Positions 1 through 64,000 of a stretch of 64,000 bases of DNA are shown here, piece after piece; the first letter of the stretch is position 1; each line of letters opens with the position of its first letter. The position numbers and the translations under genes were made by a program. The DNA is from Sediminibacterium sp. TEGAF015 (GTDB taxonomy: Bacteria > Bacteroidota > Bacteroidia > Chitinophagales > Chitinophagaceae). The notes under the pieces were generated by a model. The model had not been told where the DNA came from. It worked only from the letters and a program-made list of their open reading frames with translations, and made no database searches. Location: positions 2,046,501 to 2,110,500 of the forward strand of contig NZ_AP026683.1 in assembly GCF_025997995.1 (NCBI RefSeq), read 5' to 3'.

Positions 1-782
1 CCGGTTAACACTACATCGTTCCGGTATTTATAGGTTGTAAGTTTTTCCATAAAGTCTTCGTACTGCCAGGCCAATCTACCTGCAAATACAAGCTTCATAT
101 TACTCTTATGCCATTTTTTAAACAAGGAAAAAGCTTTGAGAATATTCAGCATATTTTTTCGTGGACTAATGCCTCCAACACATAAAAAATACTCGTATCC
201 ATCCGTATAAGCTTCTTTCACTTGCTCTTTTTCTTCCCAGCTTACCGGCTTAAAACTGTCTCTGGCAGCTCCACTCACTACTTCAAGCGACTTTGCTTTA
301 TTGGGATAATGCTGTAAAATATCTTGCCTTGAAAATTCAGAAACAGTGATGACTCTATTGGCTTTTTTTAGAAAAAGTGGCGTAAAAGTCTGATAAAAAA
401 ATCTTTGGTGCCAGGGAATGGACTTGGGAACATGCTTGAAAGCCAAATCATGAATCACTACTATTTGCGGCACTCCTGAAAGTAAACTGCAAAATCCATA
501 AGGCTGAATCCATATATCTGCCTTGTATTTTCTTACTTCCCATGCAGCCCGGATATTGTACCAATAAAGAAATGCCGGCACATGTCTGGCTGCAGGGCCT
601 ACCGTAACGGAACGAACATTTGGTCCGTTAATCCATTCTTTTTGATGAAGTCTATCGTAGATAAATACAAACTCATGTTCCGGATGATTTTGAACCAGTA
701 TGTTGAAAATAGATACAGCATATTGTCCATACCCTTCTAAATAATCATCCTGAAAAAAAATAGCGTTAACTGCAATGATCAT
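1..782 (-). CDS. Glycosyltransferase, GT4-like (3' end cut by window edge)
   Basis: About 260 codons are visible from an ATG read on the minus strand; the C-terminus lies outside the window. The translation starts MIIAVNAIFFQDDYLEGYGQ and contains IVVIHDLAFKHVP, RVITVSEFSRQDI and FLCVGGISPRKNMLNILKAF. That is the usual GT4 layout: an N-terminal Rossmann half carrying an HD motif, an 'S-x-FS' segment, then the start of the nucleotide-sugar-binding half. It probably transfers a sugar in surface polysaccharide or glycolipid assembly; the acceptor cannot be told. The start lies 2 bp from the stop of the DUF502 gene upstream, so the two are probably co-transcribed. Confidence 0.85.
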   Translation of the reverse strand, partial: MIIAVNAIFFQDDYLEGYGQYAVSIFNILVQNHPEHEFVFIYDRLHQKEWINGPNVRSVTVGPAARHVPAFLYWYNIRAAWEVRKYKADIWIQPYGFCSLLSGVPQIVVIHDLAFKHVPKSIPWHQRFFYQTFTPLFLKKANRVITVSEFSRQDILQHYPNKAKSLEVVSGAARDSFKPVSWEEKEQVKEAYTDGYEYFLCVGGISPRKNMLNILKAFSLFKKWHKSNMKLVFAGRLAWQYEDFMEKLTTYKYRNDVVLT

Positions 783-784
783 AC

Positions 785-1408
785 CTAGTCATTTACATCT
801 GTCACTCCGCCAGAAACAGTAAATTTCATGGCATCAGCAGCACCGATATTAGGAAGGGGTTTAATCTTATGTTTGGGCACAAAATAAGTTATACCGGAAA
901 TAGCATAAGAATGAGGCACATAAACAGTTACATAATCTGCTAATCCGAAATCTGTACCGGTTTCCTGAGTGATAAATCCAATTCTCCAAACACCTTCTCC
1001 ATCTACATTTACCAGAACAGGCTGATTGAATTTTTTTTTATTACCCGCAAACGCCTCCAGAAAATCTTTCACTGAAGAATAAATGAATTTGATTCCTGGG
1101 GTTTTTTCCAAAACAGTATCTAGCAAAGCAACGATTCGATTAACAGCAAACAAAGAGGAAAGCCAACCTACTAGTAAAACCAGTCCAATTACTACCACAA
1201 AACCCAACCCAGGCATTCGGATACTATCACCATTGGCATCTTTTCTAACTAAATCCGGTGCCAGATTCTGCACAATACTGGGCAATAAGTTATCTACCAC
1301 ATTAAACAAACTGATTACAACCCAGATGGTTATACCAATAGGCGCAAGTACAATTAAACCCTGAAAAAAGTATTGTAATAATCGTTTTAAAATGGCTTTT
1401 GCAGTCAT
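785..1408 (-). CDS. DUF502 family inner-membrane protein
   Basis: A 207-residue protein with two membrane spans, about residues 13-36 (containing GLIVLAPIGITIWVV) and 65-87 (GFVVVIGLVLLVGWL), followed by a soluble C-terminal region with GIKFIYSSVKDFLEAF. This two-span pattern and the 'P-G-I-x-IYSSVK' segment are typical of the DUF502 family, whose function is not known. ATG start; normal family length. It leads directly into the glycosyltransferase, which hints at an envelope role, but this is only context. Confidence 0.8.
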   Translation of the reverse strand: MTAKAILKRLLQYFFQGLIVLAPIGITIWVVISLFNVVDNLLPSIVQNLAPDLVRKDANGDSIRMPGLGFVVVIGLVLLVGWLSSLFAVNRIVALLDTVLEKTPGIKFIYSSVKDFLEAFAGNKKKFNQPVLVNVDGEGVWRIGFITQETGTDFGLADYVTVYVPHSYAISGITYFVPKHKIKPLPNIGAADAMKFTVSGGVTDVND

Positions 1409-1521
1409 ATATCCTGCAAGATAGGCTAAGTAAAGGAGTTCAGAGAATCAATTGGGAATGTCAGAATTTACCGCTCATCCTGCTCCAGCTTGTGTTTAAC
1501 AATAATTTAATAAAAAAAATA

Positions 1522-1560
1522 ATGGAAACTTTGGTTACAAAAATAGTTTCCATAGTTTTG
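1522..1560 (+). promoter_or_regulatory. Promoter overlapped by a palindromic operator, upstream of tetR-type gene
   Basis: A TTTG element at 1530-1533 and TAGTTTTG at 1553-1560 (spacing 19) match the Bacteroidota -33/-7 consensus. ATGGAAACT at 1522-1530 and AGTTTCCAT at 1545-1553 form 9-bp inverted arms that cover both elements. The start codon is at 1578. A TetR dimer bound here would block RNA polymerase, so autoregulation of the efflux operon is the likely reading (inference). Confidence 0.7.
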
Positions 1561-1577
1561 CGTCCGAATTTTTAACT

Positions 1578-2183
1578 ATGGAGCAAAGAATTGTTGAAAA
1601 AGCCCAGGAACTCTTTTTCCGCTATGGATTAAAGAGTATCACTATGGACGATATCGCATCCAACTTGGGCGCCAGTAAAAAGACGCTATACCAGTATTTC
1701 AAAGACAAGGACAGCCTGGTGGATGCTGTTGTTCAAAGGGAAATTGAGCAAGACATGCATGAGTGTGGCCATATAGCTACAAGCTGCGACAATGCAGTAC
1801 ATGAAGTCTTCAAAGCATTTGATATGCTGCAAGAAATGCTGACAACCATGAACCCAGCAATCATTTTTGAAATGCAGAAATATCATCCTGAAGCGTATAA
1901 AAAAATGAATGCCCACAAGAACAAATTTTTTGTGAACATCACTAAAGAAAATCTAATCAGGGGTATTGCAGAAGGGAATTACCGAGAAGATTTAAACATA
2001 GATATTCTTTCCAGATTCAGAATTGAAAGTGTATTCCTGGGTTTTAACCCAGAAATATTCATGCAGGGGAAATTCACTCTTGTAGAAGTAGAAATGGAAT
2101 TAATGGAACATTTTTTATATGGCATTTGCACGCCAAAAGGGCAAAAATTAATTCATAAGTATAAAAAGCAAAGAGAAAAATAA
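1578..2183 (+). CDS. TetR/AcrR family transcriptional regulator of efflux operon
   Basis: A 201-residue protein. Residues 1-60 hold the TetR helix-turn-helix (MDDIASNLGASKKTLYQYF then KDKDSLV); the rest is an all-helical ligand and dimerisation domain, typical in length. It is the first gene of a run with a TolC-like protein (1 bp after its stop), adaptor and RND pump, the classic layout for a repressor that senses a pump substrate. A palindrome overlapping its own promoter at 1522-1553 is the likely binding site. The ligand cannot be predicted. Confidence 0.9.
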   Translation: MEQRIVEKAQELFFRYGLKSITMDDIASNLGASKKTLYQYFKDKDSLVDAVVQREIEQDMHECGHIATSCDNAVHEVFKAFDMLQEMLTTMNPAIIFEMQKYHPEAYKKMNAHKNKFFVNITKENLIRGIAEGNYREDLNIDILSRFRIESVFLGFNPEIFMQGKFTLVEVEMELMEHFLYGICTPKGQKLIHKYKKQREK

Positions 2184-2184
2184 T

Positions 2185-3585
2185 ATGTACAAGCGAATCA
2201 AAATGTTCAGTGTACTGAGTTTATTGATGCTGGCTGGTGCAACCAATGCACAAAAAGCCAACAGATACGAATTTAGTGTGCAACAAGCAGTGGCATTTGC
2301 ACAGAAGAACAATGTGCAGGTAAAAAATGCCTTATTGGCTATTCAGGCCCAGATGCAAACTAACAAAGAAATTACAGCATCTGCTTTACCAACAATATCA
2401 GGTTCAATTGGTGCAAATCATTTACCCAATGTAGCCGTACAAACACTTCCAAACTTTATTTCTCCCGCAACCTATCAGGTGTTGGTTAATGAAGGTGTTA
2501 AAGACGGGAACGGGAACCCGATAAAAATGCCAAACGATTTTGGCTTTATTGCTGCCCAATTCGGAACGAAGTGGAATTCAACTGTTGGTGTTTCCCTGCA
2601 ACAATTGCTGTTCGACGGACAGGTGTTTATTGGTTTACAGGCAAGGAAAGCTTCCATTGATTTTCAGGAAGCTGCTGCAAAAGTTACCGAGGAAAATATC
2701 AAGACGAATATTTACAAAGTATACTACCAGCTAGTAGTTAGTAAAACACAGATTGAATTGCTAGATGCCAATATCAAAAGATTGCAGAAACTAGATTATG
2801 ATGTAAAAGCCTTATACAAAAATGGCTTTGCAGAAAGAATTGATATTGATAAAATAGAAGTACAACTAAACAACTTAAGCACCGAAAAAATCAAAGCATT
2901 GAATAGCATTGCTATGGGCTATATTGGACTTAAGACATTGATGGGAATGCCTGCTGCAGATACCCTGGTACTAACGGATACACTTGATTACAATCAAATC
3001 AAAGAAGATGTAACAAGCCAGGAGTACAACTACCAGGATCGTAAAGACTTTCAATACCTTACTTCGGCCAGACAATTAAATACTTACAATGTAAAAAGGT
3101 ATGAGCTGAGCAAACTACCAACAGTTGCACTGGGAGCTTCCTATAGTAAGTTGGCACAAAGAAATCAATTTAACTTTTTTGGAAAAGGTGATTGGTTTAC
3201 CGCATCCTCCATTGGATTAAATATCTCTGTCCCCATTTTTAGTGGATTCGCCAAAGATGCCAGAATTAAAAAAGCCAAGATTGAATTGGAACAAACCAGC
3301 AATCAATTAGAAAATCTGAAGTTAAATATTGATCAGTCGGTTGAGCAGGCTAGACTGAAATACAAAACCGCCATTGCCACTTTAGATTTTCAGAAAAACA
3401 ATATGACGCTGGCAGAAAAAGTATATCAGCAAACCAAGAAGAAATACGAAGCAGGTACAGGATCAAATACAGAGATTAATGCTGCTGATGTAGACTTAAA
3501 AGCTGCACAAACCAACTATATCTCTGCATTGTATGACGCTATCATTGCACGAGTAGATTATTTAACCGCAACCGGAAAACTATAA
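2185..3585 (+). CDS. TolC-family outer-membrane efflux channel
   Basis: A 466-residue protein with an N-terminal signal peptide (cleavage after about residue 22, ...AGATNAQ). Two homologous alpha-helical halves follow, with repeated coiled-coil segments such as NIKTNIYKVYYQLVVSKTQ and LNIDQSVEQARLKYKTAI and the typical C-terminal TGSNTEINAADVDL stretch before YISALYDAI. TolC-type trimers form the outer-membrane and periplasmic exit duct of tripartite pumps. It starts 1 bp after the tetR stop and is followed 19 bp later by its adaptor. Confidence 0.92.
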   Translation: MYKRIKMFSVLSLLMLAGATNAQKANRYEFSVQQAVAFAQKNNVQVKNALLAIQAQMQTNKEITASALPTISGSIGANHLPNVAVQTLPNFISPATYQVLVNEGVKDGNGNPIKMPNDFGFIAAQFGTKWNSTVGVSLQQLLFDGQVFIGLQARKASIDFQEAAAKVTEENIKTNIYKVYYQLVVSKTQIELLDANIKRLQKLDYDVKALYKNGFAERIDIDKIEVQLNNLSTEKIKALNSIAMGYIGLKTLMGMPAADTLVLTDTLDYNQIKEDVTSQEYNYQDRKDFQYLTSARQLNTYNVKRYELSKLPTVALGASYSKLAQRNQFNFFGKGDWFTASSIGLNISVPIFSGFAKDARIKKAKIELEQTSNQLENLKLNIDQSVEQARLKYKTAIATLDFQKNNMTLAEKVYQQTKKKYEAGTGSNTEINAADVDLKAAQTNYISALYDAIIARVDYLTATGKL

Positions 3586-3604
3586 ACATATTAAAACCAT
3601 AACA

Positions 3605-4810
3605 ATGAGAAAATCAATATTTATACTACCTGTTACTGCTGCCATCATGGTTATCAGCAGCTGTGGTAATAAAAATACAGAAGGCAATGATTTGGCTTCA
3701 AAAAAAGCAGCCCTGGAAAAACTAAAGTCTGAGCAGAATAAAATAGCAGATCAGATTACTGCACTTCAAAATGAAATCAATCAGTTGGATACTGCTTCAG
3801 CAGGTGCAACCGCCAAGTTGATTGATATTACCCCTGTTGGAAAATCAAACTTTGTTCATTACATAGACTTACAGGGAAATATTACATCAGACAATATCTC
3901 TTATGTATCACCAAGAATGGGCGGAGGACAAGTAAAAGCCATTTATGTAAAAAGAGGCGATTTGGTTACCAAAGGGCAACAGTTAATTAAACTGGACGAT
4001 GCTGTTATAAGACAATCAGTTATTGCAGCACAAAAATCAATTGAAACGCTTAAGAGTCAGTTGAACTTTGCAAAAGACTTATACAATAGACAGAATAATC
4101 TTTGGAAAGAAGGTATTGGAACAGAAGTACAGTTAATATCTGCTAAAAACAATGTTCAGTCATTAGAAAGACAATTGGCAGCTGCAGAAGAACAGGTAAA
4201 AGTAACCGAAGAGCAGTTACGCGCAACCAATATCGTAGCTGATGTGAGCGGAATAGTAGATGAATTGAATGTGAGAGTAGGTGAAATTTTTGTTGGTTTG
4301 GCAGGTGTTACCCCTCAGATTAAAATTGTGAATACACAAAACATGAAGGTAGTAACCCGTGTTCCTGAAAACTATAGCAATCGTATTAAAGCGGGTTCAG
4401 TTACCATCATCAGCTTGCCTGACTTAAATAAAGAAATCAAGGCAAATGTTTCAACCGCCAGCAGAAGTATTGACGCCAATACAAGAAGCTTTGATGTTGA
4501 AATTAAAATTCCTTATGATGCTAATATCAGACCTAATCAATTAGCACAGGTTAAGTTTCAGGACTATGAAGCCCCCAATGCTATTGCAATCAATGTAAAC
4601 ACTGTACAAACCGAAGAAAAAGGAAAGTATGTATATGTAGCAGTTCAGGAAGGAAAGAAAATGGTAGCCAGAAAGAAAATGATTACTGTAGGTGAATTCT
4701 ATGGCAGCTTAATTGAAGTAAAATCTGGATTGAACGAACAGGATTTGTTGATTACCGAAGGATACCAGAATATTTATGACGGACAGGCTGTTAAGGTTTT
4801 AAGAAAATAA
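3605..4810 (+). CDS. RND efflux periplasmic adaptor (membrane fusion protein), lipoprotein
   Basis: A 401-residue HlyD/AcrA-type adaptor. The N-terminus is a lipoprotein signal with lipobox ending at Cys20 (VISSC), so it is probably anchored by lipid. A coiled coil runs at about 31-62; then come the barrel-sandwich half (GGGQVKAIYVKRGDLVTKGQQLIKLDD), a long hairpin at about 130-205, and the second lipoyl half (VSGIVDELNVRVGEIF). The adaptor links the RND pump to the TolC channel. The pump gene begins 12 bp downstream. Confidence 0.92.
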   Translation: MRKSIFILPVTAAIMVISSCGNKNTEGNDLASKKAALEKLKSEQNKIADQITALQNEINQLDTASAGATAKLIDITPVGKSNFVHYIDLQGNITSDNISYVSPRMGGGQVKAIYVKRGDLVTKGQQLIKLDDAVIRQSVIAAQKSIETLKSQLNFAKDLYNRQNNLWKEGIGTEVQLISAKNNVQSLERQLAAAEEQVKVTEEQLRATNIVADVSGIVDELNVRVGEIFVGLAGVTPQIKIVNTQNMKVVTRVPENYSNRIKAGSVTIISLPDLNKEIKANVSTASRSIDANTRSFDVEIKIPYDANIRPNQLAQVKFQDYEAPNAIAINVNTVQTEEKGKYVYVAVQEGKKMVARKKMITVGEFYGSLIEVKSGLNEQDLLITEGYQNIYDGQAVKVLRK

Positions 4811-4822
4811 AAAATACTAGAC

Positions 4823-7800
4823 ATGAATTTCATAGAAGGCGTTGCCAAAAAATTCAAAGAATTTAAACCTACCAGCTGGGCGATAGACAATCGTACAGCC
4901 GTGTATGTAATCACAATTTTGATTTCTTTGTATGGACTTAACAAGTTCACTACACTACCCAAAGAGCAGTTTCCTGATATTGTGGTACCTACCATTTCTA
5001 TCACTACTGTTTATTTTGGTAATTCACCCAAAGACATCGAAAACCTGGTTACCCGACCCATTGAAAAACAATTAAAGGGAATCAGCGGAGCCAAAGTCAA
5101 TAAAATTCAATCTACTTCTCAGCAAGACTATAGTTTGATTGTAGTAGAATTTGATACAGACATTAAACCTGAAATTGCTAAGATAAAGGTAAAAGATGCA
5201 GTAGATAAGGCGCAAACCGATTTACCAAATGACCTGACTTCTTTACCTAACGTACAAGAGTTTTCAATCAGTGATCAGCCTATCATGTTTGTTAACCTGA
5301 GCGGAGATTTTGACGGAGTAAAACTGAAGGAGTACGCAGATAAATTACAGGATCGTTTTGAGGAATTAAAAGAAGTGAATCGTGCAGAAATTGTAGGTGC
5401 ACCAGAAAGAGAAATTCAAATCAATATTGATCCCGCAAAACTGGCTGCTGCAAAATTAACTTTCAGAGATATTGAATCTGCGGTTAACCTAGAGAACAAG
5501 GATATCAGTGGTGGTTTGGTAGAAGTGGGTACCATGAAGCGCAATATCAAAATAAAAGGACAGTTCAGAACTGCCTTTGATATGCAGCATATACAGGTGA
5601 AGAATGTAAACGGAGCTCCTATTTATTTACAGGACGTTGCACAAATCATTGACACGGTTAAAGAAACAGAGAGTTATGCACGTTTGGACGGCAAAAATGT
5701 AATTACAATTAACATTGTAAAAAGAGCAGGCGAAAACCTGATTAATACAGCTGATGGTATTAATAATATAGTAGCCGAAATGCAGAAAAGCGATGAGCTA
5801 CCAAAGAATCTGAAAGTAGTAATTACCGGAGACCAGAGTAAGGGTACTAAAACATCTTTTAATGAACTGGTAAATACCATCATTATCGGATTTATACTAG
5901 TATTGGTTATTCTGATGTTTTTCATGGGGGTTACCAACGCATTCTTTGTTGCATTAAGTGTGCCGCTTTCCGTTTTCGTTTCCTTTATGTTCCTGCCACT
6001 TGGTGAATTCATTGCAGGTGGTGCCATTACCTTAAACTTCATCGTACTTTTTGCCTTACTGTTTGGCCTGGGTATCATTGTGGATGACGCGATTGTGGTA
6101 ATTGAGAATACACATAGAATTTATCAGAATGGAAAAGTAAAAATTGTAAGATCAGCTAAAGAAGCTGCAGGAGAGGTATTTATTCCTGTACTAGCAGGTA
6201 CTGCAACCACACTAGCGCCATTCTTCCCATTGCTTTTATGGAAGGGAATTATTGGTAAGTTCATGATTTACCTGCCCATCATGCTGATATTAACATTGGC
6301 CGCATCATTGGTAGTTGCTTTCTTCATCAACCCTGTTTTTGCAGTAAGCTTCATGAAGCCAGAAGGCAGAGAATATGAATCTCCCAAGAATGCCATCTTT
6401 AAACAATGGTGGTTCTGGGGAAGCATCATACTGGGTGTTTTGTTTAATCTGGTTGGATGGCATGGATTCGGAAACTTCCTGATTTTCATGGCACTACTGG
6501 TAATATTGGAGAGATATGTATTAAGGGGCATCATTCACTTCTTCCAGGAAAAAGCATTGCCTGGTTTAATGAACAGATACGAAAAACTCTTAAAGTACAT
6601 TTTAGTTAGAAAAAGACCTGTTTATCTTTTAATTGGATTATTCATTCTTTTCCCAATCTCTCTGTTCTTATTAATCCTTAGAAACAACCCTAAACCATTC
6701 TTCCCTAGTGGAGATCCTAAATTTGTTTATGTGTATTTAAAAATGCCAATTGGTACGAAAGCACAAACAACAGATTCGGTACTAAGAATTCTTGAGGGTC
6801 GAGTATATAAAATTTTAGGAACTGATCAACCTGGTAAAGAAGGAAGTATTGTAGAAAGTGTTATTTCAAACGTTGCAGTTGGAGCAAACAATCCAAGAGA
6901 CAATAACAGAAGTACCCAATCTCATCTAGGTAGAATTCAGGTTTCCTTTGTAGAGTTCGAAAAACGCCACGGTAAAAGCTCTGCTCCATTCCAGGATGAA
7001 ATCAGAAATCAAATGGTAGGTATTCCTGGCGCTACAATAGAAGTAAGACAAGAGGACGCAGGTCCGCCAACAGAGCCGCCTGTTAACATTGAAGTGAGTG
7101 GAGACAATTTTGATGCAATGTCTAAAACAGCCATTCAATTGTTAAATCACTTAGACACCAACCGTGTAGAAGGTATGCAGAGTCTCGGAATGGATGTAGA
7201 TTTAAACAATCCTGAAATTACCGTAAAGATAGACAGACAAAGAGCATTGGCAGAAGGCGTAAGTACTGCACAGATAGGCTCTGAATTAAGAACAGCCGTG
7301 TTTGGTAAAGAAGTGAGCAAATTGAAAGATGATGAAGACGAATATAAAATTCAGCTTCGTTTCGATTCAAAGTCACGTAACAACATAGATGAGTTGATGA
7401 ATATGCGAATTGTATTCAGAGACTTTACTTCAGGTGCAATTAAACAAATACCATTGAGCAGTGTGGCTACTGTTGAATATACCAACACAGCTGGTGGTGT
7501 AAAAAGAAAGAACCTGAAAAGAACCATCCAGATTCAATCGGCGGTTACTGATCCAAGTTTAACACCTGAAATCAACAAGGCATTAGCCAAGAAGATTGAA
7601 GAGTTTAAAACTAAAACTCAAATCCCTGCAGACATTACCATTAAACAAACCGGTGAAGGAGCTCAGCAAGCAGAAACCAGTGCCTTCTTAGGAACAGCTT
7701 TATTGAGTGCATTACTGATTATTTTCTTAATCCTGGTATTACAATTCAATAGTTTAAGTAAACCTTTCATTGTATTAACAGAAATATTCTTCTCCATTAT

Positions 7801-8383
7801 TGGGGTATTCCTGGGTTATGCTTTAACAGGCATGAGTATGGCAACCATTATGGTGGGTGTTGGAATCATTGGATTAGCTGGTATCGTAATTAAAAACGGT
7901 ATCCTTTTAATTGAATTTACAGATGAATTAAGAGGAAGAGGGTATAAAACCAGAGCAGCTGCTATTGAGGCAGGAAAAATCAGAATCATTCCGGTATTGT
8001 TGACCGCATTGGCAACCATGATGGGTATGTTCCCACTAGCTATTGGATTTAACATTGACTTCGTTTCCATGTTTACCCATCTAGATCCAAAGATTTTTAT
8101 TGGAGGAGACTCGGTAGTATTCTGGGGACCATTGGCCTGGACCATTATTTTCGGATTGGTGTTTTCTTTCTTCTTAACCTTAATTATGGTACCAAGTATG
8201 TACTTGATTTCAGAAAGATTAAGAAGACCCATGGAAAGATTCTATGGCACTAAGTATGTAGCTTTATTTGGATTCACAGGACCACTATTCTTCATTTTTG
8301 TTGGAATCATGTTCGCTGTAAAAAAATTACAAGGCAAAAAAGTGTGGATGGGAGAACAAAAAATTAATTTAGTAAAAAATTAA
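4823..8383 (+). CDS. RND family efflux permease (AcrB/HAE-like), enlarged
   Basis: A 1186-residue inner-membrane proton antiporter. The proton-relay residues look intact: VDDAIVVIEN in TM4 (about residues 420-430) and VIKNGILLIEF in TM10 (Lys near 1022). Two large periplasmic loops contain porter-domain sequence (e.g. TRPIEKQLKGISGAKVNKIQ). It is about 130-150 residues longer than usual AcrB relatives. The excess includes a hydrophobic pair at about 525-575 between the two halves (WWFWGSIILGVLFNLVGW; FLIFMALLVILERYV) and an extra C-terminal hydrophobic segment near 1150. Substrate unknown; the adaptor and TolC partner are encoded just upstream. Confidence 0.92.
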   Translation: MNFIEGVAKKFKEFKPTSWAIDNRTAVYVITILISLYGLNKFTTLPKEQFPDIVVPTISITTVYFGNSPKDIENLVTRPIEKQLKGISGAKVNKIQSTSQQDYSLIVVEFDTDIKPEIAKIKVKDAVDKAQTDLPNDLTSLPNVQEFSISDQPIMFVNLSGDFDGVKLKEYADKLQDRFEELKEVNRAEIVGAPEREIQINIDPAKLAAAKLTFRDIESAVNLENKDISGGLVEVGTMKRNIKIKGQFRTAFDMQHIQVKNVNGAPIYLQDVAQIIDTVKETESYARLDGKNVITINIVKRAGENLINTADGINNIVAEMQKSDELPKNLKVVITGDQSKGTKTSFNELVNTIIIGFILVLVILMFFMGVTNAFFVALSVPLSVFVSFMFLPLGEFIAGGAITLNFIVLFALLFGLGIIVDDAIVVIENTHRIYQNGKVKIVRSAKEAAGEVFIPVLAGTATTLAPFFPLLLWKGIIGKFMIYLPIMLILTLAASLVVAFFINPVFAVSFMKPEGREYESPKNAIFKQWWFWGSIILGVLFNLVGWHGFGNFLIFMALLVILERYVLRGIIHFFQEKALPGLMNRYEKLLKYILVRKRPVYLLIGLFILFPISLFLLILRNNPKPFFPSGDPKFVYVYLKMPIGTKAQTTDSVLRILEGRVYKILGTDQPGKEGSIVESVISNVAVGANNPRDNNRSTQSHLGRIQVSFVEFEKRHGKSSAPFQDEIRNQMVGIPGATIEVRQEDAGPPTEPPVNIEVSGDNFDAMSKTAIQLLNHLDTNRVEGMQSLGMDVDLNNPEITVKIDRQRALAEGVSTAQIGSELRTAVFGKEVSKLKDDEDEYKIQLRFDSKSRNNIDELMNMRIVFRDFTSGAIKQIPLSSVATVEYTNTAGGVKRKNLKRTIQIQSAVTDPSLTPEINKALAKKIEEFKTKTQIPADITIKQTGEGAQQAETSAFLGTALLSALLIIFLILVLQFNSLSKPFIVLTEIFFSIIGVFLGYALTGMSMATIMVGVGIIGLAGIVIKNGILLIEFTDELRGRGYKTRAAAIEAGKIRIIPVLLTALATMMGMFPLAIGFNIDFVSMFTHLDPKIFIGGDSVVFWGPLAWTIIFGLVFSFFLTLIMVPSMYLISERLRRPMERFYGTKYVALFGFTGPLFFIFVGIMFAVKKLQGKKVWMGEQKINLVKN

Positions 8384-8386
8384 ACC

Positions 8387-9178
8387 ATGCAGAATCACGA
8401 AATAGACTATCGCATTTTTGGAGAAGAAATGCAGTTCGTTGAAGTTGAATTAGATTATAACGAAACTGCTATTGCAGAACCTGGTGCATTTATGATGATG
8501 GACGATGGAGTCATCATGGAAACCATGTTCGGCGATGGTTCACAACAAAACAACAGCATTTTTGGAAAGCTATTGAATGCGGGTAAAAGAATGTTAACCG
8601 GAGAGAGTTTATTTATGACCGCATTTACCAATGTGAATCATGGCAAACGCAGGGTAAGTTTTGCTTCACCCTATCCTGGAAAAATAATTCCGTTGGATTT
8701 ATCTCAGTACAACAATCGAATCATTTGTCAGAAAGATAGTTTTCTATGTGCAGCCAAAGGCGTAAGTGTAGGCATTGAATTTCAACGCAAGCTAGGAACA
8801 GGCTTGTTTGGCGGAGAAGGATTCATTATGCAAAAACTGGAAGGCGATGGCATGAGTTTCTTGCATGCAGGAGGCCATGTGTTCAAAAGAGACTTGCATC
8901 CTAGCGAAACCTTGAAGATTGATACTGGTTGTATTGTAGGTTTTACGTCTAGTGTAAACTACGATATTCAATTTGTTGGGGGGATTAAGAACACCATTTT
9001 TGGAGGCGAAGGATTGTTCTTTGCCACGCTAACTGGACCTGGTACCGTTTGGATTCAAACCTTGCCTATCAGCAGATTGGCTGGAAGAATTTTACAGTAC
9101 GGTGTAGGACCAAGAAAAGAAGAAGGAAGTATTTTAGGAGGATTAGGTAATTTATTAGATGGCGATGGAAGATGGTAA
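8387..9178 (+). CDS. AIM24/TIGR00266-like protein
   Basis: A 263-residue, glycine-rich all-beta protein without signal peptide or membrane span. Motifs such as EPGAFMMMDDGV, RRVSFASPYPGKIIPLDL, FLHAGGHVFKRDL and GGEGLFFATLTGPGTVWIQ are characteristic of the AIM24 family (TIGR00266), whose bacterial role is unknown. It begins 3 bp after the RND pump stop and is therefore probably in the efflux operon. Its stop is 15 bp from the convergent LuxR-type gene and I see no clear terminator between them. Confidence 0.85.
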   Translation: MQNHEIDYRIFGEEMQFVEVELDYNETAIAEPGAFMMMDDGVIMETMFGDGSQQNNSIFGKLLNAGKRMLTGESLFMTAFTNVNHGKRRVSFASPYPGKIIPLDLSQYNNRIICQKDSFLCAAKGVSVGIEFQRKLGTGLFGGEGFIMQKLEGDGMSFLHAGGHVFKRDLHPSETLKIDTGCIVGFTSSVNYDIQFVGGIKNTIFGGEGLFFATLTGPGTVWIQTLPISRLAGRILQYGVGPRKEEGSILGGLGNLLDGDGRW

Positions 9179-9193
9179 TTCTCTTCATAATAC

Positions 9194-9868
9194 TTAGCTT
9201 TTCTCAATAGGGATAAGCCCATTTTTTATAGCATACAGAACTAAGCCGGCCGAATTTTTCGAGCCGGTTTTTTCTTGCATGGATTTTCGGTAAGATTCCA
9301 CAGTTCTTACACTCATGGAAAGTTGATCAGCTATCTCCTTACTCGTGCATTCAGCAGCAATACACTGCAAAATCACTTTCTCTTTTTCGGAAAAATGGAT
9401 TTGAGAGGATTTGGTATGAGGATAATAACGATTGCTTTGAATTAAATGCTGCAATTTTTTAGAAGTAAAAGCACAATAAAAGGATTGGCTATTTAAAACT
9501 TGAAAAATAGCTTTTTCTAGTTCGCTTTTAGAAATATACTTACTTGCAATACCATGAACACCTGCAGACAACAAACTCAATAAAAGCTCATCAGCATACT
9601 GACCATACAGAATGAAAACCTTACTATTATTACCAATCTGTTGAATAGACTGTACCACTGAAGATAGCTGCGTATGCGGAAGCATTGCATCCAGTAAAAC
9701 CAAATCGGGCCGGGTTTGGGCAATAGTAACAATGAGATCAATATCTGTATTGCTCTCGCCTACAACTTCTATATTTTCGAAGCTTGAGAAAAATTGTTTG
9801 AGTCCATCGAGAAATATTTCTTGGTGATCGGCTAAAAATATTCGGATAATGGACTCTTGCTTGCTCAT
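9194..9868 (-). CDS. Response regulator, REC plus LuxR/NarL-type HTH
   Basis: 224 residues from the ATG at 9868, chosen because the longer reading frame runs back through the upstream gene. The receiver domain (about 8-125) has the phosphoacceptor Asp60 in LVLLDAML and a Lys at ASKYIS, but only one acidic residue in the metal pocket (LADH) and no Ser/Thr at the usual switch site (FILYGQY), so phosphorylation may be weak or absent. The C-terminal NarL-type HTH (about 150-215) has FSEKEKVILQCIAAECTSKE and SMSVRTVESYRKSMQEK. It starts 1 bp after the preceding HTH gene. No cognate kinase lies beside it. Confidence 0.88.
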   Translation of the reverse strand: MSKQESIIRIFLADHQEIFLDGLKQFFSSFENIEVVGESNTDIDLIVTIAQTRPDLVLLDAMLPHTQLSSVVQSIQQIGNNSKVFILYGQYADELLLSLLSAGVHGIASKYISKSELEKAIFQVLNSQSFYCAFTSKKLQHLIQSNRYYPHTKSSQIHFSEKEKVILQCIAAECTSKEIADQLSMSVRTVESYRKSMQEKTGSKNSAGLVLYAIKNGLIPIEKS

Positions 9869-9869
9869 A

Positions 9870-10244
9870 TCATTTCTGTTTGAATTGCAATTCCAATAAG
9901 ACTTGGTATTTTTCGGACAACTCCATATATTTATTTTTCCAGAAAATTGTTTGCCGTTTAGATTCTTCCAGCGTTTCTGGTTCACTTGTATCCCAATAGT
10001 TCACCTGAAGTTCACTTGATTGTGTTTCTATAAAACCTTCTACTAATTCTATGAAATTGACCCCCAAGATTTTCCCGTATTCTACTAATATATCCAGCGG
10101 TAAAGCCGGGTCATCAATATGATTGTAATATGAGGACCTGCTAAATCCAGCTTTCGCAGCTAGTTTGGTAATGGAAATACCTTTTAGTTCAACCTGGGTT
10201 CTAAGCAACTGCCCACGATGAATATTTTTTCTACTGTTTTTCAA
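9870..10244 (-). CDS. Cro/CI-like HTH protein with C-terminal helix
   Basis: A 124-residue protein with a helix-turn-helix at about residues 10-65 (RGQLLRTQVELKGISITKLA, then GFSRSSYYNHID) and a charged helical tail (IFWKNKYMELSEKYQVLLEL) likely to form a coiled coil. The start is a TTG at 10244; no in-frame ATG precedes it. Its TGA is 1 bp from the start of the LuxR-type regulator, implying translational coupling. Its target is unknown. Confidence 0.7.
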   Translation of the reverse strand: MKNSRKNIHRGQLLRTQVELKGISITKLAAKAGFSRSSYYNHIDDPALPLDILVEYGKILGVNFIELVEGFIETQSSELQVNYWDTSEPETLEESKRQTIFWKNKYMELSEKYQVLLELQFKQK

Positions 10245-10317
10245 TACAGTAAAGAAATAAACAATAGTGTTTAATTAAATAAACAAAAAGAAAGTAGTAT
10301 TGTACATTTATGTATAA

Positions 10318-11466
10318 TTAAAGCCTTCTCAACCCTTGCACAGCCTTTTCTAGAGTAGCTTCTGATTTAGCAAAACAGAAACGGAGTACTTTATTGTCTT
10401 GTCCATTCTGATAAAAAGCAGATACAGGTATGGTAGCTACACCAAACTCCTTGGTAAGTTTAATGGCCAACTCTTTATCGGATAACTGACTGAAACTGGC
10501 ATAACTATAACATTCAAAATAACTACCCTGCGAAGGAATACAGGTGAATGGTGTATCACGCATTAAAACCCTGAAGTAATCACGTTTTGTTTGCATGGCA
10601 GCACCAAGAGATAAATACGCTTCTTCATTTTCAATATAAGTAGCCAATGCCACCTGCGGCGGAGTGGGACAGGTAAAACAATTGAACTGATGCACTTTTC
10701 TGAATTCCTTCATCAGCTGCTCAGGAGCCATACAATAACCCAGTTTCCACCCTGTACAATGATAGGTTTTGCCAAAGGAAAAGCAAACAAAACTGCGCTC
10801 GAATAAGTGCGGGTATTTTAAAATACTTTGGTGTTCAATCCCATCAAAAATTAAATGTTCATATACTTCATCGCTAAGTATAATAATATTTGTTCCTTCC
10901 ACAATGCCAGATAATATTTGCATGTCCTCCGCTGAAAGCACTGCCCCGGTTGGGTTATGGGGCGAGTTAATCATAATCATGCGCGTGCGGGAGGTGATTT
11001 TACTTTTCACTTCTTCCCAAGGAATACCATAATTGGGATATTGCAATTGAATGGGTACAGCAATGGCTTTGTTCAATTCAATGGTAGGAATGTAACAATC
11101 ATAAGCAGGTTCAAAAACGATTACTTCATCACCTGGTTGCAATACGGTTGTCAGCGCTGTATAAATGGCATAGGTACCTCCGGGCGTAATTGTAATGGAT
11201 GCAGCAGGATCTATAGAAGCATTGTATAGTTTATTGGCTTTTGCCGCCAAAGCTTTTACCAAAGGAGGGTACCCATTCATATGGGTGTACTGATTAAATC
11301 CATCTTGCATGGCTTTGCTCACCAAACTGGTTAATTCAACACTCATAGGGAAATCAGGAAAGCCCTGACCCAAATTCACAGCACCAGCCTCATTGGCCAG
11401 CTGACTCATTACAGTAAAAATAGTAGTACCTACCTGAGGTAATTTAGATTGAATAGCAACAGACAC
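10318..11466 (-). CDS. Methionine/kynurenine-type aminotransferase (PLP, fold I)
   Basis: A PLP-dependent class I/II aminotransferase, 382 residues from the GTG at 11466 (a TTG at 11487 is also possible and would overlap the upstream gene by 11 bp). It opens with SKLPQVGTTIFTVMSQLA and GAVNLGQGFPDF, the hallmark of the YbdL/kynurenine-oxoglutarate transaminase group. The PLP-binding lysine is in SFGKTYHCTGWKLGY; NSPHNPTGAVL and LSDEVYEHLIFDG are the usual cofactor motifs. It probably transaminates methionine or aromatic amino acids with a 2-oxo acid. The upstream gene on the same strand is a TolC-like protein, a functionally unrelated neighbour. Confidence 0.88.
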   Translation of the reverse strand: MSVAIQSKLPQVGTTIFTVMSQLANEAGAVNLGQGFPDFPMSVELTSLVSKAMQDGFNQYTHMNGYPPLVKALAAKANKLYNASIDPAASITITPGGTYAIYTALTTVLQPGDEVIVFEPAYDCYIPTIELNKAIAVPIQLQYPNYGIPWEEVKSKITSRTRMIMINSPHNPTGAVLSAEDMQILSGIVEGTNIIILSDEVYEHLIFDGIEHQSILKYPHLFERSFVCFSFGKTYHCTGWKLGYCMAPEQLMKEFRKVHQFNCFTCPTPPQVALATYIENEEAYLSLGAAMQTKRDYFRVLMRDTPFTCIPSQGSYFECYSYASFSQLSDKELAIKLTKEFGVATIPVSAFYQNGQDNKVLRFCFAKSEATLEKAVQGLRRL

Positions 11467-11476
11467 TTTGTTGAAA

Positions 11477-12781
11477 TTATGGCTCAATAATATTCGCCAG
11501 ACGCTTCAGTTCTACTTCGGCAACCTTGGCTGTGAATGCCAAGTTAACCAATCTGTAGGATTCATTCTCAAAACTTTGTTGAGCCAGCTTCACATCAATA
11601 ATAGTAGCTTGTCCTAATTGAAAACGTTGCATTACCAGGTCTAACAATTGTTTGCTTAAAATCTGGTTTTCTTTAGCGGTTTTTAATTGTGCTAATGCAT
11701 TGCTGTATGCCTGATAAGTGCGTACAGTTCCCGTTTCAATATTTAATAAAAACTGGTCTCTTTGTACTTTGGCATTGCGGGTATTAATTTCAGCAACCTG
11801 TTGTTGCTTTTTGCTAATCATACCATTATAAATAGGTATCGCTAAATTCACCCCCAGAAAAGGACCATAGCTTCTATTCTCTAAAATAAAACCAGCGCCA
11901 CTTTTGGTATTGCTAAAATTGAAACCGGTAGTTGCTCGTAGGGTTGGTACACGTAAGGCAGCAGTTTCTCTTTCCAGCAACTCATTAATTTTAATTTGTT
12001 GCTCTGCAGCTGCAATTTGCGGGTTTTTCAAGGCCAGAGGCTTTATCTGACTTAGCGTCACCTTCTCATCTACTACGATAGAATCTTTAATAACTACCGC
12101 ACTATCCGGGCTAACAAATAACAAACTCAATAAATTGGTTTTACCCTGATCTATAATTAATTGTTGCGCTTGTTTAGATTGTATCAATGCATTAAGGTCA
12201 ATTTGTGCCTGATATAAATCTGCATTATTGGCCAAACCGACTTCTTTTCTGCTTTTGATAACATCAATTCTTTGCTGAGATACCTCAATCGACTTTTCAA
12301 TCGTATTTAATAAATTCTGTTGACGTACTACATCATAATAGCTGGTCATAACAGCAGCCATGGTACCCTGAATCTGTGCATTGAGCATATCCTCATTCAT
12401 CTTCTGCAACTCGGCCAATCTTTGTTGTGCCGCTTTCACCCTAAATCCATTGAACAATAAAATACCTGCTGTAATATTGGCATTCATATTATTGGAAGAC
12501 ACTCCGCTTCTGGTAACGTTTCTGGAAGGATCTGGAAATTTCTGATTAATGCTGGTCGCATTTTCAACATCACTAACGGTAGCAGTTACAGTAGGAAGAC
12601 CGCCTGCAACACCAACATAATTGTTGATAGCAGCAATCTCCACATTGTTTTTAGCCAACTGAATATTATAGCTGTTTTTCAAAGCGATTGCTACAGCATC
12701 TGACAAACTTAATCTGTTCTGGCCAAACCCAAACTGGGTAGCCATTGGTATTACCAGGAATGATAGGATTAATTTACGCAT
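11477..12781 (-). CDS. TolC-family outer-membrane protein (orphan)
   Basis: 434 residues from the ATG at 12781, which gives a clean signal peptide (MRKLILSFLVIPMATQFGFG, cut before Q). Duplicated helical repeats follow, e.g. LQKMNEDMLNAQIQGTMAAV and LDLVMQRFQLGQATIIDVK, the latter being the conserved TolC C-terminal motif. No adaptor or pump gene is adjacent; the neighbours are pyrH (57 bp upstream) and an aminotransferase. It may serve pumps encoded elsewhere. Confidence 0.88.
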   Translation of the reverse strand: MRKLILSFLVIPMATQFGFGQNRLSLSDAVAIALKNSYNIQLAKNNVEIAAINNYVGVAGGLPTVTATVSDVENATSINQKFPDPSRNVTRSGVSSNNMNANITAGILLFNGFRVKAAQQRLAELQKMNEDMLNAQIQGTMAAVMTSYYDVVRQQNLLNTIEKSIEVSQQRIDVIKSRKEVGLANNADLYQAQIDLNALIQSKQAQQLIIDQGKTNLLSLLFVSPDSAVVIKDSIVVDEKVTLSQIKPLALKNPQIAAAEQQIKINELLERETAALRVPTLRATTGFNFSNTKSGAGFILENRSYGPFLGVNLAIPIYNGMISKKQQQVAEINTRNAKVQRDQFLLNIETGTVRTYQAYSNALAQLKTAKENQILSKQLLDLVMQRFQLGQATIIDVKLAQQSFENESYRLVNLAFTAKVAEVELKRLANIIEP

Positions 12782-12838
12782 CAGGTCTAAATTACCAACG
12801 GATGATTGAATTCTATGGATTTTTACACGAACGGGCAA

Positions 12839-13555
12839 CTAGCTTACCAGCGTACCTACATTGGCTCCTTCAACCACCTGCAATAAATTACCCTGGGTAT
12901 TCATATCGAATACAATAATAGGTAGTTTGTTTTCCATACAAAGCGTGAAAGCTGTCATATCCATCACTTTCAGGTTTTTAGAGATGCATTCCTGAAAACT
13001 TAGTTTTTCAAATTTGGTGGCAGTTGGATCTTTTTCCGGATCAGCACTGTAGATACCATCTACTCTTGTCCCTTTCAAAATCACATCAGCCTTCATTTCA
13101 ATAGCTCTTAATGAACCAGCCGTATCGGTAGTGAAATAAGGGTTACCAGTACCAGCGCCAAAAATAACCACACGTCCTTTTTCTAAATGACGCAACGCTT
13201 TTCTACGGATATAGGGCTCTGCTACTTGCTCCATGTTAATAGCGCTTTGCAAACGGGTATACACCCCTATTTTTTCCAGCATTGCCTGCATGGCCATGGC
13301 ATTGATTACCGTTGCCAGCATACCCATATAATCGCCGTGCGCTCTTTCAATTCCACTGTCGGCTTCGTTCATACCTCTGTAAATATTACCACCCCCAATT
13401 ACGATTGCCACCTGAACACCAAGATCAGTAACCCTTTTGATATCATGTGCATATTGCTCAATGATTTTGGGGTTAAAGGGATCGCCGTTTCTTTGATCGC
13501 CCAATAAAGCTTCTCCAGATAATTTCAAGAGGATACGTTTAAATTTTGGTAGCAT
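12839..13555 (-). CDS. pyrH: UMP kinase
   Basis: A 238-residue bacterial UMP kinase of the amino-acid kinase fold, of normal length. It has the N-terminal [27 protein letters not shown], the conserved R-H region ([20 protein letters not shown]) and [20 protein letters not shown]. It makes UDP from UMP and ATP in cytosolic pyrimidine synthesis and is normally feedback-inhibited by UTP. It sits downstream of rpsB-tsf as in many bacteria, though a hairpin and a new -7 box in the tsf-pyrH spacer suggest it also has its own promoter. frr, the usual next gene, is absent. Confidence 0.97.
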
Positions 13556-13585
13556 AGCTAGAGGTTGTTTAAAGTGAGTAGGTTA

Positions 13586-13593
13586 CAAAAGTA
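13586..13593 (-). promoter_or_regulatory. -7 promoter element upstream of pyrH
   Basis: TACTTTTG on the minus strand matches TAnnTTTG and lies 30 bp before the pyrH start, just after the tsf-pyrH hairpin. No good -33 TTTG is seen because the hairpin occupies that region, so this is tentative. Confidence 0.4.
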
Positions 13594-13627
13594 CAAAAGC
13601 CCCTCCGATTATTGGGAGAGGCTTTTG
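13594..13627 (-). terminator. Hairpin between tsf and pyrH
   Basis: CAAAAGCC / GGCTTTTG arms (8 bp) extended after one mismatch by CTCC / GGAG, with an 8-base loop. On the minus strand it follows the tsf stop by about 20 bp and ends in a weak T-rich tract, so it is a probable terminator or attenuator of the rpsB-tsf transcript. Confidence 0.65.
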
Positions 13628-13648
13628 AAAATATTTGGCTATTGAAAA

Positions 13649-14485
13649 TTAACCTAAAGCAACACGCTTAAATTCAGTAACAGTAACGTTACCAGCGTTC
13701 TTTAAGTAAGCTTCAACAGTAATAGAACCGTCTTTTACAAATGCCTGGGCTAATAATGTATTCTCTTTAAAGAATGCATTCAATTTGCCTTCAGCAATTT
13801 TAGCTACCATTTCGTCAGGTTTGCCAGCCATCTTAGGATCAGCTTTCATGGTTTCTAACACGATTGCTCTTTCTCTTTCGATGGTTTCAGCAGGAATGCT
13901 ATTTGCATCTACCGCTAAAGGATTCATAGCAGCAATCTGCATTGCAACGTCCTTACCAGCTTCAGGAGCTTCAGCGCTTAGTCCTACCAATACACCCATA
14001 CGGTTTGCACCGTGGATATAAGAAGCAACATAAGGAGCTTCAATTCTTTCAAACTTGGCAACACCAATTTTTTCACCAATTGCAGCCAACTTATCGTTGA
14101 TCATATCGGCTACTTTAGCACCATTGATACTTACTTCGTTTAGTTCTTCAGCACTCTTAACGTTGTTGGCAACAGCTGCATCAGCAATAGATGTAGCGAA
14201 GGCAACGAAATCAGCGTTCTTAGAAACGAAGTCGGTTTCACAGCTAATGCAAACGACAAATCCAACTTTGTTGTCAGCAGAAGTACGAGCAATGATTACT
14301 CCTTCTTTTGCTTCTCTGTCGCTACGCTTAGCAGCCACTTTCTGGCCTTGCTTACGTAACCAATCAATTGCAGCTTCAAAATCACCATTGGTTTCAGTTA
14401 AAGCTTTTCTACAATCCATCATACCAGCACCAGTGGCCTGACGTAATTTATTAATATCAGCAGCTGTAATAGTTGCAGTTGACAT
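13649..14485 (-). CDS. tsf: Translation elongation factor Ts
   Basis: A 278-residue EF-Ts, the nucleotide exchange factor for EF-Tu. The N-terminal UBA-like domain has ADINKLRQATGAGMMDCRKA, followed by GDFEAAIDWLRKQG; the core contains the TDFVSKNADF motif that contacts EF-Tu, and the dimerisation region has NPLAVD. The C-terminus EAYLKNAGNVTVTEFKRVAL is typical. It lies 34 bp downstream of rpsB on the same strand, the nearly universal rpsB-tsf pair. Confidence 0.97.
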   Translation of the reverse strand: MSTATITAADINKLRQATGAGMMDCRKALTETNGDFEAAIDWLRKQGQKVAAKRSDREAKEGVIIARTSADNKVGFVVCISCETDFVSKNADFVAFATSIADAAVANNVKSAEELNEVSINGAKVADMINDKLAAIGEKIGVAKFERIEAPYVASYIHGANRMGVLVGLSAEAPEAGKDVAMQIAAMNPLAVDANSIPAETIERERAIVLETMKADPKMAGKPDEMVAKIAEGKLNAFFKENTLLAQAFVKDGSITVEAYLKNAGNVTVTEFKRVALG

Positions 14486-14519
14486 AATTATTTCAATTTA
14501 AAAGATTCAATAATAAAGC

Positions 14520-15419
14520 TTATCTAGCTCCACCACCTGCAGGTCTGCGGTTACCGCCACCTGCTGGAGTACGACGCTTAGGAGCACCACCAGGACCACC
14601 GGCAGGAGCACCACTACGGCCTCTACCACCACGTCCAGCTTCAGATTGCGCTTCTGCTTCTAAACGACGAGCTCTCGCTTCGTTTTCATTGTTGTTGTCA
14701 TCAGACTCTTCTTCATCTTTAGAAGCCTGGCGCTCAGCCAAACCTTCTGCAATTGCAGCAACGATGTAGTTAGTGATGATAGCAATAGACTTAGTAGCGT
14801 CATCGTTCGCTGGAATAGCGAAGTCAACTTTATTAGGATCACAGTTGGTATCAACCATACCAAAAGTAGTAATACCCAAACGCTTCGCTTCTGCTAAAGC
14901 GATATGCTCGTGACCAATGTCAACTAAGAATAAAGCTGCAGGAAGACGGCCTAACTGAGCAATACCGCCCAATACTTTTTCCATCTTATCCTTATCGCGA
15001 GAAAGGGTTAATCTTTCTTTCTTGGTTAAGCTGTCAGCGCTTCCGTCAGCCAACATTTTTTCAATGCTCTGCATTTTCTTCACGCTCTTACGAACAGTGT
15101 TGAAGTTGGTAAGCATACCACCTAACCAACGTTCTGTAGCATAAGGCATGTTTACACGCTTAGCGCATTCGGTAACAATTTCTTTTGCTTGTTTCTTGGT
15201 AGCAACAAACATAATTTTCTTACCGCTCTTCGCAATTTGCTTGATAGCAGCTGCAGACTCCTGTAGGTAGTCAACAGTTTTGTTAAGGTCGATAATGTGA
15301 ATACCTTTTTTCTCAGCAAAGATGTAAGGCAACATCTTTGGATTCCACTTCTTTTTCAGGTGACCAAAGTGTACGCCGGCCTCCAGTAGTTGCTGTTGTA
15401 GTGAAGTGTTATTTTCCAT
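14520..15419 (-). CDS. rpsB: 30S ribosomal protein uS2 with Gly/Arg-rich tail
   Basis: The first 235 or so residues are canonical uS2: LLEAGVHFGHLKKKWNPKM, FVATKKQAKEIV, TERWLGGMLTNFNTVRKSV, PAALFLVDIGHEHIA and the NCDPNKVDFAIPANDDA motif. After a charged stretch (DEEESDDNNNENEARA) there is an extra C-terminal tail of about 50 residues rich in Gly, Arg, Pro and Ala (GRGGRGRSGAPAGG, GGGNRRPAGGGAR). At 299 residues the protein is 40-60 longer than standard uS2. It belongs to the small subunit head-body junction and leads the tsf operon. Confidence 0.97.
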   Translation of the reverse strand: MENNTSLQQQLLEAGVHFGHLKKKWNPKMLPYIFAEKKGIHIIDLNKTVDYLQESAAAIKQIAKSGKKIMFVATKKQAKEIVTECAKRVNMPYATERWLGGMLTNFNTVRKSVKKMQSIEKMLADGSADSLTKKERLTLSRDKDKMEKVLGGIAQLGRLPAALFLVDIGHEHIALAEAKRLGITTFGMVDTNCDPNKVDFAIPANDDATKSIAIITNYIVAAIAEGLAERQASKDEEESDDNNNENEARARRLEAEAQSEAGRGGRGRSGAPAGGPGGAPKRRTPAGGGNRRPAGGGAR

Positions 15420-15476
15420 TGTGGTGAATTATATAATTTTTTAAAATTTATTTCAAGTAGATATTCAATACAACGA

Positions 15477-15866
15477 TTAACGCTTACTGAACTGGTAGCT
15501 TCTACGGGCTTTCTTATGACCAAATTTCTTACGTTCAACACTACGTGGATCACGCTTCAATTGACCAGCTGCTTTAAGTGCAGGACGCAATTCAGGATTC
15601 ACCTCAATCAACGCACGAGCAATACCTAATTTAGCTGCTTCAGCCTGACCTTTCAAACCACCACCGGTAGCGTTGATAATGATATCAAACTTGCCTTCTA
15701 ATTCAGTAGTTTTTAAAGGAGCTTCTACTTGGTTCTGTAAGTAAACCAGTGGGAAATAAGCTTTGTAGTCTTTGTCGTTTACAGTTATTTTTCCTTCGCC
15801 TTTGCTGATGAAGACACGTGTAACGGCTTCTTTACGGCGACCAACTGCATTTTTTTGTTTTTCCAT
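15477..15866 (-). CDS. rpsI: 30S ribosomal protein uS9
   Basis: 129 residues, normal length. Contains AVGRRKEAVTRVFISKGEGK near the N-terminus, GGGLKGQAEAAKLGIARALI, and the conserved basic C-terminus ending in KKARRSYQFSKR, which reaches toward the P-site tRNA. It follows rplM after 42 bp on the same strand, the standard pair. Confidence 0.98.
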   Translation of the reverse strand: MEKQKNAVGRRKEAVTRVFISKGEGKITVNDKDYKAYFPLVYLQNQVEAPLKTTELEGKFDIIINATGGGLKGQAEAAKLGIARALIEVNPELRPALKAAGQLKRDPRSVERKKFGHKKARRSYQFSKR

Positions 15867-15882
15867 TTTGTTTATGCTTGGC

Positions 15883-15902
15883 GTCTGGCATTGCTACCAG
15901 AC
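15883..15902 (-). other. Small inverted repeat in rplM-rpsI spacer
   Basis: GTCTGG and CCAGAC (6 bp, 8-base loop) sit between the rplM stop and the rpsI start. There is no T-run after it, so a processing or translational-spacing hairpin is more likely than a terminator. Short enough that chance is possible. Confidence 0.3.
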
Positions 15903-15908
15903 AATGTT

Positions 15909-16352
15909 TTAGAATTTAAGTTCCTTAGGTTGCTGAGCGGTATGAGGATGCGCAGTTCCGGCATACACGAATAATTTTTTGATCATTTTACGACCTAATT
16001 TATTCTTAGGTAACATGCCTTTCACAGCTCTTTCCATAATTACTTCTGGACGACGCTTTAATAGACTGCCAGCAACTTCTTCTTTTTTACCGCCTGGGTA
16101 ACCAGAGAAGTTCAGGTATACTTTATCTTCTAACTTATTACCAGTGAAAGCAACTTTCTCTGCGTTAATTACAATTACGTAATCGCCACAATCTACGTGT
16201 GGAGTGTAATAAGCTTTGTTTTTACCGCGCAATACAGCGGCAATCTTAGATGCAATACGTCCCACGGTTTGATTAGTACCATCAACTACATACCAGTTGT
16301 GTTGAACGGTAGCCGCATTCGCATGCTTGGTGGTGAAATGAAGTTTACTCAT
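15909..16352 (-). CDS. rplM: 50S ribosomal protein uL13
   Basis: 147 residues, normal length. It shows the family motifs [51 protein letters not shown] and the [14 protein letters not shown] signature. An early-assembly large-subunit protein. It is the first gene of the rplM-rpsI-rpsB-tsf block, and a hairpin-forming leader lies just upstream. Confidence 0.98.
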
Positions 16353-16371
16353 GATTCTTTGTTTTAAGTGA

Positions 16372-16393
16372 AATCGGCGCTATCCCACCGATT
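16372..16393 (-). promoter_or_regulatory. Hairpin in the rplM leader
   Basis: AATCGG / CCGATT arms (6 bp, 10-base loop) about 20 bp before the rplM start. A second imperfect repeat, TCCC-ATTTTTT-GGGA, lies just upstream at 16399-16414. L13 autoregulatory leaders are established in other phyla, so this could be a ribosomal-protein leader; the evidence here is the position and short pairing only. Confidence 0.35.
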
Positions 16394-16505
16394 AGAATAT
16401 CCCATTTTTTGGGAGGGCAAAGGTCTGCATTGGCAATGGAACCACCAAGAAATTAGGGAATTATTTTGGGGGCACTGTTCACAACTAGTTGATTTTCAAT
16501 AAAAT

Positions 16506-16534
16506 TTTGTGCAAGTTTTTTTCATCTACCTTTG
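16506..16534 (+). promoter_or_regulatory. Promoter for amidohydrolase gene, near-leaderless
   Basis: TTTG at 16506-16509 and TACCTTTG at 16527-16534 with spacing 17 match the Bacteroidota consensus. The ATG at 16540 begins only 5 bp after the -7 box, so transcription would start at or next to the start codon. This also excludes the longer frame beginning at 16489, which lies upstream of the promoter. Confidence 0.7.
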
Positions 16535-16539
16535 CAGAT

Positions 16540-17721
16540 ATGGGATTTTTACAATTTTCAGGGCAGGATTTATTCGATGGAAATCAATTTTTAGGACCCA
16601 ACCAGGTACTCATTACCAATGAAGAAGGTCAGGTAGAAGCCATTCTACCCCGGTCAGAAGCCGGGGAGGAAATACTGGAAGTCCCGGGTATTTTGAGTCC
16701 AGGCTTTGTGAATGCCCACTGTCATTTGGAATTAAGTCATATGAAAGGCAGAATTCCAGAACATACCGGATTGCCTGAATTTATTTTGAAAATAGTGAAC
16801 GAAAGGCACCATCCGGAAGAAGAAATACGGGAAGCCATTGCTCAAGCAGAAGCGCAGATGATGCAAGAGGGCATTGTTGCAGTTGGTGATATCAGTAACA
16901 ATCATTTAACTGCTGCACAAAAAGCCAAACAAAACCTGGCCTATTATACGTTTGTAGAAATCAGTGGCTGGAAACCGGAAATTGCTGAACCCCGTTTCAG
17001 CAATGCACAAAAAGTAATGGAGCAGTTCAGAGGGATTATAACTGCCGCATCTTTTAGTCCGCACGCACCTTATTCTGTATCCCGAGAGCTCTGGGAAATG
17101 ATGATGCCCCATTTTGAAGGCAATACAGTAACCATACACAACCAGGAAACCCCTGCCGAAAATGAGCTATTCCAAAAAGGAAGCGGAGATTTTGTGCAGA
17201 TGTACCAGGCCATGAATATTGATCAGGCTCATTTTACGCCAACTGGTAAGAATAGCCTGCCGTCTTACTTCCCCCAATTGCAAAAAGCAAAAAATGTTTT
17301 GCTGGTGCACAATACCAACACCTCAGAAGCGGATATGGATTTTGCAACAGCAACTGCGAAAGCAAATCAGCAATCATTGTATTATGCGTTGTGTGTAAAT
17401 GCCAATCTCTACATTGAAAATGCGTTGCCACCCATTGAATTACTCAGAAGTAAAAATGCCAATATTGTTTTAGGCACCGATAGTTTGTCGAGCAACCACC
17501 AGCTCAGCATTTTAGAAGAAGTGAAAACCATAGCTAGAAACTTTCCTTCCATTCCATTAGCAGAAATGCTACAATGGGCTACTAACAATGGAGCCAAAGC
17601 CTTACAGATGGATGCAGCATTGGGTAGTATTGCACCTGGTAAAAAACCCGGAATCATTGTATTAGAAAATGTAGAACCAGGAAAGAACTTGAACCAAGCG
17701 ACTGTAAGAAGATTGATATGA
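16540..17721 (+). CDS. Amidohydrolase family metal-dependent deaminase/hydrolase
   Basis: 393 residues from the ATG at 16540. A TIM-barrel amidohydrolase of the chlorohydrolase/deaminase subgroup: the first metal site is in FVNAHCHLELSHMKG (H-x-H), then SPHAPYSVS, HNTNTSEADMD, and LGTDSLSSNHQLSIL with the catalytic Asp. The C-terminus GSIAPGKKPGIIVLENV is typical of the small beta-domain. Related Bacteroidota enzymes are often called aminodeoxyfutalosine deaminase-like, but the substrate (adenosine-like, guanine-like or other) cannot be fixed from the sequence. Monocistronic; it faces the convergent blh gene. Confidence 0.85.
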   Translation: MGFLQFSGQDLFDGNQFLGPNQVLITNEEGQVEAILPRSEAGEEILEVPGILSPGFVNAHCHLELSHMKGRIPEHTGLPEFILKIVNERHHPEEEIREAIAQAEAQMMQEGIVAVGDISNNHLTAAQKAKQNLAYYTFVEISGWKPEIAEPRFSNAQKVMEQFRGIITAASFSPHAPYSVSRELWEMMMPHFEGNTVTIHNQETPAENELFQKGSGDFVQMYQAMNIDQAHFTPTGKNSLPSYFPQLQKAKNVLLVHNTNTSEADMDFATATAKANQQSLYYALCVNANLYIENALPPIELLRSKNANIVLGTDSLSSNHQLSILEEVKTIARNFPSIPLAEMLQWATNNGAKALQMDAALGSIAPGKKPGIIVLENVEPGKNLNQATVRRLI

Positions 17722-17777
17722 TACTATTGAAAAAACTTTGTTTCACTCAACTATTACATGTACTACTAATTTCCTAA

Positions 17778-18713
17778 CTATTTCTTACGCATCAACGCAT
17801 ACATATTACTCATGACATGCTGATGAGGCAGTGTTAAAACAGATACTCCTACAAATAGGCTTAACAGGTAATATTCAATATGATAATATTGTACAAATAT
17901 AAAAGCAAGCAATACTAATCCTAAAATAGAAACCAGCGCCAGCGGTGCTGCTTTCTGAAACAATTGAATCCAAGTCATTGCTACTCCGCCGTCTTCCTTC
18001 ATAAAAGATTTAATGCTAGCGAGAGAAATGACCGAATGCCATAGTCCAAAATAAATAGCAAAACTGATGGGGAAAGGGAGCAAGCGAGACATCATATAAA
18101 TGAAACATAGCCTGGCCAAAACAATAAAAAGAGCGCTTTCTTTATCAGGTATCCAAATACAATAGACAATCAAAAAAACAACTAGAAACAAAATCCAAAC
18201 CGCAATAAAATAGGGACTTTGAATTGATTTAATCACAAAAGCAATAAAGGGAGCAAACGAAGTAATGTCCTTTGCAAAAAGGGTTGCATTGTCTTTGTAA
18301 ACAAATAAGAAAATGAGTAATAAAAGAATACCATATACAACTTGGAGCAATAGCAACTTGATCGATTTGCTAGGTATAGACAAATCCGTCTCACCAAAAT
18401 GAAAAGCTGAAATTAATAAGAAGAAAACAAAAGAAATCACGGGAAAAAGTTTCCAAATGAAAATATACAATGCAATGGTAAACAGGTATTTCAAATGAAA
18501 TTTCCAATGCGAGAAATTAGCGTGATTGGATTCTTGAATTTTCTGATCCACTAGATGATCCAAAGCGCCATGCGGAATGCCCACAAGTATAAGAATGGAA
18601 CCCAAAAAAATCCATTGTACCACATCCGGAATAACATGAATCCATTGATGAATAACAATCAATAAAGTTGTAAAGAAAACAATGAAAAGAGATAATTTAT
18701 TCTTAAAAGACAT
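17778..18713 (-). CDS. blh: Brp/Blh-family beta-carotene 15,15'-dioxygenase
   Basis: A 311-residue integral membrane protein with about 8 hydrophobic segments. The family histidine motifs are present: VGIPHGALDH (His48, His53), SAFHFGETD (His105), GLWHSVISLAS and LPHQHVMSN near the C-terminus; these supply the iron ligands. Blh enzymes cleave beta-carotene into two retinals, usually to supply a microbial rhodopsin. No rhodopsin or carotenoid genes lie in the window. It begins 8 bp after recO in a desaturase-recO-blh run. Confidence 0.88.
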   Translation of the reverse strand: MSFKNKLSLFIVFFTTLLIVIHQWIHVIPDVVQWIFLGSILILVGIPHGALDHLVDQKIQESNHANFSHWKFHLKYLFTIALYIFIWKLFPVISFVFFLLISAFHFGETDLSIPSKSIKLLLLQVVYGILLLLIFLFVYKDNATLFAKDITSFAPFIAFVIKSIQSPYFIAVWILFLVVFLIVYCIWIPDKESALFIVLARLCFIYMMSRLLPFPISFAIYFGLWHSVISLASIKSFMKEDGGVAMTWIQLFQKAAPLALVSILGLVLLAFIFVQYYHIEYYLLSLFVGVSVLTLPHQHVMSNMYALMRKK

Positions 18714-18721
18714 AAACGATT

Positions 18722-19465
18722 TTAAGCCAACACTTCTTGTAAAATAGCAAAGCTTTTCATTTGACCAAAGCCCGCAATATGCAAAGCTAGGTATTGCTGA
18801 TAAGCTTCGAGCAATTGTCGGCGAATGTTTTTATTCAATGAAATATTTTCCAGCTCATTATAAAAATTCAGGCCTGCTATCATTGAAGTAATTTCTGCCA
18901 GTTGACCAGCTAAATAATAAGGATGCAAAGGTGTTTGCGAAACAAAAACACCTTCCTGCAAATCTAAAACCGGGGTTTCCGAAGAATAATTTCCTTGTAA
19001 TTGAAACCCTAACTCTGCCGCTAAATGCAAAGTAAAGTATAGTGGTAGATTGCCCGTCAGCGTTGGATTTCCACGATCAAGTTGTTTAAGTGTGTCTTCA
19101 ATTAAATAGTAGAGTTCCGGATTGGCTTCGGGTTGTTTTAGGCTATGTTGCAACAATTCCATTACATAGATGGCTACTGTATTCTTAACCACATTAAACA
19201 GTACCGACTCATATAAATATGCCCAGCGAAACTCTTTAATGAATTGCAATTGCTTTAGTTCGTTGTGGTATACCTGCAATTCCAGAATGGCTGCCGGATT
19301 AAAATAACTGGCTTTGCCTGCAGATGTTTTGCTGCTTTGGCGCACACCTTTTACCAGGTATTGTTGTATCCCAAACAATTCTGTGTAAATAGAAGTGATG
19401 ATACTGGAATCGCCATATTTAATCGTTCGCAAAACCACTCCCCTTGTTGAATGCACCGTGCTCAT
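18722..19465 (-). CDS. recO: DNA repair protein RecO
   Basis: A 247-residue RecO with the N-terminal OB-fold motif STRGVVLRTIKYGDSSIITS and IQQYLVKGVRQSSK, then a helical domain (YVMELLQHSL, FTLHLAAELGFQL). RecO loads RecA on SSB-coated single-stranded DNA in gap repair. The zinc-finger cysteines of some RecO proteins are not evident. Its start is 9 bp downstream of the desaturase stop, and blh follows after 8 bp. Confidence 0.93.
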   Translation of the reverse strand: MSTVHSTRGVVLRTIKYGDSSIITSIYTELFGIQQYLVKGVRQSSKTSAGKASYFNPAAILELQVYHNELKQLQFIKEFRWAYLYESVLFNVVKNTVAIYVMELLQHSLKQPEANPELYYLIEDTLKQLDRGNPTLTGNLPLYFTLHLAAELGFQLQGNYSSETPVLDLQEGVFVSQTPLHPYYLAGQLAEITSMIAGLNFYNELENISLNKNIRRQLLEAYQQYLALHIAGFGQMKSFAILQEVLA

Positions 19466-19474
19466 GCATGCAAT

Positions 19475-20269
19475 TTAGTGGGTTGTGGTTAATCCGGGTT
19501 CAGATGCGGTTATACTATCTTTTACTGGAGGCAAATGAATCGGGTTTAATTGGATAATTCCAACTGCATGAAAACCCCGCATAATTAAAAAAGTGAGATC
19601 AAACTCAAACCATTTTTTGGCAAAATTGGCATCGTCCTTTGCATAGTGATGATTGTTCTGGAAAAGTTCCCCCATTAATAAAATCCCCCAGGGTGAACTG
19701 TTTTTAGAATGATCTCCATTGTCAAAATTACTATAGCCATATTTGTGTCCGCACCAGTTTACAAGAGCGCCTTGAATTGGCCCCATCAGAAAATGAATGG
19801 GCAACAATAAAAACCACCAGGCATTGGGTGCAAATGCAATATAAAAACTGGTATACGCCGCCATAAAAACCAATCTGGTTAGTGGATGGTGTCCAAACTT
19901 ATCCAATCGATCCCAAACCGGTAAATAGTCTTTCGTGAATTGTGGATCCGGTAATCTTTTACCAGTTAAAAAGCTTCTGAAAATGAGAATAGTACTCCGC
20001 ATCATTTGATAGACATCTTTAAAAAAATGAGGTGAATGCGGATCTTCTTCGGTATCACTGTACGCGTGATGCATACGATGCATCACCCCATATGCTCTTG
20101 GCACTAAAAACGAAGAACCTTGCACAAACCAGGTACTGAGATAAAAAAAACGCTCCCAGTTTTTAGACAACTCATACATTTTATGAGAAGCAAAACGGTG
20201 CAGAAAAAATGAATGAAAAAATAAGGAGCCAAACCAATGGGCAAAGAAGAATACTAGAATAGCAAGCAT
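19475..20269 (-). CDS. Acyl-lipid/acyl-CoA fatty acid desaturase
   Basis: 264 residues from the ATG at 20269; a TTG at 20302 would add 11 hydrophobic residues and cannot be excluded. The three histidine boxes of the membrane desaturase family are clear: HRFASH, HRMHHAYSD and ELFQNNHHYAK, the last preceded by GALVNWCGHKYGY. It probably introduces a cis double bond (delta-9 type) into membrane fatty acids using a diiron centre. It heads a tight run with recO and blh. Confidence 0.88.
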   Translation of the reverse strand: MLAILVFFFAHWFGSLFFHSFFLHRFASHKMYELSKNWERFFYLSTWFVQGSSFLVPRAYGVMHRMHHAYSDTEEDPHSPHFFKDVYQMMRSTILIFRSFLTGKRLPDPQFTKDYLPVWDRLDKFGHHPLTRLVFMAAYTSFYIAFAPNAWWFLLLPIHFLMGPIQGALVNWCGHKYGYSNFDNGDHSKNSSPWGILLMGELFQNNHHYAKDDANFAKKWFEFDLTFLIMRGFHAVGIIQLNPIHLPPVKDSITASEPGLTTTH

Positions 20270-20378
20270 GAATATCAGTAGGTTAGAAATTGAATATAAC
20301 AATTCATTTAACTAAACCCTAATATTATCAAGAAGCCTTCTAAATTTTCAGCATCTCAGCAATAAACTGACTAAAACA

Positions 20379-21428
20379 TTAAACAACACCGGTAAATTGT
20401 TTCAAGAAGCGAATATCGTTTTGAGAATACAAACGCAAATCGTTCACCTGGTACTTTAACTGTGTGATTCTTTCAACGCCCATACCAAAGGCAAACCCAG
20501 TGTATTTGTTAGCATCAATGCCAAAGTTTTCCAACACTTTAGGATGCACCATGCCACTACCTAAAATCTCTACCCATCCAGTGTGCTTACAAATATTACA
20601 ACCCTTGCCTTCACAAATTAAACAGCTGATATCCATTTCTGCACTAGGCTCTGTGAAAGGGAAATAGCTGGGTCTGAAACGGACTTTTACGTCTTTGCCA
20701 AACATCTCTTGTACAAAGAAATAGAGGGTTTGTTTTAAATCGGCAAAGCTTACGTTCTCGTCAATATATAATCCCTCAACTTGATGAAAAAAGCAATGGG
20801 CACGGGCACTTACTGTTTCATTTCGATACACACGTCCCGGACAAATTACGCGTATTGGTGGCTTTTGATTTTCCATCACCCTCGCTTGCACACTACTGGT
20901 ATGGGTTCTTAACAACCAGGTAGGGCCATTCCCATCTTCTGGTTTTTTAATATAAAAAGTATCCTGCATATCACGGGCAGGATGGTCTTCCGGTAAATTC
21001 ATTGCACCGAAATTGTGCCAGTCGTCCTCAATCTCAGGGCCTTCTGCAACAGAGAATCCCAGTCTTTTGAATATGGACACCATTTCATTTCTTACCAGTG
21101 TTAATGGGTGTCTGCTACCTACTGTAACCGGATCGCCTGGCAAAGAAAAGTCCTGCGAATTGGAAACAGAAGCAGTTACTGCTCCTGCAAACTGATCTTG
21201 CAACTCCTGAAAACGTGCTTCAGTAAAAACTTTAAATTCATTCAAAATCTGGCCAAATTCCTTTTTTTGTTCGTTGGGAACATTACGCATTTCGCCCATG
21301 ATGGCTTTTACCAAACCCTTGGTGCCCAACCATTTGATACGAAACTGTTCAACATCGTCAGCATTATTCGCGGCAAATGCAGCTATAGCTGCCTTGTATT
21401 CTTTTATTTGTTGCAAGAGAGATTCCAT
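20379..21428 (-). CDS. pheS: Phenylalanyl-tRNA synthetase alpha subunit
   Basis: 349 residues from ATG at 21428 (MESLLQQIKEYK); a 56-residue extension of the open frame crosses the divergent gene's start and was rejected. N-terminal coiled-coil tRNA-binding arm (about 1-90), then the class II core with HPLTLVRNEMVSIF, RTHTSSVQARVM, FHQVEGLYIDENVSF, FRPSYFPFTEPSAEMDI and FGMGVERITQLKY. A four-cysteine-like region (CLICEGKGCNICKHTGW) near 280 is usual for the family. pheT is not adjacent. Confidence 0.97.
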   Translation of the reverse strand: MESLLQQIKEYKAAIAAFAANNADDVEQFRIKWLGTKGLVKAIMGEMRNVPNEQKKEFGQILNEFKVFTEARFQELQDQFAGAVTASVSNSQDFSLPGDPVTVGSRHPLTLVRNEMVSIFKRLGFSVAEGPEIEDDWHNFGAMNLPEDHPARDMQDTFYIKKPEDGNGPTWLLRTHTSSVQARVMENQKPPIRVICPGRVYRNETVSARAHCFFHQVEGLYIDENVSFADLKQTLYFFVQEMFGKDVKVRFRPSYFPFTEPSAEMDISCLICEGKGCNICKHTGWVEILGSGMVHPKVLENFGIDANKYTGFAFGMGVERITQLKYQVNDLRLYSQNDIRFLKQFTGVV

Positions 21429-21446
21429 GGTGCGAAGATAAAAACT

Positions 21447-21454
21447 TATATTTG
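21447..21454 (+). promoter_or_regulatory. -7 promoter element for DUF4290-murA operon
   Basis: TATATTTG matches TAnnTTTG and lies 22 bp before the ATG at 21477, in the 48-bp divergent spacer with pheS. A matching -33 TTTG is not evident. Confidence 0.5.
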
Positions 21455-21476
21455 TTGCTGCATCAAGCAATTTTAC

Positions 21477-22238
21477 ATGGAATACAATACCTCCAGGAAA
21501 CTCCTGGGAATGAAGGAGTACGGAAGACACGTACAGAAGATGGTGGACTACCTCCTCACAATTGAAGACAGAGAGAAAAGACAAAAACAGACACAAGCTG
21601 TTATTGAGCTCATGGGATTTTTAAACCCACACCTGAAGAATGTAGAAGACTTCAGACATAAATTATGGGATCATTTATTCTTCATCAGCAATTTTACGCT
21701 GGATGTAGACAGCCCCTATCCCATACCACAAAAAGAAACCTATAAGCTAAAACCCGATCCATTGCCTTATCCAAAGCGCAATCCTAGATACGCACATTTG
21801 GGCAAGAACCTGGAAGTAGTGATAGACAAGGCTTTGAAAGAAGAAGATCCGGAGAAAAAAGCAGGATTTGCCAACGCCATTGCTTATTATATGAAGTTGT
21901 CTTATAGTAACTGGCACAAAGAACTGGTTCACGATGATGCTATCCGTTCCGAGCTGGATCAAATTACTGGTGGACAATTAGAATTCAGCAATACACCTTA
22001 TATCAAGCACCGCAATCAGCCTTTTGAACGCGATGATTATCCAGCCAGAAGCGGTGGCAGATGGAAGCAAAACTTTGGCGGAAGAAACAGAAACCAAGGT
22101 GGCGGCGGACAGCGCAACGATTCAAGAAACCAAGGCGGAAGTGGCAATCGCAACCAGGGCGGCGGTCAGCGCAACGATTCAAGAAACCAGGGTGGCGGCA
22201 ATCGCAATCAGGGTGGTGGATTCAAGAAACGCTATTAA
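21477..22238 (+). CDS. DUF4290 family protein with NQGG/RGG-like tail
   Basis: 253 residues from ATG at 21477, the start that fits the promoter box. Residues 1-185 form the helical DUF4290 domain, a Bacteroidota family of unknown function (LLGMKEYGRHVQKMVDYLL, LWDHLFFISNFTLDVDSPYP, YYMKLSYSNWHKE). Residues from about 195 to the end are low complexity: repeated NRNQGGG and QRNDSRNQGG units. Such tails usually bind RNA or self-associate, but that is inference. murA starts 6 bp downstream. Confidence 0.82.
   Translation: MEYNTSRKLLGMKEYGRHVQKMVDYLLTIEDREKRQKQTQAVIELMGFLNPHLKNVEDFRHKLWDHLFFISNFTLDVDSPYPIPQKETYKLKPDPLPYPKRNPRYAHLGKNLEVVIDKALKEEDPEKKAGFANAIAYYMKLSYSNWHKELVHDDAIRSELDQITGGQLEFSNTPYIKHRNQPFERDDYPARSGGRWKQNFGGRNRNQGGGGQRNDSRNQGGSGNRNQGGGQRNDSRNQGGGNRNQGGGFKKRY
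22090..22222 (+). repeat. 57-bp-period tandem repeat inside DUF4290 gene
   Basis: The segment CAGCGCAACGATTCAAGAAA begins at 22110 and again at 22167 (period 57 bp, 19 codons), followed each time by CCA(A/G)GG(C/T)GG. It encodes the NQGG/QRNDSR tail and is a plausible site for copy-number change. Confidence 0.75.
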
Positions 22239-22244
22239 TATTCC

Positions 22245-23552
22245 ATGAGTAGTTTTGAAGTAATAGGTGGCAAGCAGTTAAAAGGCAGCATTCTTCCGCA
22301 AGGCGCTAAAAACGAAGCATTGCAAATTCTATCTGCGGTTGTATTAACCAAAGAGACTGTAACTATTTCCAATATTCCCGATATACTCGATGTGAATTTA
22401 CTCATTGAGTTATTGCAGGAAATGGGGGTTGTAGTTTCCCGTATCAATCAAGACACTTATCAGTTTCAAGCCAATGATATACAGGTAGACTACCTGGCAT
22501 CAGAAGATTTCAGAAAAAAAAGTGGCAGACTCAGAGGGAGTGTAATGCTGGCGGGGCCCTTATTAGCCCGTTTTAAGAAAGCCTACCTGCCCAAACCCGG
22601 TGGAGATAAAATTGGAAGAAGAAGATTAGATACCCATATCATCGGTTTTCAAAAATTAGGCGCCCATTATGCGTATGACGAAAACATTGGTTGTTTCACT
22701 TTAAGCACAACTGCCCTAAAAGGTTGCTATATGTTATTGGACGAACCTTCTGTAACAGGAACCGCCAATATAGTGATGGCCGCTGTTTTAGCAGAAGGCA
22801 AAACCACTATTTACAACGCAGCCTGTGAACCCTACTTGCAACAGTTGTGCAGCATGCTCAACCGAATGGGTGCAAAAATCAGTGGTATCGGTAGTAATCT
22901 ATTGGTTATTGAGGGAGTAGAAACGCTGGGTGGCACAGAACACCGATTACTTCCGGACATGATTGAAATAGGCAGTTTTATTGGATTAGCTGCCATGACC
23001 AAAAGTGAAATCACTATTAAGAATGCAGGAGTACAACACTTAGGCATTATTCCGGAAAAATTTCAGCAATTAGGTATTCAGTTTGATATACAAGGAGATG
23101 ATATTTACATTCCTTCTCAGGAATCATACACCATCCAAACTTTTATGGATGGTGGGATTTTAACTATTTCCGATCATCCTTGGCCTGGTTTTACACCCGA
23201 CTTATTAAGCATTGTACTGGTAGTAGCAACGCAAGCTATCGGATCGGTTTTAATCCACCAGAAAATGTTTGAGAGCCGTTTGTTCTTTACCGACAAACTG
23301 ATTGATATGGGCGCACAGATTATTTTGTGTGATCCTCACAGAGCCACCGTAATTGGACTCGGCAGAAGAAATACCTTAAGAGGTATTACCATGAGCAGCC
23401 CCGATATAAGAGCCGGACAGGCACTCTTGATAGCAGCACTTAGCGCAGAAGGTAAAAGCACCATTCAGAATATTGAACAGATAGACCGCGGCTATCAGTT
23501 TATTGATCAACGCTTACAAAGTTTGGGGGCAGAGATAACACGTAAAACTTAA
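22245..23552 (+). CDS. murA: UDP-N-acetylglucosamine 1-carboxyvinyltransferase
   Basis: 435 residues, normal length. First committed step of peptidoglycan synthesis: transfer of enolpyruvate from PEP to UDP-GlcNAc. Motifs: QGAKNEALQILSAV (the Lys-Asn substrate pair), RGSVMLAGPLLARF, SVTGTANIVMAAV, PDMIEIGSFIGLAAM and ITISDHPWPGFTPDL-like sequence. The loop residue that is Cys115 in E. coli is Asp121 here (PKPGGDKIGRRRLD), a change known to prevent alkylation by fosfomycin. Downstream of DUF4290 and followed by a strong terminator. Confidence 0.96.
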   Translation: MSSFEVIGGKQLKGSILPQGAKNEALQILSAVVLTKETVTISNIPDILDVNLLIELLQEMGVVVSRINQDTYQFQANDIQVDYLASEDFRKKSGRLRGSVMLAGPLLARFKKAYLPKPGGDKIGRRRLDTHIIGFQKLGAHYAYDENIGCFTLSTTALKGCYMLLDEPSVTGTANIVMAAVLAEGKTTIYNAACEPYLQQLCSMLNRMGAKISGIGSNLLVIEGVETLGGTEHRLLPDMIEIGSFIGLAAMTKSEITIKNAGVQHLGIIPEKFQQLGIQFDIQGDDIYIPSQESYTIQTFMDGGILTISDHPWPGFTPDLLSIVLVVATQAIGSVLIHQKMFESRLFFTDKLIDMGAQIILCDPHRATVIGLGRRNTLRGITMSSPDIRAGQALLIAALSAEGKSTIQNIEQIDRGYQFIDQRLQSLGAEITRKT

Positions 23553-23602
23553 GACAGTAAGATTTCAAAATTTAAATACAAGCTTGCTGTATTATATAAT
23601 TT

Positions 23603-23634
23603 AAAAAGGCCTCGAAAATTTCGAGGCCTTTTTT
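23603..23634. terminator. Bidirectional rho-independent terminator
   Basis: AAAAAGGCCTCGAAA / TTTCGAGGCCTTTTTT forms a near-perfect stem with A-run on one side and T-run on the other. It sits between convergent murA and the tricorn-like protease and should stop both transcripts. Confidence 0.92.
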
Positions 23635-23686
23635 CTGTACAAGTTTTATATAAATAAAAATTACTAAACTAAGTAAACACAATTAC

Positions 23687-26600
23687 TTACTTAATCGTCT
23701 TCATCAATTCTTTCACTGCTACTTCTAATTGCTGGTCTACTCCTTTCTTCACTACTTCATATTCATTGTAAACCAAGAAGTCTGGATCGGTGGCAGCATT
23801 TTCTAAATACTTACCTGCATTGGTTTTTACCCCCACAGTGGGTGCACCCCATCGGATACCTGAATCCATCAAGCTTTCCCAGGCTGCGAAAGAACAAGTA
23901 CCTGGCACTTGTGTGCCCACTAACTTATTTACGTTTAATTCTTGCACCATGAATGCATAGCAATGTCCATCACTGTAGTTAGCTTCATTCGCCAATGAAA
24001 TACTGGGCTTGGTCCAACGGAAATTGGGTTCATAGCCGTTGCTTCTTACATCATTGGTATAATTCATGAATTGCTTGCCGCTCAAGAAAACAGCTAAGTC
24101 GGCAACTAAGTCGCCACCACCATTATTACGGGTATCTACCACTACACCTTTCTTTAAGAAATGTTTACCCATGATGTCTTCATAAGTAGATCTAAAGGTA
24201 CCATCACTCATGCCAGGAATATGCACATAACCCAAAGCACCTCCACTCAACCGCTCTACTTCATCTGCATTTCTTTTTACCCAACGCTTGTACAAGAGGC
24301 CATTCTCTTCTCCAGTGCTGATAGCTTTTACCGTGATTTCTCTTTTAACGCCATTTTCAATTAAAGAAAGTAATACGGTTTTACCGGATTTTCTATTCAG
24401 GTATTGCGCCAGATCTTTATCAGCTGTCACCATTTCTCCATCAATCATTTCAATGATGGCGCCCGCTTTCACATTCAATCCCGCTCTATCCAATGGACCT
24501 CCTACAATCACTTCTTCAATTTTAACGCCATTACCAGTGTACGATGCATCATAAAACGCACCCAAAGAAGCGGTTGCATCGCCGTTAGAATTAAAGTTGC
24601 TAAATGAAGCTCCACTATGGCTCACATTCAATTCACCCAACAATTCACTTAGCATTTCACTGAATTCATAGTTATTGCCAATGAAAGGAAGGTATTTTTC
24701 ATAATCGGCTTTATAACTATCCCAGTTAATGCCATGGAAGGTTTTGTTATAAAAAGTTTTCTTGGTTCTGCGCCACACATGTTCAAACATAGCTTCACGT
24801 TCTTCGCGCATATTCACCAGCATCTCACCGTTAATGCCTACTCTGTCTTGTTTGCTACTAGCCACATCTAACTTGGTTATACTTCCATCGCTGCTAATGA
24901 AAATATTCTTCTGATCTTTATCCCATACCATACTCGCTCCATTGGCATTCAAGGGCACCAACATTTTGGTTTCTTTGGTTCTTAAGTTGGTGGTCCACAA
25001 ATTCATGCCTCTTTCAAAACGAGCTAGATAATACAATGTTTCACCGTCCTTGCTTACTAAGGCATCACCCATTCCTGAAGAATGAATAGTGGCCCTAACC
25101 CTGCGCTGTGTTAATCCCTCCCACTCTATTTCAACGGCTTCTACTGCAGCTGTTTTTTTCTTACTGGTATCTGCTTTGGCTTTTTGCTCTTCCATTTCTT
25201 TTACCAGCGTTAATTCTTCTTTGGTCAATTTAAATCGATCCATGGCAGCCTGTGTAAAGAACATCAAATAGGCATCGCTTTGTGCGCCTCCACTCATAGC
25301 GGCACCCCTTAATCCATCTCGATTACTTTGCCATAACATGGCTTTACCACCCATTACCCATTTTGGACGATAGTCATTGAATCCACTCTCTGTAATATTC
25401 ATGATTTTCTTGCCGTCTACACTGGCTAAACCCACTTCACTCACTGCACTTCCTACCACTGCATAGTCAAACAACAACCACTTACTGTCTGGACTCCATT
25501 GAAAGTATTGGTCGTTTTCTGTCCAGGCAAAAATTTGATCAGAGCCCAACACCGTTCTGCTTTGTTTAGTAGCAATATTGTAAATGCGCACATTGTTTCT
25601 ATTTTCTACAAATGCAATTTCCTTGCCGTCAGGAGAATACAAGGGCTGTGTATTATCGTTGGCATTGTCCAATACAGGCGTTTCTTTAATTAAAGTGGCT
25701 GCATAAAAATAAGGCTCATCTGCTCTTACCTTACTGCTTTCAAAAATGCTCCATTTACCATTGCGTTCGGCTGTATAAATAATAGATTTCCCATCCGGTG
25801 AAAACCCAATTCCTAATTCCTGCGTAGGCGTTGCGGTGATTCTCTTGGTTACACCTCCTTCCACACTAGTTACAAACACATCGCCTCTATACAAGAATGC
25901 GACTTCTTTTCCATTGGGAGATACTACAATATTGCTTCCGCTAGTAACACGCATCACTTGCTCATCGTTCTTTCTGGCATCTGCTAAAATGTTGATGGAT
26001 ATTTTTTGCGGATTGGCACCTGCTTTCAGGGTGTACAATTCTCCATCGTAACTAAAACAAAGGGTTCCATCATTAGCACTGCTTAAATAACGCACCGGAT
26101 GCTTTTTAAAAGAAGTCAGTTTTTCAGATTTTCCACCCGCTACCGGCATTTTATGTACATTGAAACTGCCGCTTTCTTCGCTTAAATAAATCAGTTCTTT
26201 TTCGCCATTGGCAAAAACCGGATTGCGGTCTTCTCCGTTAAAGCTGGTGAGTTTAGTATGCTTTTCGGCCTTGGCATCATAGATCCAGATATCACGGGTA
26301 ATAGAAGAAGTATGGTGTTTTCTCCAGGCATTCTCTCCTCCCTTCTTATCGTGATAAATCATTTTGCTACCATCCTTACTGAATTTTACATCTTCTGCGG
26401 GTGTGGTTAACAATTGAACAGGTCTGCCACCATTTACACTTACACTATAGAGTTCAGGCATAGACCCAGTGGGGAACTGTCTATTGCTTGCCAAATCCAT
26501 TCGGGCAGATCCAAAAATAATTCGTTGATTATCCGATGAAAAATCATAGGGATATTCTGCTGCAGAATGAAATGTAATTCGCTTGGCTTCTCCTCCGCTT

Positions 26601-26887
26601 ACCGGAATGGTGAAAATATCAAAGTTGCCATAACGGTCACTGGCAAATGCAATGGTCTTTCCATCTTTGCTCCAAACAGGCATATAATCGTGTGCTTCGT
26701 GCAGGGTTAATGCAGTAGCATTTCCGCCCGTTACGGGCACCGTGTATAAATCTCCTTTATAGGTAAACACAACGGTTTTGCCATCCGGAGAAATACTGGA
26801 ATAACGCAACCACTTAGGATTGGATTGCGCCTGCACCTGACCAGCCATTATGGCTGCAAGTGTAAACATTGACAATATTTTTTTCAT
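23687..26887 (-). CDS. Tricorn-like S41 family protease, secreted
   Basis: 1066 residues with a signal peptide (MKKILSMFTLAAIMAGQVQAQ). TolB/WD40-like beta-propeller repeats fill about residues 25-600 (e.g. SPDGKTVVFTYKGDLYTVPV, WSKDGKTIAFASDRYGNFDI). A PDZ-like region follows (about 770-855, GPLDRAGLNVKAGAIIEMID), then the S41 core: ELNVSHSGASF (Ser-His pair), VVVDTRNNGGGDLV and EANYSDGHCYAF with the probable nucleophile Ser in YSDG. This is the tricorn protease architecture, which degrades oligopeptides; here it would act in the periplasm. Monocistronic, divergent from the pxp operon. Confidence 0.9.
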   Translation of the reverse strand: MKKILSMFTLAAIMAGQVQAQSNPKWLRYSSISPDGKTVVFTYKGDLYTVPVTGGNATALTLHEAHDYMPVWSKDGKTIAFASDRYGNFDIFTIPVSGGEAKRITFHSAAEYPYDFSSDNQRIIFGSARMDLASNRQFPTGSMPELYSVSVNGGRPVQLLTTPAEDVKFSKDGSKMIYHDKKGGENAWRKHHTSSITRDIWIYDAKAEKHTKLTSFNGEDRNPVFANGEKELIYLSEESGSFNVHKMPVAGGKSEKLTSFKKHPVRYLSSANDGTLCFSYDGELYTLKAGANPQKISINILADARKNDEQVMRVTSGSNIVVSPNGKEVAFLYRGDVFVTSVEGGVTKRITATPTQELGIGFSPDGKSIIYTAERNGKWSIFESSKVRADEPYFYAATLIKETPVLDNANDNTQPLYSPDGKEIAFVENRNNVRIYNIATKQSRTVLGSDQIFAWTENDQYFQWSPDSKWLLFDYAVVGSAVSEVGLASVDGKKIMNITESGFNDYRPKWVMGGKAMLWQSNRDGLRGAAMSGGAQSDAYLMFFTQAAMDRFKLTKEELTLVKEMEEQKAKADTSKKKTAAVEAVEIEWEGLTQRRVRATIHSSGMGDALVSKDGETLYYLARFERGMNLWTTNLRTKETKMLVPLNANGASMVWDKDQKNIFISSDGSITKLDVASSKQDRVGINGEMLVNMREEREAMFEHVWRRTKKTFYNKTFHGINWDSYKADYEKYLPFIGNNYEFSEMLSELLGELNVSHSGASFSNFNSNGDATASLGAFYDASYTGNGVKIEEVIVGGPLDRAGLNVKAGAIIEMIDGEMVTADKDLAQYLNRKSGKTVLLSLIENGVKREITVKAISTGEENGLLYKRWVKRNADEVERLSGGALGYVHIPGMSDGTFRSTYEDIMGKHFLKKGVVVDTRNNGGGDLVADLAVFLSGKQFMNYTNDVRSNGYEPNFRWTKPSISLANEANYSDGHCYAFMVQELNVNKLVGTQVPGTCSFAAWESLMDSGIRWGAPTVGVKTNAGKYLENAATDPDFLVYNEYEVVKKGVDQQLEVAVKELMKTIK

Positions 26888-26969
26888 ACATTTTTTTGTT
26901 GATTGGAAAGATATAGAAGATGCCGATTAAATTAAAATCAAATCCATGAACGTCGCGACTTAAAATAAG

Positions 26970-26977
26970 TACCTTTA
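26970..26977 (+). promoter_or_regulatory. Probable -7 element for pxpB operon
   Basis: TACCTTTA differs from TAnnTTTG at one base and ends 4 bp before the GTG start at 26982, so the message would be nearly leaderless. No clear -33 element. Confidence 0.35.
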
Positions 26978-26981
26978 AACA

Positions 26982-27698
26982 GTGAGAAGTTCTGCGATAC
27001 AGATATATGAATTGGGAGACCAGGCTCTTACCATTGAATGGTCTAGTACCATCAATGAAGCGGCGAACCAAAAAGTCATGCGAGCTTTTCGTTATTGGCA
27101 AAAAAATCCGATAGTAGGCGTTACCGATATAATTCCTGCTTATAGTAGCCTTACCCTTGTATACGATGCGGCCATCATTCAACAACAATCAAGAGGACTT
27201 TCTCCTACAACTTGGTTAAGTCAGCAAATCAATTCTGTGAATGGGTTGGAGGCAACTCCGCTGGAAGAAACAGCACCACTTATTGTTCCCGTCTGTTATG
27301 ATCCCTCAATAGCGCCGGATCTGGAATTTGCAGCAGAATTTACAAACTGCTCTGTAGAAGAATTCATTCTAATACATTCCAGTAGAACCTATAAGGTTTA
27401 TATGCTGGGATTCTTACCTGGCTTTGCTTATATGGCTTCAGTAGATAAAAAAATCAGATTACCTAGAAAAGAAACGCCTAGAAAATTAGTGGCTGCAGGA
27501 AGCGTGGGTATTGCTGGAGAACAAACCGGTATTTATCCGCTGGATGCCCCGGGTGGATGGCAATTAATTGGGAAAACACCAATATCATTATTTGATATCA
27601 GTAAGGAAGATCCTTGTTTTTTTAAACCAGGTGACCGGGTAAAATTTGAACCCATATCATTAGATGCATTTCATGATTTAAAAAATGAAAACACATGA
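26982..27698 (+). CDS. pxpB: 5-oxoprolinase subunit B (KipI-like)
   Basis: 238 residues from a GTG; no ATG is available near the expected N-terminus (IYELGDQALTIEWS). The conserved core is present: VYMLGFLPGFAYMASVD, RLPRKETPRKLVAAGSVGIA and GEQTGIYPLDAPGGWQLIG. PxpA, PxpB and PxpC together form the ATP-dependent prokaryotic 5-oxoprolinase that opens 5-oxoproline (pyroglutamate) to glutamate. Its stop overlaps the start of pxpC (ATGA overlap). Confidence 0.93.
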   Translation: MRSSAIQIYELGDQALTIEWSSTINEAANQKVMRAFRYWQKNPIVGVTDIIPAYSSLTLVYDAAIIQQQSRGLSPTTWLSQQINSVNGLEATPLEETAPLIVPVCYDPSIAPDLEFAAEFTNCSVEEFILIHSSRTYKVYMLGFLPGFAYMASVDKKIRLPRKETPRKLVAAGSVGIAGEQTGIYPLDAPGGWQLIGKTPISLFDISKEDPCFFKPGDRVKFEPISLDAFHDLKNENT

Positions 27699-28675
27699 GC
27701 ATCGAAATTGTAAAAGCCGGATTATTCTGTACCATTCAGGATGGGGGCAGAAAAGGATTTCAGCACCTTGGTATCAATCCTGGCGGAGCAATGGATAAAG
27801 TTGCCATGCAAATAGCCAATTTGTTAATTCAGAACAGTTCTGAAGAAGCCCTGTTTGAATTTTTTTATCCTGCACCAGCATTTCAATTTAAACAGGCTGC
27901 ATTTATTGCATTGAGTGGAGCAGATTTTGGTGCCACGATTGATAACACTCCTGTTCCAATTCATCAGCCCATTTATGTACCAGCCAATGCAACACTTCGC
28001 TTTAGCAAAAAAACAAAAGGGCATATAGGGTATCTGGCCATTCAAGGAGGATTGGCACTGAACGAATGGCTGAACAGCTTTAGCACCAATACACGCGTGA
28101 TAGCGGGCGGGCTCGACGGAAGAAATCTAAAGAAGGGAGATTTGATTGCATTTAAAACTTCAAGCCCTTTTCCAAATGAAACAGAAGAGCTTCAGATCTT
28201 ACCCTGGATAGCAGATACGAAAGGGTTATATCAGGTTGAAAGAATCCGGTATTTACCTGGCAGAGAATTTAGTTTATTGAATCAGGCTTCTCAGCAATTC
28301 ATGACAAACGCCCAGTTTACGATTCATGCGGATAGTGACCGGATGGGCTATCGGTTTAAAGGACCCTTGCTGCGTTTAAAAAAACCAATGGAAATCATTT
28401 CTTCCGGTGTTACCAATGGAACCCTGCAACTCTTACCCAGCGGCCAATGCATTGTTTTACTGGCCGATCATCAAACAACAGGGGGGTACCCAAGAATAGG
28501 TCATATCATACAGGCAGACATCCCCAGTTTGGTGCAACAAGCGCCCGGAACAACCATTCAAATGGTTCCTGTAAATATGGAAACAGCTGAAAAAATAAAT
28601 AAACAACAACTACAATATTTGCAGCAATTAAAGAATGCCTGTACCTTACAACTGCATGCTTACCATCGATATTAA
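27695..28675 (+). CDS. pxpC: 5-oxoprolinase subunit C (KipA/biotin-dependent carboxyltransferase-like)
   Basis: 326 residues. Starts with IEIVKAGLFCTIQDGGRKGF, QHLGINPGGAMDKVAMQIAN, typical of the KipA/PxpC family, and has RYLPGREF, DRMGYRFKGPLL, SSGVTNGTLQLLPSGQCIVL and ADHQTTGGYPRIGHI. It is the partner of PxpB in the ATP-dependent 5-oxoproline hydrolase. Overlaps pxpB by 4 bp and pxpA by 20 bp, so all three are translationally linked. Confidence 0.94.
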   Translation: MSIEIVKAGLFCTIQDGGRKGFQHLGINPGGAMDKVAMQIANLLIQNSSEEALFEFFYPAPAFQFKQAAFIALSGADFGATIDNTPVPIHQPIYVPANATLRFSKKTKGHIGYLAIQGGLALNEWLNSFSTNTRVIAGGLDGRNLKKGDLIAFKTSSPFPNETEELQILPWIADTKGLYQVERIRYLPGREFSLLNQASQQFMTNAQFTIHADSDRMGYRFKGPLLRLKKPMEIISSGVTNGTLQLLPSGQCIVLLADHQTTGGYPRIGHIIQADIPSLVQQAPGTTIQMVPVNMETAEKINKQQLQYLQQLKNACTLQLHAYHRY

Positions 28676-29396
28676 TTGTGATTTAGGGGAAGGGTTTCCC
28701 AACGATACCTTGCTGATGCCTTTTATCAGCAGCGCCAATATTGCCTGCGGATTTCATGCAGGCGATACTGATACCATCAAGCGGACCATAGAAAATTGTA
28801 TAAAAAACAAAGTGGCCATTGGAGCACATCCGGGATTTAACGACCGGGCTAATTTTGGCAGAACAGAAATGGTGCTTTCAGATTGCGAATTATATGACCT
28901 AGTAGCAGAACAAATTGAGCTGGTGCAAAATATTTGTACAGAGATGGGCGCCATACTGCATCATGTAAAACCACACGGGGCTATGTACAATATGGCCGCC
29001 CGTGATACTACTATGAGTTATATTATTGCTGGTGTAATAAAAGAGATCAATCCTTCTTTGATATTGTATGGACTTAGTAATAGCTTTTTAATTTCAGAGG
29101 CAGAAGCCCTTGGATTAACAACCGCATCGGAAGTTTTTGCGGACCGTACTTATACGCCCGAGGGAATGCTGACACCCAGAACAGACCCTAAAGCATTATT
29201 GCATTCAACTGAAGCTTCTTTGCAACAAGTATTACAAATGATTACCCAACAAAACGTATGGGCTACTGATGGTACACTTGTTCCGATTAAAGCGGAAACC
29301 ATTTGTATTCATGGCGACGGAGATCATGCGCTTTCATTTGCTAAAGCTATTTGTAAAGCCATGAAAGAAAATGATATTTTGATCAGAACTACTTAA
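28656..29396 (+). CDS. pxpA: 5-oxoprolinase subunit A (LamB/YcsF)
   Basis: 246 residues from the ATG at 28656 (MLTIDINCDLGEGF), which matches the family N-terminus better than the ATG at 28635. Motifs: SSANIACGFHAGDTDTIKRT, AIGAHPGFNDRANFGR, HHVKPHGAMYNMAARD, ASEVFADRTYTPEGMLTPR and ICIHGDGDHALSFA, the full LamB/YcsF pattern. Completes the PxpABC complex. It overlaps pxpC and is followed 45 bp later by an NRAMP-fold carrier. Confidence 0.95.
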   Translation: MLTIDINCDLGEGFPNDTLLMPFISSANIACGFHAGDTDTIKRTIENCIKNKVAIGAHPGFNDRANFGRTEMVLSDCELYDLVAEQIELVQNICTEMGAILHHVKPHGAMYNMAARDTTMSYIIAGVIKEINPSLILYGLSNSFLISEAEALGLTTASEVFADRTYTPEGMLTPRTDPKALLHSTEASLQQVLQMITQQNVWATDGTLVPIKAETICIHGDGDHALSFAKAICKAMKENDILIRTT

Positions 29397-29441
29397 CAAA
29401 GTGATACAGTAATAAAATTGACTGAACCATTAACTAGTAAA

Positions 29442-30641
29442 ATGCAAAATGTAAAACAGACCACCCACAAAAGTTCTGCGCGGTCAGCCATATTGGGCGC
29501 CGCTTTTTTAATGGCTACTTCTGCTATTGGTCCTGGATTTCTTACACAGACTGCGGTGTTTACTCAATCCCTTGCTGCCAGTTTTGGCTTCGTGATTTTG
29601 ATTTCTGTTTTGCTGGATATAGGCGCCCAGATGAATATCTGGAGAGTGATTGCTGTGACGGAAAAAAGAGCGCAAATTATTGCCAACGAGTTATTACCAG
29701 GTATGGGGTATTTGTTGAGTACATTAGTTGTGGTTGGGGGGCTTGCATTTAATATTGGAAATATTGGTGGAAGTGGATTGGGACTGGAGGTAATGACAGG
29801 CCTTGATCCCGCATATGGCTGTGTGATCAGTTGTATTGTAGCGTTAATTATATTCTGGTACAAGGAAGCGGGCAAAGCCATTGATGGTTTTACCAAAGTA
29901 TTGGGTTTGCTAATGATTGGGCTGACTTGTTATATTGTGTGGAAAGCAAGCCCACCTATGGGAGCTGCCTTACACAGAACCTTGATTCCGGAAAATTTAT
30001 CGGCTACCGCCATTGTTACATTGGTAGGTGGAACCGTAGGCGGGTATATCAGTTTTGCAGGCGGTCATCGTTTGCTGGATGCTGGTATTAAAGGGGAAGC
30101 ACAACTACCTTCAGTAAACAGAAGTGCCGTATCCGGTATTTTAATTACCTCTGTCATGCGCTTCCTTTTATTCCTGTGTGTGTTAGGGGTAATGTTCATG
30201 GGACTTCCCATTGATGCGCAAAACCCTGCAGCATCTGTATTTCAACAGGCAGCAGGCAATATCGGTTATCGGTTTTTCGGAGTAGTGATGTGGTCTGCGG
30301 CTATTACTTCTGTGGTGGGCGCGGCATATACATCTGTTTCCTTTATTAAAACTTTTCACCCATGGCTAGAAAAAAATGAGAAAGCAATCATTAGTGCTTT
30401 TATCATTTTCAGTACCACGATTTATTTGTTTATTGGCAACCCCGTAAAAATACTGGTAACCGTTGGTGCATTAAATGGATTAATCCTCCCGATTGCATTG
30501 GCCATTATTTTATTGGCTGCTTATAAAAAAAGATTGGTCAACAATTACCAGCATCCGCTCTGGTTAACCATCACAGGCTGGATGGTGGTTACGGCCATGA
30601 CCATTATGAGCGGACTTACCATTTACAAATGGCTGAACTAA
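29442..30641 (+). CDS. NRAMP-fold transporter lacking the metal-binding motif
   Basis: 399 residues from ATG at 29442 (a TTG at 29418 is an alternative), about 11 membrane spans. The fold resembles NRAMP (SFGFVILISVLLDIGAQMNIWR; GLALNIGN-like TM3; TLVGGTVGGYISFAGGHRLL for TM6), but TM1 reads AIGPGFLTQTA where true metal carriers have DPGN, and TM6 lacks the M-P-H motif. A comparable gene, ycsG, accompanies ycsF-kipI-kipA in Bacillus subtilis. The operon context suggests uptake of 5-oxoproline or a related compound rather than Mn or Fe; this is inference. Confidence 0.82.
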   Translation: MQNVKQTTHKSSARSAILGAAFLMATSAIGPGFLTQTAVFTQSLAASFGFVILISVLLDIGAQMNIWRVIAVTEKRAQIIANELLPGMGYLLSTLVVVGGLAFNIGNIGGSGLGLEVMTGLDPAYGCVISCIVALIIFWYKEAGKAIDGFTKVLGLLMIGLTCYIVWKASPPMGAALHRTLIPENLSATAIVTLVGGTVGGYISFAGGHRLLDAGIKGEAQLPSVNRSAVSGILITSVMRFLLFLCVLGVMFMGLPIDAQNPAASVFQQAAGNIGYRFFGVVMWSAAITSVVGAAYTSVSFIKTFHPWLEKNEKAIISAFIIFSTTIYLFIGNPVKILVTVGALNGLILPIALAIILLAAYKKRLVNNYQHPLWLTITGWMVVTAMTIMSGLTIYKWLN

Positions 30642-30674
30642 TTAAACTTTCAATCAATAATTATCTACCTGAAT

Positions 30675-31724
30675 CTACACGACCTGTAGTAGTCGAATAG
30701 CATTGCCCACAGGATCTACTTTGGGGCATTCAATTTTGTGAATCAATTCCTGTGGATTTTCCCTTCTGAGTGATCCTGCATGATACCCCTTATCATAGTA
30801 TTTCAACAAAATGGAAAAGCAACCAGCAATATCATCTTCTATTAAACAGTTGATGGCTGTTTTGGTTTCTAATCCTCCCAATCGCTTCTTAATTCTGATA
30901 ACCGCATTTACCAAAAATTCCTTGCTGAATTTTCCATAGCCCTCAATAATATATTGCAACCTTTCTTCAAAAGGAATTTCTAAGAAGCAAACTTTCTTAT
31001 TGCGCATTTGCTTAAATAAAACCGTGGGAATATTTACATCCCCAATCCGTTGGCTTTCGTCTTCCATCCAAATAAAAGGATTTGATGCCGTAACCTTAAA
31101 AGACTGCTCCTGTAAAGCTTCTGCCAATCGATTTTCAAACATTTCCTGGCTAGGTTGTGGTGGTTGTCCGAGGTTGCCAAATGCCGAACCTTTGTGATGC
31201 GCCAATCCCTCCAGATCAATGATGGCTGCTCCTCTGCGCTGTAGCTCCTGCAGAACTTCTGTTTTACCTGAACCCGTATACCCACCAACGATTTGAATGG
31301 GAAAGTCTTTTACAAATTGTCGCAAAACCCAGTTCCGGTAAACTTTGTACCCTCCAACTAAAGTGTATACTTTAAATCCATACAGATCTAAGAGCCAAGC
31401 CACGCCAGCACTTCTCATCCCCCCTCTCCAACAATGGACCAATACGGTTTTACTCTCCGAATCAGCAGTAATTTTTTCTACTGCTTCCACCATCTTAACC
31501 ATTTTGGTACCAAAATATTTAAGCCCAATTTTGATGGCTTTTTGTTTGCTTTCCTGTTTATAGGCCGTGCCTACTATTTTCCTTTCCTCATTATTGAATA
31601 AGGGCAAACTATGGGCACCCGGAATATGAGCATGTGCAAATTCACCCTCGCTTCTTACATCAAATACAGGGAACTGTTTGCAGAGCGGTATAAATTCTTC
31701 TATGGTTAATTTGGTGATGGCCAC
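30675..31724 (-). CDS. mnmH: tRNA 2-selenouridine synthase
   Basis: 349 residues from a GTG at 31724 (VAITKLTIEEF); the open frame continues upstream but runs through the divergent sixA-like gene. The N-terminal rhodanese domain has DVRSEGEFAHAHIPGAHSLP and the active Cys98 in LVHCWRGGMRSAG; the C-terminal half has a P-loop at about 147-156 (GGYTGSGKTEVL) and DLEGLAHHKGSAFGNLG. MnmH converts 2-thiouridine at the tRNA wobble position to 2-selenouridine through a geranylated intermediate. selD is not in the window. Confidence 0.93.
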   Translation of the reverse strand: MAITKLTIEEFIPLCKQFPVFDVRSEGEFAHAHIPGAHSLPLFNNEERKIVGTAYKQESKQKAIKIGLKYFGTKMVKMVEAVEKITADSESKTVLVHCWRGGMRSAGVAWLLDLYGFKVYTLVGGYKVYRNWVLRQFVKDFPIQIVGGYTGSGKTEVLQELQRRGAAIIDLEGLAHHKGSAFGNLGQPPQPSQEMFENRLAEALQEQSFKVTASNPFIWMEDESQRIGDVNIPTVLFKQMRNKKVCFLEIPFEERLQYIIEGYGKFSKEFLVNAVIRIKKRLGGLETKTAINCLIEDDIAGCFSILLKYYDKGYHAGSLRRENPQELIHKIECPKVDPVGNAIRLLQVV

Positions 31725-31727
31725 ACG

Positions 31728-31735
31728 CAAATGTA
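31728..31735 (-). promoter_or_regulatory. -7 promoter element for mnmH
   Basis: TACATTTG on the minus strand is an exact TAnnTTTG match and ends 3 bp before the mnmH GTG, implying a leaderless or nearly leaderless transcript. It supports the GTG over upstream starts. No convincing -33 element. Confidence 0.45.
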
Positions 31736-31761
31736 CAATTGAAATGGAGTAACTTTTCGGC

Positions 31762-32253
31762 ATGAAAGAATTATTACTGGTAAGACACGCCAAAAGCAGC
31801 TGGGCCAATCCTGGGCAGGATGATTTTGATAGGCCCCTGAATGAGCGAGGACAAAAAGATGCGCCCATGATGGCACAGAGACTCATTCAAAGAGGGGTAA
31901 GCATCAATGGAATCATTACCAGTACTGCCTTGCGGGCCATTACAACAGCAAGATTTTTTGCAATTGAAAATTCAATAGCAGAAAAAGACATAATAAAGCA
32001 TGAGTTCCTTTATCATGCGCCCCCTGAAAGATTTGTAAAAGCCATCCTGCAAATTCCCGATACCATTACAACGGCTGCCATTTTTGCCCACAACCCTGGC
32101 ATTACCGATTTTGTAAACCAGCTGTCTGAGGCCCGCATAGATGATATGCCCACTTGTTGTGTATTTGCTATTAAAATCAATACGGATTCCTGGAAAGACT
32201 TTTCAAAAGCAAAAAAAGAATTTTGGTTTGCTGATTGGCCTAAGCGCTTGTAA
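31762..32253 (+). CDS. SixA-like histidine phosphatase family protein
   Basis: 163 residues. The phosphatase motif LLLVRHAKSSW (Arg8-His9) and the second His in FAHNPGITDFVN define the histidine phosphatase (phosphoglycerate mutase-like) superfamily, in the short SixA-like group that removes phosphate from phosphohistidine. Target unknown. Divergent from mnmH with a 37-bp spacer; its 3' end overlaps the convergent DMT gene by 14 bp. Confidence 0.88.
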   Translation: MKELLLVRHAKSSWANPGQDDFDRPLNERGQKDAPMMAQRLIQRGVSINGIITSTALRAITTARFFAIENSIAEKDIIKHEFLYHAPPERFVKAILQIPDTITTAAIFAHNPGITDFVNQLSEARIDDMPTCCVFAIKINTDSWKDFSKAKKEFWFADWPKRL

Positions 32254-33139
32254 CAGTGGGCTTCTTGTTAACCAGGTAAACCCCAGTAAAAATTAAAACA
32301 GCTGCAATTAATTTATACACGGTGAAAAATTCCCCTGCAAAAATCATGGCAAATATGGCGGCAAAAACGGGTTGTGTATAGATGAATGCACCGGTGGCCG
32401 AAGATCCAATCAGGGCAATGCTTTTTACCGTTAATAAATACGCTACAAAAGTGGCAAAAACAGCCACATAGCCCAATACCAGCCAATGACTGATGTCAAA
32501 ATTAGACCAGGAGGCTTCCAGCATATACGGAAATCCAATGGGTAGTATTCCGAATGCGCCAATGGTAAAAATCCATCGCAACACCTGTATGCCAGAATAT
32601 TTTGCCATTAGTGGTCTTACCAAAACCAGGTAGAACGCATAAGAAATAGCATTAATCAAAACCAGGATATCGCCCAATACCATATTACTTGCAACGGCTC
32701 CCGTATGGTCTTTCATCAGCACCAATATACTGGCGCCTCCAATCCCACAGGCCAAACCCAGCCCCTTCAAAAGGGTAAATTTTTCTTTCAATAAAAAAGC
32801 AGCGATGATGGTAATGAAAATGGGTGAGCCCAACGATAACAGAGAACTATGTATCACGGTTGTAAGTGAAACACCTTTGATAAAAAAGAGTTGATTAATC
32901 ACGATTCCTGTTAGTGCACAAATAGCAAATCGAGGAAGATCTTTTTTATCAAATTTTACTTTCCCTGGTTTAAAGAGAAACAAAATCCAGAATAAAGTAA
33001 GCGTAACGGCTACCCGTACAAAATTCAATGCAAAGGGATGAATATACTGCGGTGTAATGTATTTCACTGCCGTATAACTACTTCCAAAAATCAGGTTGGC
33101 TCCTAATGCTGCTGAAAAAGCTTTGTAGGGTTTGCTCAT
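32240..33139 (-). CDS. EamA/DMT superfamily transporter
   Basis: 299 residues with 10 predicted spans in two EamA repeats: the first from about 5 to 140 (ALGANLIFGSSYTAVKYI), the second from 155 to 292 (LVLINAISYAFYLVLVRPLM; ATGAFIYTQPVFAAIFAMI). Drug/metabolite transporters of this type export amino acids or other small metabolites; the substrate cannot be told. Its start overlaps the stop of the upstream glycosyltransferase-like gene by 4 bp. Confidence 0.9.
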   Translation of the reverse strand: MSKPYKAFSAALGANLIFGSSYTAVKYITPQYIHPFALNFVRVAVTLTLFWILFLFKPGKVKFDKKDLPRFAICALTGIVINQLFFIKGVSLTTVIHSSLLSLGSPIFITIIAAFLLKEKFTLLKGLGLACGIGGASILVLMKDHTGAVASNMVLGDILVLINAISYAFYLVLVRPLMAKYSGIQVLRWIFTIGAFGILPIGFPYMLEASWSNFDISHWLVLGYVAVFATFVAYLLTVKSIALIGSSATGAFIYTQPVFAAIFAMIFAGEFFTVYKLIAAVLIFTGVYLVNKKPTVTSA

Positions 33140-34233
33140 TTTGACAAATGTAGCAATAATGTACGCAGTTGTTCCAAGTCGAACGGATCAATATTCATTT
33201 TGCTAAATGTAAATGATTGTGCTTGTGTATAAGCATCCTGCAAATTAAACTCAGACTGATCAATGCGTAACAGTCTTTTGTTTTGCATTAATAAACGACT
33301 CAGGTATTCTTGTTCTGTTTGACCCGGCGTAGGAACAACAATTAATTTTTTATCAATGGAAATCAACTCCATTAATGAAGTATAGCCCCCTCTGCTGATA
33401 ATATAATCGGCTTGTTGTAATTCGTTAGCCAATTCTATCGTATCAAGGTGATTAAAGACAGTTACATGCGAAGGCACTTCTATACCTGCAGTTTCTGCTG
33501 GCAGTCCCCTCACAAGCAATACGGGCTTGGTAAAGGTTTCCAGGTCTTTTAATATTTTTCTTTCCAACATGGTGCGCTGTGGTTCAGGACCAGATAAAAC
33601 AGCAGCAAAACTATATTTGGTAGGACAGGTTACCCGATGAAAACGGGTGAGCAGTTTCATATAGTGGACAGGAATAGGAGGTAGTTTAGCGGGGTGAGAA
33701 AGTTCGCCTGCCAATCCAGGTGCTGCTGCCATATCGGGTACCCAGCAAGCGCTAAACTTTTTAATGAATAAATAATTTACCCATTGAATGATATTTTGCA
33801 CCCAGCGATAGGGTGCTTTAATAATGAGCTGATGCGTTATAAAAATAGAGGGGATAGTTGGATGATGTACGCCATATCGGTTATCTGAAATGATCAAATC
33901 TATATTGTATTCTTTCGCAATGGATTGTACCCATGCTTCCTCTCTCTTGATGGTTTTATAAATCCGGGGCATTTGTAAAAGCAGCTTAAACAAAAGTAGT
34001 AGTCTGGACTTGGCATAATGAACCCGGTAACCCGTTAAGGGAAGAATGGTTAAATGGGGAAATTCTTTCAACAAGAGTGCGGCCTGGTGTCCTTCGGCAG
34101 CTACCAAAACTTTGCAATTCAACTGCTGAAAGGCTTTAATAATCGGTATACAACGGGTTGCGTGTCCTAAACCCCAGTCTAAAGGTGCAATCAGTACGGT
34201 GGAAATGTTAAATTGATTACGCAAGTTGGCCAT
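33136..34233 (-). CDS. Glycosyltransferase-like protein (GT28/MurG-like fold)
   Basis: 365 residues with a two-domain GT-B look. The N-terminus has VLIAPLDWGLGHATRCIPII, typical of glycosyltransferases in the UDP-GlcNAc or UDP-Gal transferase group; the C-terminal half has SGPEPQRTMLERKIL, ADYIISRGGYTSLMELISI and KLIVVPTPGQTEQEYLSRLL, resembling the donor site of MurG. No membrane span. Product and acceptor unknown. Co-transcribed with the DMT carrier through a 4-bp overlap. Confidence 0.82.
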   Translation of the reverse strand: MANLRNQFNISTVLIAPLDWGLGHATRCIPIIKAFQQLNCKVLVAAEGHQAALLLKEFPHLTILPLTGYRVHYAKSRLLLLFKLLLQMPRIYKTIKREEAWVQSIAKEYNIDLIISDNRYGVHHPTIPSIFITHQLIIKAPYRWVQNIIQWVNYLFIKKFSACWVPDMAAAPGLAGELSHPAKLPPIPVHYMKLLTRFHRVTCPTKYSFAAVLSGPEPQRTMLERKILKDLETFTKPVLLVRGLPAETAGIEVPSHVTVFNHLDTIELANELQQADYIISRGGYTSLMELISIDKKLIVVPTPGQTEQEYLSRLLMQNKRLLRIDQSEFNLQDAYTQAQSFTFSKMNIDPFDLEQLRTLLLHLSK

Positions 34234-34274
34234 GATTAATAATGTAAAATGATTTTATTATTTTAGTTGAACAT

Positions 34275-34394
34275 ATGAAAAGCAGAACAAACCAAATGAT
34301 ATTTTTACTGTTAGTTATGATGTTGGCGACTACGTCTTGTGGGATTTTTCAAAAATCGAACAAATCTACTTTTTGTGCTTGCCCAAAACACTAA
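34275..34394 (+). CDS. Small lipoprotein, 39 aa
   Basis: ATG at 34275 encodes 39 residues: a basic start (MKSRTNQ), a hydrophobic stretch (MIFLLLVMMLATTS), lipobox TTSC with Cys22, then a short tail ending STFCACPKH. This is a complete lipoprotein signal followed by only 17 residues. It is divergent from the glycosyltransferase-like gene and 10 bp upstream of a 79-aa gene. No family recognised; the intact signal and spacing argue that it is real. Confidence 0.6.
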   Translation: MKSRTNQMIFLLLVMMLATTSCGIFQKSNKSTFCACPKH

Positions 34395-34404
34395 TTCGTA
34401 AATC

Positions 34405-34644
34405 ATGAGCAGAGATTTGTTGGTTCTTACCAATCAAGCTTATTTATCTGCAGAGCAAACTGCAGCTATTGTAGCGGGATTGAACAAAGTACTGGGCCCG
34501 GTAGAAAACTGGGGAGCATTTTGTGTAGCCAACGAAATCATCGACATCAACAGACATAAAATCATCACCAAAACGCATTTAGTGAAACAAATATTACAGG
34601 ACAAGCCAAATAAACCTTTCCTATTTATTTGTAATAAAAACTAA
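34405..34644 (+). CDS. Hypothetical protein, 79 aa
   Basis: A small soluble protein starting MSRDLLVLTNQAYLSAEQTA and containing a single Trp and a C-terminal FLFICNKN strand. No signal, span or metal motif. I do not recognise the family. It follows a 39-aa lipoprotein by 10 bp, so the two probably share a transcript, and it converges on an aminotransferase 4 bp away. Confidence 0.6.
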   Translation: MSRDLLVLTNQAYLSAEQTAAIVAGLNKVLGPVENWGAFCVANEIIDINRHKIITKTHLVKQILQDKPNKPFLFICNKN

Positions 34645-34648
34645 GCTT

Positions 34649-35908
34649 CTAAGAAAGCTTTTCCAGCGCGGCACCTAATTGAGCAAGTACGGTAGGTATA
34701 TCTTGCTTTCTGCAAGTGCCCACACTCAAACGATACCAGCTACTATTGGCTCCGGCTCCAAATGCAGAGAATGGAACGATGGCAATTTTGGCTTCACTCA
34801 AAATATACTGGGTTACATCAGACTGGGTAGCCAATACTGTACCATCAGCCGTTTTGCTTCCCACCAAATCAATCTGTATGGTTAAATAGATAGCAGCTTG
34901 TGGTGCAATAGCGTCTACTTTAAAGCCCTTTTGCTTTAAGGCAATAATTCCTTCATAGATATTTTGTAAACGGAATGCAATTTCAGATTTAAAATGCGTT
35001 AAGTAAGTGCTTATCGCTTCTTTCATTGGAAGGTATTTGGCAACTGCATGCTGCTCAGCCATAGGTGCCCATGCACCTAAATGACTTAAGATTGCCTTCA
35101 TTTTAGCAATTACATTTTCCGGACCCAATGCCCAACCTACTCTAACACCCGTTGCAGAAAACACTTTGGAAATACCATCAATGAAAATGGTATAGGGTTT
35201 CATCGCCGGATTCAAGGTAAGTGGATTGTAATGAACGGTATCTCCATACGTTAGTGTCCAGTACATCTGATCGAACATCAGGTAGAGCTTTTTCTCTTCA
35301 GGTCCACGTCTGGCATTCTCTTCCAAGATTAATTCGCAGATTTCTGCCAGTGCATGCTTGCCTAAAGTAGTGCCAGTTGGGTTTTGTGGGGTACACAAAC
35401 AAATTAAGCTGGCGCCTTTAATATGAGGCTTCAAATCTTCAACAGTTGGCATGAAATCATTCTCAGGCAAACAGCTCACTTCGCAATGTTGGCCTTCCGT
35501 TAAATGCACATAGTGGTTATTATTCCAGGAAGGAACACCATATACTACTTTGTCCCCTTTATCTACTATTACTTTAAACAATGCATAAATCAACGGACGA
35601 CCACCGGATGCTACCTGAATTTCTGCAGGCGTAAAATGCAGCCCTTCCCAATCCTGAATAAACTGACTGATAGACTTTCTTAAATCAAGGATTCCCTCTG
35701 CCGCTGGGTAACTGGTCTTTTTTTGCTGGTAAGCTTCTATGATGAGTTGCTCTAATTCAACTGGAATAGGGAATTCGCTGGGATTGAAATCACCAATGGT
35801 GAAATTATAAATCGTTTCTCCATTGCGGATTCTTTCATTAATGGCGTTACCCAATTTTACAATTTCACTACCAATCAGTGTTTCTGCCAGATGACTCAGC
35901 TTGCTCAT
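34649..35908 (-). CDS. PLP-dependent aminotransferase, aspartate/aromatic type
   Basis: 419 residues from ATG at 35908 (MSKLSHLAETLIGSEIVKLG); a longer frame to 36010 runs into the divergent gene. Fold type I aminotransferase: NFTIGDFNPSEFPIP near the N-terminus, YPAAEGILDLRKSI, PQNPTGTTLG, FDQMYWTLTYG, and the PLP lysine in DGISKVFSATGVRVGW. It resembles aspartate aminotransferases; specificity is not clear. Its start lies 46 bp from the divergent plug-domain gene. Confidence 0.88.
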   Translation of the reverse strand: MSKLSHLAETLIGSEIVKLGNAINERIRNGETIYNFTIGDFNPSEFPIPVELEQLIIEAYQQKKTSYPAAEGILDLRKSISQFIQDWEGLHFTPAEIQVASGGRPLIYALFKVIVDKGDKVVYGVPSWNNNHYVHLTEGQHCEVSCLPENDFMPTVEDLKPHIKGASLICLCTPQNPTGTTLGKHALAEICELILEENARRGPEEKKLYLMFDQMYWTLTYGDTVHYNPLTLNPAMKPYTIFIDGISKVFSATGVRVGWALGPENVIAKMKAILSHLGAWAPMAEQHAVAKYLPMKEAISTYLTHFKSEIAFRLQNIYEGIIALKQKGFKVDAIAPQAAIYLTIQIDLVGSKTADGTVLATQSDVTQYILSEAKIAIVPFSAFGAGANSSWYRLSVGTCRKQDIPTVLAQLGAALEKLS

Positions 35909-35954
35909 ACAAAAATTTTGTGCAAGGTACGCATTTGAAAGTAACTTTAAGGCT

Positions 35955-37100
35955 ATGTATAAGCATGCAAGAATATTACTATTTATACTGTCCTTAGGGT
36001 TATTCAACAATTTGAATGCACAAGAGAATACATTAAAAATTAATTTATCTAAGCAAAGCTATTTGCAAGGAGACTCTCTAGAAATTCAAATTGTAAGCCC
36101 TAACTATTTAGACAAAAAACTAAAATCGGCAACCGCACATATCTGGATTGATCATCTGGTTACCAAACAACGCTGGAAGTTTCGCTTTCCAATGATTGAA
36201 GGAGAAGTGAATGCAGCTTTAAAAATAAATGAGACCATTCCCAGTGGCAATTATGCTATTAGCTGTTTGGTGCAATCTGGATTTTATAGAATTCAAGGGC
36301 AAGTAATTGAGCGAGATAAAAAAGACACCGTTATCAATTACATGATGCGGACTAGTACAAAGCAAATGATGGTAGATCGGGTTAAAGTGGATGCGAAAGG
36401 TTATTTTACTATGAAGCCCATGTTGTTTCAAGACACGGCTTCCTTTTATTTTTCTCCTATTCAAAAACCAAAAAAAAATTACCTGGCTATTTTGTTGAAA
36501 ACGCCCGTGGATTCTGTATTTGAGCCCGTTGAAACGCAAACAGCATTTTTTACCGTAGGTAAACCAGGAGAATTTGTAGAGAAAAAATTTGACTATACGC
36601 TTTCATTAGACGACCCAGAACTCATCACAGAAGGCTTGCCCAATGTTACGGTGTATACCAAAGCAAAAACCAAATTACAACAATACGAAGAGGATTATAC
36701 CAGTGGTTTATTTAAAAACGACAATGCATTTGTTTTTGATGGATTGGAAAGCGACGAGCTGGTTCGATCTCAATCGCTAGCCTGGTTTCTGCAACAAAAA
36801 GTACCAGGCCTAACCGTGGCCATAGACTCTGCCAACAATGAAGTATTTAAATGGAGAGAAGAAATTTGTACCATTTTTATTGACGAATTTGAAGTGATGC
36901 CTGGCGAACAATCTATGGTGTTTCCTCGAGACATTGCCATGATAAAAGTATTCAGACCTCCTTTTCAATACAGTTCTACCACTGGTTTTGGGGGCGCCAT
37001 TGCCATCTATACAAAGAAGGGAAAGTTTATAGACAACAATGGCGCAAAATTCTCTTTTATCTTAAAAGGATATACAGGATTTGACAGTATCTGGAAATAG
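35955..37100 (+). CDS. Secreted protein with MG2-like region and TonB-receptor plug-like domain
   Basis: 381 residues from the ATG at 35955, which gives a signal peptide (ILLFILSLGLFNNLNAQ). Residues about 22-120 look like a macroglobulin/Ig-like strand domain (INLSKQSYLQGDSLEIQIV). The C-terminal 110 residues look like a TonB-dependent receptor plug: LAWFLQQKVPGLTVAID, CTIFIDEFEVMPGEQ, IAMIKVFRPP and GFGGAIAIYTKKGKF. No beta-barrel follows. Function unknown; similar plug-bearing proteins occur in Bacteroidota. Divergent from the aminotransferase. Confidence 0.7.
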   Translation: MYKHARILLFILSLGLFNNLNAQENTLKINLSKQSYLQGDSLEIQIVSPNYLDKKLKSATAHIWIDHLVTKQRWKFRFPMIEGEVNAALKINETIPSGNYAISCLVQSGFYRIQGQVIERDKKDTVINYMMRTSTKQMMVDRVKVDAKGYFTMKPMLFQDTASFYFSPIQKPKKNYLAILLKTPVDSVFEPVETQTAFFTVGKPGEFVEKKFDYTLSLDDPELITEGLPNVTVYTKAKTKLQQYEEDYTSGLFKNDNAFVFDGLESDELVRSQSLAWFLQQKVPGLTVAIDSANNEVFKWREEICTIFIDEFEVMPGEQSMVFPRDIAMIKVFRPPFQYSSTTGFGGAIAIYTKKGKFIDNNGAKFSFILKGYTGFDSIWK

Positions 37101-37102
37101 CA

Positions 37103-37471
37103 TTAATTGTTCAAAGCACCCGAACTCACCCAACAAGAAATGGCATTTTTTTGGGCGGTTGTGAGTGCCCCGTTTTTCGGCATAGTGCCCGATTCCACAG
37201 AGCTCTTGATTTGTGTTGCAGCAGCTTTAATTTCATTGTAATTGGTTAGTGCGCCCGGACCATTCGTGCTGCCTGTATTGTGGCAACCCACTGCACCACA
37301 ACTATTTTGTATAATCGGAAATACCACTGCCGTAAATCGGCTGTCAATATTAGCGCAATTAACGGTTGTGCCCCCTGTACCTGAAGTAGAGTTTGACGTA
37401 GAAGAGCCTGATTTCGAACAGGCAATGGCCACCATTGCAACCATTACAGAAAGGGTGATTAGCTTTTTCAT
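37103..37471 (-). CDS. Small c-type cytochrome-like lipoprotein (CX4CH)
   Basis: 122 residues with a lipoprotein signal (Cys18, VAIACSKS) and a Ser/Thr/Gly linker. The putative heme site is Cys58-GAVG-Cys63-His64, a CX4CH spacing rather than CXXCH. A possible distal Met is in SGTMPKNG. It is close in design to the cytochromes at 48521-49640, and shares their spacing of motif, Met-Pro loop and C-terminal WVSSGALNN / WINAGMLNN ending. Likely an envelope electron carrier (inference). Confidence 0.7.
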   Translation of the reverse strand: MKKLITLSVMVAMVAIACSKSGSSTSNSTSGTGGTTVNCANIDSRFTAVVFPIIQNSCGAVGCHNTGSTNGPGALTNYNEIKAAATQIKSSVESGTMPKNGALTTAQKNAISCWVSSGALNN

Positions 37472-37616
37472 GATTAGCAGTTTTAGTGTTTAGTTTAGTT
37501 AATTCGGGCTTTTAAAAGCTCGAAGTTTAAACACAGAGCCCGCTGACTCAATTACCGTTGCCCAAGACATGAAGAATTTTCTGAATAACAATCGTAAATA
37601 TTACTATGAAAATCAA

Positions 37617-37647
37617 AATCCCCGCTACTTACTCAAGAGCGGGGATT
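37617..37647 (-). terminator. Terminator downstream of BNR-repeat protein
   Basis: AATCCCCGCT / AGCGGGGATT (10-bp perfect stem, 11-base loop) followed on the minus strand by TTTGATTTTC. It lies 27 bp past the stop of the large BNR-repeat gene. Confidence 0.85.
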
Positions 37648-37673
37648 GTATGCAATCATTTGTACTTAGCTGT

Positions 37674-40600
37674 TTATTCCAACGGCTTATAATCTTTAAA
37701 GAATTTAAGCGGAGCCGCTTCGGATAGTGCGCGATACTGTTTCCAGCTGCCTTCGAACAAAGCGTTGGCTTTTTGTATTACTGTGTTCACCGCTTCTTCA
37801 GCATATCCCATCAAACGATTTTCCTGCTCACCCGGAATCGTAGTTTTACCCATAATTAACTGTCTGGCTTCGCCAACCAAACCATTAATCGTTTCCTGGG
37901 GAATATTGCCATAGCCTTGTTTCAACTGAGGCTTGCCATTCAGCATTTCGCGAATTTCTTTTAATCCATCTGCAACCACTTTCGCTGCTTTGCGAATCGT
38001 GTCTGCTGCTTTGCGATCCATGCTTGCATAACCCGCTTCTACCTTCTTCATAATATCGTCTACTTCCGTTAAGCGATCATTTAATGCCGTTAACTTGGCT
38101 GTAGATTTTTCCATTCTGTCGTTCGCTGCTCTGATAGCATTTCTCACCGATAAAGGTGTTGGTGCGTATGGATCATCATTCACCACAACTATTGTACTGT
38201 CTTTCAAATCTCTTCCTAAAGTCATAACTACTTTATACGTTCCTGGATCAACTGGCAGTCCACCTGGTTCAGCACCACCGCCACCTGCACCACCAAAACG
38301 GCCACCGCCGCCACCTCTTCCACCACCGCCAGACTGACGGGCGCCTCTTCCTTCCATGCCCCAATAATATTTATTGAAGCCAGAATCCACTCGAGTTCTA
38401 AGGTTTCTTACATTCACGCCATTGGCATCGTAAATGGCTATTTGAAGGGTATCGGAAATTTTGTTTTTACCAGTATCTGCAGCCGTTTTATTTACGAAGA
38501 AACTAATAGGAGCGCCGGTTCTTTTGTTCTCCCCTTCGTAAGTACCATAAGTGCTATATTCAATACCAGAAGCATTTTTCATTTTAGCTTGGTATGCCTG
38601 TGGCGCATCAAACGCCACTAATTTTTTGGCAAATACCTGACCTTTATTGGCTGCAACTTTTCGCAATGGACGAATATCATCTAAGATCCACAATGCTCTA
38701 CCAAAAGTGGCAATTACCAAATCGGCTTCTCTTTCCTGAATCGCCATATCATATGTAGAAACGGATGGGTAGCCATTTTTAAACTGCTGAAAATTGACTC
38801 CGTTGTCTAAGCTTACCCATAGACCTTGCTCTGTTCCTACAAAAATCAAATTGGGTTCTACTGGATCCTGAATCACACACAAAGCATAGCCGATTACTTT
38901 TTTCTCGTCTACCATGCGTGTCCAGGTTTTACCATAATCAGTTGTTCTGTACACAAACGGACGCATTTCGCCTCTTCTGTAATCGTTCACAACTACAAAG
39001 GCTTCACCCCCATTATGCTTAGAAGCCTTGATTTGTGGAACCCAAGCTCCTAGAGGCATTCCAGGTAATTTCCCTCTAAAATTGGCCCAGGTTTTTCCAC
39101 CATCTCTGGTTAATTGAATATTCCCATCATCGGTACCTACCCAAATAACTCCTTGCTCTTTAGGAGAAGGTTCAATAGTTAAAATAGTACAATGGTTTTC
39201 TGCACCTGTAATGTCTACAGAGATACCACCATTGTTACTTTGATCAATTTTGGCAGAATCATTGGTAGTTAAATCGGGAGAAATGAGTTCCCATGAGGCA
39301 CCTTTATTTGTGCTCTTGTTTACAAACTGACTTCCGTAATATATGGTTGCTTTATCAAATGGATCTTGCGCAATCGCTGCATTCCAATTAAAACGCTGTC
39401 TTATATTTTTACTAGGCCTTGGAGGTCTAATATTCCACTGTTCTCCAGTAGCAATATTGTAACGAGATACATTACCGCCCTGACTCATAGTGTACACCCA
39501 GTTAGGATCTTCGGCGTCTGGCATTACGTCAAATCCATCTCCACCGCTAACCCCTTGCCAAAAAGCGTTTCTAATCCCACTTCTTCTCCAAACATAAGCA
39601 GGTCCATGCCAGCTTCCATTGTCTTGCAAACCACCCATTACATTGTAAGGAATTTGATTATCTACATTCACATGATAATACTGACCCAATGGCAATTTTT
39701 CATCAAACTGCCAGGTCTTACCTCTATCTCTTGAAATACCAATACCTCCATCATTCCCATCAATAATAAAGTTGGCATCGTTCGGATGAATCCACCAAGC
39801 ATGGTGATCTGGATGGATGCCACTGTAAGGAATAACTGGTTTCCAAGTTTTACCTGCATCCTCACTTACATTAATCACTTGATTGATATTGTAAATTCTA
39901 TTTTCATTTTTGGTATCTACCGCGATGTCCTGAAAATAAAATGCACGATTAGTTACTACAGCTGGATCACTGTTTACCAACTCCCATTTAAAACCCCCAT
40001 CGTCCGATTTATACAAACCATTTTTAGTGGCTTCTACTAATGCATAAACGCGATTGGGATCAGTACGAGCTATGCTGATACCGATACGGCCATAATCCCC
40101 TTCGGGCAAACCATGCTCCTTACCTAACTTGGTAAAAGTTTTACCACCATCCATGGTTACATAAAAACCACTTCCGCTTCCACCACCTTTTAAACTCCAG
40201 GGCGTGCGCTTGTGCTCGTACATATTTACAAACAACTTATTGGGGTTAGCGGGATCCATTACCATATCGCCCACTCCACTGTTTTGATTGGTATATAAAA
40301 TTTGCTTCCAGGTTTCTCCACCATCGGTTGTTTTATATACGCCTCTTTCAGGATGATCTGCAAATGGATTACCCATAGCACCTACATACACTACATCTGG
40401 ATTGGTAGGATCAATAATAATGCGGTGAATATTGCGGGTCTTTTCTAAGCCCATGCGCTTCCAAGTTTTGCCGCCGTCTAAACTTTTATAAATCCCTTCT
40501 CCTAAACTAATAGAGTTACGCGGATTACCTTCGCCTGTTCCTGTCCAAACCACACTTGGATTCGATTGCACCAACGCAATGGCTCCTATATTCTGGATAG

Positions 40601-40853
40601 GTTGATCATCAAACACGGGTGTCCAGGAAGCTCCCCCATTTTCAGTTTTCCATACACCGCCACTGGCAGTACCCAGGAAAATAATATTGGGATTGGTCCA
40701 TACCGCATCAATGGCCGTAACACGACCACTCATGCCAGCCGGCCCGATATTACGGGGTTTCATATTTTTAAAATGCTTAGATAAATCTACCTGTTGAGCA
40801 TACACAGCAAAACTTGCTGCAATACCCACAAAGGCCAGGAATAATTTTCTCAT
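37674..40853 (-). CDS. Sortilin/VPS10-like BNR-repeat protein, secreted
   Basis: 1059 residues from ATG at 40853, giving a signal peptide (MRKLFLAFVGIAASFAVYAQ). Residues about 30-760 form a large beta-propeller with at least ten Asp-box repeats (TENGGASWTPVF, SLDGGKTWKRMG, TTDGGETWKQIL, SRDRGKTWQF, TTDYGKTWTRM). After about residue 840 come a Gly-rich insert (GGGGRGGGGGRFGGAGGGG), a small beta domain (GTYKVVMTL) and a helical C-terminus. This architecture resembles the glycosyl-hydrolase/sortilin-like group; a catalytic role is not shown. Monocistronic. Confidence 0.82.
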   Translation of the reverse strand: MRKLFLAFVGIAASFAVYAQQVDLSKHFKNMKPRNIGPAGMSGRVTAIDAVWTNPNIIFLGTASGGVWKTENGGASWTPVFDDQPIQNIGAIALVQSNPSVVWTGTGEGNPRNSISLGEGIYKSLDGGKTWKRMGLEKTRNIHRIIIDPTNPDVVYVGAMGNPFADHPERGVYKTTDGGETWKQILYTNQNSGVGDMVMDPANPNKLFVNMYEHKRTPWSLKGGGSGSGFYVTMDGGKTFTKLGKEHGLPEGDYGRIGISIARTDPNRVYALVEATKNGLYKSDDGGFKWELVNSDPAVVTNRAFYFQDIAVDTKNENRIYNINQVINVSEDAGKTWKPVIPYSGIHPDHHAWWIHPNDANFIIDGNDGGIGISRDRGKTWQFDEKLPLGQYYHVNVDNQIPYNVMGGLQDNGSWHGPAYVWRRSGIRNAFWQGVSGGDGFDVMPDAEDPNWVYTMSQGGNVSRYNIATGEQWNIRPPRPSKNIRQRFNWNAAIAQDPFDKATIYYGSQFVNKSTNKGASWELISPDLTTNDSAKIDQSNNGGISVDITGAENHCTILTIEPSPKEQGVIWVGTDDGNIQLTRDGGKTWANFRGKLPGMPLGAWVPQIKASKHNGGEAFVVVNDYRRGEMRPFVYRTTDYGKTWTRMVDEKKVIGYALCVIQDPVEPNLIFVGTEQGLWVSLDNGVNFQQFKNGYPSVSTYDMAIQEREADLVIATFGRALWILDDIRPLRKVAANKGQVFAKKLVAFDAPQAYQAKMKNASGIEYSTYGTYEGENKRTGAPISFFVNKTAADTGKNKISDTLQIAIYDANGVNVRNLRTRVDSGFNKYYWGMEGRGARQSGGGGRGGGGGRFGGAGGGGAEPGGLPVDPGTYKVVMTLGRDLKDSTIVVVNDDPYAPTPLSVRNAIRAANDRMEKSTAKLTALNDRLTEVDDIMKKVEAGYASMDRKAADTIRKAAKVVADGLKEIREMLNGKPQLKQGYGNIPQETINGLVGEARQLIMGKTTIPGEQENRLMGYAEEAVNTVIQKANALFEGSWKQYRALSEAAPLKFFKDYKPLE

Positions 40854-40947
40854 AAAAGAATTTGGTTTTAGGAATCGGTAATTTCTGAAATAAAGACCCA
40901 ATTGCCAAAAACTAAGGATGAGTGGCTTATATTTATCGGTAGAAAGA

Positions 40948-42219
40948 ATGCCATTGAAAAACAATTCCATCCTTGCCAACAGCAGTTTTAAAACAGGTAT
41001 CTACGCTGCCATTGTTGCATTTTTAAGTTATACCATGATTTTTGGTTTTCGCAAATCCTTTACTGTTTGCACTTTCGACGGAATGGCATTCTGGGGGTTG
41101 GGGTATAAAACCCTGTTAGTGTTAAGCCAGATGCTGGGATATTTAATGGCCAAGTTTTACGGAATCAAATTCATTGCTGAACTCAAGAGAATGGGTCGTA
41201 ATAAAATAGTACTGACACTGGTTGGTATTTCATGGCTGGCCTGGTTGCTGTTTGCACTCGTTCCTGCTCCTTTCAATATTGTATTCCTGTTCATGAACGG
41301 GTTTCCATTGGGTATGTTATGGGGTGTCATTTTTTCTTATATCGAGGGGAGAAAAACCACCGATTTTATAGGAGCGGCACTGGCAGTTAGCTTTATTTTT
41401 TCTTCTGGTTTTGTAAAATCAGTTGGAGGCTGGCTGATGGTTGAATGGCATGTATCCGAGTTCTGGGTTCCTTTTCTGACTGGGCTGGTTTTTGCGCTGC
41501 CTTTGTTGTTATTTATTTATTTGATGGAACAAATACCTCCGCCAACAGAGGAAGACATTGCCTTGCGCATGAACCGTACACCCATGTGTGCAGCAGACAG
41601 AAAAAAATTTATTCAGCATTTTTTACCGGGTATTGTGGCAGCAGTTATCATTTATGCATTCGCTACAATTTTCAGAGATATCAGAGATAATTTCAGTGCA
41701 GACATGTGGAAGGAAATGGGCTATTTAAATCAACCCGCCATATTTTCTAAAACTGAAACGCCCATTACATTGGTCATACTGGTGTTAATTGGCAGCATGG
41801 TGCTGATCAAAAATAGTTTTAAAGCATTTATGTTGTCGCATGTATTTATCCTACTGGGCTTTATTGTTGCGGGATTAAGCACCTGGTTATTCAGCAATGG
41901 AGGAATAGCCCCAATTTGGTGGATGACCTTGGTAGGACTGGGATTGTACATGGTTTATATACCTTTTAATGCAGTGTACTTTGAACGCATGATTGCTGCT
42001 TTTCAATTTACCGGCAATGCAGGTTTCTTGATTTATGTAGCCGACTCTTTCGGATACTTAGGAAGTGTGAGTGTTTTGCTGAGCAAGGAGATTTTTAAAG
42101 TGCAATTGAACTGGGTGCATTTCTTTTCGAATAGTGTAATGGGATTATCGGTAGCAGGAGTTATGATTACGGGTTATTCGATGTTTTACTTTTACCGGAA
42201 AAAACAGACAACAATTTAA
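40948..42219 (+). CDS. DUF5690 family MFS-like membrane protein
   Basis: 423 residues from ATG at 40948; an ATG at 40918 is possible, but a TATATTTA box at 40928-40935 favours the later one. About 11-12 spans, with MIFGFRKSFTVCTFDG in TM1-2 and FPLGMLWGVIFSYIEGRKTT near residue 130, a motif that recalls major facilitator carriers. DUF5690 proteins are a Bacteroidota-rich family of unknown substrate. Ends just before a terminator shared with msrB. Confidence 0.8.
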   Translation: MPLKNNSILANSSFKTGIYAAIVAFLSYTMIFGFRKSFTVCTFDGMAFWGLGYKTLLVLSQMLGYLMAKFYGIKFIAELKRMGRNKIVLTLVGISWLAWLLFALVPAPFNIVFLFMNGFPLGMLWGVIFSYIEGRKTTDFIGAALAVSFIFSSGFVKSVGGWLMVEWHVSEFWVPFLTGLVFALPLLLFIYLMEQIPPPTEEDIALRMNRTPMCAADRKKFIQHFLPGIVAAVIIYAFATIFRDIRDNFSADMWKEMGYLNQPAIFSKTETPITLVILVLIGSMVLIKNSFKAFMLSHVFILLGFIVAGLSTWLFSNGGIAPIWWMTLVGLGLYMVYIPFNAVYFERMIAAFQFTGNAGFLIYVADSFGYLGSVSVLLSKEIFKVQLNWVHFFSNSVMGLSVAGVMITGYSMFYFYRKKQTTI

Positions 42220-42241
42220 TTTTTTGCAACAATTCAGGCAC

Positions 42242-42269
42242 AAAAAAGGCCGGATACATCCGGCCCTTT
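42242..42269. terminator. Terminator between DUF5690 gene and msrB
   Basis: AAGGCCGGAT / ATCCGGCC with an A-run before and a T-rich end after. It lies between convergent genes and may act both ways. Confidence 0.8.
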
Positions 42270-42307
42270 CATTCTCAGTCTCACTGTCCAACCCTCACAG
42301 TATTTCA

Positions 42308-42868
42308 CTATCCTTTTTTCTCATTGTATTTTTTCTCAGCTTCAGCAGCTTTTTCAAAATCAAGCACTACTCCATTTATGCAATAACGAAGACCAGTTGG
42401 GGGAGGACCATCTTCAAAAACATGACCCAGGTGCGATTTACAACGACCACATTGAACTTCAGTTCGCTGCATGCCATGTGTATTATCCGGTAAATAGATG
42501 ATTGATCCCTTCGAAATTGGCTCATAAAAGCTTGGCCAGCCACACCCACTATCAAATTTGGTGTCGCTTTTGAACAATCCGTTTCCACAAACTGCACAGT
42601 AATACGTTCCCGTTTCTTTGAAATTTTCGAATTTGCTTGTCCAGGGACGCTCTGTTCCCTTTTCTCTGGCAATGTAATAGACTTCCGGAGAAAGGATTTT
42701 TTTCCACTCGCTGTCTTTTACAGCCAGTTTGCCTTTTTCACCTTTTGCGTAATAAGGGTTCTCTTTCTTTGTCATAGTATCTTTAACAACTTTATCGGTT
42801 GAATTGTTTTGAGCATTGCAGGCGGTTAGGCTAAACAATCCCAATAAAATGAATGCTGACCACTTCAT
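42308..42868 (-). CDS. msrB: Peptide-methionine (R)-S-oxide reductase, lipoprotein
   Basis: 186 residues with a lipoprotein signal (LFSLTACNAQ). The MsrB domain fills residues 40-180: SPEVYYIAREKGTERPW, zinc pairs CAVC and CGRC, SGCGWPSFYEPI, HLGHVFEDGPPPTGLRY and the catalytic Cys in RYCINGVVLDF. It repairs methionine R-sulfoxide in envelope proteins. The lipid anchor places it in the periplasm rather than the cytosol. Monocistronic. Confidence 0.95.
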   Translation of the reverse strand: MKWSAFILLGLFSLTACNAQNNSTDKVVKDTMTKKENPYYAKGEKGKLAVKDSEWKKILSPEVYYIAREKGTERPWTSKFENFKETGTYYCAVCGNGLFKSDTKFDSGCGWPSFYEPISKGSIIYLPDNTHGMQRTEVQCGRCKSHLGHVFEDGPPPTGLRYCINGVVLDFEKAAEAEKKYNEKKG

Positions 42869-42983
42869 AGCGTATTCTTTTAATCAAACTAGTTACGCTA
42901 CAAAGACAGTTTTGGTTTGGTTTGGTTGCATGAAATCGGCGAAAATCTTGTTCAAACCCTTTATTTTTACTGATTTTGACTGA

Positions 42984-43021
42984 TTTGTTAAAGGATTTCT
43001 AACACGCCCTTTGTATATTTG
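42984..43021 (+). promoter_or_regulatory. Promoter for adk
   Basis: TATATTTG at 43014-43021 is an exact -7 match; TTTG at 42984-42987 is the best -33 candidate, although its spacing (26) is longer than usual. The adk ATG is 25 bp downstream, so the longer frame starting at 43011 is excluded. Confidence 0.55.
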
Positions 43022-43046
43022 TAACTCAAGCAAGCATCGAATTTAC

Positions 43047-43625
43047 ATGTTCAACATTATTTTATTCGGTCCTCCCGGAAGTGGAAAAGGTACGCAGAGT
43101 GAGAAACTGATTCAGAAATATGGCCTGAAACACCTATCTACCGGAGACCTTCTACGCAGTGAAATTGCCAGACAAACCCCATTGGGATTAGAAGCCAAAA
43201 ACTTAATGGACAAGGGCCAGCTGGTTCCGGACGAAGTTGTTATAGGTATGATCTCTTCTGCACTTGAGGCCAATCCTGAAGCAAAGGGCTTTTTATTTGA
43301 TGGTTTTCCAAGAACAACTGCCCAAAGTGAGGCTTTGGATAAGCTTTTGAAGCTAAAACAAACCGAAATAGGGGTTCTCCTTGCATTGGATGTTTCTGAA
43401 GAAGAACTGGTAAAACGCTTATTAAACCGTGGATTAACCAGCGGAAGAAGCGATGATACCAATGAAACAGTCATCAGAGCAAGAATTGTTGAATACAAAG
43501 ACAAAACAACCGTAGTGGCTAATTACTACGAACAGTTCGATAAAGTGGTTAAAATACCAGGCGAAGGTACCGTAGAAGAAATTTTTTCAAATCTTTGCAG
43601 CGAAATCGATAAAAGAATGTCTTAA
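43047..43625 (+). CDS. adk: Adenylate kinase
   Basis: 192 residues, the short-LID form without zinc cysteines. P-loop ILFGPPGSGKGTQ at 5-17, LSTGDLLRSEI, GFLFDGFPRTTAQ, and the short LID region RGLTSGRSDDTNETVIRARI. Interconverts AMP + ATP and 2 ADP in the cytosol. Monocistronic, followed by a terminator. Confidence 0.97.
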   Translation: MFNIILFGPPGSGKGTQSEKLIQKYGLKHLSTGDLLRSEIARQTPLGLEAKNLMDKGQLVPDEVVIGMISSALEANPEAKGFLFDGFPRTTAQSEALDKLLKLKQTEIGVLLALDVSEEELVKRLLNRGLTSGRSDDTNETVIRARIVEYKDKTTVVANYYEQFDKVVKIPGEGTVEEIFSNLCSEIDKRMS

Positions 43626-43669
43626 CAATAAGAACTGTTAAAGTTTTTGACCAATAACCAACTGCTATG

Positions 43670-43701
43670 CCCGTCCCGATACCATCAGGACGGGTTTTTT
43701 T
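43670..43701 (+). terminator. Terminator downstream of adk
   Basis: CCCGTCC / GGACGGG stem, extended through one mismatch by GAT / ATC, followed by a run of seven T. It is 45 bp beyond the adk stop. Confidence 0.9.
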
Positions 43702-43709
43702 ATGCTCTT

Positions 43710-43736
43710 TTTGTAAACTATCAATCGTTAGCTTTG
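43710..43736 (+). promoter_or_regulatory. Promoter for paaZ
   Basis: TTTG at 43710-43713 and TAGCTTTG at 43729-43736 (spacing 15, slightly short) lie between the adk terminator and the ATG at 43755. Confidence 0.5.
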
Positions 43737-43754
43737 CGGAGAAATTAAAAATAT

Positions 43755-45806
43755 ATGTATACAGTTGAAAACTACATTGCAGGGAATTGGATTAAGGGGG
43801 ATGGAGACGGACAATTATTGTTCAATGCCGTAACCGGGGATCCCATCGCCAGAGCTACAAGTAAGGGATTGGATTTTGCAGCGGCGCTTCATTATGCCAG
43901 AAGCAAGGGTAATCCGGCACTGAGAAAAATGAGTTTTCACGAAAGAGGGTTGATGCTTAGGTCTTTGGCTATTTACTTAAGAGAGCATTTAGATGAACTT
44001 TATAACATCAGTTACCAGACGGGTGCTACCAAGGCAGACAGTTGGGTGGATATTGAAGGGGGGATTGGGAACCTGTTTTCCTATGCTTCCTTAAGAAGAA
44101 AACTTCCAGACACGCCGTATTGCTTAGATGGGGAACATCACCCGTTAGGAAAGGCCAATACATTTATGGGCCATCACTTATTAATTCCGAAAGAAGGGGT
44201 TGCCATACATATCAATGCATTTAATTTCCCTGTTTGGGGCATGTTGGAAAAAATTGCAGTGAACCTGCTGGCAGGGGTTCCGGCCATTGTAAAACCCGCC
44301 ACTGTTACTTCATATTTAACGGAAGCAGTAGTTAAAAAAATAATTGCTTCTGGTATTTTGCCCGATGGAGCACTGCAGCTGATTTGTGGCAGTGCCGGAG
44401 ATTTGCTGGATCATGTTCAATCGCAGGATGTGGTTACGTTCACCGGTTCAGCACATACAGGTCTCTTATTGAAATCACATCCAACAATTTTGGCAGAGAA
44501 TGTTCCCTTTACCATGGAAGCAGATTCACTTAACTGCATTGTATTGGGAGAAGACGTTGAGCCTGGCATGCCCGAATGGGATATTTTTATCAAAGAAGTA
44601 AGAAGAGAAATCACCACCAAGTCTGGACAAAGATGTACCGCTGTAAGGAGAATCTTTGTACCAGAAAATAAAATAGAAGCGGTTCAGCAATCATTAACGG
44701 CTGCATTGGCTCAAAATGTAATTGGCAACCCTTTGAATCCTTCTGTAAGAATGGGTGCTTTGGCAGGTGAAGCACAGAGAAAAGAAGTAAAAGCGCAGGT
44801 AGAGAAATTATTAACCAGCTCCAGTATCTTATATGGTTCACTGAATTCGGTAGACGTGGTAGATGCCGATCCGGTAAAAGGAGCTTTTATTAGTCCACTA
44901 TTATTATTCAATGATAACCCCTTCGGGAATACAGTTGTACATGAAGTAGAAGCATTTGGACCAGTAGCTACTTTAATGCCCTATAAAAAAACAGAAGACG
45001 CTATCGCCCTATCTAAGTTGGGCAAAGGGTCATTGGTAAGTAGTATTGTAACAGCAGATACTCGCATTGCCACCGACTATGTTGTGGGTGCAGGTACCTA
45101 TCATGGAAGAATTTTGGTGTTGAATCAACAATGTGCTAAAGAAAGTACCGGTCATGGATCACCCTTGCCATTATTAGTACATGGTGGACCAGGAAGAGCC
45201 GGAGGCGGAGAAGAAATGGGTGGATTAAGAGGGGTTAAGCATTATATGCAGCGTGTGGCCATTCAGGGTTCGCCGGATATGATTACTGCTATCAGCAAAG
45301 TATATCAGCCTGGTGCAAAAGGAAATACCAATACCATACACCCTTTTAAAAAATATTATGAAGATCTAAAAATCGGGGATCAGTTGATTACAGAGAAAAG
45401 ATTGATCACTGCAGAAGACATCAATGCTTTTGCTGATTTAAGTGGGGATCATTTTTATGCGCATTTAGAGGGAACTGATTTTAATGGCACTATGTTTGAG
45501 AGACAAGTAGCACACGGTTATTTGTTAATGAGTATGGCTGCAGGATTGTTTGTGGATAGTTATGAAAAAAATCCGGTGCTACTCAATTACGGCATTGACG
45601 AATTAAGATTCACTAAGCCAGTATATCCCGGAAGTGAAATGCATATTCGTTTTACTTGTAAAGAAAAAATTAGGCAAGAGAAAAAAGAAATAACCGATAT
45701 TGATAAAGGAATTGTAAAGTGGCTGGTTGAAATGATTGACGAAACAGGGGAACTTACCGGAATCGCAACCATTTTAACGATGGTAGCCAGGAAACCCGTA
45801 AAATAA
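43755..45806 (+). CDS. paaZ: Bifunctional aldehyde dehydrogenase / MaoC-like hydratase (PaaZ-type)
   Basis: 683 residues in two fused enzymes. Residues 1-520 are an aldehyde dehydrogenase: nucleophile Cys294 in KSGQRCTAVRRIF, general base Glu in FTMEADSLNC, INAFNFPVWGMLEK and TFTGSAHTG. Residues 535-683 are a MaoC hot-dog domain with the D-H dyad in ADLSGDHFYAHL and QVAHGYLLMSM. PaaZ opens oxepin-CoA and oxidises the resulting semialdehyde in aerobic phenylacetate breakdown. The ring-hydroxylating paaABCDE genes are absent here. The next gene, 5 bp away, is an enoyl-CoA hydratase. Confidence 0.92.
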   Translation: MYTVENYIAGNWIKGDGDGQLLFNAVTGDPIARATSKGLDFAAALHYARSKGNPALRKMSFHERGLMLRSLAIYLREHLDELYNISYQTGATKADSWVDIEGGIGNLFSYASLRRKLPDTPYCLDGEHHPLGKANTFMGHHLLIPKEGVAIHINAFNFPVWGMLEKIAVNLLAGVPAIVKPATVTSYLTEAVVKKIIASGILPDGALQLICGSAGDLLDHVQSQDVVTFTGSAHTGLLLKSHPTILAENVPFTMEADSLNCIVLGEDVEPGMPEWDIFIKEVRREITTKSGQRCTAVRRIFVPENKIEAVQQSLTAALAQNVIGNPLNPSVRMGALAGEAQRKEVKAQVEKLLTSSSILYGSLNSVDVVDADPVKGAFISPLLLFNDNPFGNTVVHEVEAFGPVATLMPYKKTEDAIALSKLGKGSLVSSIVTADTRIATDYVVGAGTYHGRILVLNQQCAKESTGHGSPLPLLVHGGPGRAGGGEEMGGLRGVKHYMQRVAIQGSPDMITAISKVYQPGAKGNTNTIHPFKKYYEDLKIGDQLITEKRLITAEDINAFADLSGDHFYAHLEGTDFNGTMFERQVAHGYLLMSMAAGLFVDSYEKNPVLLNYGIDELRFTKPVYPGSEMHIRFTCKEKIRQEKKEITDIDKGIVKWLVEMIDETGELTGIATILTMVARKPVK

Positions 45807-45811
45807 AAGTT

Positions 45812-46588
45812 ATGATTGAACACATTAAAGAAGGGTATGTAAAAGTAGAGCGAGAGCACGGCATTGCAACGATTGAGTTTTTTCATCCGCAAAGCAATTC
45901 TTTACCTGGTAAAATTTTAGATGCTCTGGCAAAAGAAATTTATAGTGAAGGATTAAATAAAGAAACTAAAGTAATTGTACTGCGTTCAGCTGGAGAAAAA
46001 GTATTTTGTTCTGGCGCTTCCTTTGACGAATTAGCAGCAATTAAAAATGAAGCAGAGGGTCTTGCATTTTTTAGTGGCTTTGCTAAAGTAATCAATGCTA
46101 TGCGTACCTGCGGCAAAATCATTATTGCACGTATTCAGGGAAAATGTATTGGGGGTGGAGTTGGTCTGGCTGCTGCAGCAGACTATGCTATAGCCTGCGA
46201 AGGTGCCGATGTAAAACTGAGTGAATTGGCGGTAGGCATTGGTCCATTTGTAGTGGGGCCTGCCGTAGAAAGAAAGATAGGTTTGTCTGCTTTTTCTCAA
46301 TTGACCATAGATGCGGTTACTTTCAGACCTGCAGATTGGGCTAGAAGAAAAAGCTTGTATGCAGAACTGCATCCAGATGTAGCCGGCATGGATGAATCCA
46401 TCATCAGACTATCTACTACGCTATCTCAATCCAATCCGGATGCGTTAAAGGAATTAAAAAATATTTTCTGGAAAGGAACAGAACACTGGGATGAATTGCT
46501 AAAAGAAAGAGCTGGCATTAGTGGGCGCCTTATATTAAGCGAACACAGCAAAGCATTTATTCAGAGATTCAAACTGAAATTGTCCTAA
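45812..46588 (+). CDS. Enoyl-CoA hydratase/isomerase family protein
   Basis: 258 residues of the crotonase fold. Oxyanion-hole motifs: CSGASFDELAA and QGKCIGGGVGLAAAADYAIA. Of the two catalytic glutamates of rat crotonase, the first position is Gly (GGGVGL) and the second is kept (KLSELAVGIGPFV). That pattern recalls methylglutaconyl-CoA-hydratase-like or isomerase relatives. It sits 5 bp after paaZ, so a step in phenylacetate or fatty acyl-CoA metabolism is likely. Followed by a strong terminator. Confidence 0.88.
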   Translation: MIEHIKEGYVKVEREHGIATIEFFHPQSNSLPGKILDALAKEIYSEGLNKETKVIVLRSAGEKVFCSGASFDELAAIKNEAEGLAFFSGFAKVINAMRTCGKIIIARIQGKCIGGGVGLAAAADYAIACEGADVKLSELAVGIGPFVVGPAVERKIGLSAFSQLTIDAVTFRPADWARRKSLYAELHPDVAGMDESIIRLSTTLSQSNPDALKELKNIFWKGTEHWDELLKERAGISGRLILSEHSKAFIQRFKLKLS

Positions 46589-46621
46589 ACAGTTACGCTC
46601 ATTAACAGAACTGAGTGAAAT

Positions 46622-46658
46622 AAAAAACCTAAGGATTTAAATCCCCTTAGGTTTTTTT
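46622..46658. terminator. Bidirectional terminator between enoyl-CoA hydratase and DUF5777 genes
   Basis: AAAAAACCTAAGG and CCTTAGGTTTTTTT arms around an AT-rich loop. The right arm overlaps the last codons of the convergent DUF5777 gene. Confidence 0.88.
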
Positions 46659-47554
46659 ATGGTGAAAATTCTGGCGATATTGAATCCAAAATGTATATCC
46701 CCTTTACCCCACTGTCCATTAGTCTCATGAATAAACGTTCTTTCGGTCATGCCAGTTGAATTGGAGAAATGCAATTGAAACACGTGTCCTCCTGTTTCAA
46801 TATCAACACCTACAGAAAGGCTATTATAGAATCCGTTGAATTTTTGAAACTGATAATAGTATTCGCCCGTAAGATTTACCCGCTTGCTTACACGGATTCT
46901 TGTTCCAACACCCAGTGAATATAAATCATTAGGATCTGTAGCCAGTGGTACATTGTTATAATGCACCATGGTTGGTGTTAATTGAAATGAAAAATAATCG
47001 TTGAATTTTTTTGCTATTAAAATTTGATTGAAATAGCTGAATCTGTCTGTATAGTAAAATCCCGAACCAGTGCTGGCATCATTCAATGTCTTAAAGATTA
47101 CACCACCTACATAACTTACAGAAATAGGCATATTTACCTTACCCGTACTCTGTCTAAGAATCCGGTATTTTACAAACCCATCGTATTGTTTTAAATACGT
47201 ACTTCTGCCAATTCCAACCATCAATCTACTGTTTATGCCATAATCTAAACCCATTCGCATGGTTGCCTGGTCTAATCCAAATAAATTATAGCCGCCCGTA
47301 TTAACCCTCCCAAAACGGTGATTGATTTTTACATCCAACAAGCCAGCCCCAATATTTTCAATAGAATGACCATTTACGATACGGGTTGTTTTAAAAATGG
47401 CAGTGGTTATATCAGTGGCATTCTTATCCTTCTCTTTTTCTTCCTGTTCTTGCAGCTTAAATAAATCAACCTCCTGTGCCGCTAAGTAGTTAGAAGAAAA
47501 TACCAACAAAAACAAACCGACAAATGTGGAACGAATGAATTTCATGTTTATCAT
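46637..47554 (-). CDS. DUF5777 family outer-membrane beta-barrel protein
   Basis: 305 residues with a signal peptide (STFVGLFLLVFSSNYLAAQ). The rest alternates short amphipathic strands (AGLLDVKINHRFG, MRMGLDYGINSRLMVGIG, YDGFVKYRIL, HVFQLHFSNSTGMTE), the mark of an outer-membrane barrel, and ends FGFNIARIFTIKKP. DUF5777 proteins are a Bacteroidota family of unknown role, commonly close to YceI and cytochrome genes. It is the last gene of the run led by the ECF sigma factor and starts directly after the YceI stop. Confidence 0.82.
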   Translation of the reverse strand: MINMKFIRSTFVGLFLLVFSSNYLAAQEVDLFKLQEQEEKEKDKNATDITTAIFKTTRIVNGHSIENIGAGLLDVKINHRFGRVNTGGYNLFGLDQATMRMGLDYGINSRLMVGIGRSTYLKQYDGFVKYRILRQSTGKVNMPISVSYVGGVIFKTLNDASTGSGFYYTDRFSYFNQILIAKKFNDYFSFQLTPTMVHYNNVPLATDPNDLYSLGVGTRIRVSKRVNLTGEYYYQFQKFNGFYNSLSVGVDIETGGHVFQLHFSNSTGMTERTFIHETNGQWGKGDIHFGFNIARIFTIKKPKGI

Positions 47555-48094
47555 TTAAAAATTACAATTAACCTGCACGTTTGCTTCCGACGCAATTTTT
47601 TCACCTATATAAGAGCCGGCAATTTTATAATCTGACAGCTTAACTTTAAAATCACTTTTCAAACTGGCTTTGCCGCTTTTTACTGTAATAGTACCAGGTA
47701 CTTTAATTTTCTGGTCTACACCATGAATGTTCAGCGTTCCTTCTGCTTCCACTTTATAAGCACCGTCTGCATTAAAGTTAACAGTGGCAATATTGGTAAC
47801 AAAACCTTTAAATGATGCTTTGGGGAATTGCGTGCTTTCCAAATAGTTTTCATTAAAATGGTCTTCCATTAACTGATTCTCGAAACGAAACCCCTTAATC
47901 AAAAGAGTAAAAATGATCTGCCCGTTGGTTGGTAACATTTTACAGTCAACCTGATTGTTTACTGCTTCTATTTTAACAAGTTCCCCTGTTGCATTAAACT
48001 TGGCAACACCCGCCTTGGTTGACAATAAAGTCTGTGCATTTATATTAGCTGAAATAGCTGTAATCAATAATGCAATAATTAGGATTTTTTTCAT
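47555..48094 (-). CDS. YceI family periplasmic lipid-binding-like protein
   Basis: 179 residues with a signal peptide (ALLITAISANINAQ). The lipocalin-like YceI core includes FTLLIKGFRFENQLMEDHF, ESTQFPKASFKGFV, EAEGTLNIHGVDQKIKVPGT and ASLKSDFKVKLSDYKI. YceI proteins bind isoprenoid chains (quinone-like) in their barrel. Here the partner genes encode cytochromes and an OB-fold protein. It starts 10 bp after the OB-fold gene. Confidence 0.9.
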   Translation of the reverse strand: MKKILIIALLITAISANINAQTLLSTKAGVAKFNATGELVKIEAVNNQVDCKMLPTNGQIIFTLLIKGFRFENQLMEDHFNENYLESTQFPKASFKGFVTNIATVNFNADGAYKVEAEGTLNIHGVDQKIKVPGTITVKSGKASLKSDFKVKLSDYKIAGSYIGEKIASEANVQVNCNF

Positions 48095-48104
48095 TGTTTG
48101 TTTA

Positions 48105-48518
48105 TTAATTGTTTAGTTTAACAATTGCATCTGTAATAACTACATCGCTTGTAAAGCCGATACAAAGTCCTTTAATTGAAATTTTATTTCCCTTTTCAAT
48201 GGAATCATGCTTTTCTTTTAATGTGCAATACACACTTGAAAAATCATTGGCCCCATCAAGAGTGACAGTTGTATTTCCAGCCTGATCCTGTCCAACTTCT
48301 TTTATCATTCCTTCCACTATCAGCGCCTTATTCAGGTATTTTTGATTGGATTCGTTTTCATTTTGATTGTAATTAGCAACCAAAGCAACTGCAGTAATTG
48401 AGATTGCTTTTTCTTCGGATATATCTCTACGATGAGTCGCAGAATATATAAACACATAGTACCCAACAGAAGCTGCTATCAGCAAAACCAATCCCAGAAA
48501 GATTAGAACTTTTTTCAT
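48105..48518 (-). CDS. OB-fold (tRNA_anti-like) membrane-anchored protein
   Basis: 137 residues. A single N-terminal span (VLIFLGLVLLIAASVGYYVF) anchors a periplasmic OB-fold: KALIVEGMIKEVG, NTTVTLDG, SVYCTLKEKHDSIEKGNKISIKGLCIGF. This is the tRNA_anti-like pattern seen in Bacteroidota 'OB-fold putative lipoproteins'; the ligand is unknown. It starts 2 bp after the cytochrome gene, so it belongs to the same transcript. Confidence 0.78.
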   Translation of the reverse strand: MKKVLIFLGLVLLIAASVGYYVFIYSATHRRDISEEKAISITAVALVANYNQNENESNQKYLNKALIVEGMIKEVGQDQAGNTTVTLDGANDFSSVYCTLKEKHDSIEKGNKISIKGLCIGFTSDVVITDAIVKLNN

Positions 48519-48520
48519 AG

Positions 48521-48892
48521 TTAATTATTTAACATGCCCGCATTAATCCAGGCCTGAAATTTTGAAATATCACAGGTAGACAATTTCCCGCCGCCCTTTG
48601 GCATTGCCGAAGCCTGACCATTCTGTAAGATGGAGTTCATAAAGCGACCGCCATTAACAGAGGCTTTTACGCCATTATAAGTATCTAAGATAATACCAGC
48701 TCCTGCAGCTGCATTGCCTCCATGACAACTATTGCAGGATGCATTCAATATGGGGAGCAGTGTTGAAGAAAATTTCACATTGGCTGTATCACAATTAGCT
48801 GCAGCAGGATATACCAATTCTGCTTTGTCATAATAACAAGCGCTGAACAGGGAAATGAAAAACAAGAAAAGTATTGAAAGAGGTTTTCGCAT
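48521..48892 (-). CDS. Monoheme c-type cytochrome lipoprotein
   Basis: 123 residues with a lipoprotein signal (Cys19, LFSACYYD). Heme-binding motif Cys53-Asn-Ser-Cys56-His57 (CXXCH) and a Met in SAMPKGGGKLS that could be the axial ligand. The C-terminus FQAWINAGMLNN matches the other two cytochromes in the window. Membrane-anchored periplasmic electron carrier. Confidence 0.85.
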   Translation of the reverse strand: MRKPLSILFLFFISLFSACYYDKAELVYPAAANCDTANVKFSSTLLPILNASCNSCHGGNAAAGAGIILDTYNGVKASVNGGRFMNSILQNGQASAMPKGGGKLSTCDISKFQAWINAGMLNN

Positions 48893-48938
48893 AGCTATTT
48901 TTTTATTGAAGCATACTTGTTCATTGTGGCATACCGAT

Positions 48939-49640
48939 TTACTGAGGCATCCCCGCTTTAATCCATTTGGTCATCTGGGTAATTTTACAAGCGGCCATAG
49001 GAGCTCCTACTGGCATACGCTGACTGGCTGGTAATGTAGGCGCATGGTTAATAGCATCCAGGAATAATTGCTTGTTGGCATTTATGTAAGACTGCGTAGC
49101 CGCATAGGTTCCCAAGTATACATTGCCCGAACCAGGAGCAACTCCATGACATCCATTACAGTTATTCGCCAGTATAGTTTGAATGGCTGTTCCATAAGTA
49201 AACTTCGTGGTGTCGCAACTGTTCACACAATTGGTATTTAAAGCGCCCTGATCAATCCATTTTTTAATCAAACTAATTTGCGCACTGCTTAATGCAGGAT
49301 ACCCTCTTGGAGGCATTTCACCTTTGGTAATTATTTTATAGTATTTACTGTTGGGGGCATCTTTAGGCTTAATGCCTCGCATGATAGTATTATAATCTGT
49401 AGTTTGTACGCCTTCCGCATGAGTTGTTGCATTGTGACAACCAGCACTGGCACAATAACTCACATAAAGGGGTAAAATATCATTCTGAAAACAAACTGTA
49501 TCAGACACGGTGGTTCCAGAACCTGCAGGTCCACCAGTTACTAGTATTTCAGTCGGATTGATAGCCGAATTCAGAAATTCATGCTTACAGGCCATAAAAA
49601 AGAACCCTATCAGCAAACTTGATATAATAATCTTTTTCAT
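48939..49640 (-). CDS. Diheme c-type cytochrome-like lipoprotein
   Basis: 233 residues with a lipoprotein signal (Cys18, FFFMACKH). Two tandem cytochrome c-like modules: the first has Cys63-ASAG-Cys68-His69 (CX4CH) with Met in KGEMPPRGY; the second has Cys161-NG-Cys164-His165 (CXXCH) with Met in RMPVGAP. Each module ends in a W-I-(D/K)-x-G-(A/M) helix. Preceded by a GGCAACC-N16-TGTA site and therefore possibly a direct target of the ECF sigma factor. Confidence 0.85.
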   Translation of the reverse strand: MKKIIISSLLIGFFFMACKHEFLNSAINPTEILVTGGPAGSGTTVSDTVCFQNDILPLYVSYCASAGCHNATTHAEGVQTTDYNTIMRGIKPKDAPNSKYYKIITKGEMPPRGYPALSSAQISLIKKWIDQGALNTNCVNSCDTTKFTYGTAIQTILANNCNGCHGVAPGSGNVYLGTYAATQSYINANKQLFLDAINHAPTLPASQRMPVGAPMAACKITQMTKWIKAGMPQ

Positions 49641-49649
49641 AATAGTTAG

Positions 49650-49676
49650 TACACCGTATTTAAAAAAAGGGTTGCC
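49650..49676 (-). promoter_or_regulatory. Candidate ECF sigma promoter upstream of diheme cytochrome gene
   Basis: On the minus strand GGCAACC (49676-49670), 16 bases, then TGTA (49653-49650). The same elements with the same spacing occur upstream of the sigma gene at 51526-51552. The cytochrome ATG is 10 bp past TGTA. The 'AAC'-containing -35 is typical of ECF promoters. Confidence 0.55.
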
Positions 49677-49686
49677 TCTTAATAAA

Positions 49687-50919
49687 TTATTTTTTTTGCT
49701 TAAAAATTGGCTGTTTTAGATGAAGATAAATGGCGATGGTTCCCAGTCGATTGTGACCCTCTCCTAGTTCCTCCAAGGGAAGTTTGAATACTGGCTCAAT
49801 TTCAATAACGGCACTTCGTTTGGTTTTAATTGAAATACCAGTGCCAACCACCAAATTGCTTAGGATATGAGACTCACCAAAATCATCTGAATCGTTTTCA
49901 CTATTCCATAATAAAGGAGTATTCCCATTGAGTAGTAAGTCATATGTAAGCTTCTGTTTCAGAAAAAACAGTGAAGAAAGACCGACAGAACCAAGGAAAG
50001 AAATTTTATTGCTCGGCTTCGCCGTATATCGAACTGCCAGTGGAACTTCAAAAATGTGAAGGCTTCCTTTGACTTGTTTTAATTCAAGTGTATTGTAGGC
50101 GGGTAAATTAGGAGAAGGCTTGTATAAATAAGTCTGTCCTGATTCATAAACAGGAGTATAATTGTATAGCAAGCCAGTTCTAATAGCCCAGTTGGGTGAA
50201 AGTTGATAATTGATGCCCATACCTATACTTACACCTGGACGGTAAAATGGCTGTAAATTGGCCAATAAAAAGTCAGGTGCAAAAGAGAGATTCCATTCCC
50301 ATCTGGTTTGTTGCCTAGTTGATGGCTTTTTTAGTTGTGGGGTAATAGAAGTAGGAGGAACTGAATCTATGGGAAGCGAGGTTACCAGCGTATCGTTTTC
50401 CTTATTCGCTACATTTTTATCATTATTTGTCACCGTATTTTCCTTTTCAAGAATGTACAGGGTATCAACACTTTGTTTGTTATTTGAAATCGTTTTATGA
50501 ATACCGTTTTTTAGGTGATTTAATTTTTCTGTTACAATTGAATTTGGCTTTTCATTAGAACCAGAGATTTTACCTGAATGGTTCGTTTCACTAGAACCAA
50601 GGTTACTTTCCGAGGTTTGCGTTTCAATAGAACGTAATGTGTTATTCTCTACTTGAATAGACTTTTCTTCTACTTTAATAGCCGCTTTTTTATCTTCTTT
50701 ATTGGTTTCCCAGTTTTGATATCCAAATACCGTCCCCACTAACAAACCAACTATTACAAACCAGAAGAAAAATCTTCTTTTCTTTTTGTCAACAGGCATT
50801 TCCCTATCAAGTACCTGATGCATTGCATCCCAGTTGCCAGAACTTTTCAATTCATTATCTGCTTTTTCAAAAGCCGATTTAACCGAATTGTCAAATGAAT
50901 TAGAGTAAAATTTATCCAT
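49687..50919 (-). CDS. Membrane-anchored protein with beta-barrel-like domain, possible anti-sigma factor
   Basis: 410 residues. Residues 1-47 are cytosolic and charged (FYSNSFDNSVKSAFEKADNE), then one span at about 49-68 (RFFFWFVIVGLLVGTVFGY). A long Ser/Asn/Thr/Lys-rich linker covers about 70-205, and 205-410 is strand-rich and barrel-like (WNLSFAPDFLLANLQPFYRP, GVSIGMGINYQLSPNWAIR, VVGTGISIKTKRSAVIEIE). The gene overlaps the ECF sigma gene by 8 bp, the usual place for an anti-sigma factor. A sigma-binding role is inference. Confidence 0.7.
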   Translation of the reverse strand: MDKFYSNSFDNSVKSAFEKADNELKSSGNWDAMHQVLDREMPVDKKKRRFFFWFVIVGLLVGTVFGYQNWETNKEDKKAAIKVEEKSIQVENNTLRSIETQTSESNLGSSETNHSGKISGSNEKPNSIVTEKLNHLKNGIHKTISNNKQSVDTLYILEKENTVTNNDKNVANKENDTLVTSLPIDSVPPTSITPQLKKPSTRQQTRWEWNLSFAPDFLLANLQPFYRPGVSIGMGINYQLSPNWAIRTGLLYNYTPVYESGQTYLYKPSPNLPAYNTLELKQVKGSLHIFEVPLAVRYTAKPSNKISFLGSVGLSSLFFLKQKLTYDLLLNGNTPLLWNSENDSDDFGESHILSNLVVGTGISIKTKRSAVIEIEPVFKLPLEELGEGHNRLGTIAIYLHLKQPIFKQKK

Positions 50920-51493
50920 TCAGTCCTTTTTTCCGGTTTAATAAATTTTGTAAATGCTTCTTTGCCTTAGAAAGATTGGATTTAGATGTGCCTTCATTGA
51001 TACCTAAAATACCAGCGATTTCTTCATGCGTAAAACCATCCACTACATGCAAACAAAAAACAGTTTTATAGGCGGGTGGCAGCTTCATCACTAATTCAAT
51101 AATTTCTTTATAGCTAATGGAATTAAGAACACTTGTCTCCATTTCTTGCTCTAACGCTGAATTGTTTTCATACTGATTATCCAGCGTATTGTTGGACGCA
51201 GAAAATTTTTTATTATAATTGATACAGTTATTAATCAATACTTTCTTTGCCCAGCCCTTAAATGATGCCGAATTAAGACTGTACTGAGCCAAATTAAACT
51301 GTTCAATATTTTTAAAAACCCTCATGAATCCATCTAAAACCAAATCATCTACTTGAGTGAATTCTGAAGCATATCTTGTGCATACGGAAACAGCATAGCC
51401 ATACATCCAGTCATAGAGTTGCCTCTGGCATTGCCGATCATTTTTTCGACAGCCATCAATAAGATGCTTGATTTGCCCTTCTGTTAAACCCAA
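50912..51493 (-). CDS. ECF-type RNA polymerase sigma factor
   Basis: 193 residues from a TTG at 51493; an in-frame TAG immediately upstream rules out an earlier start. Region 2 spans about 25-90 (DDLVLDGFMRVFKNIEQFN and FKGWAKKVLINNCINY), region 4 about 130-185 (LPPAYKTVFCLHVVDGFTHE, then EIAGILGINEGTSKSNLSKA). A compact two-region sigma of the ECF group. Probably regulated by the overlapping downstream gene. First gene of the cytochrome/YceI/DUF5777 run. Confidence 0.93.
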   Translation of the reverse strand: MGLTEGQIKHLIDGCRKNDRQCQRQLYDWMYGYAVSVCTRYASEFTQVDDLVLDGFMRVFKNIEQFNLAQYSLNSASFKGWAKKVLINNCINYNKKFSASNNTLDNQYENNSALEQEMETSVLNSISYKEIIELVMKLPPAYKTVFCLHVVDGFTHEEIAGILGINEGTSKSNLSKAKKHLQNLLNRKKGLNG

Positions 51494-51517
51494 TCCTGGC
51501 TAATATTTCGTACGCTA

Positions 51518-51525
51518 CAAAACTA
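51518..51525 (-). promoter_or_regulatory. Housekeeping -7 box upstream of ECF sigma gene
   Basis: TAGTTTTG on the minus strand matches TAnnTTTG; TTTG at 51544-51541 is 15 bp upstream. It overlaps the ECF-type site at 51526-51552, so two promoters may compete here. Confidence 0.5.
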
Positions 51526-51552
51526 TACAGTAAATTGAAGCAAAGGGTTGCC
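51526..51552 (-). promoter_or_regulatory. Candidate ECF sigma autoregulatory promoter
   Basis: GGCAACC (51552-51546), 16 bases, TGTA (51529-51526) on the minus strand; the GGCAACCCTTT part is shared base for base with the site upstream of the diheme cytochrome. Located 33 bp before the sigma gene start, consistent with positive autoregulation. Confidence 0.55.
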
Positions 51553-51579
51553 TGCTTAAGAATAAAAGTTAATAAATTC

Positions 51580-52962
51580 CTAACGAAGGATTCCGGCAGC
51601 CCAGTTGACGCCATAGCTGGCTTTCAGATACTTGGCCCTTAACTGAATTAATTTTTCTGCGGTTTCTATGACTTTGTTTTCGCGGGTGTTTAAAAGAAAC
51701 AGAGAGCTTTCCCCATTCTGAAAACGAAGATTCTCGGCCTTTAACAAGGCAGTATACCCGTTATATGCCTGTTGTGCAGCAGCAATTTGTTCTTTCAATA
51801 AAGTTGCTTCTGCAAAATAGGATCTGATTTTATTTGCCGTATTCCATTGTTTTAAATTCAGCTCATAATTGGTTTCTGCAATTTTCAATTTGGCCTGCTT
51901 GTAAGATCCCTGTCCCTCTCTTAAGAAGATGGGAATCTTAAACTGAACACCCCAGACATAATTATTTTGCAAAAATGCACCACCAAAGTCTTTAAAAACA
52001 TTATATCCATTATTCAAAAGATTCGCTTTTACATTCAAAGAGGGCAATAGCGACTGAAACTTTAATTTCCTCTCCACTTCAAGTGCTTGCAGTTCAAGCG
52101 CAACACTTCTAATAGATGGGTTTTCCTGGTTTACAGTGTTAATTAGTTTTTCCGGGTCCTCAACAGACAAATACAATTGGAATTGTACCGTATCCGGAAC
52201 CAAACTAGCATTCAATAAATAGGCAGCATCATTTTCATTCCATAAAAAATTACCCAACTCCAGTTGAGCTGTTACCAGCTTCGCTTTTGCATCTGCCTGC
52301 ATCATCTGAAATTGTTGTACCTGGGTCAATGCCTCAATTGTATCAATAATCGCCCTGTCTCCATTTAAATAAGACAGTTTCACCAAACGGAAACGGTCTC
52401 TACTAATCTGCAAAAATTGATTATAAATACTATACAATTGATAGGCTCCTGCCCACTGCCAATAGGTATTATAGGCCTCAAATAACAAGTCGTTCTGCAT
52501 TTTCAGGCGATCCTGTTCACTTTGTTGTAAAGAAATTTGTGCTTGTTGTAAATTGGCTCTTCTTTGATCAATAAGCAACCCTTTTATTAATGGCATTTCC
52601 AAACCAAGATAGCTTGTTTGACCTCTAGTTATCTGGTTATTCAGAAATAGTCCTCCATTGTCTTCTAGCCCGGCTTTAATGTCCATACCGCCGATTCTGG
52701 TGGGAACTTTGAATTCAGGATTGGTATAGAAATAATAATTTTTCCCATCAAAGGTTTTCCTGCTTGCTTCCATTTCCACAGTAGGGTCAAAACCACCCTT
52801 TGCACTCAGCAAAGCTGCATTGGCTTTCTCTACTTTTATACCCGCTTGCTTAGCCAGAGGGTGAAAGCTTTTTACCTGATTAATAAATGCTTCAGGACTC
52901 AACACCTGAGCCTTTACTTGCAACACTGAAAAAAATCCAATTAAAAACAAGCAATGTCTCAT
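51580..52962 (-). CDS. TolC-family outer-membrane channel of type I-like exporter
   Basis: 460 residues with a signal peptide (CLFLIGFFSVLQVKA). Two helical repeats: LKMQNDLLFEAYNTYWQWAG and LYSIYNQFLQISRDRFRLVK in the first, QWNTANKIRSYFAEATLLKE and LRFQNGESSLFLLNTRENKV in the second. Starts 1 bp after the HlyD gene. Third part of an ABC-HlyD-TolC exporter. Confidence 0.9.
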   Translation of the reverse strand: MRHCLFLIGFFSVLQVKAQVLSPEAFINQVKSFHPLAKQAGIKVEKANAALLSAKGGFDPTVEMEASRKTFDGKNYYFYTNPEFKVPTRIGGMDIKAGLEDNGGLFLNNQITRGQTSYLGLEMPLIKGLLIDQRRANLQQAQISLQQSEQDRLKMQNDLLFEAYNTYWQWAGAYQLYSIYNQFLQISRDRFRLVKLSYLNGDRAIIDTIEALTQVQQFQMMQADAKAKLVTAQLELGNFLWNENDAAYLLNASLVPDTVQFQLYLSVEDPEKLINTVNQENPSIRSVALELQALEVERKLKFQSLLPSLNVKANLLNNGYNVFKDFGGAFLQNNYVWGVQFKIPIFLREGQGSYKQAKLKIAETNYELNLKQWNTANKIRSYFAEATLLKEQIAAAQQAYNGYTALLKAENLRFQNGESSLFLLNTRENKVIETAEKLIQLRAKYLKASYGVNWAAGILR

Positions 52963-52963
52963 A

Positions 52964-54337
52964 TTATTTCTCCTTACTTGCTTTTAGTTCTTCACCTTTT
53001 ACGGGCTTATAATATTCCGGAGGGAATCCATTAATATTTCGCCATAACTCATAGCCAATTGGCACGTCTTTCAATAGAGCAATACCGCTGGCACCGCCCC
53101 CCATTCTCAACTGTCTGGGCCATTGTTTTTCATTCGGATCTTCAACAACCAGTAATCTGAATTTTCCATTGCTACTCACCGAAGTTTCAACAGCCGCAAT
53201 TACTCCGCCGAATGTTCCATAAGAAGCTGCAGGCCAGCCAGAGAATACAATGGCAGGAAATCCATCGAATATGAAACGTATTTTTTGTCCCTTTGATAGA
53301 AGCGGAAGATCCATGGGTTCGGCGAATAATTCAACCGCATACCTTATTTTATCAGGTACAATTTCAACAATCATATCACCCTCCTTCACCATCTCACCAA
53401 GACCTGCTTTTCTTGCTTTGGTAATTTGTCCATCCTGGGGAGCAGTAATATAATATAACTTGTTTCGAATGTCATAATTGCTGTAAGCATTTTGCAATTT
53501 GGCTACATCTGCCTCTCCAGTTGCCATATTAGATATGGAACTAAATTGCTCCCCCTGCGCTTTGGAAATCTTATCTGTATATTCTTGAATGGTTCCATTC
53601 TTCTCAATTCTTATTGCGGATAACTCCTGTTTAGCTTGTAAAAATTTATTTTCAGCGCTAATTTTTTTGGCTATTGCATTTTGATAAGAAACTTTTCTTC
53701 TTTCAAAATCAACCAATGAAATAACCCCGCTATCTAACATATTTTTAGCAGCATCAATCTGTCTTTTAGTAATCGCCAATTCATTTAAAACAGCGGCTAA
53801 ATCAATGCTATCACTAATTACTTTCAAGTTTTGCTGACGAAGCTTAATATCCAGTTGATCTAATTTCAGGTTTCTAGCTTCTTCTAATGCCTTCATCTGA
53901 GATACTGCTGTTGCAGCTTTATTACTATAGCCTTCTACTGCTATCTGCTTGGCATCAATCTGTTTTTTAGTACGATTCAATAATTCCGGATCAAAGTAAT
54001 CGGTCTTTACCTCCCCTATTTGCAAAATAGTATCGCCCTTTTTAACAAAATCTCCTTCTTTAATATACCATTTTATAACCCTGCCCGCCAAAACTGTATT
54101 CAGTTCCTGAGGACGATCTTCCTGACGTAATGCAGTAACAGCACCTTTAGCCCGAATATTCTGGGTCCATGGTAAAAATAGAACAACAATTAAAGTTACA
54201 AGGGAACCCCACATCCACTTTTTTACCCTGTTTTTCTTCTTGATATTATAAATGGAATGATAAGAAGAAAGATTGGCGCTTTCTACTTCATCCTCAATAA
54301 CTGTACTAATGAATTTATTGTTGACCATAATTTTCAT
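52964..54337 (-). CDS. HlyD-family membrane fusion protein
   Basis: 457 residues; ATG at 54337 overlaps the ABC gene by 23 bp (another ATG at 54328 is possible). One N-terminal span at about 40-58 (WMWGSLVTLIVVLFLPW), the first lipoyl half (LAGRVIKWYIKEGDFVKKGD), a long coiled-coil hairpin (about 120-270), the second lipoyl half (ITAPQDGQITKARKAGLGEM) and a beta domain. Bridges the inner-membrane ABC protein to the TolC channel. Confidence 0.9.
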   Translation of the reverse strand: MKIMVNNKFISTVIEDEVESANLSSYHSIYNIKKKNRVKKWMWGSLVTLIVVLFLPWTQNIRAKGAVTALRQEDRPQELNTVLAGRVIKWYIKEGDFVKKGDTILQIGEVKTDYFDPELLNRTKKQIDAKQIAVEGYSNKAATAVSQMKALEEARNLKLDQLDIKLRQQNLKVISDSIDLAAVLNELAITKRQIDAAKNMLDSGVISLVDFERRKVSYQNAIAKKISAENKFLQAKQELSAIRIEKNGTIQEYTDKISKAQGEQFSSISNMATGEADVAKLQNAYSNYDIRNKLYYITAPQDGQITKARKAGLGEMVKEGDMIVEIVPDKIRYAVELFAEPMDLPLLSKGQKIRFIFDGFPAIVFSGWPAASYGTFGGVIAAVETSVSSNGKFRLLVVEDPNEKQWPRQLRMGGGASGIALLKDVPIGYELWRNINGFPPEYYKPVKGEELKASKEK

Positions 54338-56039
54338 TTAAAAATGGAGCAATAGCAGACCAGTTTCCAGAAGCTTTCACCACACCATCCTGCAGATATA
54401 TGATTTTATTACAACGAGCTGCAGTTTCCACATCATTGGTCGCAATCAGAACGGTTGCATTTTCTTCAGAAAATATATAATCCTGTATATTCTTTTTATA
54501 CTTACGCTCTAAAAAATTGAGAGGGTCTTCTAAAAGCAACAAACGCTTTTTACCTAATAAAGCCCTTAACAATAAAATGTCTTGTCTGATTTTGCTATTC
54601 AGTCTCTTTCCAGTTGGATCCAGAATAGTATCATACCCTTTGGGAAGGCTTTGAACAAAACTGGTCAATCCACAACGATTTACGAGATCAGTCACTTCTT
54701 CATAACCAATTTCTTCACTACCCATTGTTATGTTTTCCCAGATAGTACCATTAAAAATATCCTGCTGACTTAAGAGGATTCCTGTCTGTGCTCTTACAGA
54801 AGTTAAATTGTAATTCCCCAATGGCATTCCATCCAACAAAATAGAACCGGAAAAATTTGTAAAGGCGCCGGTAAGCAAACGTAAAATGGTAGACTTTCCT
54901 GATCCTGATTCTCCCATGATACAAACCTTGTCGCCCGGAACTATATTAAGATTGATAGAGTCCAATGCTTTTACATTATTACCATAAGTAAACCCTACAC
55001 TTTCAAATAAAACAGAAACTCCTTTGGGATTATCAGAAAGTTTAACAGTTCCCTGTACTTCTACTTCACTTTCGGTAACCTTGCTCAACTTCTCAACAGA
55101 AGTAAGGATATCATACACTTTATCCATATTTAAAATCAGCTTTTCAACTGATCCTATAATACTAATAATTACAAAGTCTGCTGCAATAAACTGTCCAATA
55201 TTGATTTGCTGATCAACAAGTAGGACCGCACCTACAATCAGCATAGCGGCCGTAATCACAACTTTAAAAATGATTAGACTCCAGTATTGAGTCAATAACA
55301 CTTTAAAGTAGCTTGTTCTTGCCTCAAGGTATTCGGTAACAATTCCATCTGTCTTTCTAATATTTAAATTTGTGCCTCTTGAATATTTGAAAGACTTAAT
55401 TACTCGAGCCATTTCTTCTAACCAGGCAGCAGTGGCAAATTTCAAATTGCTTGCTTCAATACTTTTCTGAAAGCCTGCGGGTAATGTGTATCTCATAATA
55501 AGGTACACAATTAAAGTTAATACTGCTCCAAAGCCAATAAATACAGGGTGGTAAAGAGAAAGTAATAGTAAACCAAAGAATATTTGAATAATGGCAGCAG
55601 GTACGTCAAGCAATAATTTTTCAACTGCTTTTTGAAGAGAAACCGTATCAAAAAATCGATTCACTAATTCAGGAAGATAATACGCATCTAATTTTTCAAT
55701 GTTCATCTTTGGCAGTCGATCTGCAAATTCAAGTGCGTATCTGACAAATAATTTTTGCTGAATCTTTTCTGTAAGCTGCAATTGCCTTACTTGTAAAAGA
55801 CCGTATAAAAGAACTGCGGCTACTACTAAGAAAATTAAAATGATAATGGAGGTAGAAATAGAACCTGCTAAAACGAAGCCGATGATGGTTTGTATCCCCA
55901 GCGGCATTGCCAAACTTAAAATACCAGCTAATATGGCAAATGCATAAATAGAAGAGACGTCTTTTTTATCCAATTTAAGGAGCTCCAAGATCTTTCTTGC
56001 CGCCCCCGTCGGTGATACTGCTTTTTGATTTTTTTCCAT
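54315..56039 (-). CDS. ABC exporter-like protein with degenerate ATPase domain
   Basis: 574 residues from the ATG at 56039 (a TTG 9 bp upstream is the alternative). Residues 1-320 are a six-span exporter membrane domain (LSLAMPLGIQTIIGFVLAG; YWSLIIFKVVITAAMLIV). The nucleotide-binding domain keeps Walker A (MGESGSGKSTILRLL, about 374) and the Q-loop (LLSQQDIFNGTI). The signature region reads LNSKIRQD instead of LSGGQRQR, Walker B reads LLLLEDP (acidic pair swapped), and the H-loop is IATNDVE (Asn for His). Partner of the downstream HlyD and TolC genes. ATP hydrolysis is doubtful. Confidence 0.87.
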   Translation of the reverse strand: MEKNQKAVSPTGAARKILELLKLDKKDVSSIYAFAILAGILSLAMPLGIQTIIGFVLAGSISTSIIILIFLVVAAVLLYGLLQVRQLQLTEKIQQKLFVRYALEFADRLPKMNIEKLDAYYLPELVNRFFDTVSLQKAVEKLLLDVPAAIIQIFFGLLLLSLYHPVFIGFGAVLTLIVYLIMRYTLPAGFQKSIEASNLKFATAAWLEEMARVIKSFKYSRGTNLNIRKTDGIVTEYLEARTSYFKVLLTQYWSLIIFKVVITAAMLIVGAVLLVDQQINIGQFIAADFVIISIIGSVEKLILNMDKVYDILTSVEKLSKVTESEVEVQGTVKLSDNPKGVSVLFESVGFTYGNNVKALDSINLNIVPGDKVCIMGESGSGKSTILRLLTGAFTNFSGSILLDGMPLGNYNLTSVRAQTGILLSQQDIFNGTIWENITMGSEEIGYEEVTDLVNRCGLTSFVQSLPKGYDTILDPTGKRLNSKIRQDILLLRALLGKKRLLLLEDPLNFLERKYKKNIQDYIFSEENATVLIATNDVETAARCNKIIYLQDGVVKASGNWSAIAPFLNENYGQQ

Positions 56040-56130
56040 TGAGCGCAAATATTACAAGTATTATACCATTATTAGCTTTGATACTAATAAGTTTTTGTGA
56101 AACCGTATAATGCAGACATTCCTAAAATGA

Positions 56131-56155
56131 ATAAACGGGATATAATCCCGTTTAT
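56131..56155 (-). terminator. Hairpin at the 3' end of the carbonic anhydrase gene
   Basis: ATAAACGGGAT / ATCCCGTTTAT perfect 11-bp arms with a 3-base loop. It overlaps the last bases of the carbonic anhydrase gene and ends the lptB-GH3-fabG-can run before the ABC exporter operon. Confidence 0.75.
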
Positions 56156-56784
56156 AAATCATCAAATTCATACAGAGCATCTATATGTGTTCCCGCCTGC
56201 ATTTCCTGAATAGGGTTTATAAGTCCGTCCTGTAAATCGTAAACCCACCCATGTAAATGTGGTGCTTTTCGCTCTTTCCAGGCTTTTTGAATAATGGAAG
56301 TCTTTGCCAGGTTCAGCACCTGCTCCTGCACATTCAGTTCCACCATTCTGTTAATTTGATCATTTTCATCCTTAATTGCATCTACCTCCTCTCTGTGAAA
56401 ACGATGTACATCTTTAATATTTCTGATCCACTTATTTATGATGCCAAAATTATGATTGGTCATAGCTGCCTTAACTCCACCACAACCATAATGACCACAA
56501 ACGATAATATGCTTTACCTTCAGCACTTCTACCGCATATTGCAACACACTTAATAAGTTCAGGTCAGTATGTATGACCATGTTGGCTATGTTCCTGTGAA
56601 CAAAAATTTCTCCAGGTTGGGTGCCTGTTATTTCATTAGCGGGAACCCTACTATCACTACAGCCAATCCAGAGAAATTCAGGATTCTGCACATGTACTAA
56701 CCTATTAAAATATTCCGGATCAACCGCCAGCTTTTCTTTTGCCCAGGTTTTATTTTCGGCTAGTAAACGTTCGTATGATTGCAT
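56152..56784 (-). CDS. can: Beta-class carbonic anhydrase
   Basis: 210 residues. Zinc ligands Cys42 and Asp44 (IGCSDSRVPANEITG), His98 and Cys101 (CGHYGCGGVKAAM), and the FVHRNIANMV segment. It equilibrates CO2 and bicarbonate. Normal length for the Can/CynT group, without signal peptide. It starts 8 bp after the fabG-like gene; a hairpin overlies its 3' end. Confidence 0.95.
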   Translation of the reverse strand: MQSYERLLAENKTWAKEKLAVDPEYFNRLVHVQNPEFLWIGCSDSRVPANEITGTQPGEIFVHRNIANMVIHTDLNLLSVLQYAVEVLKVKHIIVCGHYGCGGVKAAMTNHNFGIINKWIRNIKDVHRFHREEVDAIKDENDQINRMVELNVQEQVLNLAKTSIIQKAWKERKAPHLHGWVYDLQDGLINPIQEMQAGTHIDALYEFDDL

Positions 56785-56792
56785 AAATCAAT

Positions 56793-57548
56793 TTAAATAT
56801 TTAGACCACCGCATGCACTGATAACCTGACCGGTAATATAAGAACTCATATCACTTGCAAGGAATAAAGTAGTGTCGGCAATCTCTTCTGCTTTACCAAA
56901 TCTGCCGAGTGGAATTTTTTGCAGGAATTGTGCTGCTCCATCCCCATCTTTTAAATAATGGGTCATGTCGGTTTCAACAAACCCCGGTGCAATTGCATTA
57001 CAACGGATATTTCTGGAACCCAATTCTGCAGCTATAGATTTAGTGAAGCCTATTATTCCGGCTTTGCTGGCTGCATAACTACTCTGGCCCGCATTTCCAC
57101 GAATACCAATAATAGAACTCATATTGATAATGCTACCCTGTTTAGCTTTCATCATCGGTCGGATTACTTGCTTGGTCATATTATAGATGCTCTTTAGATT
57201 CACATCCATCACTTCATCCCACTGCTCTTCGGTCATTCTTAGCAACAGGTTATCCTTAGAGATACCCGCATTGTTAACGCAAACATCAATGGCACCAAAT
57301 TCTTTAATGGTGTCATTTACCAGTGCCTCGCAATCTGCAAATACAGCAGCATTGCTCTTTATCGCTTTAGCTTTTACCCCCATTGCTTCTATCTGCTGAA
57401 CCAGAGCAGCTGCTTTCTCAGCACTACCATCGCTAACATAAGTTAAAACGATATGACTTCCGTGTTCGGCTAATTTCAAGGCAATAGCGGCACCAATCCC
57501 TCTGGCTGCACCTGTAACAATTGAAACTTTTCCTGCTAATAACTTCAT
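56793..57548 (-). CDS. fabG: 3-oxoacyl-ACP reductase-like SDR enzyme
   Basis: 251 residues, classical short-chain dehydrogenase. NAD(P)-binding VTGAARGIGAAIALKLAE, CVNNAGISKDNLLLRMT, catalytic Ser in NMSSIIGIRGN and YxxxK in SSYAASKAGIIGFTKS, C-terminal YITGQVISACGGLNI. The sequence is closest to FabG, which reduces 3-oxoacyl-ACP in fatty acid synthesis; other FabG-like oxidoreductases cannot be excluded because no other fab gene is adjacent. 19 bp after the GH3 gene. Confidence 0.88.
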   Translation of the reverse strand: MKLLAGKVSIVTGAARGIGAAIALKLAEHGSHIVLTYVSDGSAEKAAALVQQIEAMGVKAKAIKSNAAVFADCEALVNDTIKEFGAIDVCVNNAGISKDNLLLRMTEEQWDEVMDVNLKSIYNMTKQVIRPMMKAKQGSIINMSSIIGIRGNAGQSSYAASKAGIIGFTKSIAAELGSRNIRCNAIAPGFVETDMTHYLKDGDGAAQFLQKIPLGRFGKAEEIADTTLFLASDMSSYITGQVISACGGLNI

Positions 57549-57567
57549 CTGATTTAATTATATAATT

Positions 57568-59076
57568 CTATAAAAAATTACGTTTGATTTCTTCAACAAA
57601 TACCCGCTCATTACTTAATCTGGGTACTTTGTGCTGCCCACCCAGCTTTCCTTTTTGCTTTAGCCATTCATTAAAAACTCCATTAGGTAACGAATGTATT
57701 ACAGGCTTTGTTAAAGCAATATCCCGGTGACGTTTGGCTTCATAGTCGCTATTCAACTCTTTTAAAGCAGCGTCTAATGAACTTCGAAATAACTCCATCG
57801 AATCAGGATTCTGTTCAAATTCAATCAACCATTCATGCGCACCCGGAGAATTTTCTCCAAAATAAATGGGGGCTGCTGTATAGTCTTTAACTACTGAACC
57901 TGTTTGCTCACAGGCAATAGCAATAGCTTTATCAGCATTGTCTGCTATTAACTCCTCTCCAAACGCATTTATATACTGTTTTAGTCTACCAGTTACTTTT
58001 AATTTGAAAGGAAATTTACTGATGAATTGCACTGTATCTCCCACAAGGTAGCGCCATAGCCCCCCGTTGGTACTGATTACAATTGCATATTGCTGACCAA
58101 TTTCAACGTCTTTTAGTCCTATAGTTTTTGGATTAGGCTTGCCGTATTCAGCAATGGGCATGAATTCATAAAAAATACCATTCTCGGTGAATAAAAGCAT
58201 ACCTTCCTCTTCCGGTGAAACCTGTGCTGCAAAAAAACCTTCGCTGGCATTGTACATTTCCAGATAGTGACAACCTTCACCAATTAATTTTTGGAACTGT
58301 GTTCTGTAGGGCGTAAAAGAAACGCCTCCATGAATATATAATTCCAGATTGGGCCAGACCTCTTTAAGGGTTTGCTTTCCTGTGATTTCTAAAATTCGTT
58401 TGATTAAAATCATGGTCCAGGTAGGCACTCCTGAAATAGAAGTAACATCTTCCTGAATGGTATGCAAGGCCATTTTTTCAATTTTTGCCTCCCATTCGTC
58501 CATTAAAGCAATCGATAATTCGGGGGTTCTGATCCAATTAGCCCAAATAGGGGTATTCTGCAATAAAACAGCACTCAGGTCTCCATATTGCATATCATCA
58601 TTGATTGGACTTATTTGATGACTACCGCCAATAACAAGACCCTTCCCCGTTAACAGATCACTTTCCGAGCGATTGTTATAGTACATCGTAAGCACATCTT
58701 TGGCACTTTGAAAGTGGCAATCTTCCAGGCTTTCTTTAGTAATAGGAATGAACTTGCTTTTATCACTAGTGGTTCCGCTGCTTTTGGCAAACCAGTTTAC
58801 AGGGGTATTCCACAGTACATTTTCCTCCCCCTGCATAATCCGATCTATATAAGGCTTTAAATCTTCGTATTCATGAATGGGAACCGTCTCTTTGAATTTT
58901 CGGATATTAAAAAGTTGATTGAAACCGTACTTTCTGCCAAACTCCGTGTATTGTCCATGGGTAATCAGGTCCTGCAATACCTCTCTTTGAGAAGCAACAG
59001 GATCATTGGCCCATTGTTCAATACGCCAGTGCCTTATACGGGCTAAACGGGATATAGCAGGGCTTAATAATTTCAT
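57568..59076 (-). CDS. GH3-family acyl-adenylating protein
   Basis: 502 residues. The adenylate motif FAKSSGTTSDKSKFIPIT near residue 95, SGVPTWTMILIKRI, YIHGGVSFTPYRTQF, YNASEGFFAAQ and GGLWRYLVGDTVQF place it in the GH3 superfamily (firefly luciferase-like acyl-acid amido synthetases). Bacterial members have unknown substrates, probably an acyl acid joined to an amine. Lies between lptB and fabG on one strand. Confidence 0.9.
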   Translation of the reverse strand: MKLLSPAISRLARIRHWRIEQWANDPVASQREVLQDLITHGQYTEFGRKYGFNQLFNIRKFKETVPIHEYEDLKPYIDRIMQGEENVLWNTPVNWFAKSSGTTSDKSKFIPITKESLEDCHFQSAKDVLTMYYNNRSESDLLTGKGLVIGGSHQISPINDDMQYGDLSAVLLQNTPIWANWIRTPELSIALMDEWEAKIEKMALHTIQEDVTSISGVPTWTMILIKRILEITGKQTLKEVWPNLELYIHGGVSFTPYRTQFQKLIGEGCHYLEMYNASEGFFAAQVSPEEEGMLLFTENGIFYEFMPIAEYGKPNPKTIGLKDVEIGQQYAIVISTNGGLWRYLVGDTVQFISKFPFKLKVTGRLKQYINAFGEELIADNADKAIAIACEQTGSVVKDYTAAPIYFGENSPGAHEWLIEFEQNPDSMELFRSSLDAALKELNSDYEAKRHRDIALTKPVIHSLPNGVFNEWLKQKGKLGGQHKVPRLSNERVFVEEIKRNFL

Positions 59077-59121
59077 GATTAGCGTACGGCAAAATACGGC
59101 ATCCGCAGCAGAAAATCAATA

Positions 59122-59904
59122 TCAATCAAGGTTTTGAGACTGATTTTCCTTGGCCATATCAATGATCCAGTCTTTTCTTTTTAATTCGAAATTGGTGCCC
59201 AAATACAGTCTTCTTACCTGTTCATCATCCGCTAACTCTTCAGCGGTTCCGTGTTTAAATATTTTACCTTCAATTAAAAGATAGGCCCTATCACAAATAG
59301 AGAGTGTCTCATTAACATTGTGGTCGGTAATCAATATGCCGATATTCTTGTATTTAAGTTTGGCCACTACTGACTGAATATCTTCCACAGCTATCGGGTC
59401 TACGCCAGCAAAGGGCTCATCCAATAAAATAAACTTAGGATTAACGGCAAGTGCACGGGCTATTTCCGTCCTTCTTCGCTCACCCCCGCTTAAACTATCG
59501 CCATTGTTTTTTCTTACATGGTGTAAGTTGAATTCATCCAGGAGTGATTCCATTTTATGCTGTCTCTCAGCCTTGGTTAGCTTTGTCATTTCCAGCACGG
59601 CCATAATATTGTCTTCTACCGTCAACTTTCTAAACACACTGGCTTCCTGAGGCAAATACCCAATACCCAGTTGCGCTCTTTTATACATAGGAAGTTTCGT
59701 AATATCCTGATCATTCAGAAAAACCGTACCCTGATCTGGCTTAATAAGCCCAACCACCATATAAAAGCTGGTGGTTTTTCCGGCCCCGTTCGGACCTAGC
59801 AAGCCAACTATTTCACCTTGCTGAACACGAACAGAGACATTGTTTACAACCGTCCTGCCCTTGTAGCTCTTTTGTAAATTGTTGGTTTGAATAGTAAGAT
59901 TCAC
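59122..59904 (-). CDS. lptB: LPS export ABC transporter ATPase
   Basis: 260 residues from a GTG at 59904; no ATG is available before the Walker A. Walker [17 protein letters not shown], signature [17 protein letters not shown], Walker [18 protein letters not shown]-loop ITDHNVNET. The short linker [10 protein letters not shown] is typical of LptB. It powers LPS extraction with LptFG. Its own promoter (TTG-N19-TACATTTG) lies between it and metF. Confidence 0.95.
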
Positions 59905-59920
59905 AGGTTAACGCTTTATA

Positions 59921-59950
59921 CAAATGTAATATGTCGTTTGTATATTGCAA
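59921..59950 (-). promoter_or_regulatory. Promoter for lptB
   Basis: Minus strand TTG at 59950-59948, 19 bases, TACATTTG at 59928-59921, then the GTG start 16 bp on. The -33 element touches the metF start, so initiation at the two divergent genes may interfere. Confidence 0.6.
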
Positions 59951-59951
59951 C

Positions 59952-60905
59952 ATGAAAGTTACCGAACATATACAGCAGGCCAAGGATACATTAATTTCAT
60001 TTGAGGTATTACCACCATTAAAAGGCAAGACCATCCAACATGTATTTGATCACTTAAATCCCTTAATGGAATTTAAACCCAGCTGGATCAATGTTACTTA
60101 TCACAGAAGTGAAACGGCTTTCAAGAAAAAATCCGACGGAACTTTCGAAAAAGTGGAAGTGCGCAAAAGACCAGGCACGGTAGGCATCTGCGCCGCCATC
60201 ATGAACCACTACTCCATAGACACAGTACCCCATTTTATTTGTGGAGGCTTTAACAAAAGAGAAAGTGAAGATGCATTGATCGATCTAAACTTTCTTGGTA
60301 TTGACAACGTACTCGTATTAAGAGGGGATGCCGCCAAAAACGAAGCCAGCTTTGAACCAGAACCCGATGGCCACAAATATGCCATTGATTTACAAAAGCA
60401 GGTGGTAAATTTAAACAGTGGGATTTACTTGGACGATGATATTCAAAATGGAGGAAAAACCAATTTCTGTATCGGTACTGCAGGTTATCCCGAAAAACAT
60501 TTTGAAGCACCCAATCTGGAAATCGATTTACAAAGACTCAAAGAAAAAGTAGACGCTGGTGCAGACTATATCATGACCCAGATGTTCTTCGATAATCAGA
60601 AATATTTTGATTATGTAAAAGCCTGCAGAGACATGGGCATTACTGTGCCAATTATACCAGGACTAAAACCCATTACCAACAAAAAACAACTTTCTATCTT
60701 ACCCAGAATATTCCACGTAGACATTCCAACCGATTTATCCAATGCCATTTCCAAATGCAAAACGGATGCGGAATGCGAGCAAGTGGGAACCGAATGGTTA
60801 ATTCAGCAAAGCAAGGAACTCAAAGCCTTTGGCGTACCTGTCCTGCATTATTACACCCTGGGCAAACCCAAAGTCATCTGGAATGTTGTGAAAGCCGTGC
60901 ACTAA
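59952..60905 (+). CDS. metF: 5,10-methylenetetrahydrofolate reductase
   Basis: 317 residues from ATG at 59952 (MKVTEHIQQAKDTLISFEVL); an upstream ATG at 59931 would run into the lptB promoter. TIM-barrel flavoprotein motifs: SFEVLPPLKG, WINVTYHRSETAF, DNVLVLRGDAAK, DAGADYIMTQMFFDNQ, IIPGLKPITNKKQLSILPR. Reduces methylene-THF to methyl-THF for methionine synthesis. No other met gene adjacent. Confidence 0.95.
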   Translation: MKVTEHIQQAKDTLISFEVLPPLKGKTIQHVFDHLNPLMEFKPSWINVTYHRSETAFKKKSDGTFEKVEVRKRPGTVGICAAIMNHYSIDTVPHFICGGFNKRESEDALIDLNFLGIDNVLVLRGDAAKNEASFEPEPDGHKYAIDLQKQVVNLNSGIYLDDDIQNGGKTNFCIGTAGYPEKHFEAPNLEIDLQRLKEKVDAGADYIMTQMFFDNQKYFDYVKACRDMGITVPIIPGLKPITNKKQLSILPRIFHVDIPTDLSNAISKCKTDAECEQVGTEWLIQQSKELKAFGVPVLHYYTLGKPKVIWNVVKAVH

Positions 60906-60992
60906 GTGATTGTAGTTTATTAAAATAATATTAATCCGAATAATTGATACATCATTAGCGAATTATTGATAGACGCTGCGCTGAAATATTGA

Positions 60993-61000
60993 TAAATTTG
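60993..61000 (+). promoter_or_regulatory. -7 element for the histidine kinase gene
   Basis: TAAATTTG is an exact TAnnTTTG match; a TTG lies 24 bp upstream. It places the transcription start between the in-frame TTG at 60989 and the ATG at 61022, supporting the ATG. Confidence 0.5.
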
Positions 61001-61021
61001 ACGAATATCAATAGTTTATTA

Positions 61022-63010
61022 ATGCTTCATCTTTTAAACAGCATTTCCACCGCTAATAGTGTATTATTATCAGAAGGAAATATAGACAAAGCTATCAATG
61101 AAGTGATTGCAGCACTTGGTACTGCAACACAGGTAGACCGCGTCTATGTTTTTACAAATAAAAAAGTCGGCAGCGAATTACGATTATATTATACACATGA
61201 ATGGTGTAGAGAAGGTATTGAACCACAATTTGGGAACCCAGAATTGAGTGATGTTTCCTACGATTTTTTCCCCTACATGTATGAAACTCTGTCGCAAGAC
61301 AAATACATGTACGGTCTTGTTGAAGACTCTCCCAACCAAATGTTCCGGGAGATTATGGAATCTCAAGGCATCTTAACTTATTTATTTACTCCCATATTTT
61401 GTGATGGAGATTATTGGGGCTGGATTGGTTATGATAATTGTACAACAAAAGATCCGTGGGAACCAGAAGTAGTTCAGGCACTATACACAGTAGCCAGAAA
61501 TATAGGTATCCGGCTTTCGCGTGAAAAAGCAGAAAAAGAACAAAATAAATTATTGGAAAGGTTTGAACTAACTATTAATGCATCCCAACAAGGAATGTGG
61601 GAATGGGATATTACCAATAATAAATTGAACTTCTCCCCTTTATTCATGAAAATGATTGGCTACGAAGCCAATGAATTTGAACATACTTATGAAAATTGGC
61701 GAGTAAGGGTTCATCCAGATGATATCAATATTGTAGAAAAAAGTTTAGACGACTATTTTAATAATACTGAAAGAACCTATCAAAACGAGCATCGCCTTAA
61801 ACATAAATCTGGACACTATGTTTGGATCAATGGATTTGGTATAGCAAAAAGGGATGCAAATGGCAAACCCATTTATATGGTGGGCACACATGTAGATGTG
61901 ACTGCATTAAAAAAACAGCAGGAAATTTTAGAGGAACAAAAAAATGAATTTGATAAGCTGATTAATAATCTAGGAGAAGCAGTTTTCCGACTCAACAGCT
62001 ACAATCAAATTACCTTCATGAATCAATACTGGAATGAAATCTCTGGTTATGCCATTGACGATTGTATAATGCAACCGATTACAGGATTTTTTGAAGAATC
62101 AGAGACACCATTAATTCTTGAACAGATTGATGCATTAAAGATTAACGAGTCTGGAAAATCTACAGTTGAAGCCAAATTGAAACAAAAGAACAATGGCTGG
62201 AGATGGGTTGAACTATCCTTAAGAGAAAACAAAGCTGCCTCTGTAAAAGATTATTTTATTGCAGGCAGTATAATAGATATTCATGACAAAAAAATTGCAT
62301 TAGAGAAAGAAAAGGAGTTGGCAGAACTAAAAGCAGGGTTTGTAAGTTTAACCTCACACCAGTTCAGGACTCCGTTAACGGTCATTTTCTCCAATATTGA
62401 AGTAATTGAAATAGCTGCTAAAAAACTAAATATTGAGCTTTCTGATAGAATTAAGGATTCTGCAGGAATGATCAAAGATCAGATTGAGCGAATGACACAG
62501 TTGATGGATAATATTCTATTGGTAGGCAGATATGACGCTCAGCAATTAGCATATAATTTACACCCGATTAGCTTATCAAAATTTGTACAATCTATTATCA
62601 AAACTTATTTCCAGAATGAAACCGACGGAAGGACTGTTGTATTAAAAGAAGAAGCTTCAGATAAAAAAATAGCCGCAGATGAATTGCTTTTCATGCATGT
62701 AATCACGAATATTATTTCGAATGCTTTTAAATATTCAAAAGGTTGCCCCAATCCGGAAGTTACCATCAGCTACGAGGCTAATAAGGCAAAAATAAGAATC
62801 AGAGATTTTGGCATTGGAATTCCTGAAAATGAAATTGAGAAAGTGTTTCACTCCTTTTATAGAGCATCCAACACAGTCACCTATCAGGGCTCAGGTCTGG
62901 GGCTATCCGTTGCCAAGCAATTCATGGAATTACACAATGGGAAAATACTCCTAAGCAGCAAATTAGGTGAAGGAACCGAAGTCCAGTTGGTCTTGCCGTT
63001 AATTCAGTAA
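61022..63010 (+). CDS. GAF-PAS-PAS sensor histidine kinase
   Basis: 662 residues, no membrane span, so a soluble sensor. GAF-like region (about 5-170, VDRVYVFTNKKVG, WGWIGYDNC), PAS 1 (about 175-300, GMWEWDITNNKLNFSP then RVHPDD), PAS 2 (about 310-425, AVFRLNSYNQITFMNQYWNE), HisKA with His near 445 (SLTSHQFRTPLTVIFSN), and HATPase_c (NAFKYSKG, IRDFGIGIPENEIEKVF, GSGLGLSVAKQFMELH). It converges on an AraC-type response regulator with stop codons abutting. Confidence 0.93.
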   Translation: MLHLLNSISTANSVLLSEGNIDKAINEVIAALGTATQVDRVYVFTNKKVGSELRLYYTHEWCREGIEPQFGNPELSDVSYDFFPYMYETLSQDKYMYGLVEDSPNQMFREIMESQGILTYLFTPIFCDGDYWGWIGYDNCTTKDPWEPEVVQALYTVARNIGIRLSREKAEKEQNKLLERFELTINASQQGMWEWDITNNKLNFSPLFMKMIGYEANEFEHTYENWRVRVHPDDINIVEKSLDDYFNNTERTYQNEHRLKHKSGHYVWINGFGIAKRDANGKPIYMVGTHVDVTALKKQQEILEEQKNEFDKLINNLGEAVFRLNSYNQITFMNQYWNEISGYAIDDCIMQPITGFFEESETPLILEQIDALKINESGKSTVEAKLKQKNNGWRWVELSLRENKAASVKDYFIAGSIIDIHDKKIALEKEKELAELKAGFVSLTSHQFRTPLTVIFSNIEVIEIAAKKLNIELSDRIKDSAGMIKDQIERMTQLMDNILLVGRYDAQQLAYNLHPISLSKFVQSIIKTYFQNETDGRTVVLKEEASDKKIAADELLFMHVITNIISNAFKYSKGCPNPEVTISYEANKAKIRIRDFGIGIPENEIEKVFHSFYRASNTVTYQGSGLGLSVAKQFMELHNGKILLSSKLGEGTEVQLVLPLIQ

Positions 63011-63784
63011 TTATTTACTAGAAATAGCTGAGGAATAAGCTTTAGGTGGCTTACCATATTTTTTCTTGAAGCAATGGCAGAAATACGCAACAGAATTAAA
63101 CCCTGATTGAAAAGAAACCTGCTTTACGCTTGTGTTACCCTGGCGAAGCAGAACCTCAGCCTTCATCAGCTTGATTTCGGTGATATATTGTTTGGGGGTC
63201 ATATTGTATTTCGACTTAATCATTCTCTCAAGAGTAGAAACACTAACAGACATTCTTTTAGCTATAGAAGGAATGGTATTTAAATCGTCTTCATTCAGTT
63301 TTTCAACAATGGCTTCAAATGAATCTTCAAAGAAATCTTTTGATTCTGAAGAAGTGATATTTTTAGAGGCCAGCAATCTTTTTTGTTTTACTTTTTCTTC
63401 ATTCACCTGCAGAATACCAGTCAGGTTCCTTATTTTAAGTAACAGTTCTTTTGACTTAATAGGTTTTACTAAAAAGTCATTTGCACCCAATTCTAAACCC
63501 TGTATAATTTTATCTTCTCCTGACATTCCGGAAATGATAATTACTGGAATCATATTGGTTGAAGGATTGCTTTTTAACAACCGGAGAAGTGAAAAACCAT
63601 CCAACGGATAAGGCAACATCAAATCCAACAAAATAATATCCGGCGTGAACTCTCTTAAAATTTCAAGCGCTTCATTTCCATCCGCAGCTCCTGCTACTTC
63701 ATATGTTTCCTGTAAAATAACTTCCAATGACATGCGAAGCATTTTGGTGTCTTCTACAATTAAAACCTTTTTTCTTTCGTTCAT
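63011..63784 (-). CDS. Response regulator with AraC-type HTH output
   Basis: 257 residues. Receiver domain at 5-120 with acidic pair in VLIVEDTK, phosphoacceptor Asp54 (IILLDLMLP), switch Ser in VIIISGMSG and Lys in FLVKPIK. A linker follows, then an AraC HTH (about 155-252: SIAKRMSVSVSTLERMIKSK; VKQVSFQSGFNSVAYFCHCF; GKPPKAYS). Its start lies 10 bp after the truncated kinase gene on the same strand, its likeliest partner; its stop abuts the convergent GAF-PAS kinase. Confidence 0.93.
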   Translation of the reverse strand: MNERKKVLIVEDTKMLRMSLEVILQETYEVAGAADGNEALEILREFTPDIILLDLMLPYPLDGFSLLRLLKSNPSTNMIPVIIISGMSGEDKIIQGLELGANDFLVKPIKSKELLLKIRNLTGILQVNEEKVKQKRLLASKNITSSESKDFFEDSFEAIVEKLNEDDLNTIPSIAKRMSVSVSTLERMIKSKYNMTPKQYITEIKLMKAEVLLRQGNTSVKQVSFQSGFNSVAYFCHCFKKKYGKPPKAYSSAISSK

Positions 63785-63794
63785 AGAATCTGTA

Positions 63795-64000
63795 TTATAA
63801 GTTCAATAAAATTTCTGTTTTAATACCATTTGGCTGAATGTCTTCAAAAAGAATTTGACCATTCTGACTATGTATAATCAATAAAGCCAATGCCAAGCCT
63901 ATTCCTAAACCCTGCTGCTCCAGTTTCTTTCTTTTTACCTGACCAATAACGCCCGACTGAGATCGTAACTCTGACGCTTTACAAGTATTTCCTGCATCTA
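63795..64000 (-). CDS. Sensor histidine kinase, C-terminal fragment (5' end beyond window)
   Basis: Only the last 68 codons are visible. They contain the G2 box of a HATPase_c domain, GLGIGLALALLIIHSQNGQI, and end TEILLNL. The region before it (SGVIGQVKRKKLEQ) replaces the more usual F-box. Located 10 bp upstream of the AraC-type response regulator, making a kinase-regulator operon. Confidence 0.75.
   Translation of the reverse strand, partial: DAGNTCKASELRSQSGVIGQVKRKKLEQQGLGIGLALALLIIHSQNGQILFEDIQPNGIKTEILLNL

Follow-up and report, generated by a model that had tools for sequence, protein, structure and literature searches.

RESULTS

Within a 64,000-nucleotide stretch of the Sediminibacterium sp. 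TEGAF015 genome (contig NZ_AP026683.1), referred to here as the window, an ORF check confirmed seven of seven genes on the minus strand between positions 46637 and 51493. The run opens with a gene for an ECF sigma factor (50912 to 51493; Pfam Sigma70_r4_2, 9.8e-17; TIGR02937, 3.6e-22), which begins with a TTG start codon whose aligned position is the same in the nearest relatives (loci L035 to L037). It is followed by a gene for a membrane protein with a barrel domain, the putative anti-sigma factor (49687 to 50919; Pfam OMP_b-brl_2, 3e-11, and predicted structure), and by genes for two cytochrome c lipoproteins, one diheme (48939 to 49640; CX4CH and CXXCH motifs; Pfam Cytochrome_CBB3, 9.7e-8) and one monoheme (48521 to 48892; CXXCH; Cytochrome_CBB3, 1.3e-5, just under the cut-off). 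The remaining genes encode an OB-fold protein with an N-terminal hydrophobic stretch (48105 to 48518; PF12869, tRNA_anti-like, 6.1e-19), which is an optional part of the set; a YceI-family protein with a signal-peptide-like N terminus (47555 to 48094; Pfam YceI, 8.1e-14), one of four YceI-family matches in this genome; and the sole DUF5777 match in the genome (46637 to 47554; Pfam DUF5777, 9.5e-93). From the sigma gene to the DUF5777 gene, the intergenic gaps are −8, 46, 46, 2, 10, and 0 bp. An earlier note, made from the sequence alone, had described a minus-strand run of this content, order, and spacing, with an 8-bp overlap between the first two genes, and both the ORFs and the Pfam matches agree with it. 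A hairpin with a T-run surrounds the DUF5777 stop codon (46622 to 46657, minus strand; −17.2 kcal/mol, z = −4.79) and is likely to be the intrinsic terminator of the run; it was absent from the list produced by a simple terminator scan.

The putative anti-sigma factor looks like a member of the dual membrane-spanning (Dma) kind by its modeled architecture. The predicted order comprises helices within residues 8 to 40, a membrane helix within residues 46 to 101, a low-confidence tether over residues 72 to 203, and 8 or 9 strands between residues 206 and 404, in a model of low overall confidence (mean pLDDT, 53.7). Its N terminus is modeled as two helices (residues 8 to 24 and 29 to 40), mostly with a pLDDT below 50, and contains a tryptophan (Trp30) that is invariant across 15 sequences. 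The most hydrophobic 19-residue stretch, corresponding to the predicted membrane helix, starts at residue 50 in the window protein and between residues 44 and 58 in 43 of 49 anti-sigma entries. The tether has a pLDDT below 50 and little regular structure past residue 101, and is therefore disordered by prediction. Foldseek matches of the barrel include OmpA (E = 1.4e-9; TM-score of 0.67 by target length), Ail, NspA, and OmpX.

The DUF5777 protein is predicted with moderate confidence (pLDDT, 67.1) to form a 12-strand barrel. Its fold matches were ordinary barrels that name no function, among them the small-molecule channels KdgM, NanC, and COG4313. No heme motif was found in any of 97 DUF5777 proteins, which excludes a heme-barrel fusion, and a search of the accessible literature yielded no paper naming this family.

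We then compared gene neighborhoods across 395 Bacteroidota genomes. The anti-sigma gene adjoins the DUF5777 gene in 30 of the 43 matches listed with an E value of ≤1e-50, which marks the association with DUF5777 as old. A linked sigma pair is present in 30 of 153 DUF5777-bearing genomes; YceI, cytochrome, and DUF5777 mostly occur in such genomes without one. YceI accompanies DUF5777 in 96 of 116 entries and is found in all 33 loci in which the sigma, anti-sigma, and DUF5777 genes lie on the same strand; as the loci were selected for DUF5777, the constancy of DUF5777 itself comes partly from that selection. The earlier note had presented the seven genes as one self-contained module, and as a fixed unit this did not survive the comparison: apart from the window, only three close relatives were found to have all seven genes in this order, 42 of the 116 entries have the OB-fold protein near DUF5777, and other carriers can take the place of the cytochromes. 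TolC-HlyD genes lying upstream were rejected as part of the module, since no relatives of theirs were found next to it outside the window and L035 to L037.

Chance adjacency could be ruled out by a loose test that counted 90- to 300-amino-acid proteins with a hydrophobic N terminus. YceI made up 105 of 469 such genes within 4 genes of DUF5777 versus 4 of 253 at a distance of at least 6 genes (P = 6e-17), and CXXCH proteins made up 84 of 469 versus 6 of 253 (P = 4e-11). The counts for Rieske proteins and cupredoxins together (11 of 469 near and 0 of 253 far; P = 0.01) are weakly significant alone.

In the 33 same-strand loci, the carrier is a cytochrome c in 22, a cupredoxin in 6 (once together with a cytochrome c), and a Rieske protein in 3, and no carrier was found in the remaining 3 (L056, L104, and L201). 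Pfam identified all six cupredoxins and all three Rieske proteins, and in a scan for the lipobox pattern, all 6 Rieske proteins, all 5 cupredoxins, and 57 of the 78 cytochromes had it. Lipoprotein_15 repeats lie next to the cytochrome in two loci (L075 and L187). Compared at the sequence level, the carrier protein is exchanged among relatives, while the sensor, the YceI partner, and the predicted outer membrane barrel are kept together. A tree of the sigma factors did not group the DUF5777-linked proteins as a single clade but interspersed them with unlinked sigma factors; within it, the sigma factors of L194 (cytochrome) and L196 (cupredoxin) are sisters (support, 99/91) despite their different carriers.

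A candidate promoter signature, GGCAACC-N16-YGT, lies before the sigma gene (GGCAACC-N16-TGTA, 51526 to 51552, minus strand). A second copy lies in the 46-bp gap that separates the anti-sigma gene from the cytochrome genes (49650 to 49676, minus strand) and is also present in L035 to L037. The exact local form, GGCAACCCTTT-N12-TGTA, occurs only twice in the genome, both times at this locus; allowing up to 2 mismatches gave 10 further matches, versus 9 for a reversed control. Upstream of the sigma gene, GGCAAC was present in 31 of 34 DUF5777-linked pairs versus 53 of 688 background windows, GGCAACC in 30 of 34 versus 17 of 688, and the two-block signature in 27 of 34 versus 8 of 688. The motif was settled on the first loci and then counted in 16 f24 loci obtained later, 14 of which had GGCAACC before the sigma gene, versus 17 of 688 background windows (Fisher test, P = 4e-19, which is optimistic since the loci are related). 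Across 28 sites chosen by GGCAAC alone, the −10 block had its G in 26 and its T in 24 at a fixed spacing. Among the best 13 of 22 sigma region 4 matches in the Sediminibacterium genome, GGCAAC lies upstream only of the sigma gene of this locus.

The signature varies among loci. GGCAAC directly before the sigma gene was absent in L056, L184, and L187, and it was found without a clear −10 block in L075, L091, L196, and L197; the region upstream of the L202 sigma gene contained the full signature. In L184, a GGCAAC site lies one gene further upstream. A full second site ahead of the carrier operon was found in the window, L035 to L037, L188, and L198. Where the carriers lie behind the anti-sigma gene (29 loci), only the window and L035 to L037 have it; where a cupredoxin operon lies in front (four loci), two do (L188 and L198). 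At this locus, then, the sigma gene and the redox genes have a common predicted promoter signature, and the copy at the sigma gene makes autoregulation likely. The copy before the cytochrome genes means that a single transcript is not the sole prediction.

A looser pattern gave no excess in the Sediminibacterium genome (3 matches versus 3 in the control), the third match falling inside a gene of 507 amino acids. In 11 genomes with the sigma pair, it gave 66 matches versus 43 in the reversed control, and two genomes stood out, G253 (15 versus 6) and G391 (10 versus 3). With counts this close to the control, any regulon beyond the locus would be of uncertain size.

DISCUSSION

We consider it fairly probable (roughly 0.6) that the locus encodes a self-contained envelope-sensing redox response. 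The putative anti-sigma factor would span both membranes, with its barrel in the outer membrane, its disordered tether crossing the periplasm, and its cytoplasmic end holding the sigma factor. If the outer membrane or the envelope were disturbed, the sigma factor would be set free. It would then read the GGCAACC-N16-YGT promoters, both its own, which would give positive feedback, and the one before the redox operon. The operon would supply electron carriers with a lipid anchor (two cytochromes c in this case), YceI, and DUF5777 as a 12-strand outer membrane barrel. YceI could shuttle a quinone or another lipid through the periplasm. Working together, these products would carry electrons from the quinone side to the outer membrane or back, and the most likely purpose would be to reduce or repair oxidized envelope components or to reduce a small substrate let in by the barrel. 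The redox reading is supported by the fact that the three unrelated carrier folds have electron transfer in common. As an ECF sigma-linked envelope redox module, the set proposed in the earlier note is thus borne out at the level of sequence, by the common promoter signature and by three electron carrier folds in one slot.

The pattern of a near-constant YceI-DUF5777 combination (96 of 116 entries) with a varying carrier would also be expected if these two proteins were a working pair in lipid or quinone trafficking and the redox lipoprotein just set the redox state of the cargo. Small-molecule channels in the barrel match list fit this idea, but a common barrel fold proves no function and the constancy of DUF5777 owes something to how the loci were chosen, and we regard it as unlikely; it departs from the envelope-sensing redox response mainly in emphasis. 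Rather unlikely, in our judgment, is that the module binds copper or iron or moves it across the envelope, with carriers that bind metal without relaying electrons. In its favor are the metal content of cupredoxins, hemes, and iron-sulfur clusters, the barrel protein encoded in the same loci, and the Lipoprotein_15 repeats of two loci; however, a Rieske cluster or a covalently bound heme buffers metal poorly, and no metal transporter was recognized in the 13 clusters read (neighbor families in at least 4 loci).

The presence of a redox lipoprotein and an outer membrane-type barrel in one gene set also raises the idea of an electron conduit across the outer membrane that would serve a donor or acceptor outside the cell, the lipoprotein being docked in the DUF5777 barrel. 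Known porin-cytochrome conduits (Mtr/PCC and Cyc2) place a multiheme cytochrome in a barrel or fuse a heme domain to it, and Cyc2 is a precedent for a conduit with a single cofactor. The window set, in contrast, is limited to a monoheme and a diheme lipoprotein, the barrel is predicted with no more than 12 strands, and heme motifs are absent from the 97 DUF5777 proteins, and we think a conduit of this kind improbable. It is also quite doubtful, though conceivable, that DUF5777 and the slot lipoprotein form a modular few-cofactor electron path across the outer membrane. Such a path would accept a cytochrome c, a cupredoxin, or a Rieske protein as an interchangeable plug and would be built only upon disturbance of the same membrane that the anti-sigma barrel would monitor.

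Returning to the envelope-sensing redox response, the "new" of the earlier note applies to the combination of genes and not to the kind of sigma/anti-sigma pair, which has been published (Dma/Das), nor to YceI, cytochrome, and DUF5777, which are widespread without the pair. Among the matches listed in literature searches on barrel anti-sigma factors, Dma, and YceI with sigma factors, Rieske proteins, or cupredoxins, nothing concerned this gene set, and among those listed for GGCAAC, ECF sigma factors, and Bacteroidetes, the three were never combined. Loci of this kind occur in Bacteroidota within and beyond the class of the window and supply a context for DUF5777. The window locus, which has a single regulator pair, two candidate promoters, and heme proteins that can be measured, would be convenient for learning what such sensors sense.

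In E. coli, YceI is encoded next to a membrane redox protein, the cytochrome b561 YceJ. The E. coli pair, however, lacks DUF5777 and a sigma pair, whereas the carriers at DUF5777 loci are lipoproteins of three unrelated folds. A comparable case is L214, where YceI has a 259-amino-acid neighbor with a weak, below-cut-off match to cytochrome b561 (1.2e-4).

Anti-sigma factors that span both membranes form a class described only recently. In the papers examined, the outputs of this class in gut Bacteroidales are tied to vesicles, glycans of the cell surface, and protection from toxins; the present locus would add an output that is compact, has a promoter that can be read, and centers on electron transfer in the envelope. 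Dma proteins have an anti-sigma domain, a membrane helix, a disordered tether, and a C-terminal barrel, and their genes adjoin an ECF sigma gene (PMC13088901). The window protein has, by prediction, the transmembrane helix, the long disordered tether, and the C-terminal beta-barrel, and its predicted domain order equals that described for Dma proteins, among them those of the Dma1/Das1 and Dma2/Das2 systems of Bacteroides thetaiotaomicron. One feature of the Dma family is an adjacent sigma factor of the ECF21 group; the window protein has an adjacent ECF sigma factor. In B. thetaiotaomicron, loss of dma2 strongly induces its own operon, and the outputs described are vesicle formation and polysaccharide loci (PMC13088901); the main text contains neither the word "cytochrome" nor the word "YceI," and the window locus has instead a redox set with a common promoter signature. 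Also like the window pair, M0N98_03760-61 of Phocaeicola vulgatus and the EcfO pair of Bacteroides fragilis have a large anti-sigma factor that is predicted to cross the periplasm and to form an outer membrane barrel, and the B. fragilis pair is said to answer oxidative stress (PMC9308784). The P. vulgatus anti-sigma mutant showed changes in 15 genes (PMC9308784), and the regulon described there concerns O-antigen length and toxin protection, whereas the window locus pairs the same kind of predicted sensor with a cytochrome/YceI set.

Gene content of the locus and its surroundings

When we checked the window for ORFs, we found the seven genes of the module on the minus strand (51493 to 46637), with the positions, order and spacers that the earlier note had described, and its gene family assignments agreed with Pfam. 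The monoheme cytochrome fell slightly under its Pfam cut-off and carries a CXXCH motif, and the sigma gene begins with a TTG codon at the same position as in its nearest relatives. The genome, a single contig of 3.06 Mb, holds one DUF5777 match and four YceI matches, and no second match to the anti-sigma factor was found in it at E <= 0.1. The closest DUF5777 relatives in named assemblies, obtained by protein search, share 86 to 87% identity; one of these assemblies is a Sediminibacterium, and two are Sphingobacteriia.

Directly upstream of the module on the minus strand lies a TolC-like gene (51580-52962), followed by an HlyD-like gene (52964-54337) and an ORF resembling an ABC transporter (54315-56048), so that 51580-56048 looks like a type I secretion set. 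Among the loci compared, TolC and HlyD relatives stand beside the module elsewhere only in its close relatives L035 to L037. On the plus strand, an aldehyde dehydrogenase-MaoC fusion and an enoyl-CoA hydratase (43755-46588) converge with the module and likely serve an aromatic degradation step unrelated to it.

The seven genes as one local version of a broader scheme

Of the 395 Bacteroidota genomes sampled, 153 contained DUF5777. We compared 80 regions among the DUF5777 matches listed, 15 loci from a protein search and 34 further regions, 32 of them picked around anti-sigma matches and 2 being other sigma loci of the same genome. Near 116 DUF5777 entries, which include one gene twice (L053/L054) and possibly overlapping genomes between fetched sets, the same strand carried YceI in 96 cases and cytochrome c in 85; the OB-fold protein was encoded there in 42, and Rieske proteins and cupredoxins in 7 and 6, respectively. 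Because L184 to L202 had been selected for an anti-sigma gene adjoining DUF5777, the share with a sigma pair was taken from the anti-sigma match list: the anti-sigma gene adjoined DUF5777 in 30 of the 43 matches with E <= 1e-50 among the matches listed, and did so in at least 30 of the 153 DUF5777-bearing genomes. By kinship labels, these genomes belong to the window's class and to a family outside it, f24.

With S for sigma, A for anti-sigma, C for cytochrome, O for OB-fold, Y for YceI, D for DUF5777 and x for other, the commonest order was S-A-C-Y-D (12 loci), followed by S-A-Y-D (6), the window's S-A-C-C-O-Y-D (4), S-A-x-C-Y-D (3), S-A-O-C-Y-D (2), and S-A-C-O-Y-D and S-A-x-Y-D (1 each). 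Four loci (L188, L191, L197 and L198) place cupredoxin, YceI and DUF5777 ahead of the pair, in L044 the pair is encoded on the other strand, and L079 has a 132-aa anti-sigma-like fragment behind DUF5777, without a sigma gene. The proposal of an envelope redox module was right in outline, but the seven genes are not a fixed unit, the window's order being seen in 4 loci; they are one local version of a broader scheme.

DUF5777 also occurs in other settings. In a second kind of locus (L059, L064, L070, L102 and L105), with no YceI nearby, its neighbors are a small cytochrome c and Fer4_11 iron-sulfur and NrfD-type proteins, joined in L064, L070 and L105 by an ethylbenzene-dehydrogenase-domain protein (gene clusters, the last three of the four assigned by Pfam on one representative each). 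In L093, L098, L108, L109 and L112, all of family f4, a Crp-type regulator takes the place of the sigma pair upstream of DUF5777-cytochrome-YceI sets (L108 and L112 have YceI but no cytochrome), with ankyrin-repeat and DOMON-like proteins downstream (Pfam on representatives, DOMON slightly below the cut-off).

The redox carrier is exchanged

All 33 loci with sigma, anti-sigma and DUF5777 genes on one strand contained YceI. By our own profiles and motif patterns, the redox lipoprotein slot, or carrier, held cytochrome c in 22, a cupredoxin in 6 (one with a cytochrome too) and a Rieske protein in 3; no carrier was found in L056, L104 and L201, nor in a repeated search of them. Pfam confirmed all 6 cupredoxins (Copper-bind, 1e-14 to 1.5e-10) and all 3 Rieske proteins (6e-9 to 6e-10), and a lipobox pattern was present in 6/6 Rieske proteins, 5/5 cupredoxins, 57/78 cytochromes and 1/111 YceI proteins scanned. 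The strongest argument for a role of this slot in electron transfer is that one electron carrier gives way to two unrelated ones in an otherwise common setting.

A sigma tree that omitted L036 and L037 placed 44 of the 45 sigmas from pairs in one group (support 95/95), within which DUF5777-linked and unlinked sigmas were intermixed; the sigma of L216, another pair of the same genome, grouped with that genome's other sigmas. The cytochrome locus L194 was sister to the cupredoxin locus L196 (support 99/91). A redox lipoprotein also adjoined the anti-sigma gene in 4 of 13 pairs without DUF5777 (Rieske in L207, L212 and L214, cytochrome in L208). In L212 (7052-7732) and L214 (4151-4930), a multi-helix protein lies between the Rieske lipoprotein and YceI; that of L214 has a weak cytochrome b561 match (1.2e-4, under the cut-off), and that of L212 has no Pfam match.

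A promoter signature precedes the sigma gene

By eye, we found GGCAACCCTTT-N12-TGTA both upstream of the sigma gene and in the 46-bp gap that precedes the diheme gene. These are the only exact sites in the genome, the pattern having been defined from the same two; with up to 2 mismatches there were 12 matches in total versus 9 for the reversed pattern. The looser GGCAACC-N16-YGTA gave 3 matches versus 3 for the control, the third lying within a gene. The genome has 22 PF08281 matches; among the best 13 of these, only this sigma gene had GGCAAC upstream.

Across genomes, the searched window upstream of 34 DUF5777-linked pairs (near copies L035 to L037 counted in) contained GGCAAC in 31 cases versus 53 of 688 background windows, GGCAACC in 30 versus 17, and the two-block signature (GGCAACC and YGT at N16 spacing) in 27 versus 8, which may include true second sites. 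GGCAAC was absent from the searched window in L056, L184 and L187; in L184, a site is present one gene farther upstream. The motif definition had been fixed on the first-fetched loci, and GGCAACC was present in 14 of the 16 f24 loci fetched afterwards (Fisher, 4e-19). Of 28 sites aligned by GGCAAC alone (L036, L037 and L202 left out), 26 had the G and 24 had the T of the block 16 bases past GGCAACC. Pairs without DUF5777 had GGCAAC in 6 of 13 cases.

A full second site precedes the carrier operon in the window, L035 to L037, L188 and L198, and a weaker one does so in L068; the remaining same-direction loci may be served by read-through from the sigma promoter.

Predicted structures of the anti-sigma factor and DUF5777

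In the model of the 410-residue anti-sigma factor (mean pLDDT, 53.7; alignment of 5 sequences), two short helices are followed by a membrane helix close to residue 50, then by residues 72 to 203, which have very low confidence and which we read as a disordered tether, and finally by 8 to 9 strands (206 to 404). OmpA headed the Foldseek list, and Ail, NspA and OmpX were among its top 20. The 12-stranded DUF5777 model (mean pLDDT, 67.1; pTM, 0.64; 14 sequences) matched FapF (Z, 18.2; 213 aligned; 3.3 A), KdgM (Z, 17.8; 167 aligned; 2.1 A) and NanC (Z, 16.9; 185 aligned; 2.8 A), which head its list of ordinary barrels. These fold matches say that DUF5777 is predicted to be an outer-membrane-type barrel, and no more than that.

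A proposed working and its relation to known systems

We propose, as the most likely working, that the anti-sigma factor would place its barrel in the outer membrane, pass its tether through the periplasm and retain the sigma factor at the inner membrane. Envelope disturbance would release the sigma factor, which would switch on its own gene and those for the carriers, YceI and DUF5777, and these proteins would move electrons inside the envelope. The membrane-spanning anti-sigma factor and sigma release follow the published model for Dma, the dual membrane-spanning anti-sigma class; the promoter signature suggests which promoters the sigma factor would use, and we infer the electron path and its purpose. 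Among the papers listed by our literature searches, we found none that describes such a sensor together with YceI, DUF5777 and an exchangeable redox lipoprotein.

The domain order published for Dma proteins (PMC13088901) and for a P. vulgatus anti-sigma factor (PMC9308784) is that predicted for the window's anti-sigma factor; by predicted architecture, the sensor belongs to a known young class. Loss of Dma2 in B. thetaiotaomicron strongly raised expression of its own operon and also altered polysaccharide loci (PMC13088901), and 15 genes changed at a strict cut-off in the P. vulgatus anti-sigma mutant (PMC9308784). The rise of the own operon and the 15-gene change fit a narrow regulon here. 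GGCAACC sites also lie upstream of a glycosyltransferase gene (L104, 12530) and of a 542-aa gene without a Pfam match (L104, 14911), and a sugar transferase gene lies 3' of the anti-sigma gene in L211 (6819-7556); the glycosyltransferase and sugar transferase genes recall the effect that the P. vulgatus pair has on the O-antigen.
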